Source: Halorubrum sp. 2020YC2 (GTDB lineage: Archaea; Halobacteriota; Halobacteria; Halobacteriales; Haloferacaceae). From it: a stretch of DNA of 64,000 nucleotides. The translations under genes and the position numbers were made by a program. Shown here piece after piece: positions 1 through 64,000 of this stretch (positions are counted from its first letter, which is position 1; each line of letters begins with the position of its first letter). Where the stretch lies: the NCBI RefSeq assembly GCF_018623055.1, contig NZ_CP076019.1, positions 2,294,001 to 2,358,000 of the forward strand, written 5' to 3'. The notes under the pieces were generated by a model. It searched no databases. It worked only from the letters and a program-made list of their open reading frames with translations, and was not told the origin of the DNA.

Positions 1-1661
1 TGGACGACCGCGTCGGGGTCCACGTCCGCGAGCGCCGGCTCCGCGATCCCGCGCACGTCGCCCTCGACCGTCCGCAGGAGGGTTTCGAGCCCCTCGTCGG
101 CGGGCGCCCAGTGGATCACGTCCACGTCGCCCTCGCGGACGACCTCGATGTCGGCGTCGAGGAAAACCAGCTCGTCGCCCTCGTGGCGGACGGGGCCGTA
201 CCCCTTGAGCCAGACGCGCTCGCCCTCGGGCGGGAGGTCGGGGGACTCGACGACGATCCGACCGGCGGGCACCTCGCGGTCGCCGCGGTCCGGGTGCTCC
301 GGGTGGAGCGGCGGGTGGCCCGTCTCGGGCGCGGGCGCGTCGCCGTCGACGATCGGTAGCTCCACCGCGGGCGCGTCCTCGCGGTCGCGGACGAAGAAGT
401 AGCGGTTCGCGTCGTCGTCGACCAGGTCGCGGTTGTTCGCGTAGACGGAGGACATCGCCAGATCCACGTCGGAGGTGGACATCCCGAGTTCGGTCATCGA
501 GTCGACGAGGGCTTGGCCCTGAATCCCGCGGCGGCGCATCGACTGGATGGTCGGCGCGCGCGGGTCGTCCCACCCGGTCAGCTCGCCGTCCTCGATGAGG
601 CCCTTGATCGTCGACGTGGAGAGCGTCACGTCGTACTCGTCCACCTGAACGTGGCCCCAGTGGAGCACCTCTGGGTACTCCCAGTCGAAGTAGTCGTAGA
701 CGAACCGCTGGCGCTTCGCGGAGTCCTGCAGGTCGATGCCGCGGATGATGTGCGTGACGCCCGTGAGGTGGTCGTCGACGCCGGACTGGAAGTCGAGCAT
801 GGGCCAACAGCGGTACTCCGCCGCCTCCTCGCGCGGGTGCGGCGTGTCGATCATCCGGAACGCGACCCAGTCGCGCAGGGCGGGGTTCTTGTGCTCGATG
901 TCGGTTTTTACCCGCAAAACCATCTCACCGGAGTCGTACTCGCCGTCGACCATCGCCTCGAACTCCTCGTGGACCGTCTCGGCGTCCTTCTCGCGGTGTG
1001 GACACGCCTCGCCGGCGTTCTTCAGCTCCGAGAAGTCGTCGCCGGAGCACGAGCAGGTGTACGCGCCGCCGAGGTCGATCAGCTCGCGGGCGTGGTCGTA
1101 GTAGGTCTCCAGCCGGTCTGACGCCTTCAGCACGCGGTCCGGCTCGAAGCCGAGGTACTCGATGTCCTCTAAGATTGCGTCGTACGCGTCGAGGTCGGGC
1201 CGCTTCGTCTCGGGGTCGGTGTCGTCGAACCGGCAGATGAACTCGCCGCCGTAGCGCTCCTTGTACGTCCCGATGACGGCGGGCATCCGCGCGTGGCCGA
1301 CGTGCCACGGGCCGTTCGGGTTCGGCGCGGCGCGCATCACGACCTCTCCCTCCTCGGCGTTCGGGAGGTCGGGGAGGACGCGGTCGTCGTCCTCGTCGTC
1401 GGCCGCAAGCTCCGCGAGCTTGTCGGGGTCGAGCTCGCCCAGCCGCTCCCGGCGCGCCGCCTCGTCCATCTCGCCCACCTCGTTCACTATCGGCGCGAGG
1501 ACGCCCGGAATCTCGTCGCCGTGCGGGCGGAACTCGGGGTTCTCGCCCATGAGCGGGCCCATGATCGCGCCCACGTCCGGGTCGTTGCCGTGTTTGAGCG
1601 CGTTGAAAAGCGCCGCGGCCTCGCCGGCCGCCGCGACGCGCTCGCGGAGTTCGTCGTCCAT
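1..1661 (-). CDS. gltX: Glutamyl-tRNA synthetase, C-terminus beyond the window edge
   Basis: Attaches glutamate to tRNA-Glu in the cytoplasm; archaeal GluRS is normally also used to mischarge tRNA-Gln, which is then amidated. The frame starts at the ATG at 1661 and is open to base 1, about 553 codons, so only a short C-terminal piece is missing compared with usual archaeal lengths (about 570-590). Seen directly: the class I HIGH box as HVGH (residues 120-123, context NPNGPWHVGH) and a KMSKS equivalent in LSTSTIKG. The N-terminal 110 residues precede the catalytic domain, as in archaeal/eukaryotic-type enzymes. The gene appears monocistronic here; the nearest upstream gene is divergent. Confidence 0.97.
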   Translation of the reverse strand, partial: MDDELRERVAAAGEAAALFNALKHGNDPDVGAIMGPLMGENPEFRPHGDEIPGVLAPIVNEVGEMDEAARRERLGELDPDKLAELAADDEDDDRVLPDLPNAEEGEVVMRAAPNPNGPWHVGHARMPAVIGTYKERYGGEFICRFDDTDPETKRPDLDAYDAILEDIEYLGFEPDRVLKASDRLETYYDHARELIDLGGAYTCSCSGDDFSELKNAGEACPHREKDAETVHEEFEAMVDGEYDSGEMVLRVKTDIEHKNPALRDWVAFRMIDTPHPREEAAEYRCWPMLDFQSGVDDHLTGVTHIIRGIDLQDSAKRQRFVYDYFDWEYPEVLHWGHVQVDEYDVTLSTSTIKGLIEDGELTGWDDPRAPTIQSMRRRGIQGQALVDSMTELGMSTSDVDLAMSSVYANNRDLVDDDANRYFFVRDREDAPAVELPIVDGDAPAPETGHPPLHPEHPDRGDREVPAGRIVVESPDLPPEGERVWLKGYGPVRHEGDELVFLDADIEVVREGDVDVIHWAPADEGLETLLRTVEGDVRGIAEPALADVDPDAVV

Positions 1662-2068
1662 GGATGTCGCTTGTCGGGGTCGGGTCAAAAGCGCCGCGAA
1701 ACGGCGGGGAGGGGCGGGTCCCGGAACGACGCGGACGACGGGGGCGGCACGGGCGGCGGCCGCCGAGCCGACGACCCGCGGCGAGGTCCGGGACGGCGGG
1801 TAGGGGCACTCGACACGAACCGTCGAACGGGCTTAAACGACCCAGACCGTTCACGCCCGTAACGAGTCGCTACCGGCGTGAACGGTCGAGACCCTTTTGA
1901 GCGAGCGGGACCCAGCAGGGCGATCGGTCGTCGCGCCGGGCCGTCGTCGGGCCGGACCGTCGACGCGGAGCGAACCGGTTCGGTTCGTCGCCTTGATGGT
2001 CGCCGGGACCGTGATGGGGGCATGAGCGTCGCGTCGGCGGTCGTCGGAACGTGGTCGGGGGGATCGCA
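1662..2068. other. Intergenic region between divergent gltX and a small membrane protein
   Basis: About 400 bases without a convincing gene. The reading frames present are Arg/Pro/Ser-rich with no recognisable domain. The main structure is the inverted repeat at 1845-1887, described separately. A CTTAAA-like TATA candidate lies at 1832-1837. Confidence 0.6.
1845..1887. repeat. Perfect 13-bp inverted repeat, possible operator
   Basis: GACCGTTCACGCC at 1845-1857 is exactly inverted at 1875-1887, with 17 bases between. It lies in the divergent promoter region, not behind a gene end, and no T-run follows, so an operator or paired regulator half-sites is likelier than a terminator. No regulator can be named. 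Confidence 0.6.
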
Positions 2069-2308
2069 GTGGTAGGACCGCTCTCCGAGGCGGAACAGGA
2101 GGCCGGCAACCGGAAAATAAAGCTCGTGTTGCTCGCGGTCGTCGCGGTCTCGCCGCCGCTCATCGCCCTCCAGTTCGACCCGACGCCGGTTCAGCTCCTC
2201 GCGGCGCTGGGCGTCGGGCTCTGTCTCGGACTCGCGGTCGTGTGGTACCTCGGGCGGCTCGCCGCGGAGTTCACCGCCGGGCAGCGGCGTCCGCGGCGCC
2301 GGCGCTGA
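2069..2308 (+). CDS. Small two-helix membrane protein
   Basis: 79-residue protein of unknown function. From the GTG at 2069 it reads MVGPLSEAEQEAGNRKIK, followed by two hydrophobic helices (about residues 18-35 and 42-62) and an Arg-rich C-terminus. A GTG at 2051 would add six residues; 2069 is preferred because the extra residues look like leader sequence. The charged N-terminus, helix pair and basic tail fit a small integral membrane protein of a type common in haloarchaea. It is convergent with surE, 74 bases away. No function is inferred. Confidence 0.65.
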   Translation: MVGPLSEAEQEAGNRKIKLVLLAVVAVSPPLIALQFDPTPVQLLAALGVGLCLGLAVVWYLGRLAAEFTAGQRRPRRRR

Positions 2309-2382
2309 GACTGCCGCCGGCGCTGAGACCGCCGACGCTGCGACCGCCGACGCTGCGCCGCCGAGGGTCGACGCCGCCCGCC

Positions 2383-3252
2383 TCAGTCCGCGCCGGTCTC
2401 GGCGCCGCGGGCCGGTTCGACGAGGCTGCCGGCCGCCTCGCCCGCGACCGCGCGCGAACTCGACAGCGGCGAGATGCTCGCCTCGCCCTCGACCGCTGCG
2501 CGGCGGTCCGAGCCGGGGTCGTCCGGGACGTCGCCGCGGAGGAACTCCCGCCAGAAGCGGTCGCGGAGCTCCATCCCCATCTCGCCGCGGCGCTCCCCGA
2601 ACTCCCACCCCTCCGCGACGCCCTCCTCGTCCGGGCCCTCCTCGCCCGGCCGGAACTCGATCACGTCGAAGCCGCGGGCCGGCTCGGTCAACCGGTATGT
2701 GGGATTCTCCGCCGCCTCGTCGTCGGCGGCCGGCACGTTGACGTTCAGCACGTCGGCGCCGAACGGGAGGTTCCCGTCGTCGATCCGGTCGAGCAGGTCG
2801 CCGACGACCTCGCCGGCGACCGCGAAGTCGCCGTTGTCGAGCGTCGGCGGCACGGGGAGGTTCCCGCGGTCGTACAGCGACACCGCGATCGCGGGCGTGC
2901 CGAGGAAGGCGGCCTCCATCGCGGCCCCGACCGTCCCGGACTGCCCGAGGATGTGCGCGCCGATGTTCGGCCCGTGGTTACAGCCGGAGACGACCACGTC
3001 GGGGTCGAGTCCGAGCGCCACGTCCGCCACCGCGACGCAGTCCGCGGGGGTCCCCTCGACCGCGTAGCCGCGGTCGGTCTCGGTGTAGTCCACCGTCGTC
3101 TCCCACCACGAGCGCGCGCCGCCGACGCCGGACTGGTTCGTCGCGGGCGCGACGACCGTCACGTCGTGGTTACGGGAGAGCGCGTCCGCGAGCGCCCGGA
3201 TCCCGACGGCGTCGATCCCGTCGTCGTTGGTGAGCAGGATCTCGGTTGGCAT
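2383..3252 (-). CDS. surE: 5'/3'-nucleotidase SurE
   Basis: SurE-family phosphatase that removes phosphate from nucleoside 5'- and 3'-monophosphates using a divalent metal. The metal ligands are visible: Asp10-Asp11 in LLTNDDG, Ser41 in NQSG and Asn92 in SGCNHGPNIG. The 289 residues exceed the usual 250-270 because of a C-terminal tail of low complexity after the conserved RDRFWREF segment. The start at 3252 puts the LLTNDDG motif at residue 6, as in the family. carA ends upstream on the same strand about 170 bases away, so surE probably has its own promoter. Confidence 0.96.
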   Translation of the reverse strand: MPTEILLTNDDGIDAVGIRALADALSRNHDVTVVAPATNQSGVGGARSWWETTVDYTETDRGYAVEGTPADCVAVADVALGLDPDVVVSGCNHGPNIGAHILGQSGTVGAAMEAAFLGTPAIAVSLYDRGNLPVPPTLDNGDFAVAGEVVGDLLDRIDDGNLPFGADVLNVNVPAADDEAAENPTYRLTEPARGFDVIEFRPGEEGPDEEGVAEGWEFGERRGEMGMELRDRFWREFLRGDVPDDPGSDRRAAVEGEASISPLSSSRAVAGEAAGSLVEPARGAETGAD

Positions 3253-3420
3253 GCCTCACCCTGCGAGGGGACGGTAGAAAACGTCGCCGGTACGGGACGA
3301 GCGCGGAACGCGAGAGGCAGAGGGCCGACGGGGGTATCGAGCGTCGGCCGGGTGGTACTCCGAGCGGTCAGTCGGAGGGGCGCCGAGAGCGGAAAAGCGG
3401 GGACTCGGTGGACCGTCGTC

Positions 3421-4488
3421 TCAGTCGGCCGCGACGCGACGCGACGAGGTCGCCAGATCGAGGACCTCGTCGAAGAAGCCGAGCGAGTCGTGCGGACCGG
3501 GGTTCGCCTCGGGGTGGTACTGACGGGTGATCACGTCGAGCACCTCGCTGTCGAGGCCCTCGACGGTGTCGTCGTTGACGTTCACCTGCGTCACCTCCAG
3601 CGGGCCGGTGTCGTCGACCGTGTAGCCGTGGTTCTGGGTGGTCATCACGACCCTGTCGGTGCGGAGGTCCTTGACGGGCTGGTTGACGCCGCGGTGGCCG
3701 AACGCCATCTTCTCTGTCGAGCCGCCGAGCGCGCTCGTGATCACCTGCTGGCCGAGGCAGATGCCGGCCAGCGGCAGGTCGCCCGCGAACTCGTCGACGA
3801 CCTCCTGTGCGGCGACGAAGTTCTCCGGGTCGCCCGGGCCGTTCGAGACGAAGAGCACGTCGGGGTCGACGGCGGCCACGTCCTCGGGGGTCGCGTCGTA
3901 CGGGAGGACGTGGACGTCCGCGCCGCGGTCGGTGAGCGAGGAGATGATAGAGCCCTTCGCGCCGCAGTCGAGCATCGCGACGTCGACGCCGACGCCGTCG
4001 GCGCTCTCGTGGACGGTCGGCTCGGTGACCGAGACCTGCGCGCCGATGTCGACGTGGTCGCTCATCGGCTCGCACGCCTCCATCTCTTCGACCGCGTCCT
4101 CGGGGGTCGCGTCCGGGCCGGCCGCGATCCCGCAGGCCATCGCGCCCTCCTCGCGGACGGTGGTGACGATCTCGCGGGTGTCGACGTGGTCGACGGCGGG
4201 CACGCCCTCGCCGGCGAGCCACTCCGCGACGTCGTCGGTCAGTTCGCGGGCGATCGCCGCGCGCGGCTGGACCGAGTCGGACTCGAACCGCTCGCTTCGG
4301 ACGCCGTAGTTCCCGATCAGGGGGTACGAGAAGGTGAGGATCTGTTCGGCGTAGGAGGGGTCGGTGAGCGACTCCTCGTAGCCGGTGTACGCGGTCGTGA
4401 ACACCAGTTCGCCGCGGGTCCGCCCCGGCGCACGGGCGCGCGCTTCGAGCACGCGACCGTCGGCCAGCGCGATGTAGGCGTCCGACAT
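3421..4488 (-). CDS. carA: Carbamoyl-phosphate synthase small subunit
   Basis: Glutaminase subunit of carbamoyl-phosphate synthase; it passes ammonia from glutamine to CarB for arginine and pyrimidine synthesis. 355 residues from the ATG at 4488. The N-terminal CPSase_sm_chain domain (about 1-135) is followed by a class I amidotransferase domain (about 165-350) with nucleophile Cys244 (GICLGQQ) and His325/Glu327 (RQYHPEA). The residue after LG is Gln where bacterial enzymes usually have His (GICLGHQ). carB is not adjacent. A longer open frame extends upstream, but the leaderless TATA box at 4511-4520 and homology place the start at 4488. An Lrp-type regulator is transcribed divergently 97 bases away. 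Confidence 0.97.
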   Translation of the reverse strand: MSDAYIALADGRVLEARARAPGRTRGELVFTTAYTGYEESLTDPSYAEQILTFSYPLIGNYGVRSERFESDSVQPRAAIARELTDDVAEWLAGEGVPAVDHVDTREIVTTVREEGAMACGIAAGPDATPEDAVEEMEACEPMSDHVDIGAQVSVTEPTVHESADGVGVDVAMLDCGAKGSIISSLTDRGADVHVLPYDATPEDVAAVDPDVLFVSNGPGDPENFVAAQEVVDEFAGDLPLAGICLGQQVITSALGGSTEKMAFGHRGVNQPVKDLRTDRVVMTTQNHGYTVDDTGPLEVTQVNVNDDTVEGLDSEVLDVITRQYHPEANPGPHDSLGFFDEVLDLATSSRRVAAD

Positions 4489-4510
4489 TACGAGATACGT
4501 ACGCGCAAAG

Positions 4511-4520
4511 GGATATAAAT
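4511..4520 (-). promoter_or_regulatory. TATA box of carA
   Basis: On the minus strand this reads ATTTATATCC, centred about 27 bases upstream of the carA ATG at 4488. That is the spacing expected for a leaderless haloarchaeal message. Confidence 0.7.
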
Positions 4521-4536
4521 GCGTCGTTCGAAGGTT

Positions 4537-4555
4537 CGTTACGATATTCGTAACG
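4537..4555. promoter_or_regulatory. Palindromic operator between carA and the Lrp-type gene
   Basis: CGTTACGA-TAT-TCGTAACG: perfect 8-bp arms with a 3-base centre. It lies just upstream of the carA TATA box and about 40 bases before the regulator ATG. Position and symmetry suit a dimeric Lrp-family protein controlling both genes, which is an inference. Confidence 0.6.
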
Positions 4556-4585
4556 GGTAAGGCGGCGGGGGAGAGAAAAGTCGGT

Positions 4586-4999
4586 ATGGACGACCTCGAC
4601 CGACGGATCCTCTCGATCCTGCGACGGGACGCGCGGACCCCGTACACGGAGATCGCGGACCGGGTGGGGACCTCCGAGGGGACCGTGCGCAACCGCGTCG
4701 ACCGGATGACGGACGAGGGCGTGATCGAGCGGTTCACGGTCACGACCCGCACCGGCAACGTGAAGGCGATGATCGAGATATCGGTCGAGATGAACGTCAA
4801 CACCGACGAAGTCGGGCAGCGGATGGTGGAGTGGGAGGAGGTCGACTTCGTCTGGCAGGTGTCCGGCGAGGAGGACGTCGTCCTCGTCGTCGACGCGGTC
4901 GACACGCGCGCGGTCAACGAACTGATCACCAAGGCCCGCGAGATGGACGAGGTCAAGTCGACGAAGACGCGGCTCATCCTCGACGAGCGGCTGGGGTAG
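4586..4999 (+). CDS. Lrp/AsnC family transcriptional regulator
   Basis: 137-residue Lrp/AsnC (feast/famine) regulator. The N-terminal winged helix-turn-helix covers about residues 2-50 (DDLDRRILSILRRDARTPYTEIA, then the recognition helix TSEGTVRNRVDRM). The C-terminal RAM domain (about 60-135) is the usual effector-binding, oligomerising sandwich. Divergent placement from carA and the palindrome in the shared promoter suggest that it regulates carbamoyl-phosphate synthesis and itself; the ligand cannot be read from the sequence. The start at 4586 gives the standard DLDRRIL N-terminus of the family. Confidence 0.93.
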   Translation: MDDLDRRILSILRRDARTPYTEIADRVGTSEGTVRNRVDRMTDEGVIERFTVTTRTGNVKAMIEISVEMNVNTDEVGQRMVEWEEVDFVWQVSGEEDVVLVVDAVDTRAVNELITKAREMDEVKSTKTRLILDERLG

Positions 5000-5010
5000 G
5001 CGAGCGACGA

Positions 5011-5414
5011 CTAGTTATAAGTAGATCTGCGGTGGCGCGTGCCGACGAGCAGCCATCAGGCTGCGAGTCGCACGCGCGAGGGAGTCGGCCGACCGGAGCG
5101 AAGCGGAGGGAGGCCGACGAGGCTGGGGAGGCGTGAGGTGCGGGGCGGGACTCAAAGGGGCAGCCGCGAGGCGGGCGCAGGCGACGTAAGCACCGCAGGA
5201 GCGAGTGAAACGAGCGACGAGGAGCACAGCGAGCGTGCGCCCGTCTCGCGGCTGGGGCTTTGGCGGTGTTCGCCGTCGACCGTCGGTCAGAGACGTATCG
5301 CCGAGCGGCTGGGGCTTTGGCGGTGTTCACCGCGGAGTCATCGTTTACGTATCGCCGAGCGGCTCTTTGGCGGTGTTGGCCGTCGGTCCGCAGTCAACGA
5401 GCGTTTATAACTAG
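5011..5414 (+). repeat. Dispersed structured intergenic element, copy A
   Basis: Forward copy of the element also found at 11291, 20611 and 45065. It is bounded by a 10-bp inverted pair, CTAGTTATAA (5011-5020) and TTATAACTAG (5405-5414). Conserved blocks are GAGGCTGGGGAGGCGTGAGG (from 5119), GGGACTCAAAGGGGCAG (5147-5163), AAGCACCGCAG (5188-5198) and GCTGGGGCTTTGGCGGTGTT (5251-5270). Possible helices: 5035-5042 with 5070-5077 (8 bp), 5084-5090 with 5112-5118 (7 bp), and 5161-5179 with 5236-5254 (19 pairs, one of them G-T). The tail block is repeated at 5308-5327 and, shortened, at 5361-5377. It lies between the convergent Lrp and icd genes. No credible protein is encoded. Confidence 0.8.
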
Positions 5415-5479
5415 AGACGGCTCTCGCGCTCGCAATCGGAGAAAGAATAGTAGAGATCGTCGACAGCGATCGACGAGTA

Positions 5480-6742
5480 TTACGCCAGTTCGTCGATCTG
5501 CTCGACGACCGCGTCCGCGAACTCGCTCGTCGCGAGCTTCTCGCCGCCCTCGATCTGCCGGTGGAGGTCGTAGGTGACCTGCCCCGAGGAGATGGTCTCC
5601 TCGACGGCCTCGCGCACGAGGTCCGCGGCGTCGTCCCAGCCGAGGTAGTCGAGCATCTCGCGGCCCGAGAGGATCATTGCGGTGGGGTTCACCTTGTCCT
5701 CGCCGGCGTACTTGGGCGCGGAGCCGTGAACCGGCTCGGCCAGACAGCGGCCGTGGCCGCGGTTAATTCCCGGCGCGATGCCGAGGCCGCCGATCTGGGC
5801 GCCCGCGGCGTCGGACATGTAGTCGCCGTTGAGGTTCATCGTCGCGATGACCTCGTACTCGTCCGTGCGGGTCAACAGCTGCTGGAGCATGTTGTCCGCG
5901 ATGCGGTCCTTGACGACGAGGGTGCCCTCGGGCTGCTCGCCGTCGTGCTCCTCCCAGAGCTGGTCCTCGGTGATCACGTCGTCGCCGTACTCCTCCTCTG
6001 CGACCTCGTAGCCCCAGTCGCGGAACGCGCCCTCGGTGAACTTCATGATGTTCCCCTTGTGGACGAGCGTGACCGAGTCGCGGTCGTTCGCGAGCGCGTA
6101 GTCGACCGCCTCGCGGATGAGGCGCTTCGAGCCGAACTCGGAGATGGGCTTGACGCCGATGCCGACCGGACCGTCGTGGATGACGTCCGGGACGTCCATG
6201 TCCTGTTCGAGGAAGTCGCGTACCTGCTCGGACCCGTCGGTGCCGGCCTCCCACTCGATGCCGGCGTACACGTCCTCGGTGTTCTCCCGGAAGGTGACCA
6301 TGTCCATCTCCTCGGGGTTCTTGACCGGCGACGGGACGCCGTCGATGTAGTAGGTCGGGCGGACGTTCGCGTAGAGGTCGAGCGTCTTGCGGAGCGCGAC
6401 GTTGAGCGAGCGGAAGCCGGCGCCGACCGGGGTCGTGAGCGGGCCCTTGATCGCGACGCGGTGGTCGCGGATAGCCGAGACGGTGTCCTCGGGGAGGTTC
6501 TCGTCGTACATCTCGCGGGCGCTGGAGCCGGCGTAGACGCGCATCCACGCGATGGAGCGGCCCGTCGCCTCGGCGGCGGCGTCGAGTACCTGCTGTGCGG
6601 CCGGCCCGACGTCGGTGCCGATCCCGTCGCCGTGGATGATCGGGATGATCGGGTTAGACGGGACGTTCAGCTCGCCGGTCTCCTCGTCGGCGAGCGTGAT
6701 GGCCTCGCCGTCGTCGGGGACGTCGACTTTATCATAGCTCAT
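5480..6742 (-). CDS. icd: Isocitrate dehydrogenase (NADP)
   Basis: Oxidative decarboxylation of isocitrate to 2-oxoglutarate in the citric acid cycle. 420 residues, the normal size for the E. coli Icd-like homodimeric class. Seen: HGDGIGTDV near residue 38, the substrate-binding segment FRSLNVALRKTLDLYANVRP with its serine, the Lys of VHKGNIMKFTEG, the metal-binding region LNGDYMSDAAGAQIGGLGIAPG, and the cofactor loop HGSAPKYAGEDKVNPTA, which is typical of NADP-dependent enzymes. The start at 6742 gives MSYDKV. It stands alone, convergent with the Lrp gene across element copy A. Confidence 0.96.
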   Translation of the reverse strand: MSYDKVDVPDDGEAITLADEETGELNVPSNPIIPIIHGDGIGTDVGPAAQQVLDAAAEATGRSIAWMRVYAGSSAREMYDENLPEDTVSAIRDHRVAIKGPLTTPVGAGFRSLNVALRKTLDLYANVRPTYYIDGVPSPVKNPEEMDMVTFRENTEDVYAGIEWEAGTDGSEQVRDFLEQDMDVPDVIHDGPVGIGVKPISEFGSKRLIREAVDYALANDRDSVTLVHKGNIMKFTEGAFRDWGYEVAEEEYGDDVITEDQLWEEHDGEQPEGTLVVKDRIADNMLQQLLTRTDEYEVIATMNLNGDYMSDAAGAQIGGLGIAPGINRGHGRCLAEPVHGSAPKYAGEDKVNPTAMILSGREMLDYLGWDDAADLVREAVEETISSGQVTYDLHRQIEGGEKLATSEFADAVVEQIDELA

Positions 6743-6865
6743 GAACGTTCGAGGATTTCTGTGGCGCCCTAAAGTGCCTGCCGTTTTCGGCGTAAGCGTC
6801 GCGCTCGCAGCGTTTGCCGGTTTTCGGCCCGACCGATCTCGGGGACGGCCCGCACCGCAGCGAAC

Positions 6866-7942
6866 TCAGACCGGCTCGACCGAGACGTCGAACAGCGACC
6901 GCCAGCGGTAGCGGCGGCCGCCCCAGACGAAGGTTCGGCGGGCGAGCGCGTACGCCATGAGCGGCGGCGCGAGCAGGGCGCCGGGCGCCGCGAGCAGGAA
7001 CGTCGCGCGGTCGATTCCGAACCGAGCGTAGACCGCGCCCGCGAGCGCCGTGACGAGCGCCACGCCCGCGACCGGCGCGAGCAGACAGAGGGCGGCCATC
7101 GAGACGCCGAGGAGGACGTTGAACGCGGTCGCCAGCGGGGCGTGGTACCGGGTGATCGTCAGGAACCGGACGAACCGCTCCAGCGACCCCCGGAACGAAC
7201 CCCCCGCCCGAACGTCCCGGGTCCGGTCGGCCGCGGTCACGTCGAGGTGCTCGGTGAGCGTCCCGTCGTCGCTGACGGTCCGCCGGAGGTCCCGACGGAA
7301 CGCCGCCTCTCCGTCGCGGAGGTCGTCGCGCTCGAAGATCACCGCGCCGCCCCACGCGATCCCCCCGACGGAGACCGCGAGCGTCCCGCCGATGGCGTAC
7401 GCCGGCTCGAAGAAGCGAGCCAGCGGGTCGAGCCCGACGAACACCGGGACCTCGGTCGTCGGCCCGCGGGGCTCGTAGTCGGCGTCGAGCGCCGCCAGCC
7501 AGTCCGGCGGGTGGTGAAAGTCGTCGTCGGTCCACGCGACCCGGTCGTTCGCCGCCGCCTCCATCCCGGCCGCTATCGCGTTCGCCTTCCCGGAACATCC
7601 CTCCGGCTCGCCGGCGACGCGGAGCCGGACGCGCTCCGGCAGGTCGCCCCGCCGCTCAGCGACGGGGTCGTCCGGGGAGTCGCAGATCACGAGCAGTTCG
7701 TCGGCGGCGGGGTCGGCGCCATCGCCGTCGTCCCCGCTTCCGGCGTCGTCGCCCGCTCCCTCGCCGGCACCGGCATTATCCGCACCACCGAACGCCTCGG
7801 GACCGCGGAGCTGGTCGGCCACCTCGTCGCAGGCGTCGGTCCAGCGGACGGTCGGCAGCAGGACCGAGACGGGCGCCGAGCGCGTCGCCGCCGAGGTCGG
7901 TTCCGAGTCGGTCACGTCGAAGGGATCCGGCCGTCGGGGCAT
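6866..7942 (-). CDS. Family 2 glycosyltransferase, membrane anchored
   Basis: 358-residue GT-A fold transferase. After a low-complexity acidic insertion (about residues 52-80) come the motifs EGCSGKANAIAAGM and WTDDDFHHPPDWL (DxD-like, nucleotide-sugar and metal binding), then an acceptor region (SDDGTLTEHL) and GGRRYRW near the C-terminus, resembling the Q/RxxRW motif of processive and ceramide-glucosyltransferase-like enzymes. Two or three hydrophobic segments (about 268-335) anchor it in the membrane. The HTTM protein gene ends only 12 bases upstream, so the two are probably cotranscribed. Donor and acceptor are unknown. Confidence 0.85.
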   Translation of the reverse strand: MPRRPDPFDVTDSEPTSAATRSAPVSVLLPTVRWTDACDEVADQLRGPEAFGGADNAGAGEGAGDDAGSGDDGDGADPAADELLVICDSPDDPVAERRGDLPERVRLRVAGEPEGCSGKANAIAAGMEAAANDRVAWTDDDFHHPPDWLAALDADYEPRGPTTEVPVFVGLDPLARFFEPAYAIGGTLAVSVGGIAWGGAVIFERDDLRDGEAAFRRDLRRTVSDDGTLTEHLDVTAADRTRDVRAGGSFRGSLERFVRFLTITRYHAPLATAFNVLLGVSMAALCLLAPVAGVALVTALAGAVYARFGIDRATFLLAAPGALLAPPLMAYALARRTFVWGGRRYRWRSLFDVSVEPV

Positions 7943-7954
7943 AAACGCCGGCGG

Positions 7955-9508
7955 TCAGGGGCCTCGACACGACCGCGTGCCGAGTTCCTCGACCCGCGTC
8001 TCACCGCGATAGACGTCGACGTCGACCGCGGAGAGGGCGACCGAGTCGACCGCGGCGGCTCCGTTCGCCCCGTCCCCGTCCGGGAACCCCGCCGCGCGGT
8101 CGCAGAGGTGCGCGAGAAGCGGGTCGACGCGGTCCGGGTCGGGGTCGTCCGCGAGCGACGTGAGGAACTTCCGCCAGCGCGCGGTGGGGTACGCGCGGGC
8201 GTCGGACGGGGGCCGATCGCGCGCGACGCGGTCGCCGTGGAAGGCGTCGATCCGGTCGCCGTCGGCGGTCGTCGCGGTCGCCAGCGCGAGCGCGTCGGTC
8301 GAGGGCGGATCCGGCGCGAACATGTCCCAGCCCCGCTGGGTCGGGTCGGCCACGGACGCCACCGGCTCCGGCGCGTCGACGAGTCCGAGCGCCATCCCGT
8401 TCCACGCGACGAGCGCGACGAGGAGGACCGCGGCGACGACCGGAACCGCGGCCGCGGCCCCGCCGCGGAGGGCCCGGAGCGCGTCCGGCACTTCGTTGCC
8501 GGCGTCGGAGGGGCTCGGGGGCGCGAACGGGCGCGCCGCGAGGCCCCGGACCCGGTCGGCCGCGGGGGCGACCGCGCGCTCGACGCGGTTCCAGACGAAC
8601 GGGGGGAAGAAGGGGAGCAGCGAGACCGCGGACGTCAGCGAGAAGACGCCGATCTGGAGCGTGAGCGTCATCGAGAGGTGCGCCGCGAGGAGCGTCCCCG
8701 CGAGCGCGGCCCGGACCCGCCCGGCGGCGGCGATCAGCAGCGGCGAGGCGACGAGCAGCGCGAGCCAGCCGTGGGTGGCCGCCGAGAGCAGGGGCGACCA
8801 CTCGGGGACGAGTCCGCCGAGCGGCCCGTGGAGGTAGGTGAGCCGGAAGACGCGCTCGACCGCCTCGCCGGCGGGCCACGCCGTCCCGCGGAGCTTCTCG
8901 ACCGCGTTGGAGACGTACACCACGGCCACGAGGGCCAGGAGGAGCGCGGAGGCGGGGCCGGCGACGCGGTCCGGTTCGCGGTCGAGCGGCGACGCCGGCG
9001 ACGCCGAACTGCGATGCCGGACCGCGTCGACCGACCAGCGGGCGCCGAGCGGGCACAGCAGTCCGGCGCCGAGCAGCTGGAGGAGGAGGGTGTCGCCGGC
9101 GTTGAGCACGAGGGGGTTCCGCGCCTGAAGCGACGCGAGCAGGAGGAACGAGACCGCCGTCGCGACACGCGTCCGGTAGCCGACCGCGAGCGCGGCGGCG
9201 GCGAGCGCGGCGACGAGGAACAGCAGCGCGACGACTCGGGGGTCGCCCGAGACGGCGTGAAGCGAGAGGCGAGCGCCGAGGGGGGAGGCGTCAGCGAGCT
9301 CCGCGCGCGGGAGGGCGCCGGCGTCGGTGTAGAAGGCCGTCAGGTTCCGCGCGCGGAGCGCGAGGTCGACGAGGAGGACGGCGCCGAGCGCGATCCGGAA
9401 CGCGGCGAGGGCGCGCGGATCGATTCCGAGGCGGCGGCGGAGCGCGGCTCGGAGGCGGCGAAGCGGACGGGCCTCGGAGTCGGCGCCGGGGGAATCGGCG
9501 GTCGTCAC
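7955..9508 (-). CDS. HTTM domain membrane protein
   Basis: 517 residues with at least eight hydrophobic helices. The N-terminal half (RRLGIDPRALAAFRIALGAVLLVDL, then LQARNPLVLNAGDTLLL) has the look of the HTTM (horizontally transferred transmembrane) domain related to vitamin-K-dependent gamma-carboxylase. The C-terminal 170 residues are hydrophilic and probably face outside (WDMFAPDPPSTDALALATATTADGDRIDAF). Haloarchaeal proteins of this kind have no proven reaction. It is upstream of, and likely cotranscribed with, the glycosyltransferase, and divergent from the isoaspartyl peptidase. Confidence 0.8.
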   Translation of the reverse strand: MTTADSPGADSEARPLRRLRAALRRRLGIDPRALAAFRIALGAVLLVDLALRARNLTAFYTDAGALPRAELADASPLGARLSLHAVSGDPRVVALLFLVAALAAAALAVGYRTRVATAVSFLLLASLQARNPLVLNAGDTLLLQLLGAGLLCPLGARWSVDAVRHRSSASPASPLDREPDRVAGPASALLLALVAVVYVSNAVEKLRGTAWPAGEAVERVFRLTYLHGPLGGLVPEWSPLLSAATHGWLALLVASPLLIAAAGRVRAALAGTLLAAHLSMTLTLQIGVFSLTSAVSLLPFFPPFVWNRVERAVAPAADRVRGLAARPFAPPSPSDAGNEVPDALRALRGGAAAAVPVVAAVLLVALVAWNGMALGLVDAPEPVASVADPTQRGWDMFAPDPPSTDALALATATTADGDRIDAFHGDRVARDRPPSDARAYPTARWRKFLTSLADDPDPDRVDPLLAHLCDRAAGFPDGDGANGAAAVDSVALSAVDVDVYRGETRVEELGTRSCRGP

Positions 9509-9630
9509 GGTGACTCCGAGTCGCCAAGCGGCGAGGATAGCTCTTGCGGCGTCGGGGCGGGCGGCCGGTCGGCCCCAGCGGTCGCCGCCGGCTTCCGGGC
9601 GCTTATGTGGCCGCCGCGGGAGCCTCCGGT

Positions 9631-10524
9631 ATGCGAGTCATCGTCCACGGCGGCGCCGGCGGCGCCCCCGACGACCCGGAGCCCAGACAGGCGGTCCTCG
9701 ACGAGGCGGCCGCGCGCGGCGCGGACGCGGCGACGCCGCTCGACGCGGTGGAGTCCGCGGTCGGCGTCCTCGAGTCCGACCCCCGGTTCAACGCGGGCGT
9801 CGGCGGGGCGATACAGTCCGACGGCGTCGTCCGCACCGACGCGGGCGTGATGACCTCGGACCGCGAGGTCGGCGCGGCCTGCTCGATGCCCGGGGTCGAG
9901 CACGCGGCGAGCGTCGCCCGCGTGGTCCACTCCGAGACGCCGCACATCTTCGTCTCGGGCGAGCACGCGGTCGACCTCGCCGCGGAGTTCGGCGTCGAGA
10001 CCGGCGTCGACCTGCTCACCGACGAGAAACGGGAGCGGTACGAAGAGGAGAATCCGCCTCGCGGCGGCCCGCGCGAACACCTCGACTGGCTCGCCTCGCG
10101 GTTCGGATCGGGAGCGGATCAGGCGGGCGAGGGGTCGGAGCGCGACGCACCCGACCATGACACGGTCGGCTCGGTGGCGACGGACGGCGAGACGTTCGCC
10201 GCGGTGACCTCCACCGGCGGCCGGTCGTTCGCGCTCGCGGGGCGCGTCGGTGACGTGCCGCAGGTCGGGTCCGGGTTCTTCTGCACCGAGGCCGGCGGCG
10301 CGAGCGCGACTGGCGCCGGCGAGGACATCGCGCGCGTGACGCTCTCGCGGCGCGCCGTCGACTTCCTCGACGACGGGCACGGGGCGCAGGAAGCGGCGGA
10401 CCGGGCGATCGAGGAGTTTGAGGAGATCACCGAATCGGGTGCCGGCGTGATCGTCCTCGGGGACGAGGAGGTGGGAAGCGCTTTTAATACGGACGGGATG
10501 CAGACGAGTATTGCTTATAAATAA
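9631..10524 (+). CDS. Isoaspartyl peptidase / L-asparaginase (Ntn hydrolase)
   Basis: Plant-type asparaginase family, which autocleaves to alpha and beta subunits and hydrolyses L-asparagine and beta-aspartyl dipeptides. 297 residues from the ATG at 9631 (MRVIVHGGAG). The cleavage and catalytic nucleophile is Thr178 in HDTVGSVA; the beta-chain substrate loops GDVPQVGSGFFC and GAGEDIAR are intact. The alpha chain carries NAGVGGAIQSDG. An open frame extends upstream, but HGGAG at residue 6 fixes the start. The stop lies at the edge of a short remnant of the dispersed element tail. Confidence 0.93.
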   Translation: MRVIVHGGAGGAPDDPEPRQAVLDEAAARGADAATPLDAVESAVGVLESDPRFNAGVGGAIQSDGVVRTDAGVMTSDREVGAACSMPGVEHAASVARVVHSETPHIFVSGEHAVDLAAEFGVETGVDLLTDEKRERYEEENPPRGGPREHLDWLASRFGSGADQAGEGSERDAPDHDTVGSVATDGETFAAVTSTGGRSFALAGRVGDVPQVGSGFFCTEAGGASATGAGEDIARVTLSRRAVDFLDDGHGAQEAADRAIEEFEEITESGAGVIVLGDEEVGSAFNTDGMQTSIAYK

Positions 10525-10560
10525 CCGCGCTGGGTGGGGTTTCGGAGGATACCGGCGATC
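10514..10560 (+). repeat. Orphan tail fragment of the dispersed intergenic element
   Basis: TTATAAATAACCGCGCTGGG followed by TGGGGTTTCGGAGG resembles the tail module of the full copies (TTTATAACCGAGCG, GCTGGGGCTTTGGCGG). No other part of the element is present. It overlaps the 3' end of the asparaginase gene and ends just before the cupin gene. Confidence 0.4.
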
Positions 10561-10567
10561 AGTCGAG

Positions 10568-11140
10568 TTAGCTCTGGAGCGGGGGGTTCTCGAATTCGGC
10601 ACCGCACCCCTGGCAGACAACGACCGTGTGGATCGTCTCATCCAGAGTGACACGCAGGTCGGGATCGCCACACGCGGGACAGTTTCGTGGAACGTGCTCA
10701 GCGTCGCAGTCCGGGCAGACGAACGTGAGTTCATCGTCGCGCATCTGGAAGCGCAGGGTGTCATTCTCGCAGTCGGGACACGCTGCGGGGATTCGGATAT
10801 CTTCGGTGTCACGAGGGGCGCCCATCGCAACTGCGATGAGTTCGCGATCCGAGTTGTTCTTGCCCGATTGAAATTCGCCGGGAGAGTACCGAATCGCTTC
10901 CCGTTCGCCGACGGTAACCTCACCGTCTAGTGTCTCGAAGGTTGCCTCTCCTTTTAGAACGACGAACACCTCCTCTTGATCCATGTGGGCGTGAAGCCCT
11001 CCGGGAAATCCCTCACCTGAGGCAATCCGGTAGTGGTTGAGTGCGATATTGGTCGTCTCTAAGGGCTCTGATAACCCACGTCGAACGCTATCTTCGCCAA
11101 CAACGTGAGCCTCTACGTTGCTGATAGCGACTTTTTCCAT
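10568..11140 (-). CDS. Cupin protein fused to zinc ribbons
   Basis: 190 residues from the ATG at 11140 (MEKVAISNVEAHVV). The N-terminal part (about 25-95) is a cupin-2 barrel with the metal-site pattern HAHMDQEEVFVVLKGEA and a late PGEFQSG strand. The C-terminal part (about 105-185) has four CxxC knuckles (CPDC, CPDC, CPAC, CQGC), enough for two zinc ribbons. A cupin plus zinc ribbons suggests a regulatory or metal/redox sensing role, but no substrate can be assigned. A frame extending to 11194 is less likely to be the start. Base composition is somewhat less GC-rich than neighbours. Confidence 0.8.
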   Translation of the reverse strand: MEKVAISNVEAHVVGEDSVRRGLSEPLETTNIALNHYRIASGEGFPGGLHAHMDQEEVFVVLKGEATFETLDGEVTVGEREAIRYSPGEFQSGKNNSDRELIAVAMGAPRDTEDIRIPAACPDCENDTLRFQMRDDELTFVCPDCDAEHVPRNCPACGDPDLRVTLDETIHTVVVCQGCGAEFENPPLQS

Positions 11141-11290
11141 GCTATCAGTAGAGACATAGAGAGGGAAATACGCACAACTTTTCAGAGGGACCACTTCCAG
11201 TACTCTATGAAAATAGAGCTCGAGTTCTATGACATCGATTTATAGATAGTGAAGCAGTCTTGTGGGAACTACCCCCAAGATTCTAGCCGC

Positions 11291-11630
11291 TCACTAATAA
11301 ATGACTGGCGACGGATCGGCGTCGGTAGAAGTCCCCAAAGCCCCAGCCGCGAGGACTCGCGCGGCTTGCTGCGCGCCTCGCTCAGTCGCTCGCGTTGCTC
11401 GCTCCTTCGCTGCGGTGCTTGCTACGCCGTGCTTCGCCCTCGCGGCTGCCCCTTTGAGTCCCACCCGACCGCACCGCAACCGCACCTCACGCCTCCCCAG
11501 CCTCGTCGGCCGGCCTCCGCTTCGCTCCGGCCGGCCGACTCCCTCGCGCGTGCTGCTCGGCCGCGGGGCGGCCTCGCAGGCACGCGCCGGCCGTGAAACC
11601 GGCCGAGCCTCGTCGTTTACTTATAAACGA
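11291..11630 (-). repeat. Dispersed structured intergenic element, copy B
   Basis: Reverse-strand copy between the divergent cupin and cofD genes. On the minus strand it starts with a TTTATAAGT box (about 11620-11628), then the 8-bp stem 11580-11587/11546-11553. Next is an 11-bp stem (11529-11539 with 11505-11515) closing around GCGAAGC, then the GAGGCTGGGG, GGGACTCAAAGGGG and AAGCACCGCAG blocks. A perfect 11-bp long-range stem (11438-11448 with 11344-11354) precedes CTGGGGCTTTGG. A further palindrome at 11559-11573 closes a 3-base loop. The rest of the gap (11141-11290 and 11631-11716) holds no gene; the cofD promoter must lie in or next to this copy. Confidence 0.8.
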
Positions 11631-11716
11631 GCTCAGTCGGTCGCTCGTCATTTCCCTCGCTTGTCTCGTCGCGCGCGGAGCCGAGGATACAAGCCCGCCC
11701 GCCGCCTTGCGCCGGT

Positions 11717-12754
11717 ATGGTAACCTTCCTCGCCGGGGGGACGGGCACGCCGAAGCTCCTCGACGGCGCGGCCCGGGTGTGGGATCCGGCCGAGACCGCG
11801 GTCGTCGCCAACACGGGCGACGACGTCGAGCTCGGCGGCCACCTCGTCTGCCCGGACGTCGACACCGTGCTGTTCGCGGGCGGGGGCGTCCTCGACCGCC
11901 AGACGTGGTGGGGGATCGACGGCGACACGACCGCGACCCACGAGGAGCTGCGGCGGCTGGCCGAGGAAGTCGGACTCGGGACCGCCCCGCGGTACCTCGA
12001 CGACGACGCGCAGACCGCGGGCCGCGATATCGCCCGCTGGCGGCGCTTCTCGGCGGTTGGCGAGTTCATGGAGATCGGCGACCGCGACCGCGCGGTCCAC
12101 CTCACGCGCACGAGCCTGCTCGACGAGGGGAAGTCGCTCACCGAGGCGATTCGAACCCTCGCGGACGCGTTCGGACTCGACGTCGACCTCCTCCCGATGT
12201 CCGACGACCCGGTCGCGACGCTCGTCCACACCGAGGGCGGCGAGACGCTTCACTTCCAAGAGTACTGGGTGGCGCGCCGCGGCGAGCCGCCGGTCGCCGA
12301 CGTGGAGTTCCGGGGCGCCGACGACGCCCAGCCGACCGACGCCGTGCTGGCGGCGCTCGACGGTCCCGTCGTGATCGGTCCCTCGAACCCCGTGACGAGC
12401 CTCGGGCCGATGCTCGCGCTCCCCGGGTTCGAGCGCGCGCTCCGGGAGGCGCCCGTGGTCGCCGTCTCGCCGTTCGTGGGCGACGAGGTGTTCTCCGGGC
12501 CGGCCGCGGCGCTGATGGAGGGGGTCGGCCGCGAGCCCTCCACCGCGGGCGTCGCGGAGGCGTACCCGTTCGCGGACGCGTTCGTCCTCGACGAGGAGGA
12601 CCCGACCGAACTCGACCGGCGCGTCGAGCGCACCGACACGCGGATCGACGGCGCCGACGACGCCGAGCGCGTCGCTCGGGCCTGCGAGCGCGCGCTGGAA
12701 GCGATCGACGGCGACGGGGCGGACGCGCGGCCGCCGCGGGAGGGCGCGGAGTGA
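11717..12754 (+). CDS. cofD: 2-phospho-L-lactate transferase CofD (coenzyme F420 synthesis)
   Basis: Joins the activated lactyl (or related three-carbon) phosphate to the deazaflavin Fo to make F420-0. 345 residues; the N-terminal [11 protein letters not shown] (about residues 7-17), [20 protein letters not shown], and [13 protein letters not shown] near the middle are family motifs. A longer open frame upstream is not used; the ATG at 11717 gives the usual MVTFLAGG start. First gene of a four-gene operon; its stop TGA (12752-12754) overlaps the next GTG by two bases (GTGA). Confidence 0.95.
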
Positions 12755-13611
12755 CCCGAGGCGGCGACCGGGCCGGGGCGCCCGCGGGCGGCGAGCCGTT
12801 CCTCGTCGCCGCGAGCCTCAGCGGCGCCGCGGACGCCGAGTGGGCGCTCGACGCGGCCGCCCACGTCGACGCCGCCCTCCTCGGCGGCGTCGCGCTCGAT
12901 CCGGCCAGCAGGGCGGCCGCCCGGGACCTCGTCGCCCGCGGGCGCGAAGAGTTCCTCCCGGCCGACCCGCTCGCGTTCGTCGCCGCCCAGCTCGACGCGC
13001 TCGCGGACGCGCCGGTCCGACCCGGAGTCAACGTCCGGAGCGCGACGCCCGGTCCGGTCCGAACGGCCGCCGAGATATGCGCCGAGCGCGGCGCGGTCTG
13101 CGAGGTCAACGCCCACTGCCGACAGCCGGAGCTTCGCGCGGTCGGCTGCGGCGAGTCGCTGCTGCGCGAGCCGGACCGCCTCTCGCGGTACGTCGCCGCC
13201 GCGGCCGAGACGGGCGCGACGACGAGCGTGAAGGTCCGCGCCGAGGTGCCCGGCGTCGACCTCGTCGCGGTCGCGGAGACCGTCACGGCGGCCGGCGCGG
13301 ACTGGCTCCACGTCGACGCGATGGATTCGGAGGCGGCGGTCGCGGACCTGGCGGCGGCGGTCGACGCGGCGCCTGAGTCCGGTGACGCGAGCGGCCTCGC
13401 GGGCCTGACGCTCGTCGCTAACAACGGCGTCAGGGGCCGCGAGACGGTGAACGAGTACGCCGCGCACGGCGCCGACGCGGTGAGCGTCGGCCGACCGACG
13501 GAGGACCCGCCCGTCCTCGCGCGCGTCGCGGACGCGGTAGAGGCGTGGCGGAGCGGCGCGCTCCCGAGAGAGGAGGGGAGGTCGGACCCCGAGTCGGAGG
13601 CGAGACCGTGA
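12751..13611 (+). CDS. Dihydrouridine-synthase-like TIM-barrel protein
   Basis: 286 residues from the GTG at 12751, inside the cofD stop (GTGA). The sequence fits the flavin-dependent TIM barrel of the DUS/dihydroorotate dehydrogenase superfamily: [53 protein letters not shown], and [29 protein letters not shown], which ends in a phosphate-binding strand typical of FMN sites. The Cys of [14 protein letters not shown] corresponds in position to the DUS catalytic region. Database names of the type tRNA-dihydrouridine synthase are likely, but the F420-gene context suggests it may not act on tRNA. The start is set by coupling and by the end of homology. Confidence 0.75.
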
Positions 13612-14642
13612 CCCGCGGCGGGCGCAGGGACCGGGGACCGACCGATCCCGTCGACGACGCGACGCTCGCGCTCCTGCTGGAGGTCGCCGGCACGCCGAAG
13701 CCCGGGAACGTCGACCGCCGCCGTGACCTCGACGACCTCCGGTTCGAGGCGTTCCTCGGCGGCGCGGTCGGCGCTCGCGCCGGACTCGAACTGGCGGCGG
13801 GAGAGACGGCGGCGGACGACCCCCCCGGCGTCGGTGCGGCCTTCGAGCGCGCCGTAGAGGGGATGGCCGCGCGCGCCGGGACGAACACGCAGTTCGGCTG
13901 TCTGCTGCTCTTAGTCCCGCTGATCCGGGCGGCCGCGGACCCCGACCGAGGGCTCTCGCCCGACGGCGTCGACGCCGTCTGTCGCGGGACGACCGTCGAC
14001 GACGCCGTCGCCTTCTACCGGGCGTTCGAGGCCGTCGACGTCGCGGTCGACGACCCGCCCCCGGGCGCGGACGACCTCGACGTGCGCCGCGGGAGCGACG
14101 CCGAACCCGCACTCCGCGAGCGGGGGGCGACGCTACGCGACGTGCTGGCGCTGTCCGCGGAGCCGATCGAGTCGGCGGAGTCGGCCGGTTCGGTCGAGCC
14201 GGACCGCGTCCCCGACCGGAACGCCGCGGAGTGGACCGAGGGGTTCCCGCGCACGTTCCGCGCCGCCGAGTGGATCCTGACCGACGAGGGGCCGCTCGCG
14301 GACCGGGCGGCGCGGGCGTTCCTCGGGCTGCTCGCCGCGGAGTCGGACACCCTCGTCGCGTCGACGCGAGGGGCGGAGACGGCCCGCGCGGCGAGTGCGC
14401 GGGCGAGAGCGCTTCTGGAGTCGGGCGAGAGGGTTCTGGAGCCGGACGAAGGGCACCCGGACGGCCCGGTCGGAGACGTCGCCGCGGTCGAGGCGGCGGC
14501 GGTCCACGGCGCCGACCTCGACGCCGCGGAGTCGCTGGCGGCGGCGTTCGTCGCGGAGGGGACCAACCCGGGCACGACCGCCGACCTCACCTGCGCGGCG
14601 CTTTTCATCGCGCTCCGGCGCGGAGCGGAGGTGGCGCCGTGA
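13608..14642 (+). CDS. Triphosphoribosyl-dephospho-CoA synthase-like protein (CitG family)
   Basis: 344 residues from the GTG at 13608, coupled to the previous gene by GTGA. CitG/MdcB family hallmarks: LLEVAGTPKPGNVDRRRDL near the N-terminus, TNTQFGCLLLLVPLIRA, and EGTNPGTTADLTCAALFIAL at the C-terminus. In bacteria CitG makes the prosthetic-group precursor of citrate or malonate lyases from ATP and dephospho-CoA. No lyase genes are seen here, so a different ribosyl-transfer role in cofactor chemistry is likely. An in-frame ATG lies upstream at 13545, but the overlap and N-terminal homology favour 13608. Confidence 0.82.
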   Translation: MTRGGRRDRGPTDPVDDATLALLLEVAGTPKPGNVDRRRDLDDLRFEAFLGGAVGARAGLELAAGETAADDPPGVGAAFERAVEGMAARAGTNTQFGCLLLLVPLIRAAADPDRGLSPDGVDAVCRGTTVDDAVAFYRAFEAVDVAVDDPPPGADDLDVRRGSDAEPALRERGATLRDVLALSAEPIESAESAGSVEPDRVPDRNAAEWTEGFPRTFRAAEWILTDEGPLADRAARAFLGLLAAESDTLVASTRGAETARAASARARALLESGERVLEPDEGHPDGPVGDVAAVEAAAVHGADLDAAESLAAAFVAEGTNPGTTADLTCAALFIALRRGAEVAP

Positions 14643-15289
14643 GCGGCGGAGCGGCGGACGGGGACCCCGCCGGCGTCGCGCCCGACGGCTGGCCGGCGCC
14701 GCTCCGGGGCGTCACCGAGTCGGTCGTGACGACGCTCGGCCCGAACGACCGGTGGAACGTCGCGGCGCTGGGACTTCACGCCCCCGAGACCGACGCGGAC
14801 GGGATGCCTGAGGGGCCGGTCACGGCGCGCACCTACGGGCGGACCCGCACGTGGCGGAACTTCACCGAGCGCGGGGGCGGCGTCGTCCAGTTCACCGTCG
14901 ACCCGCGGACGTTCGTGGACGCGGCGCTCACGGTCCGAGAGGTCGACGAGCCGGTCCTGCCGAGCGCCGACGCGTGGGTCGAGGTCGACGCCGAGGAGGT
15001 CGCGGCCGAGACCGAGGGCGACACCACGATCCGGACGTGGGAGCTGTCGCCGGTCGAGTCGGCGGTCGTCACGGAGCGCGTGCCGACGGTGAACCGCGGG
15101 TTCGGCGCCGTCGTCGACGCGACGGTGGCCGCCTCGCGGCTGGACGTGCCGGCGTTCGACACCGGGGAGCTGCTGGAGCGACTGGAGTACTTCGCGGACG
15201 TTGTCGAGCGCTGCGGCGGCCCGGCCGAGCGCGAGGCGTTCGCGCGGATCGACGAGGCGACCGGCTGGCGGGAGCGCGACCGCTCCTGA
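14639..15289 (+). CDS. DUF447 family flavoprotein-like protein
   Basis: 216 residues from the GTG at 14639, again overlapping the preceding stop as GTGA. The core (RGVTESVVTTLGPNDRWNVAALGLHA, then TARTYGRTRTWRNFTERGGGVVQFTVDPRTFVDAAL) matches the DUF447 family, which has a flavin-reductase-like split barrel known to bind FMN. The C-terminal helical part ends ECGG-like (VVERCGGPAEREAFARIDEATGW). Last gene of the cofD operon; function unknown. The repeated coupling suggests that the four proteins are made in fixed ratio and serve one pathway. Confidence 0.82.
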   Translation: MSGGAADGDPAGVAPDGWPAPLRGVTESVVTTLGPNDRWNVAALGLHAPETDADGMPEGPVTARTYGRTRTWRNFTERGGGVVQFTVDPRTFVDAALTVREVDEPVLPSADAWVEVDAEEVAAETEGDTTIRTWELSPVESAVVTERVPTVNRGFGAVVDATVAASRLDVPAFDTGELLERLEYFADVVERCGGPAEREAFARIDEATGWRERDRS

Positions 15290-15408
15290 CGGGGCGGCCC
15301 CAGCGCTTCGGCACCCCGACGGTACGGGTCCGAGCCGCCGGGAGCGCGGCTCGCGGCCGCTCGCGGCGGAACGAACCCTTTTAGTTCGGGCCGCCGGTAC
15401 CGCTCGGT

Positions 15409-15603
15409 ATGGCCATCAAACCCAAGTACATCAAACAGCTCGGGAACGTCCTGCTGGAGCGGTACCCCGACTCGTTCAACACGGACTTCGAGACGAACAA
15501 GGAGAGCGTCACGGCCCTGACCACCGTCGAGTCGAAGGGCGTCCGCAACCGCATCGCTGGCTACGTCACGCAGAAGAAGGCGCAGGCGGCACAGCACGCG
15601 TAA
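15409..15603 (+). CDS. rps17e: 30S ribosomal protein S17e
   Basis: 64-residue archaeal/eukaryotic ribosomal protein of the small subunit. MAIKPKYIKQLGNVLLERYPDSFNTDFETNK, then VESKGVRNRIAGYVT, is the complete S17e domain with the normal archaeal length. A CCTTTTAG box at about 15378 is a plausible TATA element for a short-leader message. Separate transcription from the cofD operon is likely (119 bases between). Confidence 0.97.
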   Translation: MAIKPKYIKQLGNVLLERYPDSFNTDFETNKESVTALTTVESKGVRNRIAGYVTQKKAQAAQHA

Positions 15604-15688
15604 CCGCTCGGTTCGAATTCTCGCCGGTTCTGCCGACCGCCGCGACCGCCCGACACGTTAAGTCCGGAGCCGCGGCCATCCCGCCTCG

Positions 15689-16924
15689 ATGGACGCGCTC
15701 GTGCGGCCGGTGGTCGACCCGACGTTCGCGGCCGGCGCGCTCGCGTTCCTGCTCGGCGGCGTCGCGCTCGGGACCGCGAGCGGGCTGGTGCCGGGGCTCC
15801 ACGCCAACAACTTCGCGCTGCTTTTAGCCGGGTTCGCCCCCTCGGTGCCGGCGGACCCGCTGTTCGTCGGCGTCGCGATGCTCGGGGCGGGCGTCGTCCA
15901 CTCGTTTCTGGACATCGTCCCCGCGCTCGCGCTCGGCGTGCCCGACGCCGCGACAGCGGTCGCCGCGCTCCCGGGACACCGGTTGGTGATCGCGGGGCGC
16001 GGCCGGGAGGCGCTCCGCCTCTCCGCGGTCGGCTCCGGGCTGGCCGTCGCGCTCGCGGTGCCGCTGGCGGTCCCGGTCACGTGGCTGATGGTGCGGTGGT
16101 ACCCGACGCTGCGAGCGCACCTGCCGCTGCTGCTCGGGGGCGTCGTCGCGCTGCTCGTACTCACCGAGTCGTCGCGGCGGGCCGCGGTCGGCGGGCTGGT
16201 CGCGTTCCTCGCGAGCGCCGCGCTCGGGTTCGCGACGCTCGACGCCGACCCCGCCGCGCCGCTGTCGACCGGCGGCGTCCTCGCGCCGCTTTTCGCCGGA
16301 CTGTTCGGCGTCCCCGTCCTCGTCGACGCGCTCGGCGGCGACGGCGTCCCGCCGCAGGCGGATCCCCGGATCGCGATGCGGGCGCGCGACCTCGGGACGA
16401 GCGCGGGCGCCGGCTCGCTCGCCGGCGCGGTGGTCGGGTACGTCCCGGGGGTGTCAGCCGCCATCGCCGCCGTGGCCGCGATGCCCGCGGTGCCGCGCGC
16501 GTCGGCCGACCGCGGGTTCGTCGTGGCGACGAGCGGCGCGAGCACGGCGAACACGATCTTCGCGCTGTTCGCGCTGGTCGCGCTCGGGACGCCGCGGACC
16601 GGCGTGACCGTCGCGATAGACCGGGCCGGCGTGCCGTTCGCGCTCCCGATGCTCCTCGTCGCGGCCGCGACCGCCGCCTGCTTCGGGTTCGCGCTGGTCG
16701 TGCTGGTCGGTGACCCGTACCTCCGGATCGTCGGCAACGCCGACTACACTCGACTGTCGCTCGGCGTGTTGGGGCTGCTCGCGCTCCTCTCGTACGCGTT
16801 CGCCGGGCTGTTCGGCGTCGGCGTCCTCCTCGTCGCCGGCGCCCTCGGACTCGTCCCGCCGCGGGTCGGCGCGCGGCGCGTCCACCTCATGGGCGTGCTG
16901 ATCGGGCCGTTGATCGCCGGGTGA
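15689..16924 (+). CDS. TctA-family tripartite tricarboxylate transporter permease homologue
   Basis: 411 residues, about 11-12 membrane helices. The two family signature loops are present: ASGLVPGLHANN (about residues 32-43) and VGYVPGVSAAIAA (about 249-261), which are repeated helix-break motifs of TctA/DUF112 proteins. Bacterial TctA works with TctB and a periplasmic binding protein TctC; neither is adjacent, as usual for the archaeal branch, so the substrate and coupling are open. The start at 15689 places the first helix at residue 13. Confidence 0.85.
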   Translation: MDALVRPVVDPTFAAGALAFLLGGVALGTASGLVPGLHANNFALLLAGFAPSVPADPLFVGVAMLGAGVVHSFLDIVPALALGVPDAATAVAALPGHRLVIAGRGREALRLSAVGSGLAVALAVPLAVPVTWLMVRWYPTLRAHLPLLLGGVVALLVLTESSRRAAVGGLVAFLASAALGFATLDADPAAPLSTGGVLAPLFAGLFGVPVLVDALGGDGVPPQADPRIAMRARDLGTSAGAGSLAGAVVGYVPGVSAAIAAVAAMPAVPRASADRGFVVATSGASTANTIFALFALVALGTPRTGVTVAIDRAGVPFALPMLLVAAATAACFGFALVVLVGDPYLRIVGNADYTRLSLGVLGLLALLSYAFAGLFGVGVLLVAGALGLVPPRVGARRVHLMGVLIGPLIAG

Positions 16925-17058
16925 GCGGGCGGCGGCGACGTGGCGCCGCGGCGGACGAGTCCGAGGGCGCTCCCCCGTCGAGTGGCACGATACCGGGGCA
17001 CACGACGCGTTCCGCCGGAAAGAACAACGGTTAAAAGTCGCGCCCGGTGAGTACGTGT

Positions 17059-17238
17059 ATGAGCCAGAGCGACTCTCAAGGAACCCCGCAGTGCGTCTCC
17101 TGTGGGATCCAGGTGTCCGGCATGAACGCCGCGCAGTTCTCCTGTCCGGACTGCGGCGCCACCATCTACCGGTGCTCGAAGTGCCGGAAGCAGAGCAACC
17201 TCTACGAGTGCCACGACTGCGGGTTCCGGGGGCCCTAA
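17059..17238 (+). CDS. Small zinc finger protein (HVO_2753-like)
   Basis: 59 residues with four CPxCG-type knuckles (CVSCG, CPDCG, CSKCR, CHDCG), enough for two zinc ions. The ending [12 protein letters not shown] is characteristic of the haloarchaeal family of HVO_2753, a Haloferax protein whose deletion affects swarming and biofilm formation. A GTG at 17047 would add four residues; the ATG at 17059 matches family length. The stop is followed by the aEF-1beta ATG after one base, so the two are cotranscribed, linking it to translation. Confidence 0.88.
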
Positions 17239-17239
17239 C

Positions 17240-17506
17240 ATGGGCGACGTCGCCGCCAAGATCAAGGTCATGCCGAACAGCCCCGAAGTCGACCTCGACG
17301 ACCTCCAAGACCGCCTCGAAGAGGTCCTCCCCGAGGGCGCGAAGATCCGCGGCTTCCAGCGCGACGACGTCGCGTTCGGGCTGGTCGCGCTCCTCCCGAC
17401 CGTTATCGTCCCCGACGGCGCGGGCGGCACGGAAGCGGTCGAGGAGGCGTTCTCGCAGGTCGAGGACGTCGAGTCCGTCGCGGTCGAGAACGTCGGTCGC
17501 CTGTAA
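17240..17506 (+). CDS. ef1b: Translation elongation factor aEF-1 beta
   Basis: Nucleotide exchange factor for aEF-1alpha: it releases GDP so that aminoacyl-tRNA can be loaded again. 88 residues, the standard archaeal size with only the exchange domain: [51 protein letters not shown], and the C-terminal [12 protein letters not shown]. Starts one base after the zinc finger gene stop. Confidence 0.97.
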
Positions 17507-17667
17507 GGCGCCGAACCAGTAGCGCGCCGCGTTCGCGGCGCTCGCGGTCCGATTCTGCGGTCTCGTTCGTCTCGAAGAGCGGTCGCTCCGCCGTTCGGTC
17601 CAGTTGATTGACTTACCGACCCGACTCGTGAACCGCCTCGGGGTCAAGCTCCGAGGCTTCCCGTGGA

Positions 17668-18942
17668 TCAGTCGGACACTCCCGCGACACCATCGGTCTG
17701 ATAACCTCGAACGGTGTCGTGGGTCACGGTCGGGGCGTCCACGGCCCCCGATGCCTGCCGTCGCACCTTTCGCACCGTAGGAAGGCTGTTGAGAACAGGC
17801 ACATTCCAATCGAGTTTCTTGATTCCTTTCACAGCGATGTTGACGCTTACACCACGGTCGCTGTGGTCTTGATGACCGCACGACCGACACTTGAACCGCT
17901 TCTTGTTGCGGTTCGCACGCTCCGTATGACCGCACATCGGACACCGCTGACTCGTGTACTCAGGGTTAATCCACGCGGTCGGAATACCCTCGAACGCCGC
18001 CTTGTACGACGTATAGAACTGGAGGGCGCGGAACGGGAGGTGGTGCAAGCGTCGGTTCATCCGCGTGCCGTAGTCGATACTGTCGCGCACCTCTTTGAGG
18101 TCTTCAAAGACGATACACGGCTTGTCGAACTGATGACTCCAGTCCACGATGTGTCGAGACACCTTGTGGAGTCGGTCACAGATAAACCGTCCCTCGCGCC
18201 CTTTGAGTGTATCGTGGATGCTATCTTTCCCCGCGTTCTGGACACGCTTTCGCATCGTGAAGTAGCGATGGCGCTCGAACTTGATTTCGGGGAAGTCGAT
18301 GACGAGCGTGTCTTCGACGCCATCCTCGGTGAGTGCGGTGAGGGCCACGTTATCCTCGTTTACGTCTACGCCGATGATCGTCCGGGAGTCCTGTTTGTCT
18401 CGAACAGTTTGCTCGGTGTTGGTGACGTTGATGTGCAACTCAGCGGTGTCGTTGTGGAACAAGGCTTCTGCTGTCCCAATTTTCCACTCGTCACTTTCGA
18501 GTGCGGTCTTGAGGATGTCGAGGTGGGCGTCACTTCCTTTGAGGACTCCCTTGACGTGTTTGTACGGCTTCGCGCTGATCCGAAACGCCACATCACCATC
18601 GTCGGTGAGAGACAGATTGTACCCTTCCTCGTAGTTCGCACGAAGCGGATACGCACCGTCTTTGGTATGACTCGGGTGGCCGAAGTCGTCGTACTCGTAG
18701 TAGTTCTCCATCGCCCCGAGTGCCTTCGAAACGACGCGCTGTGTCGTGTTTTTCACGAGGTTGGCGTCGTCAGCCACGCTGTCGGGGATCGCGTCCCAGT
18801 CCACGCCTTCTTTGGCGAGCCTGATGGTTTCGTTGTACACCGAGCGGGCTTCGAGTGTGGCGTCGTACAGCAGACTCTCGTTGTCATTCTGGATGTCGAG
18901 TTGGAAGTCCAGAGTCTTGATGAGAGCCTGTGAGTTGGTCAT
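17668..18942 (-). CDS. tnpB: TnpB RNA-guided endonuclease (IS200/IS605 OrfB)
   Basis: 424 residues. TnpB is a compact RuvC nuclease guided by a short RNA made from the element end, and the ancestor of Cas12. RuvC acidic residues are all present: Asp193 (IIGVDVNEDN), Glu280 (CIVFEDLKEV) and Asp362 (DHSDRGVSVNIA). A zinc ribbon with Cys334/337/352/355 (CPMC, CRSC) lies between the last two. The N-terminal 180 residues form the RNA- and DNA-binding part. Its ATG overlaps the stop of the DUF2080 gene (ATGA). The guide RNA would run off the left end, from the tnpB 3' region through the hairpin at 17636-17656. It appears intact although tnpA is not. Confidence 0.95.
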   Translation of the reverse strand: MTNSQALIKTLDFQLDIQNDNESLLYDATLEARSVYNETIRLAKEGVDWDAIPDSVADDANLVKNTTQRVVSKALGAMENYYEYDDFGHPSHTKDGAYPLRANYEEGYNLSLTDDGDVAFRISAKPYKHVKGVLKGSDAHLDILKTALESDEWKIGTAEALFHNDTAELHINVTNTEQTVRDKQDSRTIIGVDVNEDNVALTALTEDGVEDTLVIDFPEIKFERHRYFTMRKRVQNAGKDSIHDTLKGREGRFICDRLHKVSRHIVDWSHQFDKPCIVFEDLKEVRDSIDYGTRMNRRLHHLPFRALQFYTSYKAAFEGIPTAWINPEYTSQRCPMCGHTERANRNKKRFKCRSCGHQDHSDRGVSVNIAVKGIKKLDWNVPVLNSLPTVRKVRRQASGAVDAPTVTHDTVRGYQTDGVAGVSD

Positions 18943-19094
18943 TCTTTGTCTTGTCCAGTGGCTTCCGAGATTCGGACGACTTTCACATCAGCCCCACGCC
19001 AGCGTTTGGGGACGGTGACGTGGGCGCTATTCCCGAACGGCTTGACCTCGCCGTCGAGAACTTCCTCGCCGTCGATTTCAAAGCGGTTCGCCAT
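18939..19094 (-). CDS. DUF2080 transposon-encoded small protein
   Basis: 51 residues, MANRFEIDGEEVLDGEVKPF, then GNSAHVTVPKRWRGADVKVVRISE. The second part resembles an AbrB/SpoVT-like swapped-hairpin DNA-binding segment. This protein is common in haloarchaeal IS605-type elements just ahead of tnpB, with which it overlaps by four bases (ATGA). Its role is unproven; control of tnpB or tnpA expression is a reasonable guess. The promoter is shared with the divergent tnpA: TATA-like ATATCC and GGATAT stretches lie at 19102-19117. Confidence 0.88.
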   Translation of the reverse strand: MANRFEIDGEEVLDGEVKPFGNSAHVTVPKRWRGADVKVVRISEATGQDKE

Positions 19095-19147
19095 ACTCGA
19101 GTATATCCTTTGGATATAGTTAACTGTGCCGGAGACGTGTTCTCAAT

Positions 19148-19546
19148 ATGGGTGAGAAGCGGTCGAACCACACGGTGTACAACGTCAAATACCATTTCGT
19201 GTGGTGTCCGAAGTATCGACACGCGATACTCGAACCAAATGAAGATTCGCTGGTAGCGAGTTTCCGTGACGTGTGTGATGAGTACGGCTACGAGATATAG
19301 TCGCTCCACATCTCGCCCGACCACGTACACCTGTTCCTCTCTGCCCATCCGAAGCACGCACCGAGCGAGATCGTGCGAACAGTCAAGAGCATCACGGCAC
19401 GAGAGATGTGGGAATAGCACGAACCGTTCTTGGAAGAATATCTGTGGGGCGGTGGCTTCTGGGAACAGTCGTACTACATCGGAACGGCGGGAGAGGTATC
19501 CAGCAAGACAATTGAACGGTATATTGATCGGACAGAACACGTCTGA
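19148..19546 (+). pseudogene. tnpA: TnpA (IS200-like Y1 transposase) with two in-frame amber codons
   Basis: The reading frame encodes a complete 132-residue HUH/Y1 transposase (KYHFVWCPKYRH near the start, HUH motif in SPDHVHLF, catalytic Tyr region EQSYYIGT), but TAG codons occur at 19298-19300 (codon 51) and 19415-19417 (codon 90). Both sit where a CAG (Gln) codon would give natural-looking sequence (YEI-Q-SLHISPDH; MWE-Q-HEPFLEEY), so each needs only one C-to-T change. The catalytic residues lie after the first stop, so the product should be inactive. Lack of other frame damage suggests recent inactivation. Confidence 0.9.
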
Positions 19547-19592
19547 GTGTCGGCTTCACTCTCGGGGTCAAGCCCCGAGGCACTCGCCTTGC

Positions 19593-20021
19593 TTATCTGT
19601 AGAACTCCTCGCGATAGACGCGTCCGAAGGCGTTGCGGCGGAGGGTGCTGGCGGCCGCGTCCGGCTCGTCCTGATACGTCGCCGCGACGACGGTGTCCGC
19701 GAAGGGGATCGGGTGCCACACCACGTTGTCGACGTTGTCGGAGCCGATCCGCACCACGTCCTCGTCGTCGAACCCGCTGTCCGCGAGCCACTCGTCGAAC
19801 TCGGCCGACTGACCGACGTGGACCGCGAGCAGCTCCGCGAACGTCGCGTCGCGCGCGGTCCGGATCACCTCGGGCGTGACGCGCTCGTCGTACTCGTCGG
19901 CGTCGAACGACATCGCCTTGGTCGCCTCGCGGACGACGACCTGCGCGACCGGCCCGACCTCCTCGTAGCGTTCGAGCGCCTCGGCTCGCGTCTCGGGTGC
20001 GAACGTGCCTCTGGTCTCCAT
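19593..20021 (-). CDS. DUF5809 family protein
   Basis: 142-residue soluble, acidic haloarchaeal protein of unknown function, METRGTFAPETRAEALERYEEVGPVAQ onward. Conserved-looking core: VVREATKAMSFDADEYDERVTPEVIRTARDATFAE, and a C-terminal basic RRNAFGRVYREEFYR. The family name is from memory of haloarchaeal annotation and should be treated as probable. The DUF5810 gene lies 36 bases upstream on the same strand, so the two form an operon. The IS element ends within about ten bases of the stop codon but has not cut the gene. Confidence 0.75.
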   Translation of the reverse strand: METRGTFAPETRAEALERYEEVGPVAQVVVREATKAMSFDADEYDERVTPEVIRTARDATFAELLAVHVGQSAEFDEWLADSGFDDEDVVRIGSDNVDNVVWHPIPFADTVVAATYQDEPDAAASTLRRNAFGRVYREEFYR

Positions 20022-20057
20022 ACCCGGCGTTGACCGGCGGCGGGCAAGGGCGTTCCG

Positions 20058-20546
20058 CTACGCGTCGCGGTCGGGGGCGTCGCCCGCGGAATCGGAGTCC
20101 TCAGCCTCGGCGTCCTCGGCGTCGGCGTCGTCCGCGGCCGCCTCTCGGGTCAGCTCTCGCGCCTCGCGGATCGCCTCCGCGACGGCCGGGTCGTCGACCG
20201 CGTCGGGGTCCGGGACGCCGGCTCCGGGGGAGGGGTCGCCGCCGTGGGCGTGACAGTGGTCGTGGCCGCCGTGAGCCGAGGGGTCCGCCCCACCCGACCC
20301 CATCCCGACGTCCGGGCGCCCGCGGGCGACGGTGTCCTCGAACACCTCCTCGTACTCGGCGTCCTCGGCGTGGGGGGTCACCTCGGCGGCGAGTTCCGCC
20401 GGCTCTCGCTCGCTCCAGTCGGACGCGTGGTCGTCGAGCCACGACTCGTGGTCGCCGCCGTGGAGCATCGCCGTGAACGCGAGGTGGTGCGCGAGGTGTT
20501 CGCCGTCGCGCTGCGGGGTGTCACAGACGGGGCACGCGTATCCCAT
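20058..20546 (-). CDS. DUF5810 zinc-finger protein
   Basis: 162 residues from the ATG at 20546 (MGYACPVCDTPQRDGEHLAHHLAFTAMLHG). The N-terminal CPVC with HLAHHL resembles a C2H2-like zinc site; the middle is acidic (WLDDHASDWSEREPAELA) and the C-terminus is a low-complexity acidic tail rich in Asp, Glu and Ala after a His-rich patch (HGGHDHCHAHGG). An open frame continues upstream to 20612, but conservation begins at MGYACPVC. Function unknown; cotranscribed with DUF5809. Confidence 0.72.
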   Translation of the reverse strand: MGYACPVCDTPQRDGEHLAHHLAFTAMLHGGDHESWLDDHASDWSEREPAELAAEVTPHAEDAEYEEVFEDTVARGRPDVGMGSGGADPSAHGGHDHCHAHGGDPSPGAGVPDPDAVDDPAVAEAIREARELTREAAADDADAEDAEAEDSDSAGDAPDRDA

Positions 20547-20610
20547 TGTGATTCGCGTTGGCGCGTGGGGCGTAAATCGGCGTCGGACGATATCGACGGT
20601 GATGCTGTTC

Positions 20611-20945
20611 ATATATGAGCGGTTGCCATCGCCGATGCTGAGAACGCCTCCAAAGCCCCAGACGGCTCCGGTCGAAGGCCTCGCTGCGCTCCTCGCTCAC
20701 TCCGTTCGCTGCGGTGCTTGCGTCGGCCGTCTTCCCGGAGCCGACTGCCCCTTTGAGTCCCTCCCGGCACCGTCCCTCACCCCACACCTCCCCAGCCTCG
20801 TCGCTGGCGCCAGCGACTCCCTCGCGCGTGCTCTCGCCGGCGGCTTCGCCGCCGGCTGTCAGAGAGACTTTCGGTCTCTCACTACTCGCGGCCGCCTTCG
20901 GCGGCCACTCGGAGGCACGCGCCACCGCATCGCATTGATGAGTCC
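20611..20945 (-). repeat. Dispersed structured intergenic element, copy C
   Basis: Reverse-strand copy between divergent DUF5810 and aIF2-gamma genes. Stems: 20915-20922 with 20824-20831 (8 bp); the self-complementary 20800-20817 (18 bases); and the long-range pair 20735-20747 with 20659-20671 (12 of 13 positions), whose sequence differs from copies A, B and D on both arms. Three extra palindromes with three-base loops lie in the outer loop at 20836-20856, 20862-20880 and 20890-20906. Conserved blocks are present near 20785-20799, 20743-20759 and 20711-20721. The remainder of the gap, up to 21040, holds no gene. Confidence 0.8.
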
Positions 20946-21043
20946 GAACGGTTCCTCGTCGGCTCGCCCGCGGGAGTCTCTCGCGGCTATAACAGCAACT
21001 TTATCACTCGCACGGGGCGAATTTCGCATAAGACTGCTCCGTT

Positions 21044-21050
21044 AGGAGGT
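21044..21050 (+). promoter_or_regulatory. Shine-Dalgarno site of the aIF2-gamma gene
   Basis: AGGAGGT, six bases before the GTG at 21057. A strong Shine-Dalgarno is uncommon for a first gene in haloarchaea, where leaderless starts dominate, and it supports the GTG start. Confidence 0.75.
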
Positions 21051-21056
21051 CCAACA

Positions 21057-22301
21057 GTGACTGAAGCCAACACACAACCGGAGGTGAACATCGGTCTCGT
21101 CGGTCACGTCGACCACGGGAAGACGACGCTGGTACAGGCGTTGTCCGGCTCGTGGACCGACCAGCACAGCGAGGAGATGAAACGCGGCATCTCGATCCGG
21201 CTGGGGTACGCGGACGCGACGTTCCGCCGCTGCCCCGGCGTCGACGAGCCGGAGTGTTACACCGTCGACGAGGAGTGCGAGGACGGCTCCGCGAGCGAGC
21301 CGGTCCGGACCGTGTCGTTCGTCGACGCGCCGGGCCACGAGACGCTGATGGCGACGATGCTCTCGGGCGCCTCGATCATGGACGGGGCGGTCCTCGTCGT
21401 GAGCGCGACCGAGGACGTCCCGCAGGCCCAGACGGAAGAGCACCTGATGGCGCTCGATCTCATCGGGATCGAGAACATCGTCATCGCGCAGAACAAGGTC
21501 GACCTCGTCGGCCGCGACCGCGCCGTCGACAACTACGAGCAGATTCAGGAGTTCGTCGAGGGCACCGTCGCGGAGGACGCGCCGATCGTCCCCGTCTCTG
21601 CCCAACAGGAGGTCAACCTCGATCTGCTCATCGACGCGGTCGAGTCCGAGATCCCGACCCCCGAGCGCGACCCGGACGAGAGCGCCCGGATGTACGCGGC
21701 GCGCTCGTTCGACATCAACCGCCCGGGCGCGACCGCCGAGGACCTCAAGGGCGGCGTCGTCGGCGGCTCGCTGGTCCGCGGCGAGCTGTCGGTGGGCGAC
21801 GGGCTGGAGATCCGCCCGGGCCGCGAGGTCGACGAGGAGGGTCAGACCGAGTGGCGGCCGCTCGAAACGAGCGTCCGGTCGCTTCAGGCCGGCAGCCGCG
21901 ACGTCGAGACCGCCCGCCCGGGCGGCCTGCTCGGCGTCGGCACCGGACTCGACCCCAGCCTGACGAAGGGCGACGCCCTCGCCGGGCAGGTCGCGGGCGA
22001 GCCGGGAACGCTCCCGCCGACCCGCGAGGAGTTCGAGATGAAGGTCGACCTCCTCGACCGCGTCGTCGGGAAGGAGGACGACGAGAGCGGCGAGAGCGAC
22101 ATCGAGGAGATCAGCACCGGCGAGCCGCTGATGCTCACGGTCGGCACGGCGACGACGGTCGGCGCCGTGACGAGCGCGCGCGACGGCGAGTGCGAGGTGA
22201 GCCTCAAGCGGCCCGTCTGCGCCGAGGAGGGCGCACAGATCGCGATCAACCGGCGCGTCGGCGCGCGCTGGCGGCTCATCGGCGTCGGGACGCTGGCGTA
22301 G
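21057..22301 (+). CDS. eif2g: Translation initiation factor aIF2 gamma subunit
   Basis: GTPase core of aIF2, which delivers initiator Met-tRNA to the small ribosomal subunit. 414 residues. G1 GHVDHGKT (16-23), switch region [12 protein letters not shown], a Cys cluster around [16 protein letters not shown] that matches the zinc knuckle of this family, G3 DAPGHE, G4 NKVD; domains II and III follow. Starts at a GTG behind a strong Shine-Dalgarno. First gene of the operon aIF2-gamma, PIN, Rpo7, Spt4, dephospho-CoA kinase, an arrangement conserved in euryarchaea. Confidence 0.97.
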
Positions 22302-22302
22302 C

Positions 22303-22797
22303 GTGGCCGACGACGCCCGCGCGGACGGTCCGGAGTCGGCCTCCGCGGACGACGCGGGTCCGACCCCCGCGGGCGACGCCCGAACCGGAGACCTCGCCGG
22401 CGGCGGTCCGGGCGGCGTCCCGGTCGTCGCGCTCGACGCGAGCGCCCTGATGGCGCCCGTCGAAGCTGACCTGCGGCTGTTCGAGGAGCTAGATCGGCTC
22501 CTCGGCGGCTACGAGACCGTGGTGCCGACGGCGGTTATCGCGGAGCTGGACGGTCTCCAAGCCGGAAACGGCGCGGAGGCGACCGCCGCGAGCGTCGGGG
22601 CGGACCTCGCAGAGCGGGCGGACGCAGTAGAGACGGACGAATCGTACGCCGACGACGCGCTCGTCGCCCTGGCCGCGGCCGGCCGGGTCGACGCCGTCGT
22701 CACGGTCGACGGACCCCTCCGGAACCGGGTGCTGGCGGCGGACACACCAGTAATCGGTTTAAGGGGTCGGAACACACTGGCGATAACGGAACCCTAG
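22303..22797 (+). CDS. PIN domain ribonuclease-like protein
   Basis: 164 residues from a GTG one base after the aIF2-gamma stop. An acidic, low-complexity N-terminus (about 1-42) precedes a PIN domain: VVALDASALMAPV with the first catalytic Asp, VVPTAVIAELDGL with the Glu, and DDALVALAAAGRVDAVVTVDGPLRNRVL with two further acidic residues. The position between aIF2-gamma and Rpo7 is conserved in archaea, where this protein resembles the Fcf1/Utp24-type rRNA-processing nucleases. A role in ribosome maturation is therefore more likely than a toxin role, and no antitoxin gene is present. Confidence 0.85.
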   Translation: MADDARADGPESASADDAGPTPAGDARTGDLAGGGPGGVPVVALDASALMAPVEADLRLFEELDRLLGGYETVVPTAVIAELDGLQAGNGAEATAASVGADLAERADAVETDESYADDALVALAAAGRVDAVVTVDGPLRNRVLAADTPVIGLRGRNTLAITEP

Positions 22798-22818
22798 CGG
22801 CCGCGGACAACCAACAAC

Positions 22819-23394
22819 ATGTACAAACGAGTTCGACTCAAGGACACGGTCGAGGTCCCGCCGAAGCACCTGGCGGACGTCACCGACGAGCGGGTGAAAG
22901 CTCTGCTCCAAGACAAGCTGGAAGGACGGATGGACGAAGAGGTCGGCAGCGTCGTGAGCGTCATCGAGGTTCACGACATCGGTGAAGGCGCGGTGTTGCA
23001 CAACCGCCCCGGCGTCTACTACGAGGCGGAGTTCGACGCGCTCACCTACGACCCCGACATGCAGGAGGTGGCCGACGGCACCGTCGTCGAGACGGTGGAG
23101 TTCGGGGCCTTCGTCGGGATCGGGCCGGTGGACGGGCTACTCCACGTCTCGCAGATCACCGACGAGTACCTCACGTTCGACGGCGCGAACCAGCAGCTCG
23201 CCTCGTCGGACTCGGACAAGACGCTCGGCGTCGACGACGCCGTGCGCGTCCGCGTCGTCACCAAGAGCATCGACGAGCGCAACCCGCGCGACTCGAAGAT
23301 CGGACTCACCGCGAAACAGCCCGGGCTGGGCAAACACGACTGGCTCGAAGGCCAGCGGAAACACCGCGAACAGACCGGTGAGGAGGCCGACTGA
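22819..23394 (+). CDS. rpo7: RNA polymerase subunit Rpo7 (E')
   Basis: 191-residue stalk subunit that, with Rpo4, binds emerging RNA and assists promoter opening. The N-terminal RNP-like domain (MYKRVRLKDTVEVPPKHLAD to about residue 80) precedes an S1 domain (about 82-185, VVETVEFGAFVGIGPVDGLLHVSQI). The C-terminal extension GLGKHDWLEGQRKHREQTGEEAD is typical of haloarchaea. Its stop overlaps the Spt4 start by one base. Confidence 0.97.
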   Translation: MYKRVRLKDTVEVPPKHLADVTDERVKALLQDKLEGRMDEEVGSVVSVIEVHDIGEGAVLHNRPGVYYEAEFDALTYDPDMQEVADGTVVETVEFGAFVGIGPVDGLLHVSQITDEYLTFDGANQQLASSDSDKTLGVDDAVRVRVVTKSIDERNPRDSKIGLTAKQPGLGKHDWLEGQRKHREQTGEEAD

Positions 23395-23591
23395 TGGCCG
23401 AGGACCGCCTGGCGTGCCGGGAGTGCCACCACGTCAACGACCCGGACGCCCAGACCTGCGCGCTCTGCGGGTCGTCGTCGCTGACCGAGGACTGGGCGGG
23501 CTACGTCATCGTCACCAAGCCCGCGGACAGCCAGATAGCCGAGGAGATGAACGTCTCCGAGGCGGGCGCGTACGCGCTCAAGGTCCGGTAA
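23394..23591 (+). CDS. spt4: Transcription elongation factor Spt4 (RpoE'')
   Basis: 65-residue zinc protein; it partners Spt5/NusG to keep the RNA polymerase clamp closed during elongation. Zinc ligands: CREC near residue 8 and CALC near residue 22. EDWAGYVIVTKPADSQIAEEMNVSEAGAYALKVR is the complete beta-sheet domain. The ATG at 23394 overlaps the last base of the Rpo7 stop. Confidence 0.97.
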   Translation: MAEDRLACRECHHVNDPDAQTCALCGSSSLTEDWAGYVIVTKPADSQIAEEMNVSEAGAYALKVR

Positions 23592-23619
23592 CCGTCCGCG
23601 TCGACGCCGGAGGAAGAAG

Positions 23620-24243
23620 ATGACCGACGCATCCGACCCGCTTCTCACGCTGCCCGAATCGCTGCGCGACGCGTTCAAGCAGCCGCTGGGACCGGTGACG
23701 ACCGACGTCGCCGCGCTTCTGGAGGCCGTCGACGAGACTCGCGAGCGCCACGGTTCGCCGGACGAAGACCCTCCGCAACTGATCGCCGTCGGGGACGTGG
23801 TCACCTACCACCTCCGGGAGGCCGGTCGCGTGCCGGACGCCGCGCTGGTCGACGGGAAGACGGAACGCGAGGCGGTCCGCGAGGAGATAGCGACCGCGCT
23901 CGACGCCGCGGCGGAGCGGCGGATCGCGGTCGAGAACCCGGCGGCGGCGCTGTCGCGGTCCCTGCTTGACGCGCTCGCGGAGGCGCTCGCGGCCGCCGAG
24001 CCGGTGACGATCGAGGTGACCGGCGAGGAGGACCTGGCGGCGCTGCCGGCGATGCTCGCGGCCCCGCTCGGGTCGACCGTGGTCTACGGCCAGCCCGGCG
24101 AGGGGATGGTCCGCGTCGCGGTCACGCCCGAGACCCGACGGGAGGCCCGAGAGCTGTTCGAGGGGTTGGCGGGCGACACCGCGGCCGCCTACGAGATCCT
24201 CGGCGTCGACCCGGACGGGACCGATCCGGACGCAACGGTCTAG
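23620..24243 (+). CDS. GTP-dependent dephospho-CoA kinase (DUF359)
   Basis: Last step of coenzyme A synthesis in archaea: phosphorylates dephospho-CoA with GTP. 207 residues. Family motifs: LIAVGDVVTYHL, ALVDGKTERE, VENPAAALSRSLLDAL, VTGEEDLAALPAMLAAPLGSTVVYGQPGEGMV. These contain the acidic metal/GTP residues described for the Thermococcus enzyme. A GGAGGAAG Shine-Dalgarno-like stretch precedes the ATG. Last gene of the aIF2-gamma operon, convergent with the next membrane protein gene. Confidence 0.92.
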   Translation: MTDASDPLLTLPESLRDAFKQPLGPVTTDVAALLEAVDETRERHGSPDEDPPQLIAVGDVVTYHLREAGRVPDAALVDGKTEREAVREEIATALDAAAERRIAVENPAAALSRSLLDALAEALAAAEPVTIEVTGEEDLAALPAMLAAPLGSTVVYGQPGEGMVRVAVTPETRREARELFEGLAGDTAAAYEILGVDPDGTDPDATV

Positions 24244-24325
24244 GAACCCCGGAGCGGCCGACGCGCCGCATCGCGCGGCGGAGGGGGGCGACCGCGGCGA
24301 GGGACGCGACGCGCCGAGCGGGCGC

Positions 24326-24907
24326 TCAGTCGCGATCGACGAGGAGGGTCGCTGAGAGGACCGCGACCCCGGCGACCAGCCCGACCGCGGACACCAGCTG
24401 CGGGGTTATCGGGGCCGCCTGGAGCGAGAGGTACGGCTCAATCCCGTTGCGTCGGAGGCCGGTGAGCGCCTCCACGCCCCAGTGACCGCTCGCCAACAGC
24501 GAGAGACCGACGAGGGCGCCGAGACCGCCGGTGACGAACCCGATTCCGGTGAGCGCGTCCTCGACCGCGAGGAACGTCCAGACGTCGTCGCCGCTCGGTT
24601 CGGGACCGCGCGCGAGGCGTCGCTGGAGCGCGACGAGGCCGAGACCGGCCCCGCCGGCCGCGACCGTGCCGACCAGTACGATCGCCGCGACCCCGAGCGG
24701 CGTCGCGGCCGGCGGTCGCGAGAAGGCCGCCTCGCGGACGGCCCCGGGCAGGGTCGCGACGAGCGGCCCGGCGAGCGCGCCGAGGAAGGCGACGGCGCCG
24801 CAGATCCGGGCCTTCCGGAGCGGCGACAGCGGGACGATGACGTTGGCCGCCCGGACGAGGTCGTACCGCGAGCGGTCGGTCGGGTCGAATCGGTCGTCGT
24901 CGGACAT
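24326..24907 (-). CDS. Four-helix membrane protein of unknown function
   Basis: 193 residues from the ATG at 24907 (MSDDDRFDPTDRSRYDLVRAANV). Four hydrophobic segments at about 36-52, 72-95, 115-140 and 165-190, with a short loop containing RRLARGPEPSGDDVW. No domain is recognised. It is divergent from rps24e and convergent with the dephospho-CoA kinase gene, so it is transcribed alone. An open frame continues upstream but adds only an Arg/Pro/Thr-rich stretch. Confidence 0.6.
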   Translation of the reverse strand: MSDDDRFDPTDRSRYDLVRAANVIVPLSPLRKARICGAVAFLGALAGPLVATLPGAVREAAFSRPPAATPLGVAAIVLVGTVAAGGAGLGLVALQRRLARGPEPSGDDVWTFLAVEDALTGIGFVTGGLGALVGLSLLASGHWGVEALTGLRRNGIEPYLSLQAAPITPQLVSAVGLVAGVAVLSATLLVDRD

Positions 24908-25048
24908 CGGCGTGGTAACGAGACACAGGGGACGGAGAGGTGAAACCCTGACGCCGAACGGGGTCTCGGTCGACGAGCGGTTCGGCGGCGACACCCCCGC
25001 TTCGAAATCCTTTTACAGCTTTCGAGGGGATATACGCCTAACTGAACC

Positions 25049-25354
25049 ATGGACGTCGATATCATCTCCGAGGAGGAGAACCCGATGTTGCACCGCACGG
25101 ACATCCGATTCGAGACGACCCACGAGGAGGCCACGCCTTCTCGACTGTCGGTCCGCGACTCGCTCGCGGCCAAGCTCGACAAGGACTCCGAGGAGGTCGT
25201 CGTCCACGAGCTGGACACGAAGTTCGGCATGCGCAAGACGATCGGCTACGCGAAGGTGTACGACTCGGCCGCCGACGCGTTAGACGTCGAGCAGGACCAC
25301 ATGCTCGAACGCAACAAGATCGGCGACGAAGAGCCGGACGCCGAGGAAGCCTAA
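25049..25354 (+). CDS. rps24e: 30S ribosomal protein S24e
   Basis: 101 residues; small-subunit protein shared by archaea and eukaryotes. MDVDIISEEENPMLHRTDIRFETTHEEATPSR, and ELDTKFGMRKTIGYAKVYDS are diagnostic. The acidic C-terminal tail EEPDAEEA is a halophilic feature. A CTTTTACAG box at about 25010-25018 is a candidate TATA element. The Kae1-Bud32 gene begins 10 bases after the stop, with no S27ae gene between them. Confidence 0.96.
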   Translation: MDVDIISEEENPMLHRTDIRFETTHEEATPSRLSVRDSLAAKLDKDSEEVVVHELDTKFGMRKTIGYAKVYDSAADALDVEQDHMLERNKIGDEEPDAEEA

Positions 25355-25364
25355 CACCCGCCGG

Positions 25365-27092
25365 ATGCGGGTTCTCGGCATCGAGGGTACCGCGTGGTGC
25401 GCGAGCGCCGCGCTGTACGACGCCGAGACCGACGCAGTTCTCATCGAATCCGACGCCTACGAGCCGGAGAGCGGCGGCATTCACCCGCGCGAGGCCGCCG
25501 AGCACATGTCGGAGGCGATCCCCGAGGTCGTCGACCGGGTGTTGACCGCGGCCGAGTCGGAACACGGTCCGGACGCGGTCGACGCCGTCGCCTTCTCTCG
25601 CGGTCCCGGACTCGGTCCCTGCCTCCGGATCGTCGGGACCGCGGCGCGGTCGCTCGCCGGGACGCTCGGCGTCCCGCTCGTCGGCGTCAATCACATGGTA
25701 GCGCACCTGGAGATCGCTCGCCACCGCTCCGGCTTCGATAATCCGGTGTGCCTGAACGCCTCGGGGGCGAACGCGCACCTGCTCGGCTACCACGACGGCC
25801 GGTACCGCGTCCTTGGCGAGACGATGGACGCGGGCGTGGGCAACGCGATCGACAAGTTCACTCGCCACGTCGGTTGGAGCCACCCCGGCGGCCCGAAGGT
25901 GGAGGCGGCGGCCGCGGAGTTCGCGGCGACCGCGGGCGACGGCGACGGTGAAGTTGACGGCAGGGTCCCCGACGCCGACCTCCTCGATCTCCCCTACGTC
26001 GTCAAGGGGATGGACTTCTCGTTTTCCGGGATCAGCTCGGCCGCCAACGACGCCGCGGACGACGGCGTTCCGGTCGAGGAGATCTGCTTTTCGCTCCAAG
26101 AGCACGTGTTCGCGATGCTGGCCGAGGTGTCGGAGCGCGCGCTATCGCTAACCGGCGCCGACGAACTCGTGTTGGGCGGCGGGGTCGGACAGAACGACCG
26201 CCTGCGGGAGATGCTGGCCGCGATGTGCGAGGCCCGCGGCGCGGACTTCCACGCGCCGGAGCCGCGCTTCCTCCGCGACAACGCGGGGATGATCGCCGTG
26301 TTGGGGGCGAAGATGGCGGCCGCGGGAGACACCGTCCCGGTCGCGGAGTCGGCGGTCGACCCGAACTTCCGGCCGGACCAAGTGCCGGTGACGTGGCGCG
26401 ACGGGGAGTCGGTCGCCCGCGGAGGCGCGGGAGGCGGGCCGGGGACCGCGGAGCGCGACCCGGAGGCGGACCGTCGCGGCGCGGAGGCGACGGTGACGGT
26501 CGACGGGGCGGACGGCGACCGCCGGGTGACCAAGCGGCGCGTGGCGAAGTCGTACCGCCACCCGGAACTCGATCGGACGCTCAGGCGAGACCGGACCGTC
26601 GCGGAGGCCCGGCTGACGAGCGAGGCGCGGCGCGCCGGCGTGCCGACGCCGCTCGTGTACGACGTCGACCTCGCGGCGGCGACGCTGACGCTCGGGCACG
26701 TCGGCGCGCGCGACCTCGCGGCCGCCCTCGACGAGCGGCGGACGGAGGCGGTCGGTCGCCACCTCGCGCGGCTTCACGCCGCAGGGATCGTCCACGGCGA
26801 CCCGACGACCCGGAACGTGCGGGTGTCGGCCGACGACGGCGGAACGGGGGGACCGAGCGGAGGGGAAAGCGGGGTCCCGGAGACGTACCTCATCGACTTC
26901 GGACTGGGCTATCACACCGGCCACGTCGAGGACCACGCGATGGACCTCCACGTGTTCGAGGGGTCGGTCCGCGCGACCGCGACCGATCCCGACCCGCTAA
27001 TCTCAGCGTTCGAGTCGGGGTACGAGTCGGTCGGTGACGCCGAAGTGCTCGACCGGCTCCGGGACGTGGCCGACCGCGGTCGGTACCGCTGA
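25365..27092 (+). CDS. kae1: Kae1-Bud32 fusion (tRNA t6A synthesis, KEOPS complex)
   Basis: 575 residues. Kae1 (about 1-335) transfers the threonylcarbamoyl group to A37 of ANN-decoding tRNAs; metal ligands His110 and His114 (NHMVAHLEIAR) and the ATP site segments SGANAHLL, GNAIDKFTR and GGGVGQNDRL are present. A linker (about 340-375) leads to Bud32 (about 376-575), a small RIO-like kinase/ATPase with VTKRRVAKSYRHPELD, the catalytic loop VHGDPTTRNV and DFGLGYHT. Fusion of the two is known in Haloferax (HVO_1895) and some methanogens. Cotranscribed with rps24e. Confidence 0.97.
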   Translation: MRVLGIEGTAWCASAALYDAETDAVLIESDAYEPESGGIHPREAAEHMSEAIPEVVDRVLTAAESEHGPDAVDAVAFSRGPGLGPCLRIVGTAARSLAGTLGVPLVGVNHMVAHLEIARHRSGFDNPVCLNASGANAHLLGYHDGRYRVLGETMDAGVGNAIDKFTRHVGWSHPGGPKVEAAAAEFAATAGDGDGEVDGRVPDADLLDLPYVVKGMDFSFSGISSAANDAADDGVPVEEICFSLQEHVFAMLAEVSERALSLTGADELVLGGGVGQNDRLREMLAAMCEARGADFHAPEPRFLRDNAGMIAVLGAKMAAAGDTVPVAESAVDPNFRPDQVPVTWRDGESVARGGAGGGPGTAERDPEADRRGAEATVTVDGADGDRRVTKRRVAKSYRHPELDRTLRRDRTVAEARLTSEARRAGVPTPLVYDVDLAAATLTLGHVGARDLAAALDERRTEAVGRHLARLHAAGIVHGDPTTRNVRVSADDGGTGGPSGGESGVPETYLIDFGLGYHTGHVEDHAMDLHVFEGSVRATATDPDPLISAFESGYESVGDAEVLDRLRDVADRGRYR

Positions 27093-27192
27093 CGGCGGTC
27101 CGTCGCGGGACCGCGGCGACGGCGGCGCTCCGCGCCGCGACCGGAGAGCGGTTGCGCCACGATTTATGGTGCCGGCCGACAGAGGTGCGCGT

Positions 27193-27495
27193 ATGGCAGA
27201 CAAACAGTCGTCGGGAGAGATTCTCGGCATCCCGTACAACTTCGAGCGCCCGAGCCTCGGTCGGCTGCTCTCGTCGTACTGGCAGCCCGACAAGGGGATG
27301 CTCGTCGAGAAACCGTTCGGTATCGGCTACACCCTGAACCTCGCCAACTGGCGGTCGTGGGTCGTCCTCGCCGTCGCCGGCGGGCTGTACTACCAGCAGA
27401 AGCAGTCCGTCGGGACCGTGTCGTCCGACGGTTCCGAGGAAGACGCGGCGGAAGACGGCGACGGGCCCGTCGAAGTGATCGTCGACGACGACTGA
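27193..27495 (+). CDS. DUF5808 membrane-associated protein
   Basis: 100 residues from the ATG at 27193. SGEILGIPYNFERPSLGRLLSSYWQPDKGMLVEKPFGIGYTLNLANWRSW fits the DUF5808 pattern, followed by one membrane helix (VVLAVAGGLYYQQ) and an acidic tail. Function unknown. A frame starting at 27034 overlaps the Kae1-Bud32 gene and is not used. Probably transcribed alone; a weak promoter lies in 27130-27170. Confidence 0.78.
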   Translation: MADKQSSGEILGIPYNFERPSLGRLLSSYWQPDKGMLVEKPFGIGYTLNLANWRSWVVLAVAGGLYYQQKQSVGTVSSDGSEEDAAEDGDGPVEVIVDDD

Positions 27496-27600
27496 CCCGG
27501 ACGCGACCGGAGGCCGTCCGTCGCGACGGCGCGGCGGCCGATTGTCGCCGTTGATTCCGCATCGGTTTCTTTTAACTACGAGAAGGACAGACGTAGGCCA

Positions 27601-27735
27601 ATGAAAGTCCAGTTCGAGTGCTCGTGTTCGGAGGAGATCTCCGAGTTCACCCGCGGCGAGACCAGCCGGGGGGTCCACGTCGAATGCGGGAACTGCGGCG
27701 CCGTCTACGCCGTGACGATCACCGAGCTGGAGTAG
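27601..27735 (+). CDS. Small zinc-finger-like protein, 44 residues
   Basis: MKVQFECSCSEEISEFTRGE, then TSRGVHVECGNCGAVYAVTITELE. CxC and CxxC pairs can bind one zinc ion. The upstream TTTTAACTA box at about 27569-27577 is a TATA candidate about 25-30 bases before the ATG, supporting expression. Its last 17 bases overlap the 3' end of the convergent histidine kinase gene. The family is unknown to me; similar CxC-CxxC mini-proteins are frequent in haloarchaea. Confidence 0.72.
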   Translation: MKVQFECSCSEEISEFTRGETSRGVHVECGNCGAVYAVTITELE

Positions 27736-28630
27736 CGGGCGGCGTCGCGGACTCGAACCGAAGCCGGACCGTGGTTCCGTCGTCGTCCGCGTCGAACCGG
27801 ACGGTCCCCCCCTGCGTCTCGCACATCCACTTGACGAGCCACAGCCCGATGCTGCTCGCGTGCGAGAGCGGCGTCTCCTCTTCGGCCTGCAACACCGCGC
27901 GCTCGTCCGCCGGAATGCCCGGTCCGTTGTCGGTCACCTCCAAGCAGGTGGTCGCTCCGTTCTCGTGAATCGTCGCCTCCACGCGCCGCGTCGCGCCGTC
28001 GTTGTGGGTGACCGCGTTCTCGAACACCTCGCAGATCGGGAACTCGACGGAGTCGTCCGCGCGGATCCACGCCTCCGAGGGTGTCTCGACCGTGACCGCG
28101 GTGGCGTCGGCGTCGACCGCGCCGACCGCCTCGTGGACCGCGTCGACGAGGTCGACGCGCCCGTCCGGGCGCTCGGCCGAGGTGTCTTCGATCACGCGGA
28201 GTTTCTCGCTTATCGCGACGATATCGTCGGTCGTCTCGCGGATCGTTTCCAAGCGTCGCCGGCTCCGGTCGTCCTCGATCCGCTCGGCCAGGAGGTCGGT
28301 GTACCCCTGAATCACGTTGAGGTCGTTGCGGACGTTGTGACGGAACACGCGGCTCAGAACCTGTAGCTGCTGATTGGAGGTTTCGAGGTCCCGCCGGGCG
28401 GTTTCGGCCCGGCGCCGGTGGTGGGTGACCGCGCCGTAGAGAATCGCGCCGGACCCGACGACGAGCACCCAGTCCCCGACGAGGCGGAGCGGCGTCCACC
28501 CGACGGCGGAGCCGCTCGCCAACGCGACCGCGAGGTCGACCGCGACGGCGACCGCCGTTCCGACGCAGAGGTATGCGGCCGTGAGGGCGGCCGCCGACCG
28601 CCCGTAGATGATTTCCGGAATATATTTCAT
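27719..28630 (-). CDS. Membrane sensor histidine kinase
   Basis: 303 residues. Two membrane helices (about 14-40 and 47-68) without a large extracellular sensor, then a short coiled coil (RRRAETARRDLETSNQQLQ). Next are the HisKA H-box with phospho-acceptor His98 (RVFRHNVRNDLNVIQGY) and the HATPase_c domain with N-box FENAVTHND, G1 DNGPGIP and G2 SIGLWLVKW. The HNVRNDLN form of the H-box is typical of haloarchaeal orphan kinases. No response regulator is adjacent. An AT-rich stretch at 28626-28640 (ATTTATATTTAATTTT on the plus strand) serves as promoter. Confidence 0.93.
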   Translation of the reverse strand: MKYIPEIIYGRSAAALTAAYLCVGTAVAVAVDLAVALASGSAVGWTPLRLVGDWVLVVGSGAILYGAVTHHRRRAETARRDLETSNQQLQVLSRVFRHNVRNDLNVIQGYTDLLAERIEDDRSRRRLETIRETTDDIVAISEKLRVIEDTSAERPDGRVDLVDAVHEAVGAVDADATAVTVETPSEAWIRADDSVEFPICEVFENAVTHNDGATRRVEATIHENGATTCLEVTDNGPGIPADERAVLQAEEETPLSHASSIGLWLVKWMCETQGGTVRFDADDDGTTVRLRFESATPPATPAR

Positions 28631-28741
28631 TTATATTTAATTTTGCGTCCAACGAATTTTCTTCGCACGGAACACCTCAGCCGCCGAGGGCTTAAGCTTT
28701 GACCGCCGGACGTCGGACCGATCGCGAGGGGTGAAACGGGG

Positions 28742-28972
28742 TTACCACGAGGCGCAGTCCGCACAGACGAAGGCGTCGCCGTCGCGCCAGCGCCGTCGGA
28801 CGCGCTCGCCGCACCGGTCGCAGGCCGCGCCGTCGGCGCGCCACGTGGAGGTGGCGGTCGCGGCGTCCGCGTCGGCAGCGTCTCGCACGTCGGAGCCGTC
28901 GGCGGCTTCCGCCTCGGAGCCGCCGTCCCCGTCGCCGGGAACGAAGTCGTCGAGCGAGCGGTCCTCGGACAT
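28742..28972 (-). CDS. Small zinc ribbon protein downstream of lysS
   Basis: 76 residues. An acidic N-terminal half (SEDRSLDDFVPGDGDGGSEAE) is followed by ADGAACDRCGERVRRRWRDGDAFVCADCASW, a two-knuckle zinc ribbon. The start codon directly follows the lysS stop (no spacer), so it is made from the lysS/pyrH message. The ribbon resembles parts of RNA- or tRNA-binding proteins, but no function is established. Confidence 0.78.
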   Translation of the reverse strand: MSEDRSLDDFVPGDGDGGSEAEAADGSDVRDAADADAATATSTWRADGAACDRCGERVRRRWRDGDAFVCADCASW

Positions 28973-30730
28973 CTACGCCTCCCGTCGGAGCCTGTCGACG
29001 ACGTAGTCGCGCTCCAGTTCCCCGAGGAACTCCCCGAGCCGCGGTCCCTGCGTGTCGTCAAAGAACAGGCGGTAGCCCGCCGCGAAGAAGTCGCTCACCT
29101 CGACGTCGTGGTCCCGGGCCGTCTCGTACATGGCCTCCTGGATCTCCTCGCCGTCGTGCCCGGCCGCGACGAAGTCGGCGAGGTCGTCGAGCGCGGCGGC
29201 GACGTCGTCGTCGAACTCGACCGCGGGGAGGTCGGCCTGGAGCCGGTAGTCGTACTCGTTTTCCGTCCGCTCGGCCCAGTTCCGGGCCTGCTCCACGCGG
29301 GCGAGCGCGGCGTCGACCGCGTCGGCGTCGGCGTCGTCGGGGATGTGCCCCTCGTCGCGGGCGAGGCGCTCGCGGAACTCGGGGTCGTCCACCATCCCGA
29401 GGACCGCCGCGAACGTGTACGGGAGCCGGATCGGCTTCTCCGTCGGCGGGTCGTCGGGCCGGCCGACGACGAACGGGTACGCGCGCTCCGCGAAGGCGGT
29501 GAGGTCGGGGTCGTCCACCTCGCCGAAGTAGGCGCGCTCGAACCGGTCGAACCGGTCGACCAGCTGGTCGAGCCGCTCGACGCTCAGGTCGCGGGCCTTC
29601 TTCGGGTGGAGCGCGAAGAAGTAGCGCAACACCTCGGGCTCGATCAGCTCCAGCAGCTCCTGAACCGTGACGACGTTGCCCTCGGAGGAGGAGAACGCCT
29701 CGCCGTCGAGCGTGAACCACTCGTACACCATCGGGACGGGCGGTTCCGCGTCGAACACGTTCCGGGAGACGTCGACTCCGGAGGGCCACGACCCCTCCGC
29801 GTGGTCCTTCCCGAACGGCTCGAAGTCGACGCCGAGGACGCCCCACTGGGCGGGCCACTCCAGCCGCCACGGGAGCTTCCCCTCGCGGAACGTCGCGGTG
29901 CCCTCGTGGCCGCACCCCTCGATGGTGTTGCCGCCGGCGTCCATGTCGGTACAGACGTAGTCGACGGTCTCCGCGTCGAGGTCGATGGCCGTCACCGTCT
30001 CCGTGACCTTCCCGCACTCCGCACAGACCGGGTTGAAGGGGACGTACTCGTCGTCGACCTTGTCCTGGTACGGCGAGAGCACCTCGCGGACCCGCCCGAC
30101 GTCCCCGAGGACCGTCCGGACCGCGTCGTCGAAGGTCCCGTCGGCGTACAGCTCGGTGTTCGAGAGCATCTCGACGGGGACGTTCAGGCGGTCGGCGTCG
30201 GCCTTCAGCAGGCCCGCGAAGTGGGCCGCGTACGACTCGGCCTCCCCGAACGGGTCCGGGATCGACGTGTACGGCTTCCCGAGGTTGCGGCCGAGCGCGC
30301 CCGCGTCCACCTCGCCAAGGCCGACGATCTCGCCGTCCGCGTTCGCCAGCTTGCGCGGGACCTTCCGCAGCGGGTCCCTGTCGTCGGAGGTGAACACCTG
30401 CCGGACCTCGCGGCCGCGGTCGCGGAGCACTTCCGCGACGAAGTAGCCGCGCATGATCTCGTTGAAGTTGCCGAGGTGCGCGACGCCCGAGGGAGACACG
30501 CCCCCCTTGATCACGATCGGCTCGTCGGGGTCGCGCGCCTCGACCTCGTCCGCGACGACGTCGGCCCAGAAGGCGTGGAACGCCTCTGTGGACTCCTCGG
30601 CGGCACCCTCGCCGTCGGCGTCGCCCCCCTCGTCGAGCGCGGACCCCCCGGAGAGGATGTGCGGGGAGTCGTCGGGGGCGTCGTCGGTCGCCGGCTCGAC
30701 GGAGTCGTCGGGCGCGTCGTCCGCGCTCAT
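28973..30730 (-). CDS. lysS: Lysyl-tRNA synthetase, class I
   Basis: 585 residues. The class I LysRS is the archaeal form, unrelated to the common class II enzyme. Catalytic motifs: HIGH equivalent GGVSPSGVAHLGNFNE (residues 77-90) and KMSKS equivalent AFSSSEGNVV. Cys-containing inserts CAECGKV and CTDMDAGGNTIEGCGH fit the zinc-binding region of this class. A 45-residue acidic N-terminal extension precedes the conserved FHAFWADVVADEV. Its start overlaps the pyrH stop by four bases, so pyrH, lysS and the zinc ribbon gene form one operon. Confidence 0.97.
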   Translation of the reverse strand: MSADDAPDDSVEPATDDAPDDSPHILSGGSALDEGGDADGEGAAEESTEAFHAFWADVVADEVEARDPDEPIVIKGGVSPSGVAHLGNFNEIMRGYFVAEVLRDRGREVRQVFTSDDRDPLRKVPRKLANADGEIVGLGEVDAGALGRNLGKPYTSIPDPFGEAESYAAHFAGLLKADADRLNVPVEMLSNTELYADGTFDDAVRTVLGDVGRVREVLSPYQDKVDDEYVPFNPVCAECGKVTETVTAIDLDAETVDYVCTDMDAGGNTIEGCGHEGTATFREGKLPWRLEWPAQWGVLGVDFEPFGKDHAEGSWPSGVDVSRNVFDAEPPVPMVYEWFTLDGEAFSSSEGNVVTVQELLELIEPEVLRYFFALHPKKARDLSVERLDQLVDRFDRFERAYFGEVDDPDLTAFAERAYPFVVGRPDDPPTEKPIRLPYTFAAVLGMVDDPEFRERLARDEGHIPDDADADAVDAALARVEQARNWAERTENEYDYRLQADLPAVEFDDDVAAALDDLADFVAAGHDGEEIQEAMYETARDHDVEVSDFFAAGYRLFFDDTQGPRLGEFLGELERDYVVDRLRREA

Positions 30731-31446
30731 CGCTCCTCCCTCCAGTAGACCGGTTCGTCGCCGTCGACCGGGACCACGTCGGTCCCCGTGTGGTCGCCGC
30801 GCAGCACGGCGTCGACGACGGCGGTCGGGTCGGTCCCGTCTAACACGATCGACCGGATCCCGGCCCGGTCGATCAGCTTCGCCGCGAGCAGGTCGACGGG
30901 CGCGGACGCGCCCGCGTCGCGGCTCATCGGGAGGACGACCTCGACGAGTTCGGACGGCGACAGCTCCGCGAACTGGGTCGCGTCAGGGTCGGCGTTGGGG
31001 TCGGCGTCGTACACGCCGTCGGCGCTCGTGGCGTACACGAGCAGGTCGGCGCCCACCGACTCCGCGAACGCGGCCGCGACCGCGTCGGTCGTCTGCCCGG
31101 GCGTGACGCCGCCCATCACCGCGACCTCGCCGCGCCGGAGCGCCGCGCTCGCCTCCTCGTCGTCGGTCGCGGGCGCGAGGTTCGCCCGGTCCCCGAGCGC
31201 GGCGATCAGCAGCCGCGCGTTGAGCCGGGTGGTTCCGATGCCGAGCCGGTCGAGTTCGACCTCGTTGGCCCCGATCTCCCGGGCCGTCTCGATGTACTCG
31301 CGGGCGACGCCGCCCCCGCCGACGACGACCCCCACCTCGCAGCCGTCGGCCGCCAGCCGTTCGATCGCCTCGGCGTACGCGGCCACGCGCTCGGGGTCGA
31401 GGTCCGGCGCGAGCACGCTTCCGCCGACAGAAACGACGACTCTCAT
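30727..31446 (-). CDS. pyrH: UMP kinase
   Basis: 239 residues, amino-acid-kinase fold; phosphorylates UMP to UDP with ATP. VVSVGGSVLAPDLD (ATP site), VVGGGGVAREYIE, LDRLGIGTTRLNARLL (UMP site), GGVTPGQTTDAVAA, and YATSADGVYDADPN with the catalytic Asp are in place. The archaeal group lacks GTP activation. Divergent from moaE; CCTTAAG at 31471-31477 (minus strand) is a TATA candidate about 26 bases before the ATG, giving a leaderless start. Confidence 0.95.
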   Translation of the reverse strand: MRVVVSVGGSVLAPDLDPERVAAYAEAIERLAADGCEVGVVVGGGGVAREYIETAREIGANEVELDRLGIGTTRLNARLLIAALGDRANLAPATDDEEASAALRRGEVAVMGGVTPGQTTDAVAAAFAESVGADLLVYATSADGVYDADPNADPDATQFAELSPSELVEVVLPMSRDAGASAPVDLLAAKLIDRAGIRSIVLDGTDPTAVVDAVLRGDHTGTDVVPVDGDEPVYWREER

Positions 31447-31583
31447 TGCCGACGAGTACCCCTGTCGCGGTCTTAAGGATTGTCAAGCCCGGATGCGACG
31501 GAACCGGGCGCCGAGACGGCCGGACGACCGAGACCGTCGGGCGACCGGGAAACGACTAAGCCGGTCGCGTCCCGCTCTCGGGT

Positions 31584-32465
31584 ATGCGACCGATATCGAT
31601 CGTCGGTGACGGCTCCCCGGCGCTGGCCCGGCGGCTCGCGGCGCGGCTCGACGGCCGGGTCGCCGTCGTGGAGCGCGACGGCGACTCGGACGGGAGACGC
31701 GGGGGCGATCCGGACGGACCGGAACCGAGCGACCCGGCCGTCGACGGTGGGATCGTCGACGACGGAGTCACCGAGCCGGCGCGGCGCCCCGACGCCGACA
31801 CCGAAGTCGCGCTCGACGCGGGCGGGAACTGGAGCGGCCGGGGGAGCGTCGGAGGGTTCGACGACCTGTTGGACGGGCTCGCGCCGGACCACGACTACCT
31901 GCTGGCGATCGGCGAGTCGAGGCTCCGCGTGCCCGCGGTCCTCCTCGGCCCGGACCCCGACCCGGAGGGCGTGCCCGGGACGGTCCTCGCGACCGCGGAC
32001 GCCCCCGACGCGGTCGACCTCGACCGTCTCGTGAGCGACCTCGACGAGGCGGAGCCGTGGATCACCCGCGAGACGCTGGTGCACCGCGTCGAGGCGTCGG
32101 CGGACGCGGAGCGGTCGGGCGCGATAGCCTCGTTCACCGGGCGCGTGCGCGCCCGCGACGGCCCGGACGACGACCGGACGACGCACCTCGCGTTCGAGAA
32201 GTACGAGGGGGTCGCGGCGGACCGGACGGCCGCCATCGAAGAGGAGCTAGCGGACCGCGACGGCGTCTTCGACGTCCGGATGCACCACCGGACCGGCGTG
32301 ATCGAGGCGGGGGAAGACATCGTCTTCGTCGTGGTCCTCGCCGGCCACCGTCGGGAGGCGTTCCGCGCGGTCGAAGACGGGATCGACCGGCTGAAAGACG
32401 AGGTGCCGATCTTCAAGAAGGAGGCGACGGAGTCGGAGACGTTCTGGGTCCACCGGCGTGACTGA
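31584..32465 (+). CDS. moaE: Molybdopterin synthase large subunit MoaE with an N-terminal MobB-like region
   Basis: 293 residues. The C-terminal half (about 160-293) is MoaE: GAIASFTGRVR, LAFEKYEGVA, MHHRTGVIEAGEDIVFVVVLAGHRREAFRAVEDGIDRLKDEVPIFKKEA, with the two active-site lysines in IFKKE. It converts precursor Z to molybdopterin using MoaD thiocarboxylate. The N-terminal half looks like a MobB domain (ISIVGDGSPALARRLAARL), but the P-loop lysine is absent, so nucleotide binding is doubtful; it also contains a low-complexity insert (about 35-75). MoaD is not adjacent. Confidence 0.92.
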   Translation: MRPISIVGDGSPALARRLAARLDGRVAVVERDGDSDGRRGGDPDGPEPSDPAVDGGIVDDGVTEPARRPDADTEVALDAGGNWSGRGSVGGFDDLLDGLAPDHDYLLAIGESRLRVPAVLLGPDPDPEGVPGTVLATADAPDAVDLDRLVSDLDEAEPWITRETLVHRVEASADAERSGAIASFTGRVRARDGPDDDRTTHLAFEKYEGVAADRTAAIEEELADRDGVFDVRMHHRTGVIEAGEDIVFVVVLAGHRREAFRAVEDGIDRLKDEVPIFKKEATESETFWVHRRD

Positions 32466-32813
32466 ACGGCGCACCGGAAGGGCGTCTACACCCTGATCGG
32501 GACCGCGGGCGCTCCGCGGAAGCGGCCGCGCGGGGGACGCGCGGGCGCTCGGATGGTGCGGAATGCGGATTTTGTTGCCTGTTCTTGGCGCTCGCACGAG
32601 CGGGACGCCGGGCGTCAGACGCTGATCTTCCATACCCATATAACGACTTCAAAACAGATTATAAAATTTCTAAGCCATTTTAGAACTGTTCTAAAGAGTC
32701 CGTCAGACACGTTTTACCCCGGCCGCGTCGGGTGAAACGCCCTGAAACCCCCTGAACGTCACCCAACGGTGTTGCCTTTATAACACCCTCCAGGGGCAAG
32801 CGTGGGGTGTACT
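32466..32813. other. Intergenic region with an AT-rich regulatory island
   Basis: 348 bases without a credible gene; a 60-codon frame at 32553-32735 shows no halophilic amino-acid bias. The AT-rich part (32636-32710) contains the 17-base palindrome described separately. TTTATAAC at 32777-32784 is a good TATA box for the DUF7123 gene. Three TGAA(A)CnCCC-like repeats occur at 32731-32760. Confidence 0.6.
32679..32695. promoter_or_regulatory. 17-base palindrome TTTAGAAC-T-GTTCTAAA
   Basis: Perfect 8-bp arms around one central base, with a further half-site TTCTAAG at 32668-32674. It lies about 120 bases before the DUF7123 start and about 85 bases before its TATA box. A binding site for a dimeric regulator is likely; the regulator is unknown. 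Confidence 0.55.
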
Positions 32814-33074
32814 ATGAGCGCGACTGTGAACCCCTCCACGAACGCGAGCGCGAACGACGACCGCAGCAAGGAAGAGCGGCTGAAAGACTACCTGCTCGAC
32901 CGCGCCCAGGACGGGGAGATGTACTTCAAAGGGAAGTTCATCTCCGAGGACGTCGACCTCTCCCCGAAGGAGATCGGCGCCCTGATGGTGAAGCTCCGCG
33001 ACTCCGCGACGGAGCTGACGGTCGAGAAGTGGTCGTACACGGGCGCGACGACCTGGCGCGTCGAGCCCGCCTGA
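32814..33074 (+). CDS. DUF7123 family protein
   Basis: 86 residues from the ATG at 32814 (MSATVNPSTNASANDDRSKEERLKDYLLDRAQDGEMYFKGKFI). The core reads SEDVDLSPKEIGALMVKLRDSATELTVEKWSYTGATTWRVEPA, which looks like a small winged helix. Widespread in haloarchaea; function unknown, with DNA binding possible from the fold impression. The TTTATAAC box about 30 bases upstream gives a short or absent leader. The family name is from memory. Confidence 0.78.
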   Translation: MSATVNPSTNASANDDRSKEERLKDYLLDRAQDGEMYFKGKFISEDVDLSPKEIGALMVKLRDSATELTVEKWSYTGATTWRVEPA

Positions 33075-33277
33075 GCGGTCCCCGCTCCGTCGAGAAATCC
33101 GTAGCGTCACCGCGGCTCGCGACGCCGCACCCGACAAGCGGTCCGGTCCCCGCCCCGCGCTTTTCGGACCGCAGTTCCCGTTCGACTAGTCGGTGAGCGG
33201 CGTCGCTACCCCCTGTTTGACGGCGCCCAGATCCGACGACGCCGGGTTTATACTCGCCGGCCGGCTACGACGTGCCG

Positions 33278-34426
33278 ATGCCAGAACACGAGGACGCGGC
33301 GACGGCCGGCGACGGCGCGCCGCGTCCGGAGCCGCTCCGGACGTTCTTCCGGATCGACGAGGTCCGCCGCGAGGACGGCCGCGTGCGGTACCGCGGCGAG
33401 TCGTACGTCCCGGAGCGGACGCTGTTACGGAAGCTGACACCGCACTTCCGGGAGGCGGGCTACGAGGTCGACATCGAGACCGTCGAGGGCGGCCACGTCG
33501 TCGTGGCGACCCCCTTCGACCGCGGCCGCGACGGGATCCCGTGGGTGAACCTCGCCATGTTCGCGGCCACCGTGCTGTCGACGCTGTTCGTCGGCGCGTA
33601 CGGCTGGTACTACGTCCCGCTCGCGGAGATTCAGTCGAACCCGCTGACGCTGCTTCAGGCGTGGCCGTTCACCGCCGCCGTCCTCGGCGTGTTAATGACC
33701 CACGAGCTCGGCCACTACGCCGCCGGGCGCTACCACGGCGTCCCCGTCTCGCTGCCGTACGTCATCCCTTTCATTTTCCCGTTCGGGACGCTCGGCGCGG
33801 TGATCCGCATCCGCGGCCGGATGCCCTCCCGGAAGGTCCTCTTCGACATCGGCGCGGCCGGACCGATCGCGGGGTTGTTCGCGACGGTCGTGGTGACCGT
33901 CGTCGGCCTCTCCTTGGACCCGATCCGGGTGCCGGCGGAGCTGGCGAACGCCTCGGGACCGATGATCCGGTTCAACAACCCGCCGCTGCTGGACCTCATC
34001 GCGGGCGTCCTCGGCCAGCCGACGAGCTACGGCGACCCGCGGCTCACCGCCCACCCGGTCGTGATCGGCGGCTGGGTGGGGATGTTCTTCACCCTCCTGA
34101 ACCTCCTCCCGGTGGGCCAGCTCGACGGCGGCCACATGGTCCGCGCGATGCTCGGGCCGCGGCAGGAGACCGTGGCGGCGCTCGTCCCGGGCGTGCTGTT
34201 CGGAATCGCCGCGTACCTCCACTTCTGGCGGGGGCTCGGGCTGAACGAGTCCGTCGGGCTGTGGGCGTTCTGGGGCGTGTTCGCGGCGGTGATCGCGTTC
34301 AACGGTCCGGCGGACCCGACCGACGATCGAGGGCTCGGAGTCCTGCGGCTCGCGGTCGGCTTCGTCACGTTCGCCGTCGGCGCGCTCTGTTTCCTCTTGG
34401 TTCCGATCCAAGTCATCGGGGCGTGA
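33278..34426 (+). CDS. Site-2-protease-type M50 metallopeptidase
   Basis: 382 residues from the ATG at 33278; an alternative GTG at 33272 adds two residues. Intramembrane zinc protease with HELGH at residues 142-146 and the second metal motif LLPVGQLDGGHM. Six or more membrane helices follow an 85-residue soluble N-terminal domain (RTFFRIDEVRREDGRVRYRGESYV). Such proteases release membrane-bound regulators or clear signal peptides; the substrate is unknown. The GGGTTTATAC box at 33245-33254 is correctly placed for a leaderless message. Confidence 0.92.
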   Translation: MPEHEDAATAGDGAPRPEPLRTFFRIDEVRREDGRVRYRGESYVPERTLLRKLTPHFREAGYEVDIETVEGGHVVVATPFDRGRDGIPWVNLAMFAATVLSTLFVGAYGWYYVPLAEIQSNPLTLLQAWPFTAAVLGVLMTHELGHYAAGRYHGVPVSLPYVIPFIFPFGTLGAVIRIRGRMPSRKVLFDIGAAGPIAGLFATVVVTVVGLSLDPIRVPAELANASGPMIRFNNPPLLDLIAGVLGQPTSYGDPRLTAHPVVIGGWVGMFFTLLNLLPVGQLDGGHMVRAMLGPRQETVAALVPGVLFGIAAYLHFWRGLGLNESVGLWAFWGVFAAVIAFNGPADPTDDRGLGVLRLAVGFVTFAVGALCFLLVPIQVIGA

Positions 34427-34499
34427 CGGCGGCGCGGCCGCGACCGCGCTCGGAGGGGTGCGGGGCCTCCCGGGCGACCGGGAGTCTGGCGGGGGAGCG

Positions 34500-36173
34500 T
34501 CAGTCGTCGCGGCGGTTTTTCATGCCCTGTCTGGTGAACTGCGGCGTGGCGCGGAGGCCGCGCTTCTTCCGGAACGACCGGTATAAGGCGATCGCGAGCG
34601 GCGCGGCCAAGGCGAGGACGACAAGCGCGAGCCGCAAGTTCTCCGCGAACGAGTAGAGGATCGTCGCGGAGAGGACGCCGACCGCGAGCAGCACCGAGTA
34701 GGCGATCCGCATCGCCAGCTTCTCTAAGACCTTCGTGTCGTCTTCCAACACGACGTTGACGGTCAGGTCGTCGCGGTTGGCGCGGTCGAGGAACTCGTCG
34801 GCCTTCGGCGGGACCGTGAACAGCGCCTCGGTGGTCTGTTGCACCTGCCGGCCGGCGTCCTCCGCGAGGTCGCGGGCGGTCTGCTCGTAGTACCCCTCCT
34901 CGCGGAGGTAGTCGGTCGCGGTCGAGATGAAGTCGAACTCGGGGTCGAGCGTGACGCAGACCCCCTCGACGACGGTGGCGACCCGGAGGACCAAAGCGAG
35001 GTTCGGCGGGAGCCGCAGCGGGAACTCGTAGATGGTCGACTCCACCTGTTCGATGATCTGGTTCACCTGATACTGCTCGATGTCCTCGCCGCTGGCGTCC
35101 GCGATGGCCAGTTCCATCACGTTGCCCATCACTTCGCGGTCGGCCTCCGGCGAGAGCGTCCCCATCGAGACCAGCGTGTCGAGGATGGCGTCGATGTCCT
35201 GGCGCGCGACCGCGACGTAGAACTCGACTATCTTCTCCTGGACGAACGGGTCGACCCGGCCCGCCATCCCGAAGTCGTAGAAGATCACCGAGCCGTCGTC
35301 CGCGACCGCGAGGTTCCCCGGGTGGGGGTCGGCGTGGAACACGCCGTCCTCGATGATCATCTGGAGGTACACCTCCTGGAGCGTCTCCGCGATCTGGGTC
35401 CGGTCGTGGCCCGCCTCATCGAGCGCGTCGAGGTCGCTGATCTTCGCGCCCGGGACGTACTCCATCGTGAGCACGCGCGGTCCGGAGACCGACTCGTACG
35501 TCTCGGGGATCCGGATCTCGTCGTTGCCGGCGAAGTTGCCGCGGATCTCTTCGAGCATCGCCCGCTCGCGGGCGTAGTCCATCTCCTCGCGGATCGTCTT
35601 CGCGAACTCGTCCGCGAGGTTCTCTAGAGAGAACGCGCGGCCGGCGCCGGTGAAGCGCTTGACGAGCGGGATCGACCATCGGATCGTCCGGAGGTCCGCC
35701 TCGACGAGCGACTCGATGCCGGGGCGGCGCACCTTCACCGCGACGGACTCGCCCTCGTACTGCGCGGTGTACACCTGTCCGAGACTCGCGCCGCTTATCG
35801 GCTCGCGGTCGAAGTCGTCGAACGTCTCGTCCACCGGGCCGAACTCGTCTTCGAGGACGACCTTCGACTCCTCCCACGGCGCGGGGGGAACGTCGTCTTG
35901 GAGCCCCTCCAACACCTCGATGTACGCGGGCGGGAGGATGTCGGGCCGCGTGGAGAGGATCTGCCCGAGCTTGATGAACGTCGGCCCGAGCGTGAGCAGG
36001 ATGTCGAGCAGCACCGCGGCGCGCTCGCGCTGGGTCTCGGCGTCGACCTCGCGGCTCCCGCCGAACAGGAAGTAGCGCCGGCTGTCGCGCCAGTAGGCGA
36101 TGATGAGCGGCGAGAACTGCCGCAGAACGACGACGAACCGCCAGTACGCGCGAAGGTTGACCAGCGTGACCAC
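34500..36173 (-). CDS. AarF/UbiB/ABC1 family atypical kinase
   Basis: 557 residues, GTG start. ABC1/ADCK family motifs are clear: KxGQ motif in LGPTFIKLGQILSTRPDILP (about 84-103), the Ala-rich/nucleotide loop PISGASLGQVYTAQ, VAVKVRRPGIE, EMDYARERAML, the catalytic loop FHADPHPGNLAV, and the metal-binding DFGMAG. Two membrane helices lie near the C-terminus (about 495-540). Family members support isoprenoid quinone or lipid homeostasis and act as ATPases more than kinases. The hsp20 gene ends three bases upstream, so the two share a message. Confidence 0.94.
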   Translation of the reverse strand: MVTLVNLRAYWRFVVVLRQFSPLIIAYWRDSRRYFLFGGSREVDAETQRERAAVLLDILLTLGPTFIKLGQILSTRPDILPPAYIEVLEGLQDDVPPAPWEESKVVLEDEFGPVDETFDDFDREPISGASLGQVYTAQYEGESVAVKVRRPGIESLVEADLRTIRWSIPLVKRFTGAGRAFSLENLADEFAKTIREEMDYARERAMLEEIRGNFAGNDEIRIPETYESVSGPRVLTMEYVPGAKISDLDALDEAGHDRTQIAETLQEVYLQMIIEDGVFHADPHPGNLAVADDGSVIFYDFGMAGRVDPFVQEKIVEFYVAVARQDIDAILDTLVSMGTLSPEADREVMGNVMELAIADASGEDIEQYQVNQIIEQVESTIYEFPLRLPPNLALVLRVATVVEGVCVTLDPEFDFISTATDYLREEGYYEQTARDLAEDAGRQVQQTTEALFTVPPKADEFLDRANRDDLTVNVVLEDDTKVLEKLAMRIAYSVLLAVGVLSATILYSFAENLRLALVVLALAAPLAIALYRSFRKKRGLRATPQFTRQGMKNRRDD

Positions 36174-36176
36174 CCG

Positions 36177-36551
36177 TCAGGCGCCGCCCTCGTCGTCCGC
36201 GTCGTCGACGGGGATGGCCCGGGAGACGTCGCGGTCCCGCTTCGGGAGGGAGATCTCGAGGACGCCGCGGTCGATCTCGGCGTCGGCCCCGCCGCCGTCG
36301 GCGTCGTTGGGGAGCGGGAGCTCCGCGTCGAGGAACAGCGGTCGGTCCTCGCGGACGTACTCGAACCCCTCCGGGACCGCCTTCTCGCGGCGGCCCTCGA
36401 TCTCGATGCGCCCGTCCTCGACGAGCACCTCGGTGGTCTCGGCGGTCGCGCCCGGGAGGTCGACGACGAGGACGTACCCCTCGTCGGACTCGAGTAGGTC
36501 CGCAAACACCGCGTCCGGGAGGTCCCGGAGCGCGTCGCGTAGCGCTGACAT
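36177..36551 (-). CDS. Hsp20/alpha-crystallin family small heat shock protein
   Basis: 124 residues. The alpha-crystallin domain covers about 20-110: SDEGYVLVVDLPGATAETTEVLVEDGRIEIEGRR, and RPLFLDAELPLPNDADGGGADAEIDRGVLEISLPKR with the GVLEI strand. The N-terminal arm is short. ATP-independent holdase that keeps unfolding proteins soluble. First gene of a two-gene operon with the UbiB-type kinase, which suggests a membrane-stress response. Confidence 0.88.
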   Translation of the reverse strand: MSALRDALRDLPDAVFADLLESDEGYVLVVDLPGATAETTEVLVEDGRIEIEGRREKAVPEGFEYVREDRPLFLDAELPLPNDADGGGADAEIDRGVLEISLPKRDRDVSRAIPVDDADDEGGA

Positions 36552-36658
36552 AAGCGTCGGTAGGGTCGCCGCGGCGAAAAAGCTGTGGAAAAGGCGGATC
36601 GGACCCCGCCCCCCGAGTCGACCGATCGGCGGGGGTCGCCGCCTCCGGATCCCCCGAT

Positions 36659-37363
36659 TCAGTCGTCGTCCCCGATGTCGAGGTCGAACTTCCCGAGGTC
36701 CTCGCCCTGCGACTCGCCGGGGAGGATGTCCCCGAGCCCGGCGCCGAAGGCGGCCGCGGCCCAGACGACCGCGATCCGGCCGAGCCGTTCGAGCGCGGTG
36801 GGGTCGCCCTCGTGGAGCCGGCCCCAGAACAGCAGCATGAGCGACGACGTGGTCAGGGAGACGAGGAGGACGCCCGCGTACCGGCGGGGGATGACGCCGA
36901 GGATCGGGTGTCTGATCGTGATCTGTCGGAAGTCCGCGAAGTAGAGCAGGCCGGCGGTCGCGAGGAGGACGAAGCCGACGTGACCGACCAGGAGGACCGG
37001 GACGCCGGCGACGGTGGTCGCGGCGAACCAGGCCGCGATCTCGAAGACCCCGCCCTCGACGAGCAGCGGGAGCGCGAACAGCACCGCCCCGACGAACGAC
37101 TCGGCCAGGTCCCGGGAGGTGTACTTGGTGATCCGCTGGGCGAGCGCCCCGGTCCCGGGCATCCGCTCGACGAGCGATATCGTCTGTCTCACCTTCTCGC
37201 GCTCGTGGCCCTCGTCGACGGTATCGCTGAGGGCGTCGAGCGTCGCGAGCAGGTCGTTGATGTCCGGGTTCTCGGGACCGTGCGCGGGGTCGGCCGCCCC
37301 GCCCGCTCCGTCCGATCCGCCCGCCCGGCCCGTGGCCGCGTCGGGCTCGTCGCTGTCGACCAT
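36659..37363 (-). CDS. DUF2391 integral membrane protein
   Basis: 234 residues. A soluble acidic N-terminal part with a helix (DINDLLATLDALSDTVDEGHEREKVRQTISLVERM) is followed by KYTSRDLAESFVGAVLFALPLLVEGGVFEIAAW and four further helices, ending in an acidic tail (GKFDLDIGDDD). This order matches the DUF2391 (TIGR02587-type) family of unknown function. It is 107 bases downstream of the hsp20 start region and on the same strand, so cotranscription with other genes is not obvious. Confidence 0.8.
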   Translation of the reverse strand: MVDSDEPDAATGRAGGSDGAGGAADPAHGPENPDINDLLATLDALSDTVDEGHEREKVRQTISLVERMPGTGALAQRITKYTSRDLAESFVGAVLFALPLLVEGGVFEIAAWFAATTVAGVPVLLVGHVGFVLLATAGLLYFADFRQITIRHPILGVIPRRYAGVLLVSLTTSSLMLLFWGRLHEGDPTALERLGRIAVVWAAAAFGAGLGDILPGESQGEDLGKFDLDIGDDD

Positions 37364-37473
37364 GTTCCCCCGGGACGCGCGAGCGAACTAAAAGGGTGCC
37401 TCCGCGGGCGCCGACCGCCGGGTCGCCGTGGTGTGGACGGTGACCGCCGGGCCTCGGGGTCGCCGTCGGGGTC

Positions 37474-38244
37474 CTACAACCGGTCGAGGAACTCGGAGAG
37501 CGCCTCGTTGAACGCGGCCGGCCGTTCGAGCATCGCGAGGTGGGCGGCGTCGGGGAGTTCGGTCCACTCTCCCGCCGGAATCTCCGCGGCCAGGTACTCG
37601 TGGTACGCCGGCGGGGTGAGTCCGTCGTGCGCGCCGACGAGCGCGAGCGCCGGCACGTCGACCGCGTCGAGGCGGTCGCGGACGTCGAACCGGTGGCACG
37701 TCAGGAAGTCGCGCTCGGTGACCGCTCGCCCGCACGCGCGCATGGACGCCTCCGAGAGCTCGACGTACTCCGCGGGCGCGTCGTGGAACAGCCGGTCCGG
37801 CTCGTGGAGCAGCGAGACCGCCCGGTCGAAGTCGTCCGCGAGCGCCTCGCGCAGGGAGTCGGCCACGGCGAGCTTCGCACCCGTGCCCGCGAGGGCGAGG
37901 CCGTCGAGCGCGAGGTCGCGCTCCGAGGCGATCCACAGCGCGACCGCGCCGCCCAGCGAGTTGCCGCAGACCACGGTCGCGTCCGTCGCCTCCACGACCG
38001 CGACGACGTCGTCCGCGTACGCGTCGAGCGTCTCGCGGCCCGCCGGCGTCGTCACGTCGCCGCTGTCGCCGTGCCCCGAGAGATCGACGGCGACGCCCGG
38101 GAACCGATCCGCGAGCCGCGCCTGCGACTTCCAGACGTCTTTCGTGCCGCCGCTGCCGTGGACGAAACAGACCGTCGGCCCGTCGCCGCCGCGGTCGAAG
38201 CGGCGGTACGCCGTCTCGCGCCCGTCGTGGGTGACCCGCTCCAT
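37474..38244 (-). CDS. Alpha/beta hydrolase
   Basis: 256 residues from the ATG at 38244 (MERVTHDGRETAYRRFDRGGDGP). Oxyanion region VCFVHGSGGTKDVWKSQ, nucleophile elbow CGNSLGGAVAL with the catalytic Ser, Asp in LVGAHDGLTPP and His in PDAAHLAMLERP. A cap domain lies between (about 135-195). Esterase or hydrolase of unknown substrate; the sequence is close to the BioH/MhpC-like group. A frame continuing upstream to 38382 adds Arg/Pro/Ser-rich sequence and is not used. Confidence 0.88.
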   Translation of the reverse strand: MERVTHDGRETAYRRFDRGGDGPTVCFVHGSGGTKDVWKSQARLADRFPGVAVDLSGHGDSGDVTTPAGRETLDAYADDVVAVVEATDATVVCGNSLGGAVALWIASERDLALDGLALAGTGAKLAVADSLREALADDFDRAVSLLHEPDRLFHDAPAEYVELSEASMRACGRAVTERDFLTCHRFDVRDRLDAVDVPALALVGAHDGLTPPAYHEYLAAEIPAGEWTELPDAAHLAMLERPAAFNEALSEFLDRL

Positions 38245-38515
38245 GTCGAGGCGGTTCGACGTCGAGCGGCATAAACGCCCGAGTGGTCGGACGGCGGTCG
38301 CGGCCTGCGAGCCGAGCGAAAGAAGGGGCGCGGCCAGGGCGGGAGACGGGGGGCGGCTAGGGCGAAAGAAGGGGCGCGGCACCGACCGCCGGACGGCGGG
38401 CGGGCGGGCGAGATCGACCCCGAACCGCTACACTACCGATAGCACAGAGCGACACTCACGTCCTGCGATTTTTGGCGTCAAGTTTAAATATCTACGCGAC
38501 TAACTCGTAGTTAGG

Positions 38516-38767
38516 ATGAATCACATACAGACCCGATCGACCGGCGACGGCGCGCTGCTCCGTCGGTACGAGTACGACGACGGCTGGATCGTCGCTGCCG
38601 ACCTCGGCGTCGACGACGAGACCGTCACCGTCGACACCGTCGGCGGGACCGCGATCGTCGTCGTGGAGGGACCGGACGGGCCGGTCGAATCGGAGTTCGA
38701 ACTGCCCGGAACGGCCGCCGACGCGGTCGTGAACAACGGCGTGCTCACCGTGGAGGGCGAGCGATGA
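38516..38767 (+). CDS. Hsp20-like small protein coupled to cdc48 (DUF7127)
   Basis: 83 residues. [32 protein letters not shown], and [26 protein letters not shown] reproduce the strand order and GVLTVEG ending of an alpha-crystallin domain in short form. The ATG of the AAA protein Cdc48 overlaps its stop by four bases. TTTAAATATC at 38483-38492 is the TATA box about 28 bases before the start codon, and a CTAAC/GTTAG pair lies between box and start. A cofactor or adaptor role for Cdc48 is a reasonable inference from coupling and fold. Confidence 0.78.
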
Positions 38768-41031
38768 AGCTCACCGTCAAGCCGCTGAAACAGAAGGACG
38801 CCGGCCGCCGCCTCGCGGCGATCGACCGCGTCGCGGCCGACGAGCTGGGCCTCTCCGGCGGGGACATCGTCCGCGTCGAGGGCGCCGACGGGGCCGCGGT
38901 CGCCCGCGTCTGGCCCGGCTACCCCGAGGACGACGGCACCGGCGTGATCCGCATCGACGGCCGCCTCCGACAGGAGGCCGACGTGGGGATCGACGACCGC
39001 GTGACCGTCGAGGACGTCGACGTCTCGCGGGCGGACGCGGTGACGATCGCCTTCCCGAGCCAGCTGCGGGTGCGGGGCCAGATCGCCCCGTTCATCCGCG
39101 ACAAGCTCTCCGGACAGCCGGTGACCGAGGGACAGACGATCCGGACCTCCCTCGGCTTCGGGCTGATGGGCGGCCAGTCGCAGGCGGTGCCGATGAAGAT
39201 CGCGGAGACGAGCCCCGGCGGCACGGTCGTCATCACCGACGAGACGGAGATCAGCATCTCCGAGATCTCCGCCGAGGAGATCGCCGACCGCGACGACGCC
39301 GCGGGCGGGACCGGCGAGGGCCCCGACGTCACCTACGAGGACATCGGCGGGCTCGACGACGAGCTAGAGCAGGTCCGCGAGATGATCGAGCTGCCGATGC
39401 GGCACCCGGAGCTGTTCAAGCGCCTCGGTATCGACCCCCCGAAGGGCGTCCTGCTCCACGGGCCGCCGGGCACCGGGAAGACGCTGATCGCGAAGGCGGT
39501 CGCCAACGAGATCGACGCCAACTTCCACACGATCTCCGGCCCGGAGATCATGTCGAAGTACTACGGCGAGAGCGAAGAGCAGCTCCGCGAGGTGTTCGAG
39601 GAGGCGTCCGAGGAGTCGCCCTCGATCATCTTCATGGACGAGCTCGACTCCATCGCGCCCAAGCGCGAGGAGGCCGGCGGCGACGTAGAGCGCCGCGTCG
39701 TGGCCCAACTGCTCTCGCTGATGGACGGGCTCGAAGAGCGCGGCGAGGTCGTCGTCATCGGGGCGACGAACCGCGTCGACGCCATCGACCAGGCGCTCCG
39801 ACGGGGCGGCCGCTTCGACCGCGAGATCGAGGTCGGCGTCCCCGACCGCGACGGCCGCAAGGAGATCCTTCAGGTCCACACGCGGAACATGCCGCTGACC
39901 GACGGGATCGACTTAGACGAGTACGCCGAGAACACCCACGGCTTCGTCGGGGCCGACTTAGAGTCGCTCGCGAAGGAGTCCGCGATGCACGCGCTGCGCC
40001 GGATCCGCCCGGAGATCGACCTCGAAAGCGACGAGATCGACGCCGACGTGCTGAACAGCATTCAGGTGACCGAGGCGGACTTCAAGGAGGCGATAAAGGG
40101 AATCGAGCCCTCCGCGTTACGGGAGGTGTTCGTGGAGGTCCCCGACACCACCTGGGAGGACGTGGGCGGCCTCGAGGACACCAAAGAGCGGCTCCGCGAG
40201 ACGATCCAGTGGCCCCTGGAGTACCCCGAGGTGTTCGAGGAGCTGGACATGCAGGCCGCGAAGGGCGTCCTGATGTACGGCCCGCCGGGCACGGGGAAGA
40301 CCCTGCTCGCGAAGGCCGTCGCCAACGAGAGCGAGTCGAACTTCATCTCGATCAAGGGGCCGGAGCTGCTGAACAAGTACGTGGGCGAGTCCGAGAAGGG
40401 CGTCCGCGAGGTGTTCAGCAAGGCCCGGGAGAACGCGCCGACGATCGTGTTCTTCGACGAGATCGACTCGATCGCCACCGAGCGCGGGAAGAACTCCGGC
40501 GACTCCGGCGTCGGTGAACGCGTCGTCTCCCAGCTCCTGACGGAGCTTGACGGCCTCGAATCGCTGGAGGACGTGGTTGTCATCGCGACGACGAACCGCC
40601 CGGACCTCATCGACTCGGCGCTGCTGCGCCCCGGACGCTTAGACCGGCACGTCCACGTGCCCGTCCCCGACGAGACGGCGCGCCGCCGGATCTTCGAGGT
40701 CCACACGCGGGACAAGCCGCTGGCGGACGACGTCGACCTCGACGCGCTGGCGCGCAAGACCGACGGGTACGTCGGCGCCGACATCGAAGCGGTCGCCCGC
40801 GAGGCGTCGATGAACGCCTCCCGAGAGTTCATCGGCAGCGTCACGCGCGAGGAGGTGGGCGAGTCCGTCGGCAACGTCCGCGTGACGATGGAGCACTTCG
40901 AGGACGCGCTGAGCGAGGTCAACCCCAGCGTCACCCCGGAGACGCGCGAGCGCTACGAGGAGATAGAAAAGCAGTTCAGGCGGTCCGAGGTGGACCGCAC
41001 CGAGGCCGAACCGGGCGCCGCGTTCCAGTAG
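38764..41031 (+). CDS. Cdc48/VCP-type AAA+ ATPase
   Basis: 755 residues: N-domain (about 1-180, double-psi barrel [20 protein letters not shown]), D1 AAA module with Walker A GPPGTGKT at about 232-239 and Walker [13 protein letters not shown]2 module with Walker A at about 506-513 and Walker [12 protein letters not shown]. Arginine-finger regions ([23 protein letters not shown]) are present. It unfolds ubiquitin-like (SAMP)-marked or other proteins and feeds the proteasome. The D1 fingers read [11 protein letters not shown] rather than ALLRPGRFDRE, a small deviation. Coupled to the Hsp20-like gene upstream. Confidence 0.96.
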
Positions 41032-41079
41032 GTCGGCCGTCCGTTCCGGCGGGCGAGCGGTGCTCGCCCGCGGCGATTT

Positions 41080-41295
41080 TTATACGAGTCCGAGCGTCGA
41101 CAGCAGGTAGAGCGCGGCGACCACGACGATACCGATCGTGACGAGCCGCCACGCGAGCTTCAACACGAACTTGCCGACGACGATGACGAGCGCGACGACG
41201 ACCAGGGCGACGAGGAGCTGGCCGACCTGACTGCCGAGCAGCGCGGCCTGCGCCGGCGCGACGAGCCCCGCGAGCGCGAGTGACGATGCGGTCAT
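41080..41295 (-). CDS. Small hydrophobic membrane protein
   Basis: 71 residues from the ATG at 41295 (MTASSLALAGLVAPAQAALLGSQVGQLLVALVVVALVIVVGKFVLKLAW). Two membrane helices (about 25-43 and 50-68) separated by KFVLKLAWR. No known domain. An upstream GTG/ATG at 41307 would add four residues. It is convergent with cdc48. GGTATAAGC at 41316-41324, read on the minus strand as GCTTATACC, is a fair TATA box for a leaderless start at 41295. Confidence 0.65.
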   Translation of the reverse strand: MTASSLALAGLVAPAQAALLGSQVGQLLVALVVVALVIVVGKFVLKLAWRLVTIGIVVVAALYLLSTLGLV

Positions 41296-41745
41296 GTCCG
41301 GGGCCACGGCGAGGCCGGGTATAAGCTTGTGGGACGAGACCGAGATCGATTGTCGGATTCTGATAGGTCTGCGGTGAGAACCGCGTCGAATCCGGACGCG
41401 CGGTCACCCGCACGGCGGCCGCGCGGCGACGAGACCACCGTTCTCCGGGAGGGACGGCCGCGACCGAACCCCCCTTCTGTTCCGGTGGGAAGTCGTCGCC
41501 GTACCGCGTTTCCTCCGAACGAGTACCAGTTTCACTCCGGTCTACCTATGCTTATGTATCCGGAGTCCGTCTCTTGGCGACGTACCGTATTTAGCGTCAG
41601 ACTCGCCGCACAGACGTTACATACCGAATCGGACATGTAGGCCCGGTCGGATTCGGACATCCGAACGTACAAGGGCCCGCCTCACCAGTACACCAACACT
41701 ACAGATGATCCATATCACACGCCGACCGAGCGGGGTGGCCGCCGA
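41296..41745. other. Divergent intergenic region upstream of nrdJ
   Basis: 450 bases. A frame at 41329-41640 has no halophilic composition or domain and is discounted. Near the nrdJ end there is a cluster of symmetrical sites: TCGGACAT at 41629-41636 and 41653-41660, the 7-bp inverted pair CCGAATC (41624-41630)/GATTCGG (41650-41656), and TTCGG-ACAT-CCGAA (41652-41665). I see no cobalamin riboswitch consensus. Confidence 0.55.
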
Positions 41746-44700
41746 ATGAGCGGCGTCACCGCCGACAACCTCGAACTGCCGATCAAACGCACCACCGGCG
41801 AGACGATGGAGGAGCGTCTCACCGCCAACGCCTACCACAACATCCTGCCCGCGCGTTACCTCCGGAAGAACGCGGACGGGGAGCCGATCGAGGACCCCGA
41901 GGAGCTGTTCGACCGCGTCGCGCGCAACGTCGCGCTCGCGGAGGCGGTCTTCGAGGCCGAAAAGCGGGACGTGGAGATCACGGTCACGCCGGACCAGATC
42001 AAGCCCGACCACCCGCGCCGCGACGAGCTCGCCGCGGAGGTCTTCGGAGCGGGGACCGGTGTCGACGACGACGTCGAGACGACGCTCACCGCCCACAACG
42101 TCAACAAGTTCGCGTACGACACCGTCGTCCCCGAACTGCCCGACGGGGTCCGCGACCACGTCGAGGCGACCGCCGGGACGTTCCGGGACGGGATGGAGTC
42201 GCTATCCTTCATGCCGAACTCCCCGACGCTGATGAACGCGGGCGACGAGCTCCAGCAGCTCTCCGCCTGCTTCGTCGACTCCCCCGACGACGACATCACC
42301 GACATCCACCAGACCGCCAAGGAGGCGGCCGAGGTGTTCCAGTCCGGCGGCGGCATGGGGTACGCGTTCTGGAAGCTCCGGCCGTACGGCGACTCTGTCG
42401 GCTCGACCGGGGGCATCGCCTCCGGGCCGATCACGTTCATGCGGACGTTCGACCAGATGTGTGAGACGATCGCGCAGGGCGGCGCGCGTCGCGGCGCCCA
42501 GATGGGCGTCATGCGCGTCTCGCACCCGGACGTCATCCAGTTTATCCACTCGAAGAACAAAGACGTCTCGCTGGCTCACTCGCTGCGCCTGAACGACCCC
42601 GACGACTTCACGCACAACTCCTTCAAGGAGGCGCTGGGGGAGGCCCGCGAGCTGATCGACGAGGACGGGAAGGTCCCGGAACACCTCCGGAACGCCGTCG
42701 AGGGCCACCTCTCGAACTTCAACATCAGCGTCGGCGTCACCGACGACTTCATGGAGGCGCTGTACAACGACGAGGAGTTCACCTTCACGAACCCGCGCAC
42801 GGAGGAGCCCCACATCGCGACGCCGGAGACGAAGGAGATCTACGAGATGTTCGGCCTCGGGGAGCACGTCGAGGTCGGCGAGGAGCTGTCGATCCCGGCA
42901 CAGGAGCTCTGGGACGACATGATCGAGGGCGCCCACGAGAACGGCGAGCCGGGCGTCATCTACCTCGAACGCGTCAACAAGGAGCACTCCTTCGACGTCG
43001 AGGAGAACCCGGACCACCGGATCCTCGCGACGAACCCCTGCGGCGAGCAGCCGTTAGAGGAGTACGAGGCCTGTAACCTCGGACACATCAACCTCTCGAC
43101 GCTCGCGGCTCAGGACGCGCCGGACTGGCGGGTCTGGTCGGACGAGCACGCCGACGAGTACGACTCGCAGGCCGCGGCGATCGACGCCTTCCTCGAGGAG
43201 GCGATCGACTTCGAGGAGTTCGACGAGCGGATCGACTACGGCACCCGCTTCCTCGAGAACGTGGTCACGATGTCGGACTTCCCGGTCGAGAAGATAGAAG
43301 AGAAGGTCCGCGACATGCGGAAGATCGGGCTTGGCGTCATGGGGCTGGCGCAGCTGTACGTCCAGCTCGGGATCCAGTACGGCACCGAGCCGGGCAACGA
43401 AGTCGCCCGCCAGCTGATGACCCACATCAACCACGCGTCGAAGCAGACCTCCCACGAGCTCGCGACGGAGCGCGGGACGTTCAACGACTGGGAGGACTCG
43501 AAGTACGCGAACCCCACCGAGTACCGCGAGTGGTTCGAACACTACACCGGTCTCGACGCCGACGACTGGGAGGACGGCTTCCCGATCCGGAACCACAACA
43601 CGACGACGATCGCCCCCACGGGCACGACGTCGATGATCGGCAACACGACGGGCGGCTGCGAGCCCATCTACAACGTCGCCTACTACAAGAACGTCTCCGA
43701 CGACGTTCAGGGCGACGAGATGCTCGTCGAGTTCGACGACTACTTCCTCCGTACCCTAGAGGAGAACGACGTCGACGTCGACGCCGTCAAGGAGGAGGCC
43801 CAAGCGCAGATGGCGGCGAACGAGTTCGACGGCGTGGACGGGTTAGAGACGGTCCCGGACACGATCGGCGAGCTGTTCGTCGTCACCGGCGACCTCTCGG
43901 GCAAGCAGCACGCGGCGGTCCAGTGCGCCTGCCAGGAGGGGGTCGACTCCGCCATCTCGAAGACGTGTAACTTCCCGAACGACGCCACCGCCGAGGAGAT
44001 GGAGGAGGTGTACCGCTACATCTACGACCACGGCGGGAAGGGCGTCACCGTCTACCGCGACGGGACCCGCTCGAAGCAGGTGCTCACCACCCGCGCGAAG
44101 AACACGGAGTTCGCCGACGAGAGCGAGGCGGCCGAGGCGATCGTCGAGCAGATCGGCGAGGTGTTCGGCGGCATCGAGGCGTTCCTCGACAACGAGGACG
44201 TGCAGGCCGCGATCGACGCGGAGATCTCGGACCTGCTCGAGGCCAGCGAGCAGCCCCGGATCGACTACAGCGAGCGCAGCCCGCGTCCCGACTCCCTGAA
44301 CGGGGTCACCCAGCGAGTCGAGACGGGCTACGGCAAGCTGTACGTCACCATCAACGAGGACGAGAACGGCCTACCGTTCGAGCTGTTCGCGAACATCGGC
44401 CACTCCGGCGGCTACACCAACTCCTTCACGGAGGCGCTCGCGAAGGTCATCTCGACGGCGCTCCGCTCGGGCGTCGACCCCGAGGAGATCGTCGACGAGC
44501 TACAGGGCACCCGGAGTCCGAAGGTCGCCTGGGACAAAGGCGAGCAGATCCAGTCGATCCCGGACGCGATCGGCACCGCGCTGCGTCGCTACCTCGACGA
44601 CGACGTCGACAAGGGGATTCCCCAACAGCAGAGCCTCGACGACGTCGAGGAGAGCGCGTCGAGCGCGAGCCGCCCGAGCCAGACCGACGGCGGCGCGGTC

Positions 44701-44916
44701 GACGCCGGCACAGTCGACGCCGGCACGGCGCCCGACGCCCCGAGCGCGGACGGCCCCGAGCCGACGGCGAGAGACGACGCCGCGGGCGCGGACGACTCGA
44801 CCCAAGAGCTCATCGCGGCGGGCGAGTCGCCCGAGTGTCCCGACTGCGGGAGCATGAACCTCTACTACTCCGAGGGCTGTAAGACGTGCGAGTCGTGCGG
44901 CTGGTCGGAGTGTTAG
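41746..44916 (+). CDS. nrdJ: Adenosylcobalamin-dependent ribonucleotide reductase (class II)
   Basis: Reduces ribonucleotides to deoxyribonucleotides using a B12-derived radical, independent of oxygen. 1056 residues. The ten-stranded barrel contains LMNAGDELQQLSACFV with the first redox Cys, the finger loop NPCGEQPLEEYEACNLGHINLS with the radical Cys and acid residues, and the phosphate-binding APTGTTSMIGNTTGGCEP. The C-terminal part holds a linker of low complexity and a cysteine-rich end (CPDCGSMN, CKTCESCGWSEC) that binds zinc and recycles the active-site disulfide. No intein is present. Confidence 0.97.
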   Translation: MSGVTADNLELPIKRTTGETMEERLTANAYHNILPARYLRKNADGEPIEDPEELFDRVARNVALAEAVFEAEKRDVEITVTPDQIKPDHPRRDELAAEVFGAGTGVDDDVETTLTAHNVNKFAYDTVVPELPDGVRDHVEATAGTFRDGMESLSFMPNSPTLMNAGDELQQLSACFVDSPDDDITDIHQTAKEAAEVFQSGGGMGYAFWKLRPYGDSVGSTGGIASGPITFMRTFDQMCETIAQGGARRGAQMGVMRVSHPDVIQFIHSKNKDVSLAHSLRLNDPDDFTHNSFKEALGEARELIDEDGKVPEHLRNAVEGHLSNFNISVGVTDDFMEALYNDEEFTFTNPRTEEPHIATPETKEIYEMFGLGEHVEVGEELSIPAQELWDDMIEGAHENGEPGVIYLERVNKEHSFDVEENPDHRILATNPCGEQPLEEYEACNLGHINLSTLAAQDAPDWRVWSDEHADEYDSQAAAIDAFLEEAIDFEEFDERIDYGTRFLENVVTMSDFPVEKIEEKVRDMRKIGLGVMGLAQLYVQLGIQYGTEPGNEVARQLMTHINHASKQTSHELATERGTFNDWEDSKYANPTEYREWFEHYTGLDADDWEDGFPIRNHNTTTIAPTGTTSMIGNTTGGCEPIYNVAYYKNVSDDVQGDEMLVEFDDYFLRTLEENDVDVDAVKEEAQAQMAANEFDGVDGLETVPDTIGELFVVTGDLSGKQHAAVQCACQEGVDSAISKTCNFPNDATAEEMEEVYRYIYDHGGKGVTVYRDGTRSKQVLTTRAKNTEFADESEAAEAIVEQIGEVFGGIEAFLDNEDVQAAIDAEISDLLEASEQPRIDYSERSPRPDSLNGVTQRVETGYGKLYVTINEDENGLPFELFANIGHSGGYTNSFTEALAKVISTALRSGVDPEEIVDELQGTRSPKVAWDKGEQIQSIPDAIGTALRRYLDDDVDKGIPQQQSLDDVEESASSASRPSQTDGGAVDAGTVDAGTAPDAPSADGPEPTARDDAAGADDSTQELIAAGESPECPDCGSMNLYYSEGCKTCESCGWSEC

Positions 44917-45064
44917 ACGGGTCGGCTCGGCGGCGATAACGAGCGGTCGACGACGCGATTTTTCAGATCGGTACGGACGCGGACGTGAGAGATAGCGGGA
45001 GTGAATGTTGTAGTTCGGTGATAGTGATGCGATATTTAAATCGGAATGAGCGGTTGCGACGATC

Positions 45065-45535
45065 ATTTATAAATCGATGCGGTGGCGCGCCCCGGTGAGC
45101 GGCCCGAAGGGCGCGAACCGCCGGTGCGAGGGAGTCGCGAGCGAAGCGAGCGACGAGGCTGGGGAGGCGTGAGGTGCTGTGCGGCTGTGGTCGGGTGGGA
45201 CTCAAAGGGGCAGCCGCGAGGACGAAGCCCGGCGCAGTAAGCACCGCAGGGAGCGAGTGGAACGAGCGACTGAGGAGCGTGGTTCGAGACGCTGGAGGCG
45301 TCTCGTCATCGCCGGAAATCTTCGATTTCCGGCTAGCAGTCAGAACGCTTCGCGTTCTGACGACATCACGAAAGGCGCGGAGCGCCTTTCGAACGACAGC
45401 AAGCCGCGCGAGTCCTCGCGGCTGGGGCTTTGCCGGTGTTGCCGCCGATCCGCCGGCACTCGTTTATAACCGAGCGACAGAGGCCTTGGGGGTGTTCGCG
45501 GGCTCTCAGCCCACCGACTTGTAGATAACCGCTCG
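45065..45535 (+). repeat. Dispersed structured intergenic element, copy D, with a palindrome array
   Basis: Forward copy between nrdJ and pyrG. It starts at ATTTATAAAT (45065-45074), followed by GATGCGGTGGCGCG. Stem 45134-45138/45150-45154 is short. The conserved blocks GAGGCTGGGG (from 45155), GGGACTCAAAGGGG (from 45197) and AAGCACCGCAG (from 45239) are all present. A perfect 12-bp long-range stem joins 45211-45222 and 45413-45424. Inside its loop are four unrelated palindromes: 45285-45305, 45311-45333, 45339-45361 and 45369-45391. The last three have 10-bp arms and three-base loops, spaced by 5-7 bases. Two tail modules follow (45421-45475 and 45485-45535). The gap 44917-45064 and 45536-45669 holds no gene. 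Confidence 0.8.
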
Positions 45536-45669
45536 GCACGACGCGGGCATCGCTTACGCCGCCACACCCGTCCTCTCAACAGCGTATCGACACATCCCAA
45601 ATCAACACGAACGTCCACCCGAAACGGAGGGTCCGAAACGGTTTTGACCCGGCCTGCCGGACGGTCGAT

Positions 45670-47325
45670 ATGCCAGCAGATCCCGACACGGGGTACGACC
45701 CCTCGCTGGGTCGGAAGTTCGTGTTCGTCACGGGCGGTGTGATGTCCGGGCTGGGCAAGGGCATCACGGCCGCCAGCACCGGGCGCCTTCTCGCCAACGC
45801 GGGCTTCGACGTCACCGCCGTCAAGGTGGACCCCTACCTCAACGTCGACGCCGGGACGATGAACCCGTACGAGCACGGCGAGGTGTACGTCTTGAAGGAC
45901 GGCGGCGAGGTCGACCTCGATTTAGGCAACTACGAGCGCTTCCTCGGCACCGACATGACGTTCGACCACAACGTCACCACGGGGAAGACGTACGAGCACG
46001 TCATCGAGCGCGAGCGCGCCGGCGACTACCTCGGCAAGACCGTCCAGATCATCCCCCACGTCACCGACGACATCAAGCGCCGCATCCGCGAGGCCGCCGA
46101 GGGCTCCGACGTCTGTCTCGTCGAGATCGGCGGCACGGTCGGGGACATCGAGTCGATGCCCTTCCTCGAAGCGCTCCGGCAGTTCGCCCACGAGGAGGAC
46201 GACGAGGACATCCTCTTCACGCACGTCACCCTCGTCCCCTACTCGAAGAACGGCGAGCAGAAGACGAAGCCCACCCAGCACTCGGTGAAGGAGCTCCGGT
46301 CGATCGGGCTGCAGCCCGACATCCTCGTCGGGCGCTCCGAGGACCGGCTGGACCCGTCGACGAAAGAGAAGATCGCCTTATTCTGTGACGTGCCCACGGA
46401 CGCCGTCTTCTCGAATCCGGACGTCGAGGACATCTACCACGTCCCGCTGATGGTCGAAGACGAGGGGTTAGACGAGCACGTGATGGAGCGGCTCGGCCTC
46501 GTCGACGAGGCGCTCCCGAAGGCGGAGCGCTCGACGGAGTGGCGCGATCTGGTCACGCGCGACCGCGACCGCGACCTCGACGTGGCCCTGGTCGGGAAGT
46601 ACGCCCTCGAAGACGCGTACATGTCCATCCACGAGGCGCTGAAACACGCCGGGATCCAGACCGGCACCGAGGTGAACGTGCTGTGGGTCGACGCCGACGA
46701 GACGCGCGCGGAGCACGAACAGCGCCTCGCGGCGGCCGACGCGGTCGTCGTCCCCGGCGGCTTCGGCTCCCGCGGCACCGACGGCAAGATCGAGGCGGTC
46801 CGGTACGCCCGCAAGAACGGCGTCCCCTTCCTCGGGCTCTGCTTGGGCTTCCAGATGGCGGTCGTCGAGCACGCGCGCAACGTCCTCGGGCTGGAGGGCG
46901 CCCACTCCGCGGAGATCGACCCCGACACGCCCCACCCCGTCATCGACCTGCTCCCCGACCAGTACGAGACGGAGGACATGGGCGGGACGATGCGGCTCGG
47001 CGCCCACGAGACCGACATCGAACCGGAGACGCTCGCGGCCGAGGTGTACGGCGCCGACTCCTGCACCGAGCGCCACCGCCATCGCTACGAAGTGAACCCC
47101 GAGTACATCGACGCCTTAGAGTCGGACGGGCTCGTCTTCTCCGGGCGCGCGGACAACCGGATGGAGATCCTCGAACGCCCGGACCACCCGTTCTTCTTCG
47201 GGACGCAGGCGCACCCCGAGTTCCGGTCGCGGCCGGACCGCGCGAGTCCCCCCTTCGTCTCCCTCGTCGAGGCGGCGCTGGGATCGACGGACACAACCGA
47301 GCGGAACGCGGACGTGAGGCTATAG
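45670..47325 (+). CDS. pyrG: CTP synthase
   Basis: Amination of UTP to CTP with glutamine and ATP. 551 residues. The N-terminal synthetase domain (about 1-275) has [21 protein letters not shown] (P-loop) and [23 protein letters not shown]; the C-terminal amidotransferase domain (about 300-540) has nucleophile Cys in [11 protein letters not shown] and the HPEF acid-base pair. All motifs are intact. Leader sequence contains no evident attenuator. First gene of the operon pyrG, guaAb, DUF7126, glutaredoxin; the guaAb ATG follows its stop directly. Confidence 0.97.
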
Positions 47326-48243
47326 ATGGTCGAGACGGACGAGTTCATCGCGGAGGCGAAAGCGGAGATCCGGGAGGCGATAGGCGACGCGAACGCCGTG
47401 ATCGCCCTCTCGGGCGGCGTCGACTCCTCGGTCGCGGCGACGCTCGCGTACGAGGCGGTTGGCGACCAGCTCACCCCCGTCTACGTCGACACGGGGCTGA
47501 TGCGGAAGGGGGAGACCGAGGAGATCCGCGACACCTTCGAGTTCATGGAGTCGCTGCGGGTGATCGAGGCCCAAGAGCGGTTCTTCGACCGCCTCGCCGG
47601 CGTCACCGACCCCGAGGAGAAGCGCCACGTCATCGGTGAGGGGTTCATCGACGAGTTCGAGACGGTCGCCCGCGACGTGGGCGCCGACTACCTCGTGCAG
47701 GGGACGATCTACCCCGACCGCATCGAGTCGGAGGGGAACATCAAGTCGCACCACAACGTCGGCGGGCTCCCCGAGGTCGTCGACTTCGAGGGGATAGTCG
47801 AGCCGGTGCGCGACCTCTACAAGGACGAGGTGCGCGAGGTCGCTCGCGCGCTCGGGCTCGAAGAGGTCATCTCCGAGCGCATGCCGTTCCCCGGTCCCGG
47901 GCTCGCCGTCCGGATCGTCGGGGAGGTCACCCCCGAGAAGGCCGCGGTCGCCCGCGAGGCGACCCACGTCGTCGAGGAGGAACTGGAGGAGTACGACCCG
48001 TGGCAGGCGTTCGCCGCGGTCCTCGGCAAGGCCACCGGCGTCAAGGGCGACAACCGCGTCCACGGCTGGGTCGTCGCGGTGCGCTCGGTCGAGAGCCGCG
48101 ACGGGATGACCGCGCGCGCACAGGAGATCGACTGGGGCACGCTCCAGCGGATCCAGAGCCGGATCACCGGCGAGAACGAGAACGTGGCGCGGGTCGTCTA
48201 CGACGTGACCCACAAGCCGCCCGCGACGATCGAGTACGAGTGA
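47326..48243 (+). CDS. guaAb: GMP synthase subunit B (ATP-pyrophosphatase)
   Basis: Converts XMP to GMP using ammonia from the separate amidotransferase subunit, the split form used by archaea. 305 residues. PP-loop [18 protein letters not shown] (about 27-44), XMP-binding [11 protein letters not shown] and GGLPE, and the dimerisation domain ending KPPATIEYE. Starts immediately after the pyrG stop; its stop overlaps the next ATG by one base. Confidence 0.97.
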
Positions 48244-48632
48244 TGGCGGGACCGACAGCCCGCCCCGACGGCGGTCGCAGCGACGACGGCGACGGTGCCG
48301 TCGCTATCGTCGCCGGTCCCGACGAGAACGGGCTCGGAGAGGAACTCGCCGCGCTCGGTGTCGAGGTCCGCCGGGTCGACGGGCTCGTCACGGCGACGAA
48401 GCTCGAGGAAGCGGGGACCGCCGAGGCCGCCTACTTCGTCCTCACCGACGTCGAAGAGGCGACCGGGATCCCGGTGGCGAAGGAGCTGAACCCGGACGTC
48501 CGGGTCGTCACCTACGCGAGCCGGTCGCTGCCGGAGTTCGTCGCGACGGTCGCCGACCTCGCGGTCGACCCCGAACTGCTGGACGCCGCGACGGTCGCCG
48601 AGGAGCTGCTGGCCGGCGACGGCGAGCCGTGA
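48243..48632 (+). CDS. DUF7126 family Rossmann-like protein
   Basis: 129 residues from the ATG at 48243, overlapping the guaAb stop. After a low-complexity start, AIVAGPDENGLGEELAALGVEVRRVDGLVTATKLEEAGTAEAAYFVLTDVEEATGIPVAKELNPDVRVVTYASRSLPEF has alternating strands and helices resembling the NAD-binding half of TrkA-N proteins, without a clear GxGxxG. In haloarchaea it is often labelled as CTP synthetase, probably because of its neighbour; nothing in the sequence supports that activity. Function unknown; possibly a nucleotide or redox sensor for the operon. Confidence 0.75.
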   Translation: MAGPTARPDGGRSDDGDGAVAIVAGPDENGLGEELAALGVEVRRVDGLVTATKLEEAGTAEAAYFVLTDVEEATGIPVAKELNPDVRVVTYASRSLPEFVATVADLAVDPELLDAATVAEELLAGDGEP

Positions 48633-48904
48633 GCGCGGACGACGAGCCCGCGACCGTCCCGGTCACCCTCTACACCCGCGAGGACTGCTCGCTGTGCGTC
48701 GTCGCCCGCGAGACGATCGAGTCGGTCGCGGCCGACCTCGACGCCGTGACGGTCGACATCGACGAGGTCGACGTCGACACCGACCCCGAACTGGCCGCGG
48801 AGTACGGCGAGCGCGTCCCGTACGTGCTCGTCGACGGCCACCCGGCGTTCAAGTACGAGGTCGACGAGCGCGACCTGCGGCTGAAGCTCTTGGCGGCGAC
48901 CTGA
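48629..48904 (+). CDS. Glutaredoxin-family protein
   Basis: 91 residues from the GTG at 48629, which overlaps the DUF7126 stop (GTGA). Thioredoxin fold: PVTLYTREDCSLCVVARETIESVAADL with active-site CSLC, then the cis-Pro strand RVPYVLVDGHPAFKYEVDERDL. Thiol-disulfide exchange is likely; haloarchaea use gamma-glutamylcysteine in place of glutathione. Last gene in the pyrG operon. Coupling with nucleotide synthesis genes is unexplained. Confidence 0.85.
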   Translation: MSADDEPATVPVTLYTREDCSLCVVARETIESVAADLDAVTVDIDEVDVDTDPELAAEYGERVPYVLVDGHPAFKYEVDERDLRLKLLAAT

Positions 48905-48957
48905 GTCGGAAAAGACGCGACCGACCGCGACGGCTCGGGCGAACCGCCCCGCGACGC

Positions 48958-49104
48958 CTACTTCTCGACCGCCTTCGCGCCGGGCGCGTTCGCCTTCACG
49001 CGCGTCACGGCCTCGACGGCGTTCGACCGGGAGGCGTACCCCTCGCCGCCGTCCGCGATGACGTTCCCGTTGCGGTGGCAGAGCCGCCAGCGGGGCCTCC
49101 CGCC
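48958..49104 (-). pseudogene. Truncated DUF1508 (YegP-like) gene, 3' part only
   Basis: The last 46 codons read PRWRLCHRNGNVIADGGEGY, then ASRSNAVEAVTRVKANAPGAKAVEK, which is the second half of the haloarchaeal DUF1508 mini-protein. The expected N-terminal FELYxDxAGxWRWR strand is absent: beyond about 49104 the frame runs into unrelated sequence. The frame stays open to 49299 but with non-homologous residues. A deletion or insertion at about 49100 has removed the 5' end. Confidence 0.7.
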
Positions 49105-49336
49105 GGCAGGGTTAGCGATCCTCACGCTAGCGTTCGTGGCTGCGGTTCTCCAGTCACGGAATCGCCTGCCGTTCTCGGTTCCGGAGGGCGTGTACGTCGG
49201 CGTCTCGATAGGCGCGGCGCTTCTAGTCGCGCAGTCCCTCACCGACTCGACGTGGGAGACCGTCGCAGTCTTCGCCGTCGGCGGCCTTTCGTGGGCCATC
49301 GGCCACGAAACTGGACAGATAGATCACGAGCGGTAA
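49058..49336 (+). CDS. Two- or three-helix membrane protein, possibly a fused remnant
   Basis: 92 residues if started at 49058. The first 18 residues are the antisense of the DUF1508 remnant. Natural-looking sequence begins at LAILTLAFVAAVLQSRNRLP (about 49112), then FSVPEGVYVGVSIGAALLVAQSLTDSTWETVAVFAVGGLSWAIGHETGQIDHER, with three hydrophobic segments. It is less GC-rich than the surroundings. It may be an intact small gene lacking its own start, or the 3' end of one joined here by the same rearrangement. Confidence 0.45.
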   Translation: MTFPLRWQSRQRGLPPAGLAILTLAFVAAVLQSRNRLPFSVPEGVYVGVSIGAALLVAQSLTDSTWETVAVFAVGGLSWAIGHETGQIDHER

Positions 49337-49443
49337 CAAGGTACAGACACCTTCTAAACCCCCGCTTCGGGGGCCTCGGTTCCGTTCCACCGCCGGCTAC
49401 CGCGACCCGAGCGTTTACCACGCCGACGCTCCCTCGTGTCCGT

Positions 49444-50625
49444 ATGTACGTACTGCGAGGCGGTCGCGTGGCGGACGCCGCGGGGACTCGCGACGCCGAC
49501 GTGGCGGTCGCGGACGGCGAGGTCGTCGCGGTCGGTGAGCCGGGGACGGTCGACGACGCGGTCGCGGAGCGCGACGCCGCGCCCACCGAGGTCGACGTCG
49601 GGGGACGGGTCGTCGCCCCCGGGCTGATCGACGCGCACGTCCACGCCATGATGGACGGGCGCCCGGACGTCTCGACCGCGGTCTCGGACAGCGATTACAC
49701 CGCGAGCTACCGGGCCGCGAGCAACCTCGACGCCGCCGTCTCGGCCGGCGTCACGACGGTCCGCGACCTCGGCAGCCGCGGGACGCTCGCGCTCGACGCG
49801 GGCGAGGCGGTCGCGGCCGGCGACATTCCCGGTCCGCGCGTCCTCGCGTGCGGCCGCAACGTGATCATGACCGGCGGCCACGGCAACTGGTTCGGCCGCG
49901 AGGCCGACGGGCCCGCGGAGGTCCGGAAGGCGGCCCGCGAGCAGCTGAAGGCGGGCGCGGACGTGCTCAAGTGTATGGCCACCGGCGGCGTCCTCACCGA
50001 GGGCGCGGTGACCGGCGCCCCCGAACTGACGCTCGAGGAGCTGGAGGCGTTCACCGACGCGGCCGCGCCGACCGACACGCCGACCGCGGCCCACGCACAC
50101 GGCGAGGTGGGGATCAAAAACGCCGTCGCGGCCGGCATCTCCAGTATCGAACACGGGACGTTCATGGACCGCGAGGCCGCCGAGATGATGGCCGAGCGCG
50201 GCACCTACTGGGTGCCGACCGCGAGCGCGCTCCGCGGCATCGTCGACAACGGCGTCGAGGCCGGCATCCCCGAGGACGCCGTCGCGAAGGCCGAGGACGC
50301 CGCGGATCGCTTCGACGACGCGTGGGACCACGCCTTGGAGGCCGACGTTCCCATCGCGATGGGGACCGACGCAGGCACGCCGTTCAACTTCTTCGAGGAG
50401 ATCCCGCAGGAATTGGCGTACATGGTCGACTACGGGCTCTCGCCGGAGCGGGCGCTGAAGGCGGCAACCGTCAACGCCGCGGACCTGCTCGGGCTCGACG
50501 ACGTGGGGCGCGTCGAGGAGGGGTATCAGGCGGACCTCGTCGTCCTCGACGCCGACCCGACCGAGGACGTGACGGCGTGGCAGGAGCCGGCGGCGGTGTT
50601 CGCGGCGGGCGAGCGGGCGGAGTAG
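49444..50625 (+). CDS. Amidohydrolase-family metal enzyme
   Basis: 393 residues from the ATG at 49444. Metal site: His65-x-His67 (LIDAHVHAMM), Lys in VLKCMATGGV (candidate bridging carboxylated lysine), His in AHAHGEVGIKNAV and SSIEHGTFMD, Asp in MGTDAGTPFNFF. The beta-sandwich domain is built from both termini (VLRGGRVADAAG; GYQADLVVLDADP). Closest in pattern to the prolidase/imidazolonepropionase-like group with xaa-Pro dipeptidase annotations; the substrate is unassigned. Neither neighbour is functionally related. A frame extending far upstream is not used. Confidence 0.9.
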   Translation: MYVLRGGRVADAAGTRDADVAVADGEVVAVGEPGTVDDAVAERDAAPTEVDVGGRVVAPGLIDAHVHAMMDGRPDVSTAVSDSDYTASYRAASNLDAAVSAGVTTVRDLGSRGTLALDAGEAVAAGDIPGPRVLACGRNVIMTGGHGNWFGREADGPAEVRKAAREQLKAGADVLKCMATGGVLTEGAVTGAPELTLEELEAFTDAAAPTDTPTAAHAHGEVGIKNAVAAGISSIEHGTFMDREAAEMMAERGTYWVPTASALRGIVDNGVEAGIPEDAVAKAEDAADRFDDAWDHALEADVPIAMGTDAGTPFNFFEEIPQELAYMVDYGLSPERALKAATVNAADLLGLDDVGRVEEGYQADLVVLDADPTEDVTAWQEPAAVFAAGERAE

Positions 50626-50787
50626 CCGGCGGGACTCGGGCTGACGAGACACGCGCTCCCGTCGTTCGAGCAGGTTGGCGTTCCGAACGCACCTCCGGTG
50701 GGTGAAGCGGCGATCGACTCGGTTCCGATTCTCCGGTGATCATATCGTTTCAGAAACCATAATATAACCGAGACAACACGTTGGAGT

Positions 50788-50964
50788 ATGGCCTCTCGAC
50801 AGAATGAGATCGTGTTCGCGTGTGTCATTCTGGGAGTGCTCCTGGCCGTGTTCGTTGCCGACTCCGACGCACCGCCGCTCGTGTCGACGGGCGTCCTCGT
50901 TCTGATCGCTGCAGTGCTTCCGATGGTCATCAACAACTATCTCGAGAGTAAGGGGAACGGCTGA
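50788..50964 (+). CDS. Small membrane protein, 58 residues
   Basis: MASRQNEIVFACVILGVLLA, then VFVADSDAPPLVSTGVLVLIAAVLPMVINNYLESKGNG. Two hydrophobic helices (about 8-24 and 32-50). An ATAATATAAC box at 50758-50767 lies about 25-30 bases before the ATG, a good promoter for a leaderless message. Less GC-rich than neighbours. No known function; small two-helix proteins of this form recur in haloarchaea. Confidence 0.7.
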   Translation: MASRQNEIVFACVILGVLLAVFVADSDAPPLVSTGVLVLIAAVLPMVINNYLESKGNG

Positions 50965-51037
50965 GAGCACGGAGTACTCGGTGGAAACCCGCGAGGCCGT
51001 TTCGAACCGGACTGTCAAGCCCGTGGTGGCTCGGTGA

Positions 51038-53323
<2,286 letters not shown>

Positions 53324-53369
53324 TCGCCGAGCCACAACCCTTTATCAACTCACGCCGGAACCGGAAGCC

Positions 53370-54425
53370 ATGACCGCGATCGAACTACGTGGCGTGACCA
53401 AGGAGTTCGCGGAGGTCACGGCCGTTCGCGACCTCGACCTCACCGTCGAAGACGGCGAGGTGTACGGCTTCCTCGGGCCGAACGGCGCGGGCAAGTCGAC
53501 GACGATCGACATGCTGCTCGACCTCGTCCGCCCGAGCGCGGGGACGGTCCGCGTACTCGGCGCCGACGTCGACACCGACGGCGTCGAGATCCGCCGCCGG
53601 ACGGGCGTGCTCCCCGACGGCTTCTCCGTGTACGACCGGCTCTCCGGGCGGAAACACGTCGAGTTCGCCGTCGAGTCGAAGGACGCCGACGCCGACCCCG
53701 ACGCCCTGCTCGACCGCGTCGGCCTCGCCGGCGACGCCGACCGCTCCGCCGGGGAGTACTCGAAAGGCATGCGCCAGCGGCTCGCCCTCGCGATGGCGCT
53801 CGTGGGCGACCCCGATCTGCTGATCCTCGACGAGCCCTCCTCGGGTCTCGACCCGGCCGGCGCCAAGGAGATGCGCGAGATCGTCCGCGCGGAGGCCGAC
53901 CGCGGCGCCACCGTCTTCTTCTCCTCGCACATCCTCGAACAGGTCGACGCCGTCTGCGACCGCGTCGGCATCCTCCGCGACGGCGAACTGGTAGCCGAAG
54001 ACTCCGTCGAGGGGCTCCGCGAGGCCGTGGGCGGCGAGGAGACGCTGGAGGTCGCGGCCGCGGGCGCCGACGACGACGCGGTCGCGGCGGTCCGCGCGCT
54101 CCCCGGCGTCTCCGGCGTCACCCGCGACGGCGACGAACTGGTGGTGAACTGCGCCAGCGACGCGAAGACCGACGTGATCGCCGCCTTGGAGGACGCCGGC
54201 GTGACGGTCGACGACTTCCACACGCGCGAGGCGTCGCTGGAGGACCTCTTCTTGACGTACACGGAGGGCGACGCGGCGGAGCGGGACGGCGCCGCCGACA
54301 TCGACTCGACGGACCCGGACACGACGGACTCCGGCTCGACCGACGCGAACGCGACAGACCTCGATTCGACCGACGCCGACCCGCCGGCAGGCGACGAACC
54401 GGCGGCCGAGGAGGGGGACCGATGA
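53370..54425 (+). CDS. ABC transporter ATP-binding protein
   Basis: 351 residues. Walker A GPNGAGKST (about 35-43), signature YSKGMRQRLALAMAL, Walker B LLILDEPSSGLDP, switch His in FFSSHILEQ. A C-terminal domain (about 215-295) resembles the DUF4162-type end of export ATPases, followed by a low-complexity Ser/Thr/Asp tail (about 305-351). Type II exporter similar to NosF/CcmA. Overlaps the permease start by four bases. Confidence 0.93.
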   Translation: MTAIELRGVTKEFAEVTAVRDLDLTVEDGEVYGFLGPNGAGKSTTIDMLLDLVRPSAGTVRVLGADVDTDGVEIRRRTGVLPDGFSVYDRLSGRKHVEFAVESKDADADPDALLDRVGLAGDADRSAGEYSKGMRQRLALAMALVGDPDLLILDEPSSGLDPAGAKEMREIVRAEADRGATVFFSSHILEQVDAVCDRVGILRDGELVAEDSVEGLREAVGGEETLEVAAAGADDDAVAAVRALPGVSGVTRDGDELVVNCASDAKTDVIAALEDAGVTVDDFHTREASLEDLFLTYTEGDAAERDGAADIDSTDPDTTDSGSTDANATDLDSTDADPPAGDEPAAEEGDR

Positions 54426-55237
54426 GCCTCGCCGCCATCGCCCGGAAGGACTTCCGGGAGACGGTCCAGTCGCGCGGCATGATCGCCCTCGTGGCGCTGT
54501 TCTCGCTGCTCGTCGCGGCGTTCGCCTACGCCGTGCGGCCCACGGGCGGGAACGAGCAGTTCGCCACCGAAGTGCTGTTGAGCGCCTTCATCGGTCCCGT
54601 CCTCGTGACGACGCTCGTGCCGCTCGTCGGCGTCGTCGTCGGCTACAACGCGGTCAGCGGCGAGCGCGAGTCCGGCTCGCTGAAGCTCCTCCTGTCGCTG
54701 CCGCACTCGCGGGCCGACGTGGTCTTTGGCAAGGTGATCGGCCGCGGCGCGGCGCTCGCGCTCGCGGTGTTCGCCGGCTTCCTGCTCCCCGCGCTGGTGT
54801 TGATGGTCGCTCCCGTCGTGTTCAACGCCGGCGCGTTCCTCGGCTACACCGTGTTCGCGGCCGCGCTCGGCGTCGTGTTCGTCGCGATCGCGATCGGCTG
54901 TTCGGCCGCGTCGTCCACCCAGCGCCGGGCGCTCATCGGCGGCGTCGCGATCTACGTCCTCTTCGTCATCCTCTGGGGCACGCTCACCGGTCGCCTCGTC
55001 GGCGCCGCCGGCCCCCTCGTCGACGCGCTCCCGCTGTCGGCGGCACAGCTTCGGGTGTTCCTCCAGGTCTCGAACCCCACGACCGCGGTGGAGGCGCTGT
55101 CGAACGCCTTCCTCGGCCAACAGCTGTTCAGCGGCGAGACCGCGAGCCGGCAGCTCTCGGCGGCCGCAATGCTAGTCTTCTGGACGCTCGCGCCGCCGCT
55201 CGCCGGGCTCTTGAAGTTCGACGCCGACGACCTCTGA
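54422..55237 (+). CDS. ABC-2 type transporter permease (NosY-like)
   Basis: 271 residues, six membrane helices. SLAAIARKDFRETVQSRGMIALVALFSLLVAAFAYAV at the start and VVGYNAVSGERESGSLKLLLSLPHSRADVVFGKVIGR are typical of the NosY/ABC2_membrane_2 group. Works with the coupled ATPase as an exporter. No nitrous oxide reductase genes are near, so the substrate remains open. Confidence 0.9.
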   Translation: MSLAAIARKDFRETVQSRGMIALVALFSLLVAAFAYAVRPTGGNEQFATEVLLSAFIGPVLVTTLVPLVGVVVGYNAVSGERESGSLKLLLSLPHSRADVVFGKVIGRGAALALAVFAGFLLPALVLMVAPVVFNAGAFLGYTVFAAALGVVFVAIAIGCSAASSTQRRALIGGVAIYVLFVILWGTLTGRLVGAAGPLVDALPLSAAQLRVFLQVSNPTTAVEALSNAFLGQQLFSGETASRQLSAAAMLVFWTLAPPLAGLLKFDADDL

Positions 55238-55261
55238 GGCCAGTCACCTCGTTCGGGAGAC

Positions 55262-55495
55262 TGGCTCGGGCGGGTTCGAACCTCGGTCGCTCCCGTTCGC
55301 TCGCTCCGCGCGACTGATAGGGTTCGAACCGCGCCCTTCCGTACCTGCGGCTCGCGAGTTGCTCGCCGCAGGAAGTGGGCTCGGGCGGGTTCGAACCGGA
55401 GAAAGACGGTCGTCTCGCTCCGCTCGACGCTGCGTTTTTCAGGGTTCGACCGCCCTCGCATCCATTTCTGTGACTCACTTCGTTCGTCCCAGAAA
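55262..55495. repeat. Two tandem ~120-bp units carrying copies of the tRNA-Val 3' end
   Basis: The 20-base GGCTCGGGCGGGTTCGAACC, identical to the minus-strand tRNA T-arm/acceptor end at 55498-55517, recurs at 55263-55282 and 55378-55397. Within each unit a second GGTTCGA(A)CCG occurs (55321-55331 and 55443-55452), followed by a palindrome: around CCTGCGGC...CGCCGCAGG (about 55344-55372) in the first, CCATTTCTG...CAGAAATGG (about 55462-55498) in the second. The units lie directly downstream of tRNA-Val. Confidence 0.75.
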
Positions 55496-55569
55496 TGGGC
55501 TCGGGCGGGTTCGAACCGCCGATCTCAGCCTTGTAAAGGCCGCGTCATAACCAGCTAGACCACGAGCCC
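55496..55569 (-). tRNA. tRNA-Val (anticodon UAC)
   Basis: 74 bases. Acceptor stem GGGCTCG (55563-55569) pairs with CGAGCCC (55497-55503), discriminator base A at 55496, no encoded CCA. The anticodon loop TTTACAA is closed by CGGCC/GGCTG, giving anticodon TAC, which reads GUA and related valine codons. D-loop GGTTATGAC and T-loop GGTTCGAACCC are normal. No intron. Confidence 0.95.
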
Positions 55570-55629
55570 TCACCGAAACAACCCCCCGAGAGCGGAAAAC
55601 GATTTCCTTCCGCGCCGCGAACCCCGACC

Positions 55630-56109
55630 GTGAACCGCCGCCTCATCCGGGTCGTGGCCGCGCTCGCGCTGGTCGCGCTCGCCGGCATCGCCGTCGCCGC
55701 GACGAACCCGGCCCTCCTGATCACCGGCTACGACACCGCGACCGTCGAGGCCGTCGACGGCGACACCGGCGAGTCGCTCGCGACCGTCGACGCCCGGGTC
55801 GCGGACGGCTTCGTGAAACAGTACGTCGGGCTCTCCGCCACCGAGGAACTCGGCGCGGGCGAGGGGATGCTGTTCGTCCACGGCGAGTCCGCCGAGCGCG
55901 CCTACGTGATGCGCGACATGGCGTTCGCCCTTGACATCGTCTTCGCCGACGAGAACGGGACGGTCACGCGGATCCACGAGGCGACGCCCGATTCGCGGCC
56001 GCTCACCCGCTACGAGGGGACCGGGCGGTACGTCCTCGAAGTGCCGCGCGGGTGGAGCGACCGCCACGGCGTCGACCCCGGCGACCGGCTGGCGATCGAC
56101 CGGTCGTGA
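55630..56109 (+). CDS. DUF192 family exported protein
   Basis: 159 residues, GTG start. A hydrophobic N-terminal segment (LIRVVAALALVALAGIAVAA) is a signal peptide or anchor. The DUF192 core follows: DGFVKQYVGLSATEELGAGEGMLFVHGESAERAYVMRDMAFALDIVFADENGTVTRIHEA, and GRYVLEVPRGWSDRHGVDPGDRL. These small beta-barrel proteins are widespread in bacteria and archaea without proven activity. The start codon is 60 bases beyond the divergent tRNA-Val 5' end. Confidence 0.88.
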   Translation: MNRRLIRVVAALALVALAGIAVAATNPALLITGYDTATVEAVDGDTGESLATVDARVADGFVKQYVGLSATEELGAGEGMLFVHGESAERAYVMRDMAFALDIVFADENGTVTRIHEATPDSRPLTRYEGTGRYVLEVPRGWSDRHGVDPGDRLAIDRS

Positions 56110-56176
56110 GGCCGGCGGCCGGCCCGCGTAGCCGACCGACGAAACCGCTTTCCGCGTCGCCGGCGTCACGTCGACT

Positions 56177-56593
56177 ATGGCCGGACTCGCTCGCCGGATC
56201 GCGTGGAACCTCCGCCACCGCTGGCGGCGGGTGTTCGCGCTCTGCGTCCTCGGCGCCGGCGTCGCCGCCCCCCTCCTCACCAACCTCTGGTGGACCCTCC
56301 CGCTCGCGTGGTTCTTCGGTCTCTTCATCGCCCTCCCGGTGCTCCACACCCTGACGAAGCCGGTTCCGGAGGAGAACGTCGACGAACCCAAACGCGCCAC
56401 CGGCGACCCCGCGCTCGACGCGCTCCGCGAGCGGTACGCCAACGGCGAGATCGACGAGCGGGAGTTTGAGCGCAAACTCGACCGCCTGCTGGAGACCGAA
56501 GACGTCGAGACCGTCTCCGACCCGGGCGACGACGACGTCGCTGACCGGGTTCGAGACGGGATTCGCCGCGAAGTAGAGCGGATACGGGAGTGA
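56177..56593 (+). CDS. SHOCT-domain membrane protein
   Basis: 138 residues. Two membrane helices (about 16-34 and 36-56; VFALCVLGAGVAAPLLTNLWW, then TLPLAWFFGLFIALPVLHTL). They are followed by a SHOCT motif (ALDALRERYANGEIDEREFERKLDRLLETE, about 75-104) and a charged tail. SHOCT is a short C-terminal helix pair thought to mediate oligomerisation. Convergent with the sugar ABC operon. Confidence 0.88.
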   Translation: MAGLARRIAWNLRHRWRRVFALCVLGAGVAAPLLTNLWWTLPLAWFFGLFIALPVLHTLTKPVPEENVDEPKRATGDPALDALRERYANGEIDEREFERKLDRLLETEDVETVSDPGDDDVADRVRDGIRREVERIRE

Positions 56594-56642
56594 CGCCCCA
56601 CCCGCGGTCGTCTTCCGATACCGGACCGAGCCGCGTCGACGA

Positions 56643-57761
56643 TTAGTCGTCGATCTCGCGGTTGTGTACCGCCTCGCCGGTGGCTCCGTCGAAGAGGTGG
56701 ACCGTCCCCTCGGGGATCTCGATCGTGATCTCGTCGCCGGCGGAGACCCGCTGAAGGCCGCCGACGGTAGCGATGAACGTCTCGCCCTCCGGCGCGTCCG
56801 CGAACCGGAGGTAGACGGTGTTCTCGTCGCCCATCGGCTCGACGACCTCGACGACCGTCGAGAAGGTGTGGTCGCCGCCCGTGTCGCCGGCCAGCGAGAT
56901 GTCCTCGGGGCGGACCCCGAGCGTGAGGTCGGTCACGTCTCCGACGTCGTCGAGCGTCGACTCCGAGAGCGGGTAGTCGAACACGGGGTTGACGAGGGTG
57001 TCGCCCTCCCGCCGAACGTCGAAGAAGTTCATCGACGGGTCCCCGATGAACCCGGCGACGAACTGGTTCGCCGGCTCGTGGTAACACTCGAGCGGGGTCG
57101 CGACCTGCTGGAGCTCCCCGGCGTCGAGGATGGCGATCCGGTCGCCCATCGTCATCGCCTCGGTCTGGTCGTGCGTGACGTACATCGTCGTCACGTCCAG
57201 CTCGTCTTGGAGCCGCTGGAGCTCCGTCCGCATCTCCGAGCGCAGCTTGGCGTCGAGGTTGCTGAGCGGCTCGTCCATCAGGAACACCTCCGGGTCGCGG
57301 ACAATCGCTCGCCCGAGCGCGACCCGCTGTCGCTGCCCGCCGGAGAGGTCGGACGGCTTCCGGTCTAAGAGCTCTGCGATGCCCATCGTCTCCGCGGCGT
57401 CGGAGACGCGCTCCTCGATCTCGTCGTCGGAGAGGTCCGTCGACTCCTCTAAGCCGAACGCCATGTTCCCCCGCACCGTCATGTGGGGGTACAGCGCGTA
57501 CGACTGGAACACCATCGCGATGTCCCGGTCCTGCGGTTTCACGTCGTTGATGGTCTTCCCGGTGAGTCGGATGTCGCCGCTGGAGATCGTCTCCAGCCCT
57601 GCGACCATCCGGAGCGTCGTCGACTTGCCACAGCCCGAGGGACCGACGACGACGAGGAACTCGCCGTCGCGCATCTCGATGTCGACGTCGTCGACGGCGA
57701 CGATCTCGCCGTCGCCGTCGGGGAACACCTTGGTCACGCCGTCGAGTTCGAGCGTCCCCAT
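56643..57761 (-). CDS. Carbohydrate ABC transporter ATPase (MalK/UgpC type)
   Basis: 372 residues. Walker A VGPSGCGKSTTLRMVAGLE, Q-loop MVFQSYALYPHMTV, signature LSGGQRQRVALGRA, Walker B EVFLMDEPLSNLDA, switch His VTHDQTEAMT. The C-terminal TOBE/OB region (about 240-370; GFIGDPSMNFFDV, LGVRPEDISL) is the regulatory domain of CUT1 importers. Last gene of the operon, after a 102-base gap behind the permease, enough for an extra promoter. Confidence 0.94.
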   Translation of the reverse strand: MGTLELDGVTKVFPDGDGEIVAVDDVDIEMRDGEFLVVVGPSGCGKSTTLRMVAGLETISSGDIRLTGKTINDVKPQDRDIAMVFQSYALYPHMTVRGNMAFGLEESTDLSDDEIEERVSDAAETMGIAELLDRKPSDLSGGQRQRVALGRAIVRDPEVFLMDEPLSNLDAKLRSEMRTELQRLQDELDVTTMYVTHDQTEAMTMGDRIAILDAGELQQVATPLECYHEPANQFVAGFIGDPSMNFFDVRREGDTLVNPVFDYPLSESTLDDVGDVTDLTLGVRPEDISLAGDTGGDHTFSTVVEVVEPMGDENTVYLRFADAPEGETFIATVGGLQRVSAGDEITIEIPEGTVHLFDGATGEAVHNREIDD

Positions 57762-57863
57762 CCTATCGCCTCCGTGAGACGGCGCGACGGTTCGAGAGCG
57801 ATGCGTCCGGTCGGCTGCGTGGTTGCTGTCGAGTCATAGATTGCTGCTGGCGAGAGGCGGCGG

Positions 57864-58808
57864 TCACGTCGCCACCCCCTCCGCGAACTCCTCGCCGAAC
57901 GCGATGTACACCGCGAGCGTCGGCAGGGCGGCGATGAACGCGCCCGCCATCCGGAGCGCGAAGTCTTGGCCTTCGAGCGACGTTCCCAGCCCGGCCAGAA
58001 TCAACACGATCGGCGCGGCCGCGCTGGACTCCGTCTGGACCAACACGAGCGTGAACAGGAGGTCGTTCCAGATCTGTGTGAACTGGTAGATCAGGACCAC
58101 CGCGAACATCGGTCCCGAGAGCGGGAGGACAATCCGACGGTAGATGCGGCGAATGGACGCGCCGTCCAGCCGCGCCGCCTCGATCATCTCCCCGCTCATA
58201 TTCTTGTAGTATGACCTGAACAGGACGGTACAGATCGGCAGTCCGTAGGCCACGTGGGTGACGATCAGCTCGACTATCCCCACGTAGTCGTCGTTGATCC
58301 CGAGCGACCACAGGAACCCCAGCGACTCCTCGAGGGGAACCATCGACCAGAACTGCGAGAGCGGCACGAGCACGGCCTGGTACGGAATGAATATCCCGGC
58401 GACGAACAGCGCGAGGATCGGCGCCTTGTACTTCGGCTTCCAGTTCGACTGCGTGATCCCGTAGGCGGCGAAGCTGCCGAGCAGCGCCGAGATGACCGTC
58501 GCGGGGATCGCGTACAGCGCGCTGTTCACGAGCCCGCGTCCGAGCGCGTCGAACGCGGTCTGCCACTTCCCGAGGGTGAACGTGCTCCCGGTCGGCGGCG
58601 CGAAGGGGAGCGACCCGCTGACGCCGCTCGAAGTCTTAAACGAGGTGACGAGTCCGGACTCGATCGGGACCAGGAAGAACGCCAGCATCCCGAACAGCCC
58701 GAGGTACAGGAGGACCCGGTACCCGTCGACTCCCGCGAGCGCCCCCGCGGACGCCCCCGGGTCCGTTTCCGATACCGTTCCGCCGTCGGTTCGTGCGTCG
58801 TTGCTCAT
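57864..58808 (-). CDS. Carbohydrate ABC transporter permease (MalG-like)
   Basis: 314 residues, six membrane helices. The EAA loop that docks to the ATPase is EMIEAARLDGASIRRIYRRIVLPL (about 200-223). The N-terminal 35 residues are a low-complexity cytoplasmic extension. Its start overlaps the stop of the other permease gene by four bases (ATGA), so the two are translated together. Confidence 0.93.
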   Translation of the reverse strand: MSNDARTDGGTVSETDPGASAGALAGVDGYRVLLYLGLFGMLAFFLVPIESGLVTSFKTSSGVSGSLPFAPPTGSTFTLGKWQTAFDALGRGLVNSALYAIPATVISALLGSFAAYGITQSNWKPKYKAPILALFVAGIFIPYQAVLVPLSQFWSMVPLEESLGFLWSLGINDDYVGIVELIVTHVAYGLPICTVLFRSYYKNMSGEMIEAARLDGASIRRIYRRIVLPLSGPMFAVVLIYQFTQIWNDLLFTLVLVQTESSAAAPIVLILAGLGTSLEGQDFALRMAGAFIAALPTLAVYIAFGEEFAEGVAT

Positions 58809-59791
58809 AGGTTCCCTCGGTTGTACTGGTAGTAGAGGTACGGACCGACGATGCCGAGCGTCATCAGGAACAGGGTGATGGCGATCGCCGACGAGTACGC
58901 CCAGTTCAGGTTCGCGTACGCCTCACGGACCATCTTCGTCGCGAGGATGTCAGCCCCGTTCGGCGGCCGGTAGCCGCCGACCAGCGAGTACAGGAAGTCG
59001 AACGCCTTCAGCGCGAACACCATCAGGACGACCGAGGCGCTGATCGTCGACCCTTTCAGCTGGGGGATGATCACGCGCCAGTACATCCGGACCGTCGAGG
59101 CCCCGTCGACCTTCGCCGCCTCGTAGTGTTCGCCCGGGATGGCCCGCAGGCCCGCGAGGTACACGACCATCGCGTACCCGGCGAACTGCCACATCAGCGC
59201 GAACATCACCGCCCAGAGGACGATGTCGGGGTTCCCGATCCAGTCGACCCGGCCGAGTCCGAGCGACGTGATCACGATGTTGATGACCCCGTTGTTGAAG
59301 TTGAACATCCACGCCCAGAACTGGGCCGTGACGACGAACGAGAGGCTCATCGGCAGCAGGTAGATCGTTCGGAAGGTGTTTTCGAACCGGATGTTCCGAT
59401 CGACCAGAATCGCCAGCCCGAGCCCGAGTACGAGCGTCACGAGGGTGAACCCGACGAGCAGGATGAAGGTGTTGACCGCGGCGTCGATGAACCCGCTCTC
59501 CGACAGCGCGCGGCTGTACATCTCGAGGTCCAGGTCGCTGTAGTCGGGACCCGAGAAGCCGGTGAAGTCCGTCAGCGATATCAGGAAGTTCCAGATGATC
59601 GCCCCGTAGACGAACAGTCCGACCAGCAGGAACGGCGGCAGCCAGAACTGCGAGGACTCCACGAAGTCGCTGCCGAAGCGGTCGTTCAGCGCAGCGATCG
59701 GGCTGAAGCCGGACCGCTGCCGGTCCTCGGCGACGCCGCCGTCCGTCACTGCGTCGCCACTGTCGTCGCCGGTGTCTGTGTTCCGTGTCAT
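58805..59791 (-). CDS. Carbohydrate ABC transporter permease (MalF-like)
   Basis: 328 residues, six membrane helices after a 50-residue cytoplasmic N-terminus. EAA loop EHYEAAKVDGASTVRMYWRVIIPQL (about 225-249). Sequence order FTDFTGFSGPDYSDLDLEMYSRAL in the first outer loop is typical of CUT1 UgpA/GlcT-like permeases. The binding-protein gene ends 53 bases upstream on the same strand. Confidence 0.93.
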   Translation of the reverse strand: MTRNTDTGDDSGDAVTDGGVAEDRQRSGFSPIAALNDRFGSDFVESSQFWLPPFLLVGLFVYGAIIWNFLISLTDFTGFSGPDYSDLDLEMYSRALSESGFIDAAVNTFILLVGFTLVTLVLGLGLAILVDRNIRFENTFRTIYLLPMSLSFVVTAQFWAWMFNFNNGVINIVITSLGLGRVDWIGNPDIVLWAVMFALMWQFAGYAMVVYLAGLRAIPGEHYEAAKVDGASTVRMYWRVIIPQLKGSTISASVVLMVFALKAFDFLYSLVGGYRPPNGADILATKMVREAYANLNWAYSSAIAITLFLMTLGIVGPYLYYQYNRGNL

Positions 59792-59844
59792 ATGGTTCGT
59801 CGTGTGCCGAAACCGCCGAAATCCGGTCGCATCGTGGACCGGGA

Positions 59845-61131
59845 TCAGTTAGAGACCGCGTCGACGAAGCCTTCCGTCGCGGCGTCGACGTCGTACGGTC
59901 CGGAGAACTCGCTGGAAACCACGTCGTTCAGCGTCGTCATGGTCTCAGCGGGGACGCCCAGCCCGTGCTGGAGGTTCGGGGGTCGCTGGTCGGCCTCCGC
60001 GAAGTCCTCCTGCGTCTCCTGCAGGTACGGGCCGAACTCGCTCATGTCGACGTCCGTCCGCGTCGGGATCGAACCCTTGTACTGGTTGAAGGCGACCTGC
60101 GCCGCCTCGCTCCCGACGAACGCCATGAACTGCTCCGTCGCGTCCGGGCTCGGGTTGTCCGAGGGGTAGAGGAACGAGTCGAAGTGGAGCATGTACATGC
60201 CCTCCGAGCCGGGGTACGTCTTGAAGCCCCAGTCCTCGTCGTAGCTGAAGTCCTCGGCGTTCCGGTAGGCGCCGGCGGCCCAGTTGCCCTGGTGGATGAA
60301 CGCCGCGTTCCCTTCGATGATGTTCTGGTTGGACTCGGTGAGTCCGATCGAGGACGCGTCCTCGTTGATGTAGTTCTCGAGAATCTCCGCGAGCGACTCG
60401 AAGGTCGCTCTGACGGCCTCCTCGTCCGGGCTCCCGTCGAGGAAGTTCATGTATGCGTCGTACCCCTCCTGACCGAGCATCGTCGAGGCGAACAGCTGGG
60501 TCGTCGTCCAGGTGCCGCTCGCGCCGTGGGTCATCGGAATCGCGTCGGTCTCGCTTTGAACCGTCTCCAGCGCGTCGATCAGGGCCGACACGCTCGTCAG
60601 CGAGTCGGGGTCGACGCCCGCGTCCTCGACGACCGAGGTGTTGTAGAACAGGCAGTTCAGCCGGTGCGACCCGAGGGGAACCCCGCGGTACCCGCCGTTG
60701 CGCTGGTGGAGGTCGACCGCCTCCTGGACCATCACGTCCTCGAAGCCCTCGTCCTCCCAGACGCCGTCGACCTCGCCCAGCACGCCGTCGTAGCGCTGGA
60801 GGTTCGGGCCGGGCCAGTTGGCGAACGAGCTCGGCGGGTTATCGTTGTTGAGCCGGTTCGCCACGACCGCGTCGAGGTTCTGGTTCCCGCCGCCGCCGAT
60901 CGGGTTGAACTCCTGTTCGACGTCGGGATACTCCTCGTCGAAGGCCTCGACGAGCGCCTCCGCCGCGCGAGCGCCGTCGCCGCCGGTCCACGCGTGGAGG
61001 ACCTCCAGCGTGTTTCCGCCGCCGTCGCCACCGTCACCGCCGCCGGAACAGCCGGCGAGCCCCGCGAGGGTCGCCGCCCCCGCCGCTCCGACGAAGTGCC
61101 GCCGCGATAATCGCTTGTTCTGATTTGTCAT
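59845..61131 (-). CDS. Sugar-binding lipoprotein of the ABC importer (Tat-exported)
   Basis: 428 residues. Tat signal SRRHFVGAAGAATLAGLAGC with twin Arg and a lipobox Cys at the end, followed by a Gly-rich linker, as usual in haloarchaea, where binding proteins are folded before export and anchored by lipid. The mature domain (NTLEVLHAWTGGDGARAAEALVEAFDEEYPDV to the end) is family 1 solute-binding, close to glucose-type proteins (LFYNTSVVEDAGVDP; FIHQGNWAAGAY). First gene of the importer operon; glucose or a similar hexose is likely. Confidence 0.93.
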   Translation of the reverse strand: MTNQNKRLSRRHFVGAAGAATLAGLAGCSGGGDGGDGGGNTLEVLHAWTGGDGARAAEALVEAFDEEYPDVEQEFNPIGGGGNQNLDAVVANRLNNDNPPSSFANWPGPNLQRYDGVLGEVDGVWEDEGFEDVMVQEAVDLHQRNGGYRGVPLGSHRLNCLFYNTSVVEDAGVDPDSLTSVSALIDALETVQSETDAIPMTHGASGTWTTTQLFASTMLGQEGYDAYMNFLDGSPDEEAVRATFESLAEILENYINEDASSIGLTESNQNIIEGNAAFIHQGNWAAGAYRNAEDFSYDEDWGFKTYPGSEGMYMLHFDSFLYPSDNPSPDATEQFMAFVGSEAAQVAFNQYKGSIPTRTDVDMSEFGPYLQETQEDFAEADQRPPNLQHGLGVPAETMTTLNDVVSSEFSGPYDVDAATEGFVDAVSN

Positions 61132-61161
61132 GGTAATTCACGCTGTACAATGGACGTTTGC

Positions 61162-61188
61162 CATATATACTTACTCATTACTCTAGAA
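61162..61188 (-). promoter_or_regulatory. Promoter of the sugar ABC operon with a TrmB-like site
   Basis: TATATATGG (minus strand, 61162-61170) is the TATA box about 33 bases before the start codon. Directly upstream are two GAGTA half-sites (61179-61183 and 61172-61176). TTCT-N8-GAGTA (61188 down to 61172) differs at one position from the TACT-N7/8-GAGTA motif reported for TrmB in Halobacterium. Sugar-dependent control is inferred. Confidence 0.5.
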
Positions 61189-61299
61189 CAATTTCTGAAA
61201 CCCGCTGAAACCCCACCACCGGGTTGTACTCTCGAATATTCCGTTCGGAGGCGAGGCCGGACCGACGGGCATACTACGGTCCGGCAGGTGGGCATACGC

Positions 61300-61956
61300 A
61301 TGCGCCCCTCGATCGCCGCCGCCACGTACCCGATCGCCGGCGACGCCGCGGAGCGGCCCCTCCTCGCGGTCTGGCTGCTCCTCGCGCTGTCGGTCGCCCT
61401 GCCGGTCCTCCCGGCGGTGCCGGTCGTCGGCTACCTCGTCCGCGTGCTGGCCGCCAGCGAACGCGGCGACGCCATTCCGCCCTTCCTCTCCGACGCCCGG
61501 ACGCTCCTCCGCCGGTCGCTCGGCGGGCTGGTCGTCTGTCTGGCTTTCCTCGGCGTCCCGTTCGCCGCGCTCCTCGTGACCCTCTACGGCGTCGTCACGC
61601 TGGAACCCGGCGCGAACGCGCCGGTCGGTCGCATCCTCGCCGGCTCGACGGTCGTCCTCTTCGTCGGGCTCCTCGGCGCCTACCTCGCCCCGATCTCGCT
61701 GACGGCGTACGGCCGAACGGGGTCGCTCCGACGGGCGTTCTCCTCGGACGCCCTCCGGCCGGTCGCCGGCCACCCGGCCTACTTCTTCGGCTGGACGCTC
61801 GGGTTCACCGCGCTCGTCGTCACCGTCGGCGTCGGCGGCGCGCTGTTTTCCCTCTCTCGGATCGGCCCCCTCGCCGGCACCCTCGTCCTCGCCTACGGGC
61901 TCCTCGTGACCGCGTACCTGTGGGGCCGCGCCGGCGAGCGCGCGCGGCGGCGATAG
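61300..61956 (+). CDS. DUF4013 membrane protein
   Basis: 218 residues from the ATG at 61300. IAAATYPIAGDAAERPLLAVWLLLALSVALPVLPAVPVVGYLVRVLAASERGDAIPPF is the DUF4013 N-terminal signature (GYLVRVLxxxxxGDxxPPxF), followed by three or four further helices. Unknown function, often present in several copies in haloarchaea. An open frame upstream to 61150 is not used. Weakly placed promoter (GGGCATACTAC) at about 61267-61277. Confidence 0.85.
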   Translation: MRPSIAAATYPIAGDAAERPLLAVWLLLALSVALPVLPAVPVVGYLVRVLAASERGDAIPPFLSDARTLLRRSLGGLVVCLAFLGVPFAALLVTLYGVVTLEPGANAPVGRILAGSTVVLFVGLLGAYLAPISLTAYGRTGSLRRAFSSDALRPVAGHPAYFFGWTLGFTALVVTVGVGGALFSLSRIGPLAGTLVLAYGLLVTAYLWGRAGERARRR

Positions 61957-61961
61957 GCGCT

Positions 61962-62018
61962 CGGCGTCGTGACCGCTCACGCGGCGTCGTGACCGCTCAC
62001 CCGGCGTCGTGACCGACC
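61962..62018. repeat. 20-bp tandem repeat, almost three copies
   Basis: CGGCGTCGTGACCGCTCAC recurs with an exact 20-bp period from 61962, 61982 and 62002; the third copy diverges after CGGCGTCGTGACCG. It fills the space between DUF4013 and rfcC. Confidence 0.9.
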
Positions 62019-62051
62019 GATTCTTGACCGCGCGGCCCCGACGCAACGGTA

Positions 62052-63101
62052 ATGCAGGGACCGCTGTGGACGGACACGCACGCGCCCGACCTCGACGAGA
62101 TCCGGCAGGACGAGGCCCGCGACCGCCTGCGCCGGGCCGTCGACGAGCCGATGAACCTCGTCGTCCAGGGGCCGCCCGGGGTCGGGAAGACGGCGGCGGC
62201 GCGGGCGCTCGCGGACGCGTCGCACGCCGACCCGGACGCCGACCTGATCGAGATCAACGTGGCCGACTTCTTCGGCCGGACGAAAAAGGAGATCCGGACG
62301 GACCCGCGGTTCGAGGGGTTCCTCGAAGGGCGGAGCAGTATGGCGAAACGCGACATGATAAACCGCGTGCTGAAGGAGTCCGCGTCGTACGCGCCGATGT
62401 CCGGCGAGTACAAGACGGTCCTGTTGGACAACGCGGAGGCGATCCGCGAGGACTTCCAGCAGGCGCTGCGCCGCGTGATGGAGAAGCACCACCGGACCAC
62501 CCAGTTCGTGATCGCGACCCGCCAGCCCTCGAAGCTCATCGCCCCGATCCGGTCGCGCTGCTTCCCGGTCCGCGTGCGCTCCCCGACCACCGACGAGACG
62601 ATCGACGTCCTCGAAACGATCTGCGACCGCGAGGGCGTCGAGTACGACGGCGACGGGCTGGAGTTCGTCGCCAGCGCGGCCGGCGGCGACCTCCGCGAGG
62701 CGGTGCTCTCGGCGCAGGCGACCGCGGTCGAGGGCGACGAGGTCACCATGTCGACCGCCTACGAGACGCTGGGCGACGTGGGCGACGACGACGCGCTCCG
62801 CGAGGCGCTCGCCAGCGCCCGCGACGGCGACCTGAAGGGCGCGCGCTCGACGCTCGACGACCTCCTCGACGAGGGGTACGACGGGCAGGAACTGCTCCGC
62901 GAGACCCTCCGGGTCGCGCGCGCCGGCTCCGAGTACGGCGGCGACGACCTCGCGCGGCTCCACGCGCTCGCGGGCGAGGCCGACCTCGACCTCTCGGACG
63001 GGTTAGACGACACGACCCACCTCGTCCACCTGCTCGCGGCGTGGGCGGCCGGGCGAACCGAACTCTCGCCCGCGCTGCGGGACGCGGAGGTGGCGCCGTG
63101 A
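62052..63101 (+). CDS. rfcC: Replication factor C small subunit 2
   Basis: 349 residues. Clamp-loader AAA+ subunit that helps open PCNA and load it at primer ends. Walker A VVQGPPGVGKTAAARAL (about 37-53), SRC motif PIRSRCFPV, sensor 2 region GGDLREAVLSAQ. The Walker B acidic cluster is LLDNAEAI rather than the usual DEAD/DExx, so ATP hydrolysis at this site is probably reduced. Such a second small subunit is typical of haloarchaea and methanogens, forming a three-type RFC. Followed by asd with a GTGA overlap. Confidence 0.94.
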   Translation: MQGPLWTDTHAPDLDEIRQDEARDRLRRAVDEPMNLVVQGPPGVGKTAAARALADASHADPDADLIEINVADFFGRTKKEIRTDPRFEGFLEGRSSMAKRDMINRVLKESASYAPMSGEYKTVLLDNAEAIREDFQQALRRVMEKHHRTTQFVIATRQPSKLIAPIRSRCFPVRVRSPTTDETIDVLETICDREGVEYDGDGLEFVASAAGGDLREAVLSAQATAVEGDEVTMSTAYETLGDVGDDDALREALASARDGDLKGARSTLDDLLDEGYDGQELLRETLRVARAGSEYGGDDLARLHALAGEADLDLSDGLDDTTHLVHLLAAWAAGRTELSPALRDAEVAP

Positions 63102-63739
63102 GTCGTGCGCCGCCGCTCTCCCGGCTCCTCCCGTTTCCGGTCGTCGACGCCGCGTGGGACCTCGCGCTCGTCCCGGCGCTCGCGGGCGCCGTCGCGCTGC
63201 CCCTCGTCCCGCCCCTCGGGGCCGCGCTCGTCGCGCTCGCCGTCGGCGTCCTCTGGTTCCACCGCGACCCCGAGCGCGACCCGCCGGCGGACGAGGAAAC
63301 GGTGCTCTCCCCGGCCGACGGAACGGTCTCGGTGGTGCGCGAGGAGGGCTCCCGGCTCCGGGTCGGCGTGTTCATGAACGTCACCGACGTCCACGTCAAC
63401 CGCGCGCCGCTCGCGGGCGAGGTCCGCGAGGTCCGCCACCGCCCCGGCGCGAACCGCCCGGCGTTCGACAAGGAGTCGGACCGCAACGAGCAGGTCGCGA
63501 TCGACTTCGGTGACTACGAACTGCTCGTCATCGCGGGCTGGTTCGCCCGGCGGATCCACCCGTCTGTCGAGCGCGGCGACCGGGTCGAGCGCGGCGACCG
63601 CGTCGGCCACGTCTCGTTCGGCTCGCGCGCGGACGTGGTGCTGCCTGCGGACGTGGGTCGCGAGGACCTGCTCGTCACGGAGGGTGACAGCGTGCGCGCG
63701 GGCGAGACGATCGTCGCGGAGCGGCCGGACGCGACGTAG
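63098..63739 (+). CDS. asd: Archaetidylserine decarboxylase
   Basis: 213 residues from the GTG at 63098 overlapping the rfcC stop (GTGA). Converts archaetidylserine to archaetidylethanolamine. PSD family, short form: one N-terminal membrane segment pair (AWDLALVPALAGAVALPLVPPLGAALVALAVGVLWF), LSPADGTVSVV, MNVTDVHVNRAPLAGEV, and the self-cleavage site VSFGSRADVVLP, whose Ser becomes the pyruvoyl cofactor. In Haloferax this lipid is linked to archaeosortase-dependent anchoring of surface proteins. The archaetidylserine synthase gene is not in the window. Confidence 0.93.
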   Translation: MSRAPPLSRLLPFPVVDAAWDLALVPALAGAVALPLVPPLGAALVALAVGVLWFHRDPERDPPADEETVLSPADGTVSVVREEGSRLRVGVFMNVTDVHVNRAPLAGEVREVRHRPGANRPAFDKESDRNEQVAIDFGDYELLVIAGWFARRIHPSVERGDRVERGDRVGHVSFGSRADVVLPADVGREDLLVTEGDSVRAGETIVAERPDAT

Positions 63740-63855
63740 GGCCTCGGAGCGGCGCGGGGTCCCGGAGCGACGTCGCGTCCCGGACGCCGACCCGCGCTGG
63801 CGACGCCAGAGTTCGGGCATACGCTTTTGTTTCACGGCGGTGACCAGTCCCGTGT

Positions 63856-64000
63856 ATGCCGGAAGAAACCATCCACGAGGCGAAGCGGCCCCGGACCCGA
63901 CAGGGACTGGCCACGTACCTCCGCCGGATCGCCCGCGCGCTGGGACGGGGCGAGCCGGTCCCGGTCGACGAGGCCGGAACGGTGACGGTCGACGCCGCCG
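63856..64000 (+). CDS. Amphi-Trp domain protein, 5' part
   Basis: The first 48 codons from the ATG at 63856: MPEETIHEAKRPRTRQGLAT, then YLRRIARALGRGEPVPVDEAGTVTVDAA. This matches the start of the short amphi-Trp domain proteins of haloarchaea, basic at the N-terminus with an amphipathic helix. The rest lies beyond the window. CATACGCTTTTG at about 63818-63829 is the promoter region. Confidence 0.75.
   Translation, partial: MPEETIHEAKRPRTRQGLATYLRRIARALGRGEPVPVDEAGTVTVDAA

What the first reader, a model, noticed from the sequence alone, without database searches (positions are those of the whole stretch)
19148..19546. Two CAG-to-TAG stops in an otherwise perfect tnpA beside an intact tnpB
The Y1 transposase frame is uninterrupted by indels, keeps its HUH and Tyr motifs, but has TAG at 19298 and 19415, both explained by single C-to-T changes from Gln codons. 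The tnpB and DUF2080 genes are intact. The element probably cannot move itself, while TnpB, an RNA-guided nuclease, may still be kept by selection or be acting in trans with another tnpA.
Basis: seen in the sequence. Interest (0 to 1): 0.5.

Follow-up and report, generated by a model that had tools for sequence, protein, structure and literature searches.

The report
Broken transposase beside intact TnpB nuclease
A small jumping gene in a salt-loving archaeon has lost its jumping enzyme through two stop codons but keeps an intact-looking RNA-guided DNA cutter and its guide RNA, which is common in this family of elements and therefore ordinary.

Summary
In detail: tnpA (19148-19546, +) has TAG at codons 51 and 90, no indel, and keeps its catalytic residues; DUF2080 and tnpB are intact. 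Two details are wrong. Codon 51 is Leu in 48 of 54 relatives, so only codon 90 fits CAG-to-TAG. The gene is not otherwise perfect: three more private replacements include Asn at an Ile kept by 48 of 48 relatives. Empty sites in sister species define a 1971-nt IS605-type element without target duplication in the 3' end of a DUF5809 gene. An omega-RNA match (Rfam sot2652, below its cut-off) ends 16 nt outside the element, as a guide would. No amber-suppressor tRNA or PylS was found. Losing tnpA while keeping tnpB is common here: 22 of 50 close tnpA rows but 42 of 66 tnpB rows are full-length without stops. Disrupted tnpA is in print for Haloquadratum (PMC3119063). A more interesting by-product is a 54-nt twin-hairpin repeat found at the same tnpA codon in several lineages.

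The parts
17628..19599 (-). whole IS605-type element, left end at 19598/19599, right end at 17628/17629 (one ambiguous G; 1971 nt)
   Evidence: empty site in sister species, ten loci aligned, no target duplication; relatives' similarity starts near 17628
19148..19546 (+). tnpA, Y1 HUH transposase pseudogene; TAG at 19298 (codon 51) and 19415 (codon 90)
18939..19094 (-). DUF2080 small protein, intact; overlaps the start of tnpB by 4 nt
   Evidence: PF09853, E 8e-7; coordinates
17668..18942 (-). tnpB, intact, with the Asp/Glu/Asp residues of RuvC (named from recall) and zinc-finger cysteines in the aligned stretches
   Evidence: PF07282; alignment to solved Cas12f/TnpB chains
17612..17804 (-). 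omega-RNA (Rfam sot2652); its last 16 nt (17612-17627) lie outside the element and are the predicted guide
   Evidence: 32.7 bits, E 9.2e-5, full model length, below the curated 61 bits; element edge
19561..19599 (-). left end with subterminal hairpin
   Evidence: sequence; the same hairpin in relatives and in remnants of this genome
17628..17667 (-). right end with subterminal hairpin
   Evidence: sequence; relatives
19599..19603 (-). target/TAM 5'-TCTAC next to the left end (its last base shares the one-nt ambiguity of the element edge)
   Evidence: empty site; several relatives match exactly through 19603
19593..20021 (-). DUF5809 gene whose last codons are replaced by element sequence
   Evidence: PF19125; empty sites show the native 3' end

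Best explanation
This is an IS605-type element (divergent tnpA and DUF2080-tnpB, IS608-like layout) that inserted into the 3' end of a DUF5809 gene. Its Y1 transposase gene was then inactivated by two nonsense mutations, so it can no longer excise or transpose on its own (inferred). The tnpB gene and its omega-RNA are still intact. The expected activity is that TnpB, guided by the 16 nt next to the right end, cuts an empty allele of this same site carrying TCTAC plus the guide match, which favours copying the element back and so keeps it in the population. The two stops are recent decay, not a functional recoding. Loss of tnpA with tnpB and omega-RNA kept is a common fate in this family. Shown: anatomy, stops, empty site, family pattern. 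Inferred: loss of transposition, TnpB cleavage and its role in retention.
For: Two TAG and no frameshift. Conserved Leu and Gln columns are hit, and private replacements exceed private synonymous changes, 5 to 1 with the stops counted, against 7 to 7 in tnpB. No CTA anticodon among 45 read, no PylS over the cut-off. Intact tnpB with catalytic residues in alignment. Omega-RNA match ending 16 nt beyond the edge. An 18-mer holding the guide matches only its own place in the genome within 2 mismatches. Of 80 tnpB-anchored relatives, 29 have an intact tnpA and 58 an intact tnpB. In searches anchored on each gene separately, 22 of 50 tnpA rows and 42 of 66 tnpB rows are full-length without a stop, Fisher p 0.04 (counts typed by hand). 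Omega-RNA in 9 of 9 tnpA-less loci (of 25 such) and 9 of 9 tnpA-intact loci (of 29 such) that were scanned. Same phenomenon in print for Haloquadratum, with disrupted tnpA 15 of 15 and 16 of 17 (PMC3119063, passages).
Against: Pairwise dN/dS of the window's tnpA against 52 relatives is low (median 0.078, lower than tnpB's 0.130), so the sequence carries little trace of long relaxation: the stops are recent, or could in principle be tolerated. The private count is too small to test (3:1 without stops versus 67:51 in intact relatives, p 0.64). Disrupted and intact tnpA copies together also do not differ significantly (68:33 versus 67:51, p 0.13). The omega-RNA score is below Rfam's cut-off. The pattern is not universal: PMC3119063 gives 0 of 3 tnpA disrupted in Natronomonas, and in Haloquadratum tnpB is mostly disrupted too. 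That paper also saw strain-specific insertions although all tnpA copies of one strain were pseudogenes, so immobility is not certain (passages).
Confidence: 0.86

Rival explanations
1. The TAG codons are read through (suppressor tRNA, pyrrolysine or leaky termination) and a full-length TnpA is made at low level.
For: Frame otherwise uninterrupted, catalytic residues kept, low dN/dS. In-frame substitution stops without frameshift recur in relatives (4 of 80 loci).
Against: No CTA anticodon among 45 read from 46 tRNA hits; one hit (L245) gave no anticodon. No PylS over the cut-off. The stops replace Leu and Gln at conserved columns and are private to this copy apart from one TAG at codon 90 in a degraded fragment, L071. 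Relatives' stops lie at several different codons (19, 23, 29, 88, 90, 100).
Confidence: 0.04
2. The element is still mobilised in trans by another Y1 transposase.
For: Two uninterrupted Y1 genes exist in the genome; short copies of this family's terminal hairpin sit at three other places; PMC3119063 reports movement despite pseudogenised tnpA (passages).
Against: Those Y1 proteins are 28-30% identical, and their 3.4-kb loci lack this family's terminal hairpin in a pattern search. Only one full copy of the element is in the genome.
Confidence: 0.08
3. TnpB has been taken over by the host for a regulatory or defence role and tnpA loss was selected.
For: tnpB and omega-RNA outlive tnpA in many relatives.
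Against: The ten sister-species loci fetched here lack the element at this place, so it is not a conserved host locus. The guide matches the element's own empty site and no other locus within 2 mismatches. Nothing seen here points to a host function.
Confidence: 0.04
4. Sequencing or assembly error at both sites.
For: Reads are not available here.
Against: Two independent substitutions plus private missense changes, and no indel, in a single-contig 3.06-Mb genome at 98.5% completeness.
Confidence: 0.03

Closest known systems
IS200/IS605 family, IS605 subgroup with divergent tnpA and tnpB (IS608-like layout, recalled); haloarchaeal IS605-type transposons of PMC3119063 (passages)
   Same: Y1 HUH transposase frame, TnpB, subterminal hairpins, no target duplication, insertion next to a short fixed target
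   Different: tnpA carries two stops; a DUF2080 gene overlaps tnpB; target 5'-TCTAC
TnpB-reRNA (ISDra2) RNA-guided nuclease, PMC8612924 (passages seen)
   Same: intact RuvC residues in alignment, RNA covering the tnpB 3' end and right end with about 16 nt of flank as guide, TAM beside the left end
   Different: activity not tested; only distant sequence similarity to solved TnpB/Cas12f chains (best E 5e-16)
Rfam sot2652 sense overlapping transcript; haloarchaeal omega-RNAs in PMC12558985 (abstract seen; that the two are the same thing is recalled)
   Same: full-length model match in the same place, in the window and 18 of 18 relatives scanned
   Different: all score (29-51 bits) below the curated cut-off of 61
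Disrupted tnpA and terminal-only PATEs of Haloquadratum walsbyi, PMC3119063 (passages seen)
   Same: tnpA mostly disrupted by stops, frameshifts or deletions; small repeats inserted in such elements; terminal-only remnants
   Different: there tnpB is mostly disrupted too; here it is mostly intact

Membership tests
IS200/IS605 (IS605 subgroup) | Y1 transposase with HUH and catalytic Tyr | tested here: met
   PF01797, 124 bits; His59/His61 and Tyr109/110 kept; the gene is interrupted by two TAG
IS200/IS605 (IS605 subgroup) | subterminal hairpins near both ends | tested here: met
   hairpins at 17628-17667 and 19561-19599 by reading the sequence
IS200/IS605 (IS605 subgroup) | insertion without target duplication next to a short fixed target | tested here: met
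   empty sites in sister species; TCTAC shared
IS200/IS605 (IS605 subgroup) | able to excise and insert as single-strand circle | not testable with these tools
   needs experiment; predicted lost
TnpB-omega-RNA nuclease | RuvC Asp/Glu/Asp and zinc finger | tested here: met
   alignment to solved chains, PF07282
TnpB-omega-RNA nuclease | guide RNA from tnpB 3' end and right end with about 16 nt of flank | tested here: inconclusive
   sot2652 match 17612-17804 ends 16 nt beyond the edge, but scores 32.7 bits against a curated 61
TnpB-omega-RNA nuclease | TAM-dependent cleavage | not testable with these tools
   needs assay
Amber-recoded gene (pyrrolysine or suppressor) | CTA-anticodon tRNA or PylS in the genome | tested here: not met
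   none among 45 anticodons read of 46 tRNA hits; PylS model 25 bits versus cut-off 178
CGTC-tagged REP dimers (for the 54-nt twin hairpin in relatives; PMC3733652, passages) | 8-9 bp stem, 4-5 nt loop, CGTC or variant at one end, 3-bp tail, inverted dimers, no dedicated transposase | tested here: inconclusive
   8-bp stems, CGTY at most outer ends, TGA tails meeting in TGATCA, inverted pair; but loops are 3 nt, and a dedicated transposase was not sought
SMR-A small mobile repeats (for the 54-nt twin hairpin; PMC3119063, passages) | about 110 bp, inverted ends, no target duplication, inserts into near-terminal palindromes of IS605-type elements | tested here: not met
   length 54 nt, not about 110; the other three features fit at some or all sites, so it behaves like one

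The most novel reading that the evidence does not exclude
Loss of tnpA in this family is not only neutral decay. A 54-nt twin-hairpin repeat, a haloarchaeal relative or analogue of CGTC-type REP dimers with variable 3-nt loops, repeatedly enters the same codons of tnpA (53, 70), the same codon of tnpB (394) and the terminal hairpin loops of IS605 elements, mostly at a G|C step, and so helps to turn self-moving elements into stationary TnpB-omega-RNA units. The window's TAG pair would be one further route to the same end state.
Probability: 0.35. Interest if true: 0.5.

Novelty: new member of a known kind. Interest (0 to 1): 0.27.

Why it matters
As given, the finding is one more stationary IS605-type element with a live-looking TnpB. 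It is useful mainly because the empty site in sister species gives exact ends, target and guide, so TnpB-driven retention can be tested at a real locus. The side lead matters more: a very small palindromic repeat sits at one codon of the transposase gene in several separate lineages across Halobacteria, which would make the question of how such tiny repeats move testable in a small, well-defined target.

Tried and rejected
NCBIfam scan of the proteins failed because one query held stops and was not repeated; Pfam and the own-genome Y1 search had answered the question. A scan of viral contigs for the twin hairpin found 0 exact matches. The idea that codon 51 TAG is a scar of the codon-53 insert was dropped: the nearest relative has TTG at codon 51 and the window sequence holds no leftover hairpin there. 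Translational bypassing of the twin-hairpin inserts (as in mitochondrial byps, recalled) was considered because the inserts are 45, 51 or 54 nt and in frame. It cannot be shown here, and private replacement:synonymous counts in insert-bearing copies (17:15 with a stop in the insert, 12:4 with an open insert) do not differ clearly from intact ones (67:51; not tested separately). Whether other strains of the same species share the TAG codons could not be checked, because one genome per species is held.

Limits of the counts. The counts were typed by hand from the printed rows at 75% identity or more, with the two halves of an interrupted gene merged (three cases) and contig ends not set apart. 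One search's list was cut off at weak matches, so short tnpA fragments may be missing; one search used E 1e-100, so short tnpB fragments are missing too. The 80 loci were the best 80 of 116 found through tnpB, so the 29 versus 58 is biased towards intact tnpB. Of the 53 twin-hairpin sites, part comes from loci fetched because they encode this tnpB, so the share inside IS genes is biased upward. In the first tree count two rows that also carry the twin hairpin in a broken tnpA (L082, L122) were not labelled. Relabelled, the count falls from 7 changes for 7 rows to 6 for 8 rows (L122 added; at least 5 forced by well-supported branches; 30 of 500 shuffles as low) or 7 for 9 rows (both added), so not each row is a separate event. 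L082's site is odd: one flank is that of codon 53, the other that of codon 70.

Full report
Observation. The frame 19148-19546 (+) reads as a Y1 transposase of 132 codons with TAG at codons 51 (19298) and 90 (19415) and no indel. The Y1 family has three matches in the genome; this one scores 124 bits with two TAG inside, the others 139 and 136 bits without stops. His59, His61, Tyr109 and Tyr110 are kept. On the other strand DUF2080 (18939-19094) and tnpB (17668-18942) are open, overlap by 4 nt and match their Pfam families.

Codon-level comparison with 54 relatives shows Leu, not Gln, at codon 51 (48 of 54; 2 not covered) and Gln at codon 90 (50 of 54; 1 not covered). The nearest relative, the tree sister of the window copy (L091; support 99/94), has TTG at codon 51, so the first stop is best read as a change from a Leu codon, not C-to-T from CAG. 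The gene is also not otherwise perfect. Among 49 rows it has five private non-synonymous codons, the two stops included, and one private synonymous codon; Ile31, kept in 48 of 48 relatives, is Asn. tnpB has seven and seven among 68 rows. These numbers are too small for significance. Pairwise dN/dS is low for both genes (medians 0.078 for tnpA and 0.130 for tnpB over 52 relatives), which suggests that the stops are young.

The element. Ten sister-species loci were fetched on the strength of flank matches. All ten have the DUF5809 3' end without the element, and eight of the ten also match the window's upstream flank. The element is 1971 nt, either 17628-19598 or 17629-19599, with no target duplication. 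On the minus strand it lies after 5'-TTCTAC and before GAGTC; several relatives match exactly through TCTAC. It sits in the last codons of a DUF5809 gene, whose product now ends EEFYR. Only one full copy is in the genome; four short matches lie elsewhere. Three of these (contig positions 698436, 859440, 1982763) carry the family's terminal hairpin, and those at 859440 and 1982763 look like terminal-only remnants; the fourth (359558) does not carry it.

TnpB and its guide RNA. TnpB aligns to solved Cas12f and TnpB chains through the RuvC residues and the zinc finger. Rfam's sot2652 covers 17612-17804 (-) over the full model, 32.7 bits, E 9.2e-5, below the curated cut-off of 61. It ends 16 nt outside the element, as expected of an omega-RNA with its guide (ISDra2 reRNA, PMC8612924, passages; haloarchaeal omega-RNAs, PMC12558985, abstract). 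An 18-mer holding the guide matches nowhere else in the genome within two mismatches. The expected target is therefore the element's own empty site; cleavage and retention are inference.

Is TAG read? ARAGORN read 45 anticodons from 46 tRNA hits and none is CTA; one hit (L245) gave no anticodon. The PylS model gives 25 bits against a cut-off of 178; in the 14 control genomes it rings in 13 and exceeds the cut-off in 1, so a weak ring means little. Mobilisation in trans by the two other Y1 proteins is unlikely: they are 28-30% identical, and a pattern search found no such terminal hairpin in their 3.4-kb loci.

The family. Of 80 loci found through tnpB (the best 80 of 116), tnpA is intact in 29, absent within 3 kb or at a contig end in 25, broken or partial in 10, stopped by a substitution in 4, stopped inside an insert in 8, and carries an open insert in 4; tnpB is intact in 58, partial or split in 14, stopped in 8. 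That sample is biased to tnpB. Anchoring each gene separately in 170 family genomes, at 75% identity or more, 22 of 50 tnpA rows and 42 of 66 tnpB rows are full-length without stops (p 0.04; rows typed by hand). sot2652 is found in 9 of 9 tnpA-less and 9 of 9 tnpA-intact relatives scanned, always below its cut-off. Dyall-Smith and colleagues (authors recalled) reported disrupted tnpA in 15 of 15 and 16 of 17 copies in two Haloquadratum strains, but 0 of 3 in Natronomonas (PMC3119063, passages). The finding is therefore an ordinary instance of a described pattern.

A lead outside the finding. Several relatives carry in-frame inserts of 45-54 nt in tnpA or tnpB. The commonest is 54 nt: two hairpins with 8-bp stems and variable 3-nt loops meeting in TGATCA or a near variant, mostly bounded by TCGTY...RACGA. 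It occurs at tnpA codons 53 and 70, at tnpB codon 394 in the other orientation, and inside terminal hairpin loops. On the tnpA tree the rows with the codon-53 insert need 7 changes as first labelled (7 rows), 6 for 8 rows with L122 added (at least 5 forced by well-supported branches) and 7 for 9 rows with L082 added too. Gains and losses cannot be told apart, and the tree is weakly supported overall, but one inheritance does not explain the spread. The pattern occurs in 26 of 170 family genomes with one mismatch allowed and 59 of 391 class genomes exactly, with no match of the reversed control pattern in the rows printed. At 53 distinct sites the bases around the insert are G|C in 44; 21 sites lie inside tnpA or tnpB, 8 beside such a gene, and 24 have none of the 17 query proteins within 0.9 kb. 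It resembles the SMR-A repeats of PMC3119063, which target IS605 palindromes without duplication but are about 110 bp, and the CGTC-tagged REP dimers of PMC3733652 (passages), where the search term 'halo' found no occurrence. Five literature searches touching these subjects listed no paper that I recognised as describing this 54-nt repeat, but only listings, abstracts and passages were seen. The window's own genome holds one copy (contig position 1759240).

Noticed in passing
L029, L034, L039, L056, L069, L070, L076, L077, L088, L097, L122 (tnpA codon 53); L063, L088 (tnpA codon 70); L060, L082, L083, L088, L121, L133 (tnpB codon 394); own genome contig position 1759240: A 54-nt twin-hairpin repeat with variable 3-nt loops, inserted at recurrent sites of IS605 genes and in terminal hairpin loops; 59 of 391 class genomes, G|C at 44 of 53 sites.
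   Followed up: partly
L055, L063, L076, L124 (tnpA codon 23, 51 nt); L074, L108 (tnpA codons 19-21, 45 nt): Two further twin-hairpin insert types with different stems in the same tnpA, some open in frame, some carrying a stop.
   Followed up: no
own genome contig positions 698436, 859440, 1982763 (L005, L006, L007): Short copies of the element's terminal hairpin; two look like terminal-only remnants, one of them next to TCTAC.
   Followed up: partly
window 18939-19094 (-): DUF2080 gene overlapping tnpB by 4 nt; 31 of 80 tnpB relatives have it in the fetched stretch at 60 bits or more. A DUF2080 protein is named among antitoxins in PMC10440598 (passage), so a role in restraining TnpB is conceivable.
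   Followed up: no
L065 and L081 tnpA codon 100; L061 and L080 tnpA codon 19: Different relatives with single in-frame stops at the same Trp codons (TGA at 100 in two, TGA and TAG at 19), without frameshift.
   Followed up: no
window 19593-20021 (-): The DUF5809 protein has lost its native last residues and gained one from the inserted element.
   Followed up: partly
L082 tnpA: A twin hairpin whose one flank is that of codon 53 and the other that of codon 70, as if two inserts had recombined and deleted the codons between.
   Followed up: no

Follow-up and report, generated by a model that had tools for sequence, protein, structure and literature searches.

A non-coding element present in four copies (A-D) in the 64,000-nucleotide stretch of Halorubrum sp. 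2020YC2 analysed here (the window; G000:C1:2294001-2358000) has a long-range helix whose arms covary in larger alignments, and it is probably a dispersed, non-autonomous element that occurs in the Halobacteria and has a conserved fold in its sense strand. Two identities come into question, an RNA family that has gone unrecognised and a mobile element of a new sort; most likely it is a BOX- or MITE-like non-autonomous element that selection keeps folded. The preliminary description had read paired change in the four copies as a mark of selection on RNA or single-stranded DNA (ssDNA) structure. That reading holds in a larger alignment, against controls and a tree-based null, and in other genera; neither a lack of covariation above phylogenetic expectation nor failure of the stems in most copies was found.

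Copies in the window

Each copy has a 5' module (module I) and a hairpin module (module II, P3), located by matches to two models (R2, module I; R1, P3).

5015..5020, no strand: TTATAA 5' of copy A, from the sequence; a position favoured in many copies
5028..5145, + strand: copy A module I, with TGCGG 5' boundary, P1 hairpin, P2 hairpin and conserved GAGGCTGGGGAGGCGTGAGG; R2 match at 5030-5142, 112 bits
5146..5266, + strand: copy A module II (P3), CAAAG-GGG-CAGCCGCGAG...CTCGCGGCTG-GGG-CTTTG; R1, 127 bits
5255..5415, + strand: copy A 3' tail, decayed units of the 57-bp type, from sequence, phase and period
11332..11463, - strand: copy B module II (P3); R1 match, 114 bits
11481..11594, - strand: copy B module I; R2 match, 98 bits
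20647..20762, - strand: copy C module II (P3); R1, 105 bits; arms 20659-20671/20735-20747
20776..20929, - strand: copy C module I, with extra hairpins; R2 match, 58 bits
45066..45073, no strand: TTTATAAA 5' of copy D, from the sequence; favoured upstream position
45078..45178, + strand: copy D module I; R2 match, 62 bits
45196..45436, + strand: copy D module II (P3), with inserted hairpins; R1, 52 bits over 45196-45318; arms 12/12

The helices proposed for the four copies pair as described. In copy A (5161-5179/5236-5254) the 19 positions comprise 18 Watson-Crick pairs and one G.U; copy B (11344-11354/11438-11448) pairs at 11 of 11 positions, copy D (45211-45222/45413-45424) at 12 of 12, and copy C at 12 of 13, with one A.A. 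Random pairs of 13-mers, taken 60-220 bases apart in the same window, reached 12 of 13 in 38 of 200,000 trials. A second stem had been credited with 7, 11, 9 and 5 pairs in copies A, B, C and D; these counts stand when made from the ends, but the copy C stem (20800-20817) is an 18-nt perfect palindrome without a loop, so only about seven pairs are possible there as a hairpin. Four copies by themselves would be thin evidence of covariation.

Covariation and the folding strand

Across 69 copies from the same genome, arms that belong to the same copy match at 11.67 of 12 positions and arms drawn from different copies at 10.46, and 0 of 2,000 permutations reached the same-copy value; adding other species brings the sample to 164 copies with the P3 helix. 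In an alignment of P3 (A1, 63 sequences), 22 of 32 pairs show changes on both sides, and the covariation score is 0.388, compared with 0.147 after shuffling and at most 0.065 in slid registers. The corresponding alignment of module I (A2, 47 sequences) has both-side changes in 14 of 25 pairs and a score of 0.339 (0.127 shuffled). For 31 distinct P3 sequences of other genera, both-side changes occur in 25 of 32 pairs and the score is 0.557, against 0.160 shuffled and at most 0.063 slid; these controls matter here because the alignment was fitted to the model, which favours the model's structure. As a tree null, the substitutions of each column were scattered again over a FastTree tree, an R-scape-style approximation rather than R-scape output. 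At E<0.05, all against all, five of the 32 pairs of A1 and three of the 25 of A2 are significant, while significant pairs outside the structure number zero for A1 and one, a neighbouring pair, for A2. Covariation above phylogenetic expectation, as expected of a conserved structured RNA, was thus seen with our own approximation of R-scape.

The mismatches indicate which strand folds. P3 arms contain 69 G.U and 11 A.C mismatches among the 164 copies (29 and 2 in the own-genome copies). Pooling all helices gives 142 G.U and 24 A.C, a count to be read knowing that one of the column pairs is U.G almost throughout; module I alone has 21 and 13, which is not significant. A G.U here corresponds to an A.C on the opposite strand, so it is the sense strand that folds, although the asymmetry alone does not choose RNA over ssDNA. 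When P3 is compared in 20 orthologous pairs (one of them two copies within one locus), pairing is broken at 22 positions, and against 40 paired double changes there are 9 single wobble changes. The predominance of double over wobble changes suggests that gene conversion, or the replacement of whole copies, has probably acted in addition to stepwise compensation of single bases.

Anatomy of the element

Module I begins at a sharp 5' boundary, TGCGG, followed by P1, P2 and the motif GAGGCUGGGGAGGYGUGAGG, after which comes a G-rich segment that differs in length between copies. The part GGGGAGGYGUGAGG was considered as a small ORF or a Shine-Dalgarno sequence, an idea dropped since the Y position varies. 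P3, the class-wide module, is a long irregular hairpin with an outer helix CUGAAAG/CUUUC and a covarying helix of 12-13 bp. Its plan is GGGACUGAAAGGGGC-helix-GGGGGCUUUC, laid out as CUCAAAG-GGG-helix ... helix-GGG-CUUUGG, and the GGG/GGG internal loop hardly varies; in 12 sequences the outer helix CAAAG/CUUUG has become CGAAG/CUUCG. The interior, in which 2-bp helices alternate with GA/GA-type loops around GACGNAAGCACYGCAG...GGAGCGCAGCGAG, covaries too. P3 is absent in three copies (L134, L138, L174), minimal in three more (L185, L195, L216) and elsewhere interrupted by extra hairpins. In one copy (L214, 4916-5038, + strand) the P3 interior is present as its own reverse complement within intact outer arms, an inversion inside the hairpin.

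In Halorubrum, P3 is fused behind module I and is followed by a tail of 57-bp units that hold TTATAA, at +41 and again at +98. Many of the tail matches (n=84) lie in 57-bp steps, and the units decay with distance from the element (identity to consensus 0.84, 0.52 and 0.43). One locus (L325) is a tail without a body. Five perfect tandem 57-bp units stand 3' of one copy in the own genome (L023, G000 C1 524447-524700), which suggests a recent tandem expansion. Copies in Halorussus and Haloparvum (L187, L130) also have repeated tail units, in which the 3' end of P3 takes a form particular to those copies.

Copy number and distribution

Allowing at most one mismatch, the core motif GACTCAAAGGGGCAG occurs at 140 places in the 3.06-Mb single-contig own genome, and its reversed control at none. 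Beyond 1.6 Mb the copies seemed to favour one strand, but this was rejected as an artefact, copies B and C being absent among the matches listed. In 391 Halobacteria genomes the core is abundant almost only in Halorubrum (6-186 places per genome where present, with none in three genomes) and one further genus (G195), and named organisms with the same core are mostly Halorubrum species. The module I model matches all 46 Halorubrum genomes and 85 of 382 Halobacteria genomes (21 of 85 genera). The P3 model (E<=1e-4) reaches 287 of the 382 genomes and 70 of the 85 genera; a single genome from a different family has as many as 91 matches. The sequence at 16 loci outside Halorubrum resembles GGGACUGAAAGGGGC-helix-GGGGGCUUUCNNGGUGUU, with P3 alone in some and module I first in others. 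Head-to-head P3 pairs about 30 bases apart were seen in several genomes of other genera (for example G160:C1:764204-764469 and G242:C1:181216-181476).

In a search of the window against Rfam 15, tRNA alone reaches the gathering threshold and nothing overlies the four copies at E<=5; at the relatives' loci only tRNA and the L4 leader reach threshold, with no family for the element. A literature search, with subscription papers mostly outside it, found no description of the element, and an earlier report is possible. Phages gave no match, and 25 exact 15-mer matches in viral contigs were taken as roughly the number expected by chance from so large a collection. The intergenic repeats of HF1-group haloviruses are AT-rich promoter repeats (PMC7230728) and, judged by that description, are unrelated.

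Genomic sites and mobility

The copies are intergenic, with one inside a called ORF, and by our own ORF calls the four neighbour arrangements (32, 27, 22 and 20) reveal no strong orientation preference. Core model matches are found at the copy D site in 14 of 30 loci and at the copy A site in 12 of 30, own locus included in each case; a few are more distant from the gene, by several hundred bases, and may have been inserted separately. Orientation to the neighbouring gene is always the same at these sites, so at least some insertions have been inherited in common or shared through recombination; others are missing. In several relatives (L332, L333, L336, L339-L342) site D appears, by reading alone, to lie downstream of a tRNA gene. 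A near-identical copy, flanks included, stands at two distant places in the own genome (L324 and L326, at 1413120 and 2520540). Apart from such flank-sharing pairs, the paralogues compared reach only about 92%, that is, there are no very recent copies.

A TTATAA-like box lies upstream in about 60% of copies, mostly starting some 20 bases 5' of GGCGCG (mode -20). The usual archaeal spacing from TATA to transcription start would put the start at about +10, inside P1; the upstream TATA may therefore be an insertion preference or junction, not the promoter of an RNA. Two apparently empty sites (L339, L368) diverge from occupied relatives within the TATA, although deletion could also account for them. 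No flank identity like that of a target-site duplication (TSD), as expected of a MITE, was detected: left and right TATA contexts score 12.77 within copies and 12.83 across copies (p=0.62). Plasmid carriage looks rare. All 85 exact core matches in one genome (G009) fall on its contig C1, and one Halorubrum plasmid matches; so few plasmid copies are unusual for an active mobile element.

No partner enzyme was found among the Y1 transposases and reverse transcriptases examined. Y1 transposase is present in 37 of 45 Halorubrum genomes, with no evident link to copy number by inspection and no Y1_Tnp hit in six high-copy genomes (G186, G291, G193, G006, G009, G011). Reverse transcriptase (PF00078) is found in none of the 45, control genomes being positive, which excludes a host reverse transcriptase at the sensitivity of the Pfam model. 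The window itself has a Y1 transposase frame with two in-frame TAG stops (19172-19531, + strand) and, near it, an ORF whose end carries a sub-threshold match to sot2652, a TnpB-associated RNA (17612-18942, - strand); together these are probably a decayed IS200/IS605-type element.

Proposed origin and maintenance of the fold

On the reading we prefer, a BOX- or MITE-like non-autonomous element, copies would have arisen as DNA insertions made by an enzyme, and the fold and unpaired motifs would then be kept since a protein recognises the folded strand, a transcript more plausibly than ssDNA. In that strand P1, P2 and P3 would be paired and GAGGCUGGGGAGG exposed or protected by protein. The short 57-bp units may be remnants left after the hairpin body was deleted between short direct repeats (GCGG); loss of P3 or microhomology deletion is seen among the copies and is consistent with this proposal. 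A bolder version, which we offer tentatively and rate as rather unlikely, is an ancient class-wide family, reaching about 190 copies in a genome, in which a protein binds the folded strand, insertion is strand-specific and adjacent to TATA-like sites, and excision leaves 57-bp scars.

The folded form could instead be ssDNA, on which a strand-specific recombinase acts (IS200/IS605-like or attC-like), the junction resembling TATTTATAA. We consider this possible if doubtful: it would suit the lack of a TSD, a tail period in phase with TTATAA, the divergence of the two empty sites within the TATA, the inferred start inside P1 and the inverted P3 interior of L214, and DNA tolerates G.T too. However, there is no linked enzyme, the six genomes named above combine many copies with no Y1_Tnp, the empty sites may be deletions, and IS200/IS605 elements end in short hairpins rather than in a fold of 300 nt. 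A family of host RNA genes, or a regulatory RNA, with each copy transcribed from the TATA just upstream, would explain the favoured distance of that box, conservation across the class and the chromosomal bias; random neighbour orientation, wide swings in copy number and a start that would fall within P1 make it improbable.

Explanations that dispense with selection on the fold, or invoke copying through RNA, fare worse. Complementarity might be renewed with no selection on structure, by template switching at the hairpin or by gene conversion from arm to arm or copy to copy, as the excess of paired double changes in orthologous copies would allow. The bias of G.U over A.C already weakens this idea, the unpaired motifs are invariant and covariation extends to isolated 2-bp helices and across genera, all of which leaves it very unlikely. 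A SINE-like retroelement or mobile intron is hardly credible: repeated 3'-end units do resemble 5'-truncated copies, but the absence of PF00078 from the 45 Halorubrum genomes largely refutes it.

Comparison with known systems

The first reading is supported and extended, to a class-wide structured family that is absent from Rfam and BOX-like in behaviour. If this is right, Rfam and, as far as the papers searched show, the literature lack a structured family that occurs in about three-quarters of the sampled Halobacteria genomes and can reach about 190 copies in each; the alignment is a strong one for finding the element's protein partner. It would also let one ask, in culturable organisms, whether RNA repeats of the BOX kind exist in Archaea, or whether Archaea carry a mobile system of a new, strand-specific sort.

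Large, ornate RNAs of the HEARO, OLE (PMC9723947) and GOLLD type likewise have conserved unpaired motifs; the present element differs in its far higher copy number and in having no Rfam match. IS200/IS605 elements and their sot/omega RNAs (RF02657) share with it strand-specific folding, the lack of a TSD and occurrence in haloarchaea, whereas the element has no match in Rfam and a copy number that is not tied to Y1_Tnp. MITEs, ERIC and REP/REPIN sequences (reviewed in PMC10969869) are likewise short, non-coding, dispersed and without an enzyme of their own; in contrast to them, the element has no terminal inverted repeats (by eye) and no TSD, has a multi-helix fold and has no partner transposase that we could find. 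The BOX elements of Streptococcus pneumoniae are likewise high-copy, intergenic, modular and predicted to fold as RNA, all of which the present element is too. BOX elements are bacterial and shorter, whereas this element is archaeal and class-wide, with strong covariation and a 57-bp tail, and the likeness is one of behaviour, with no claim of sequence homology.
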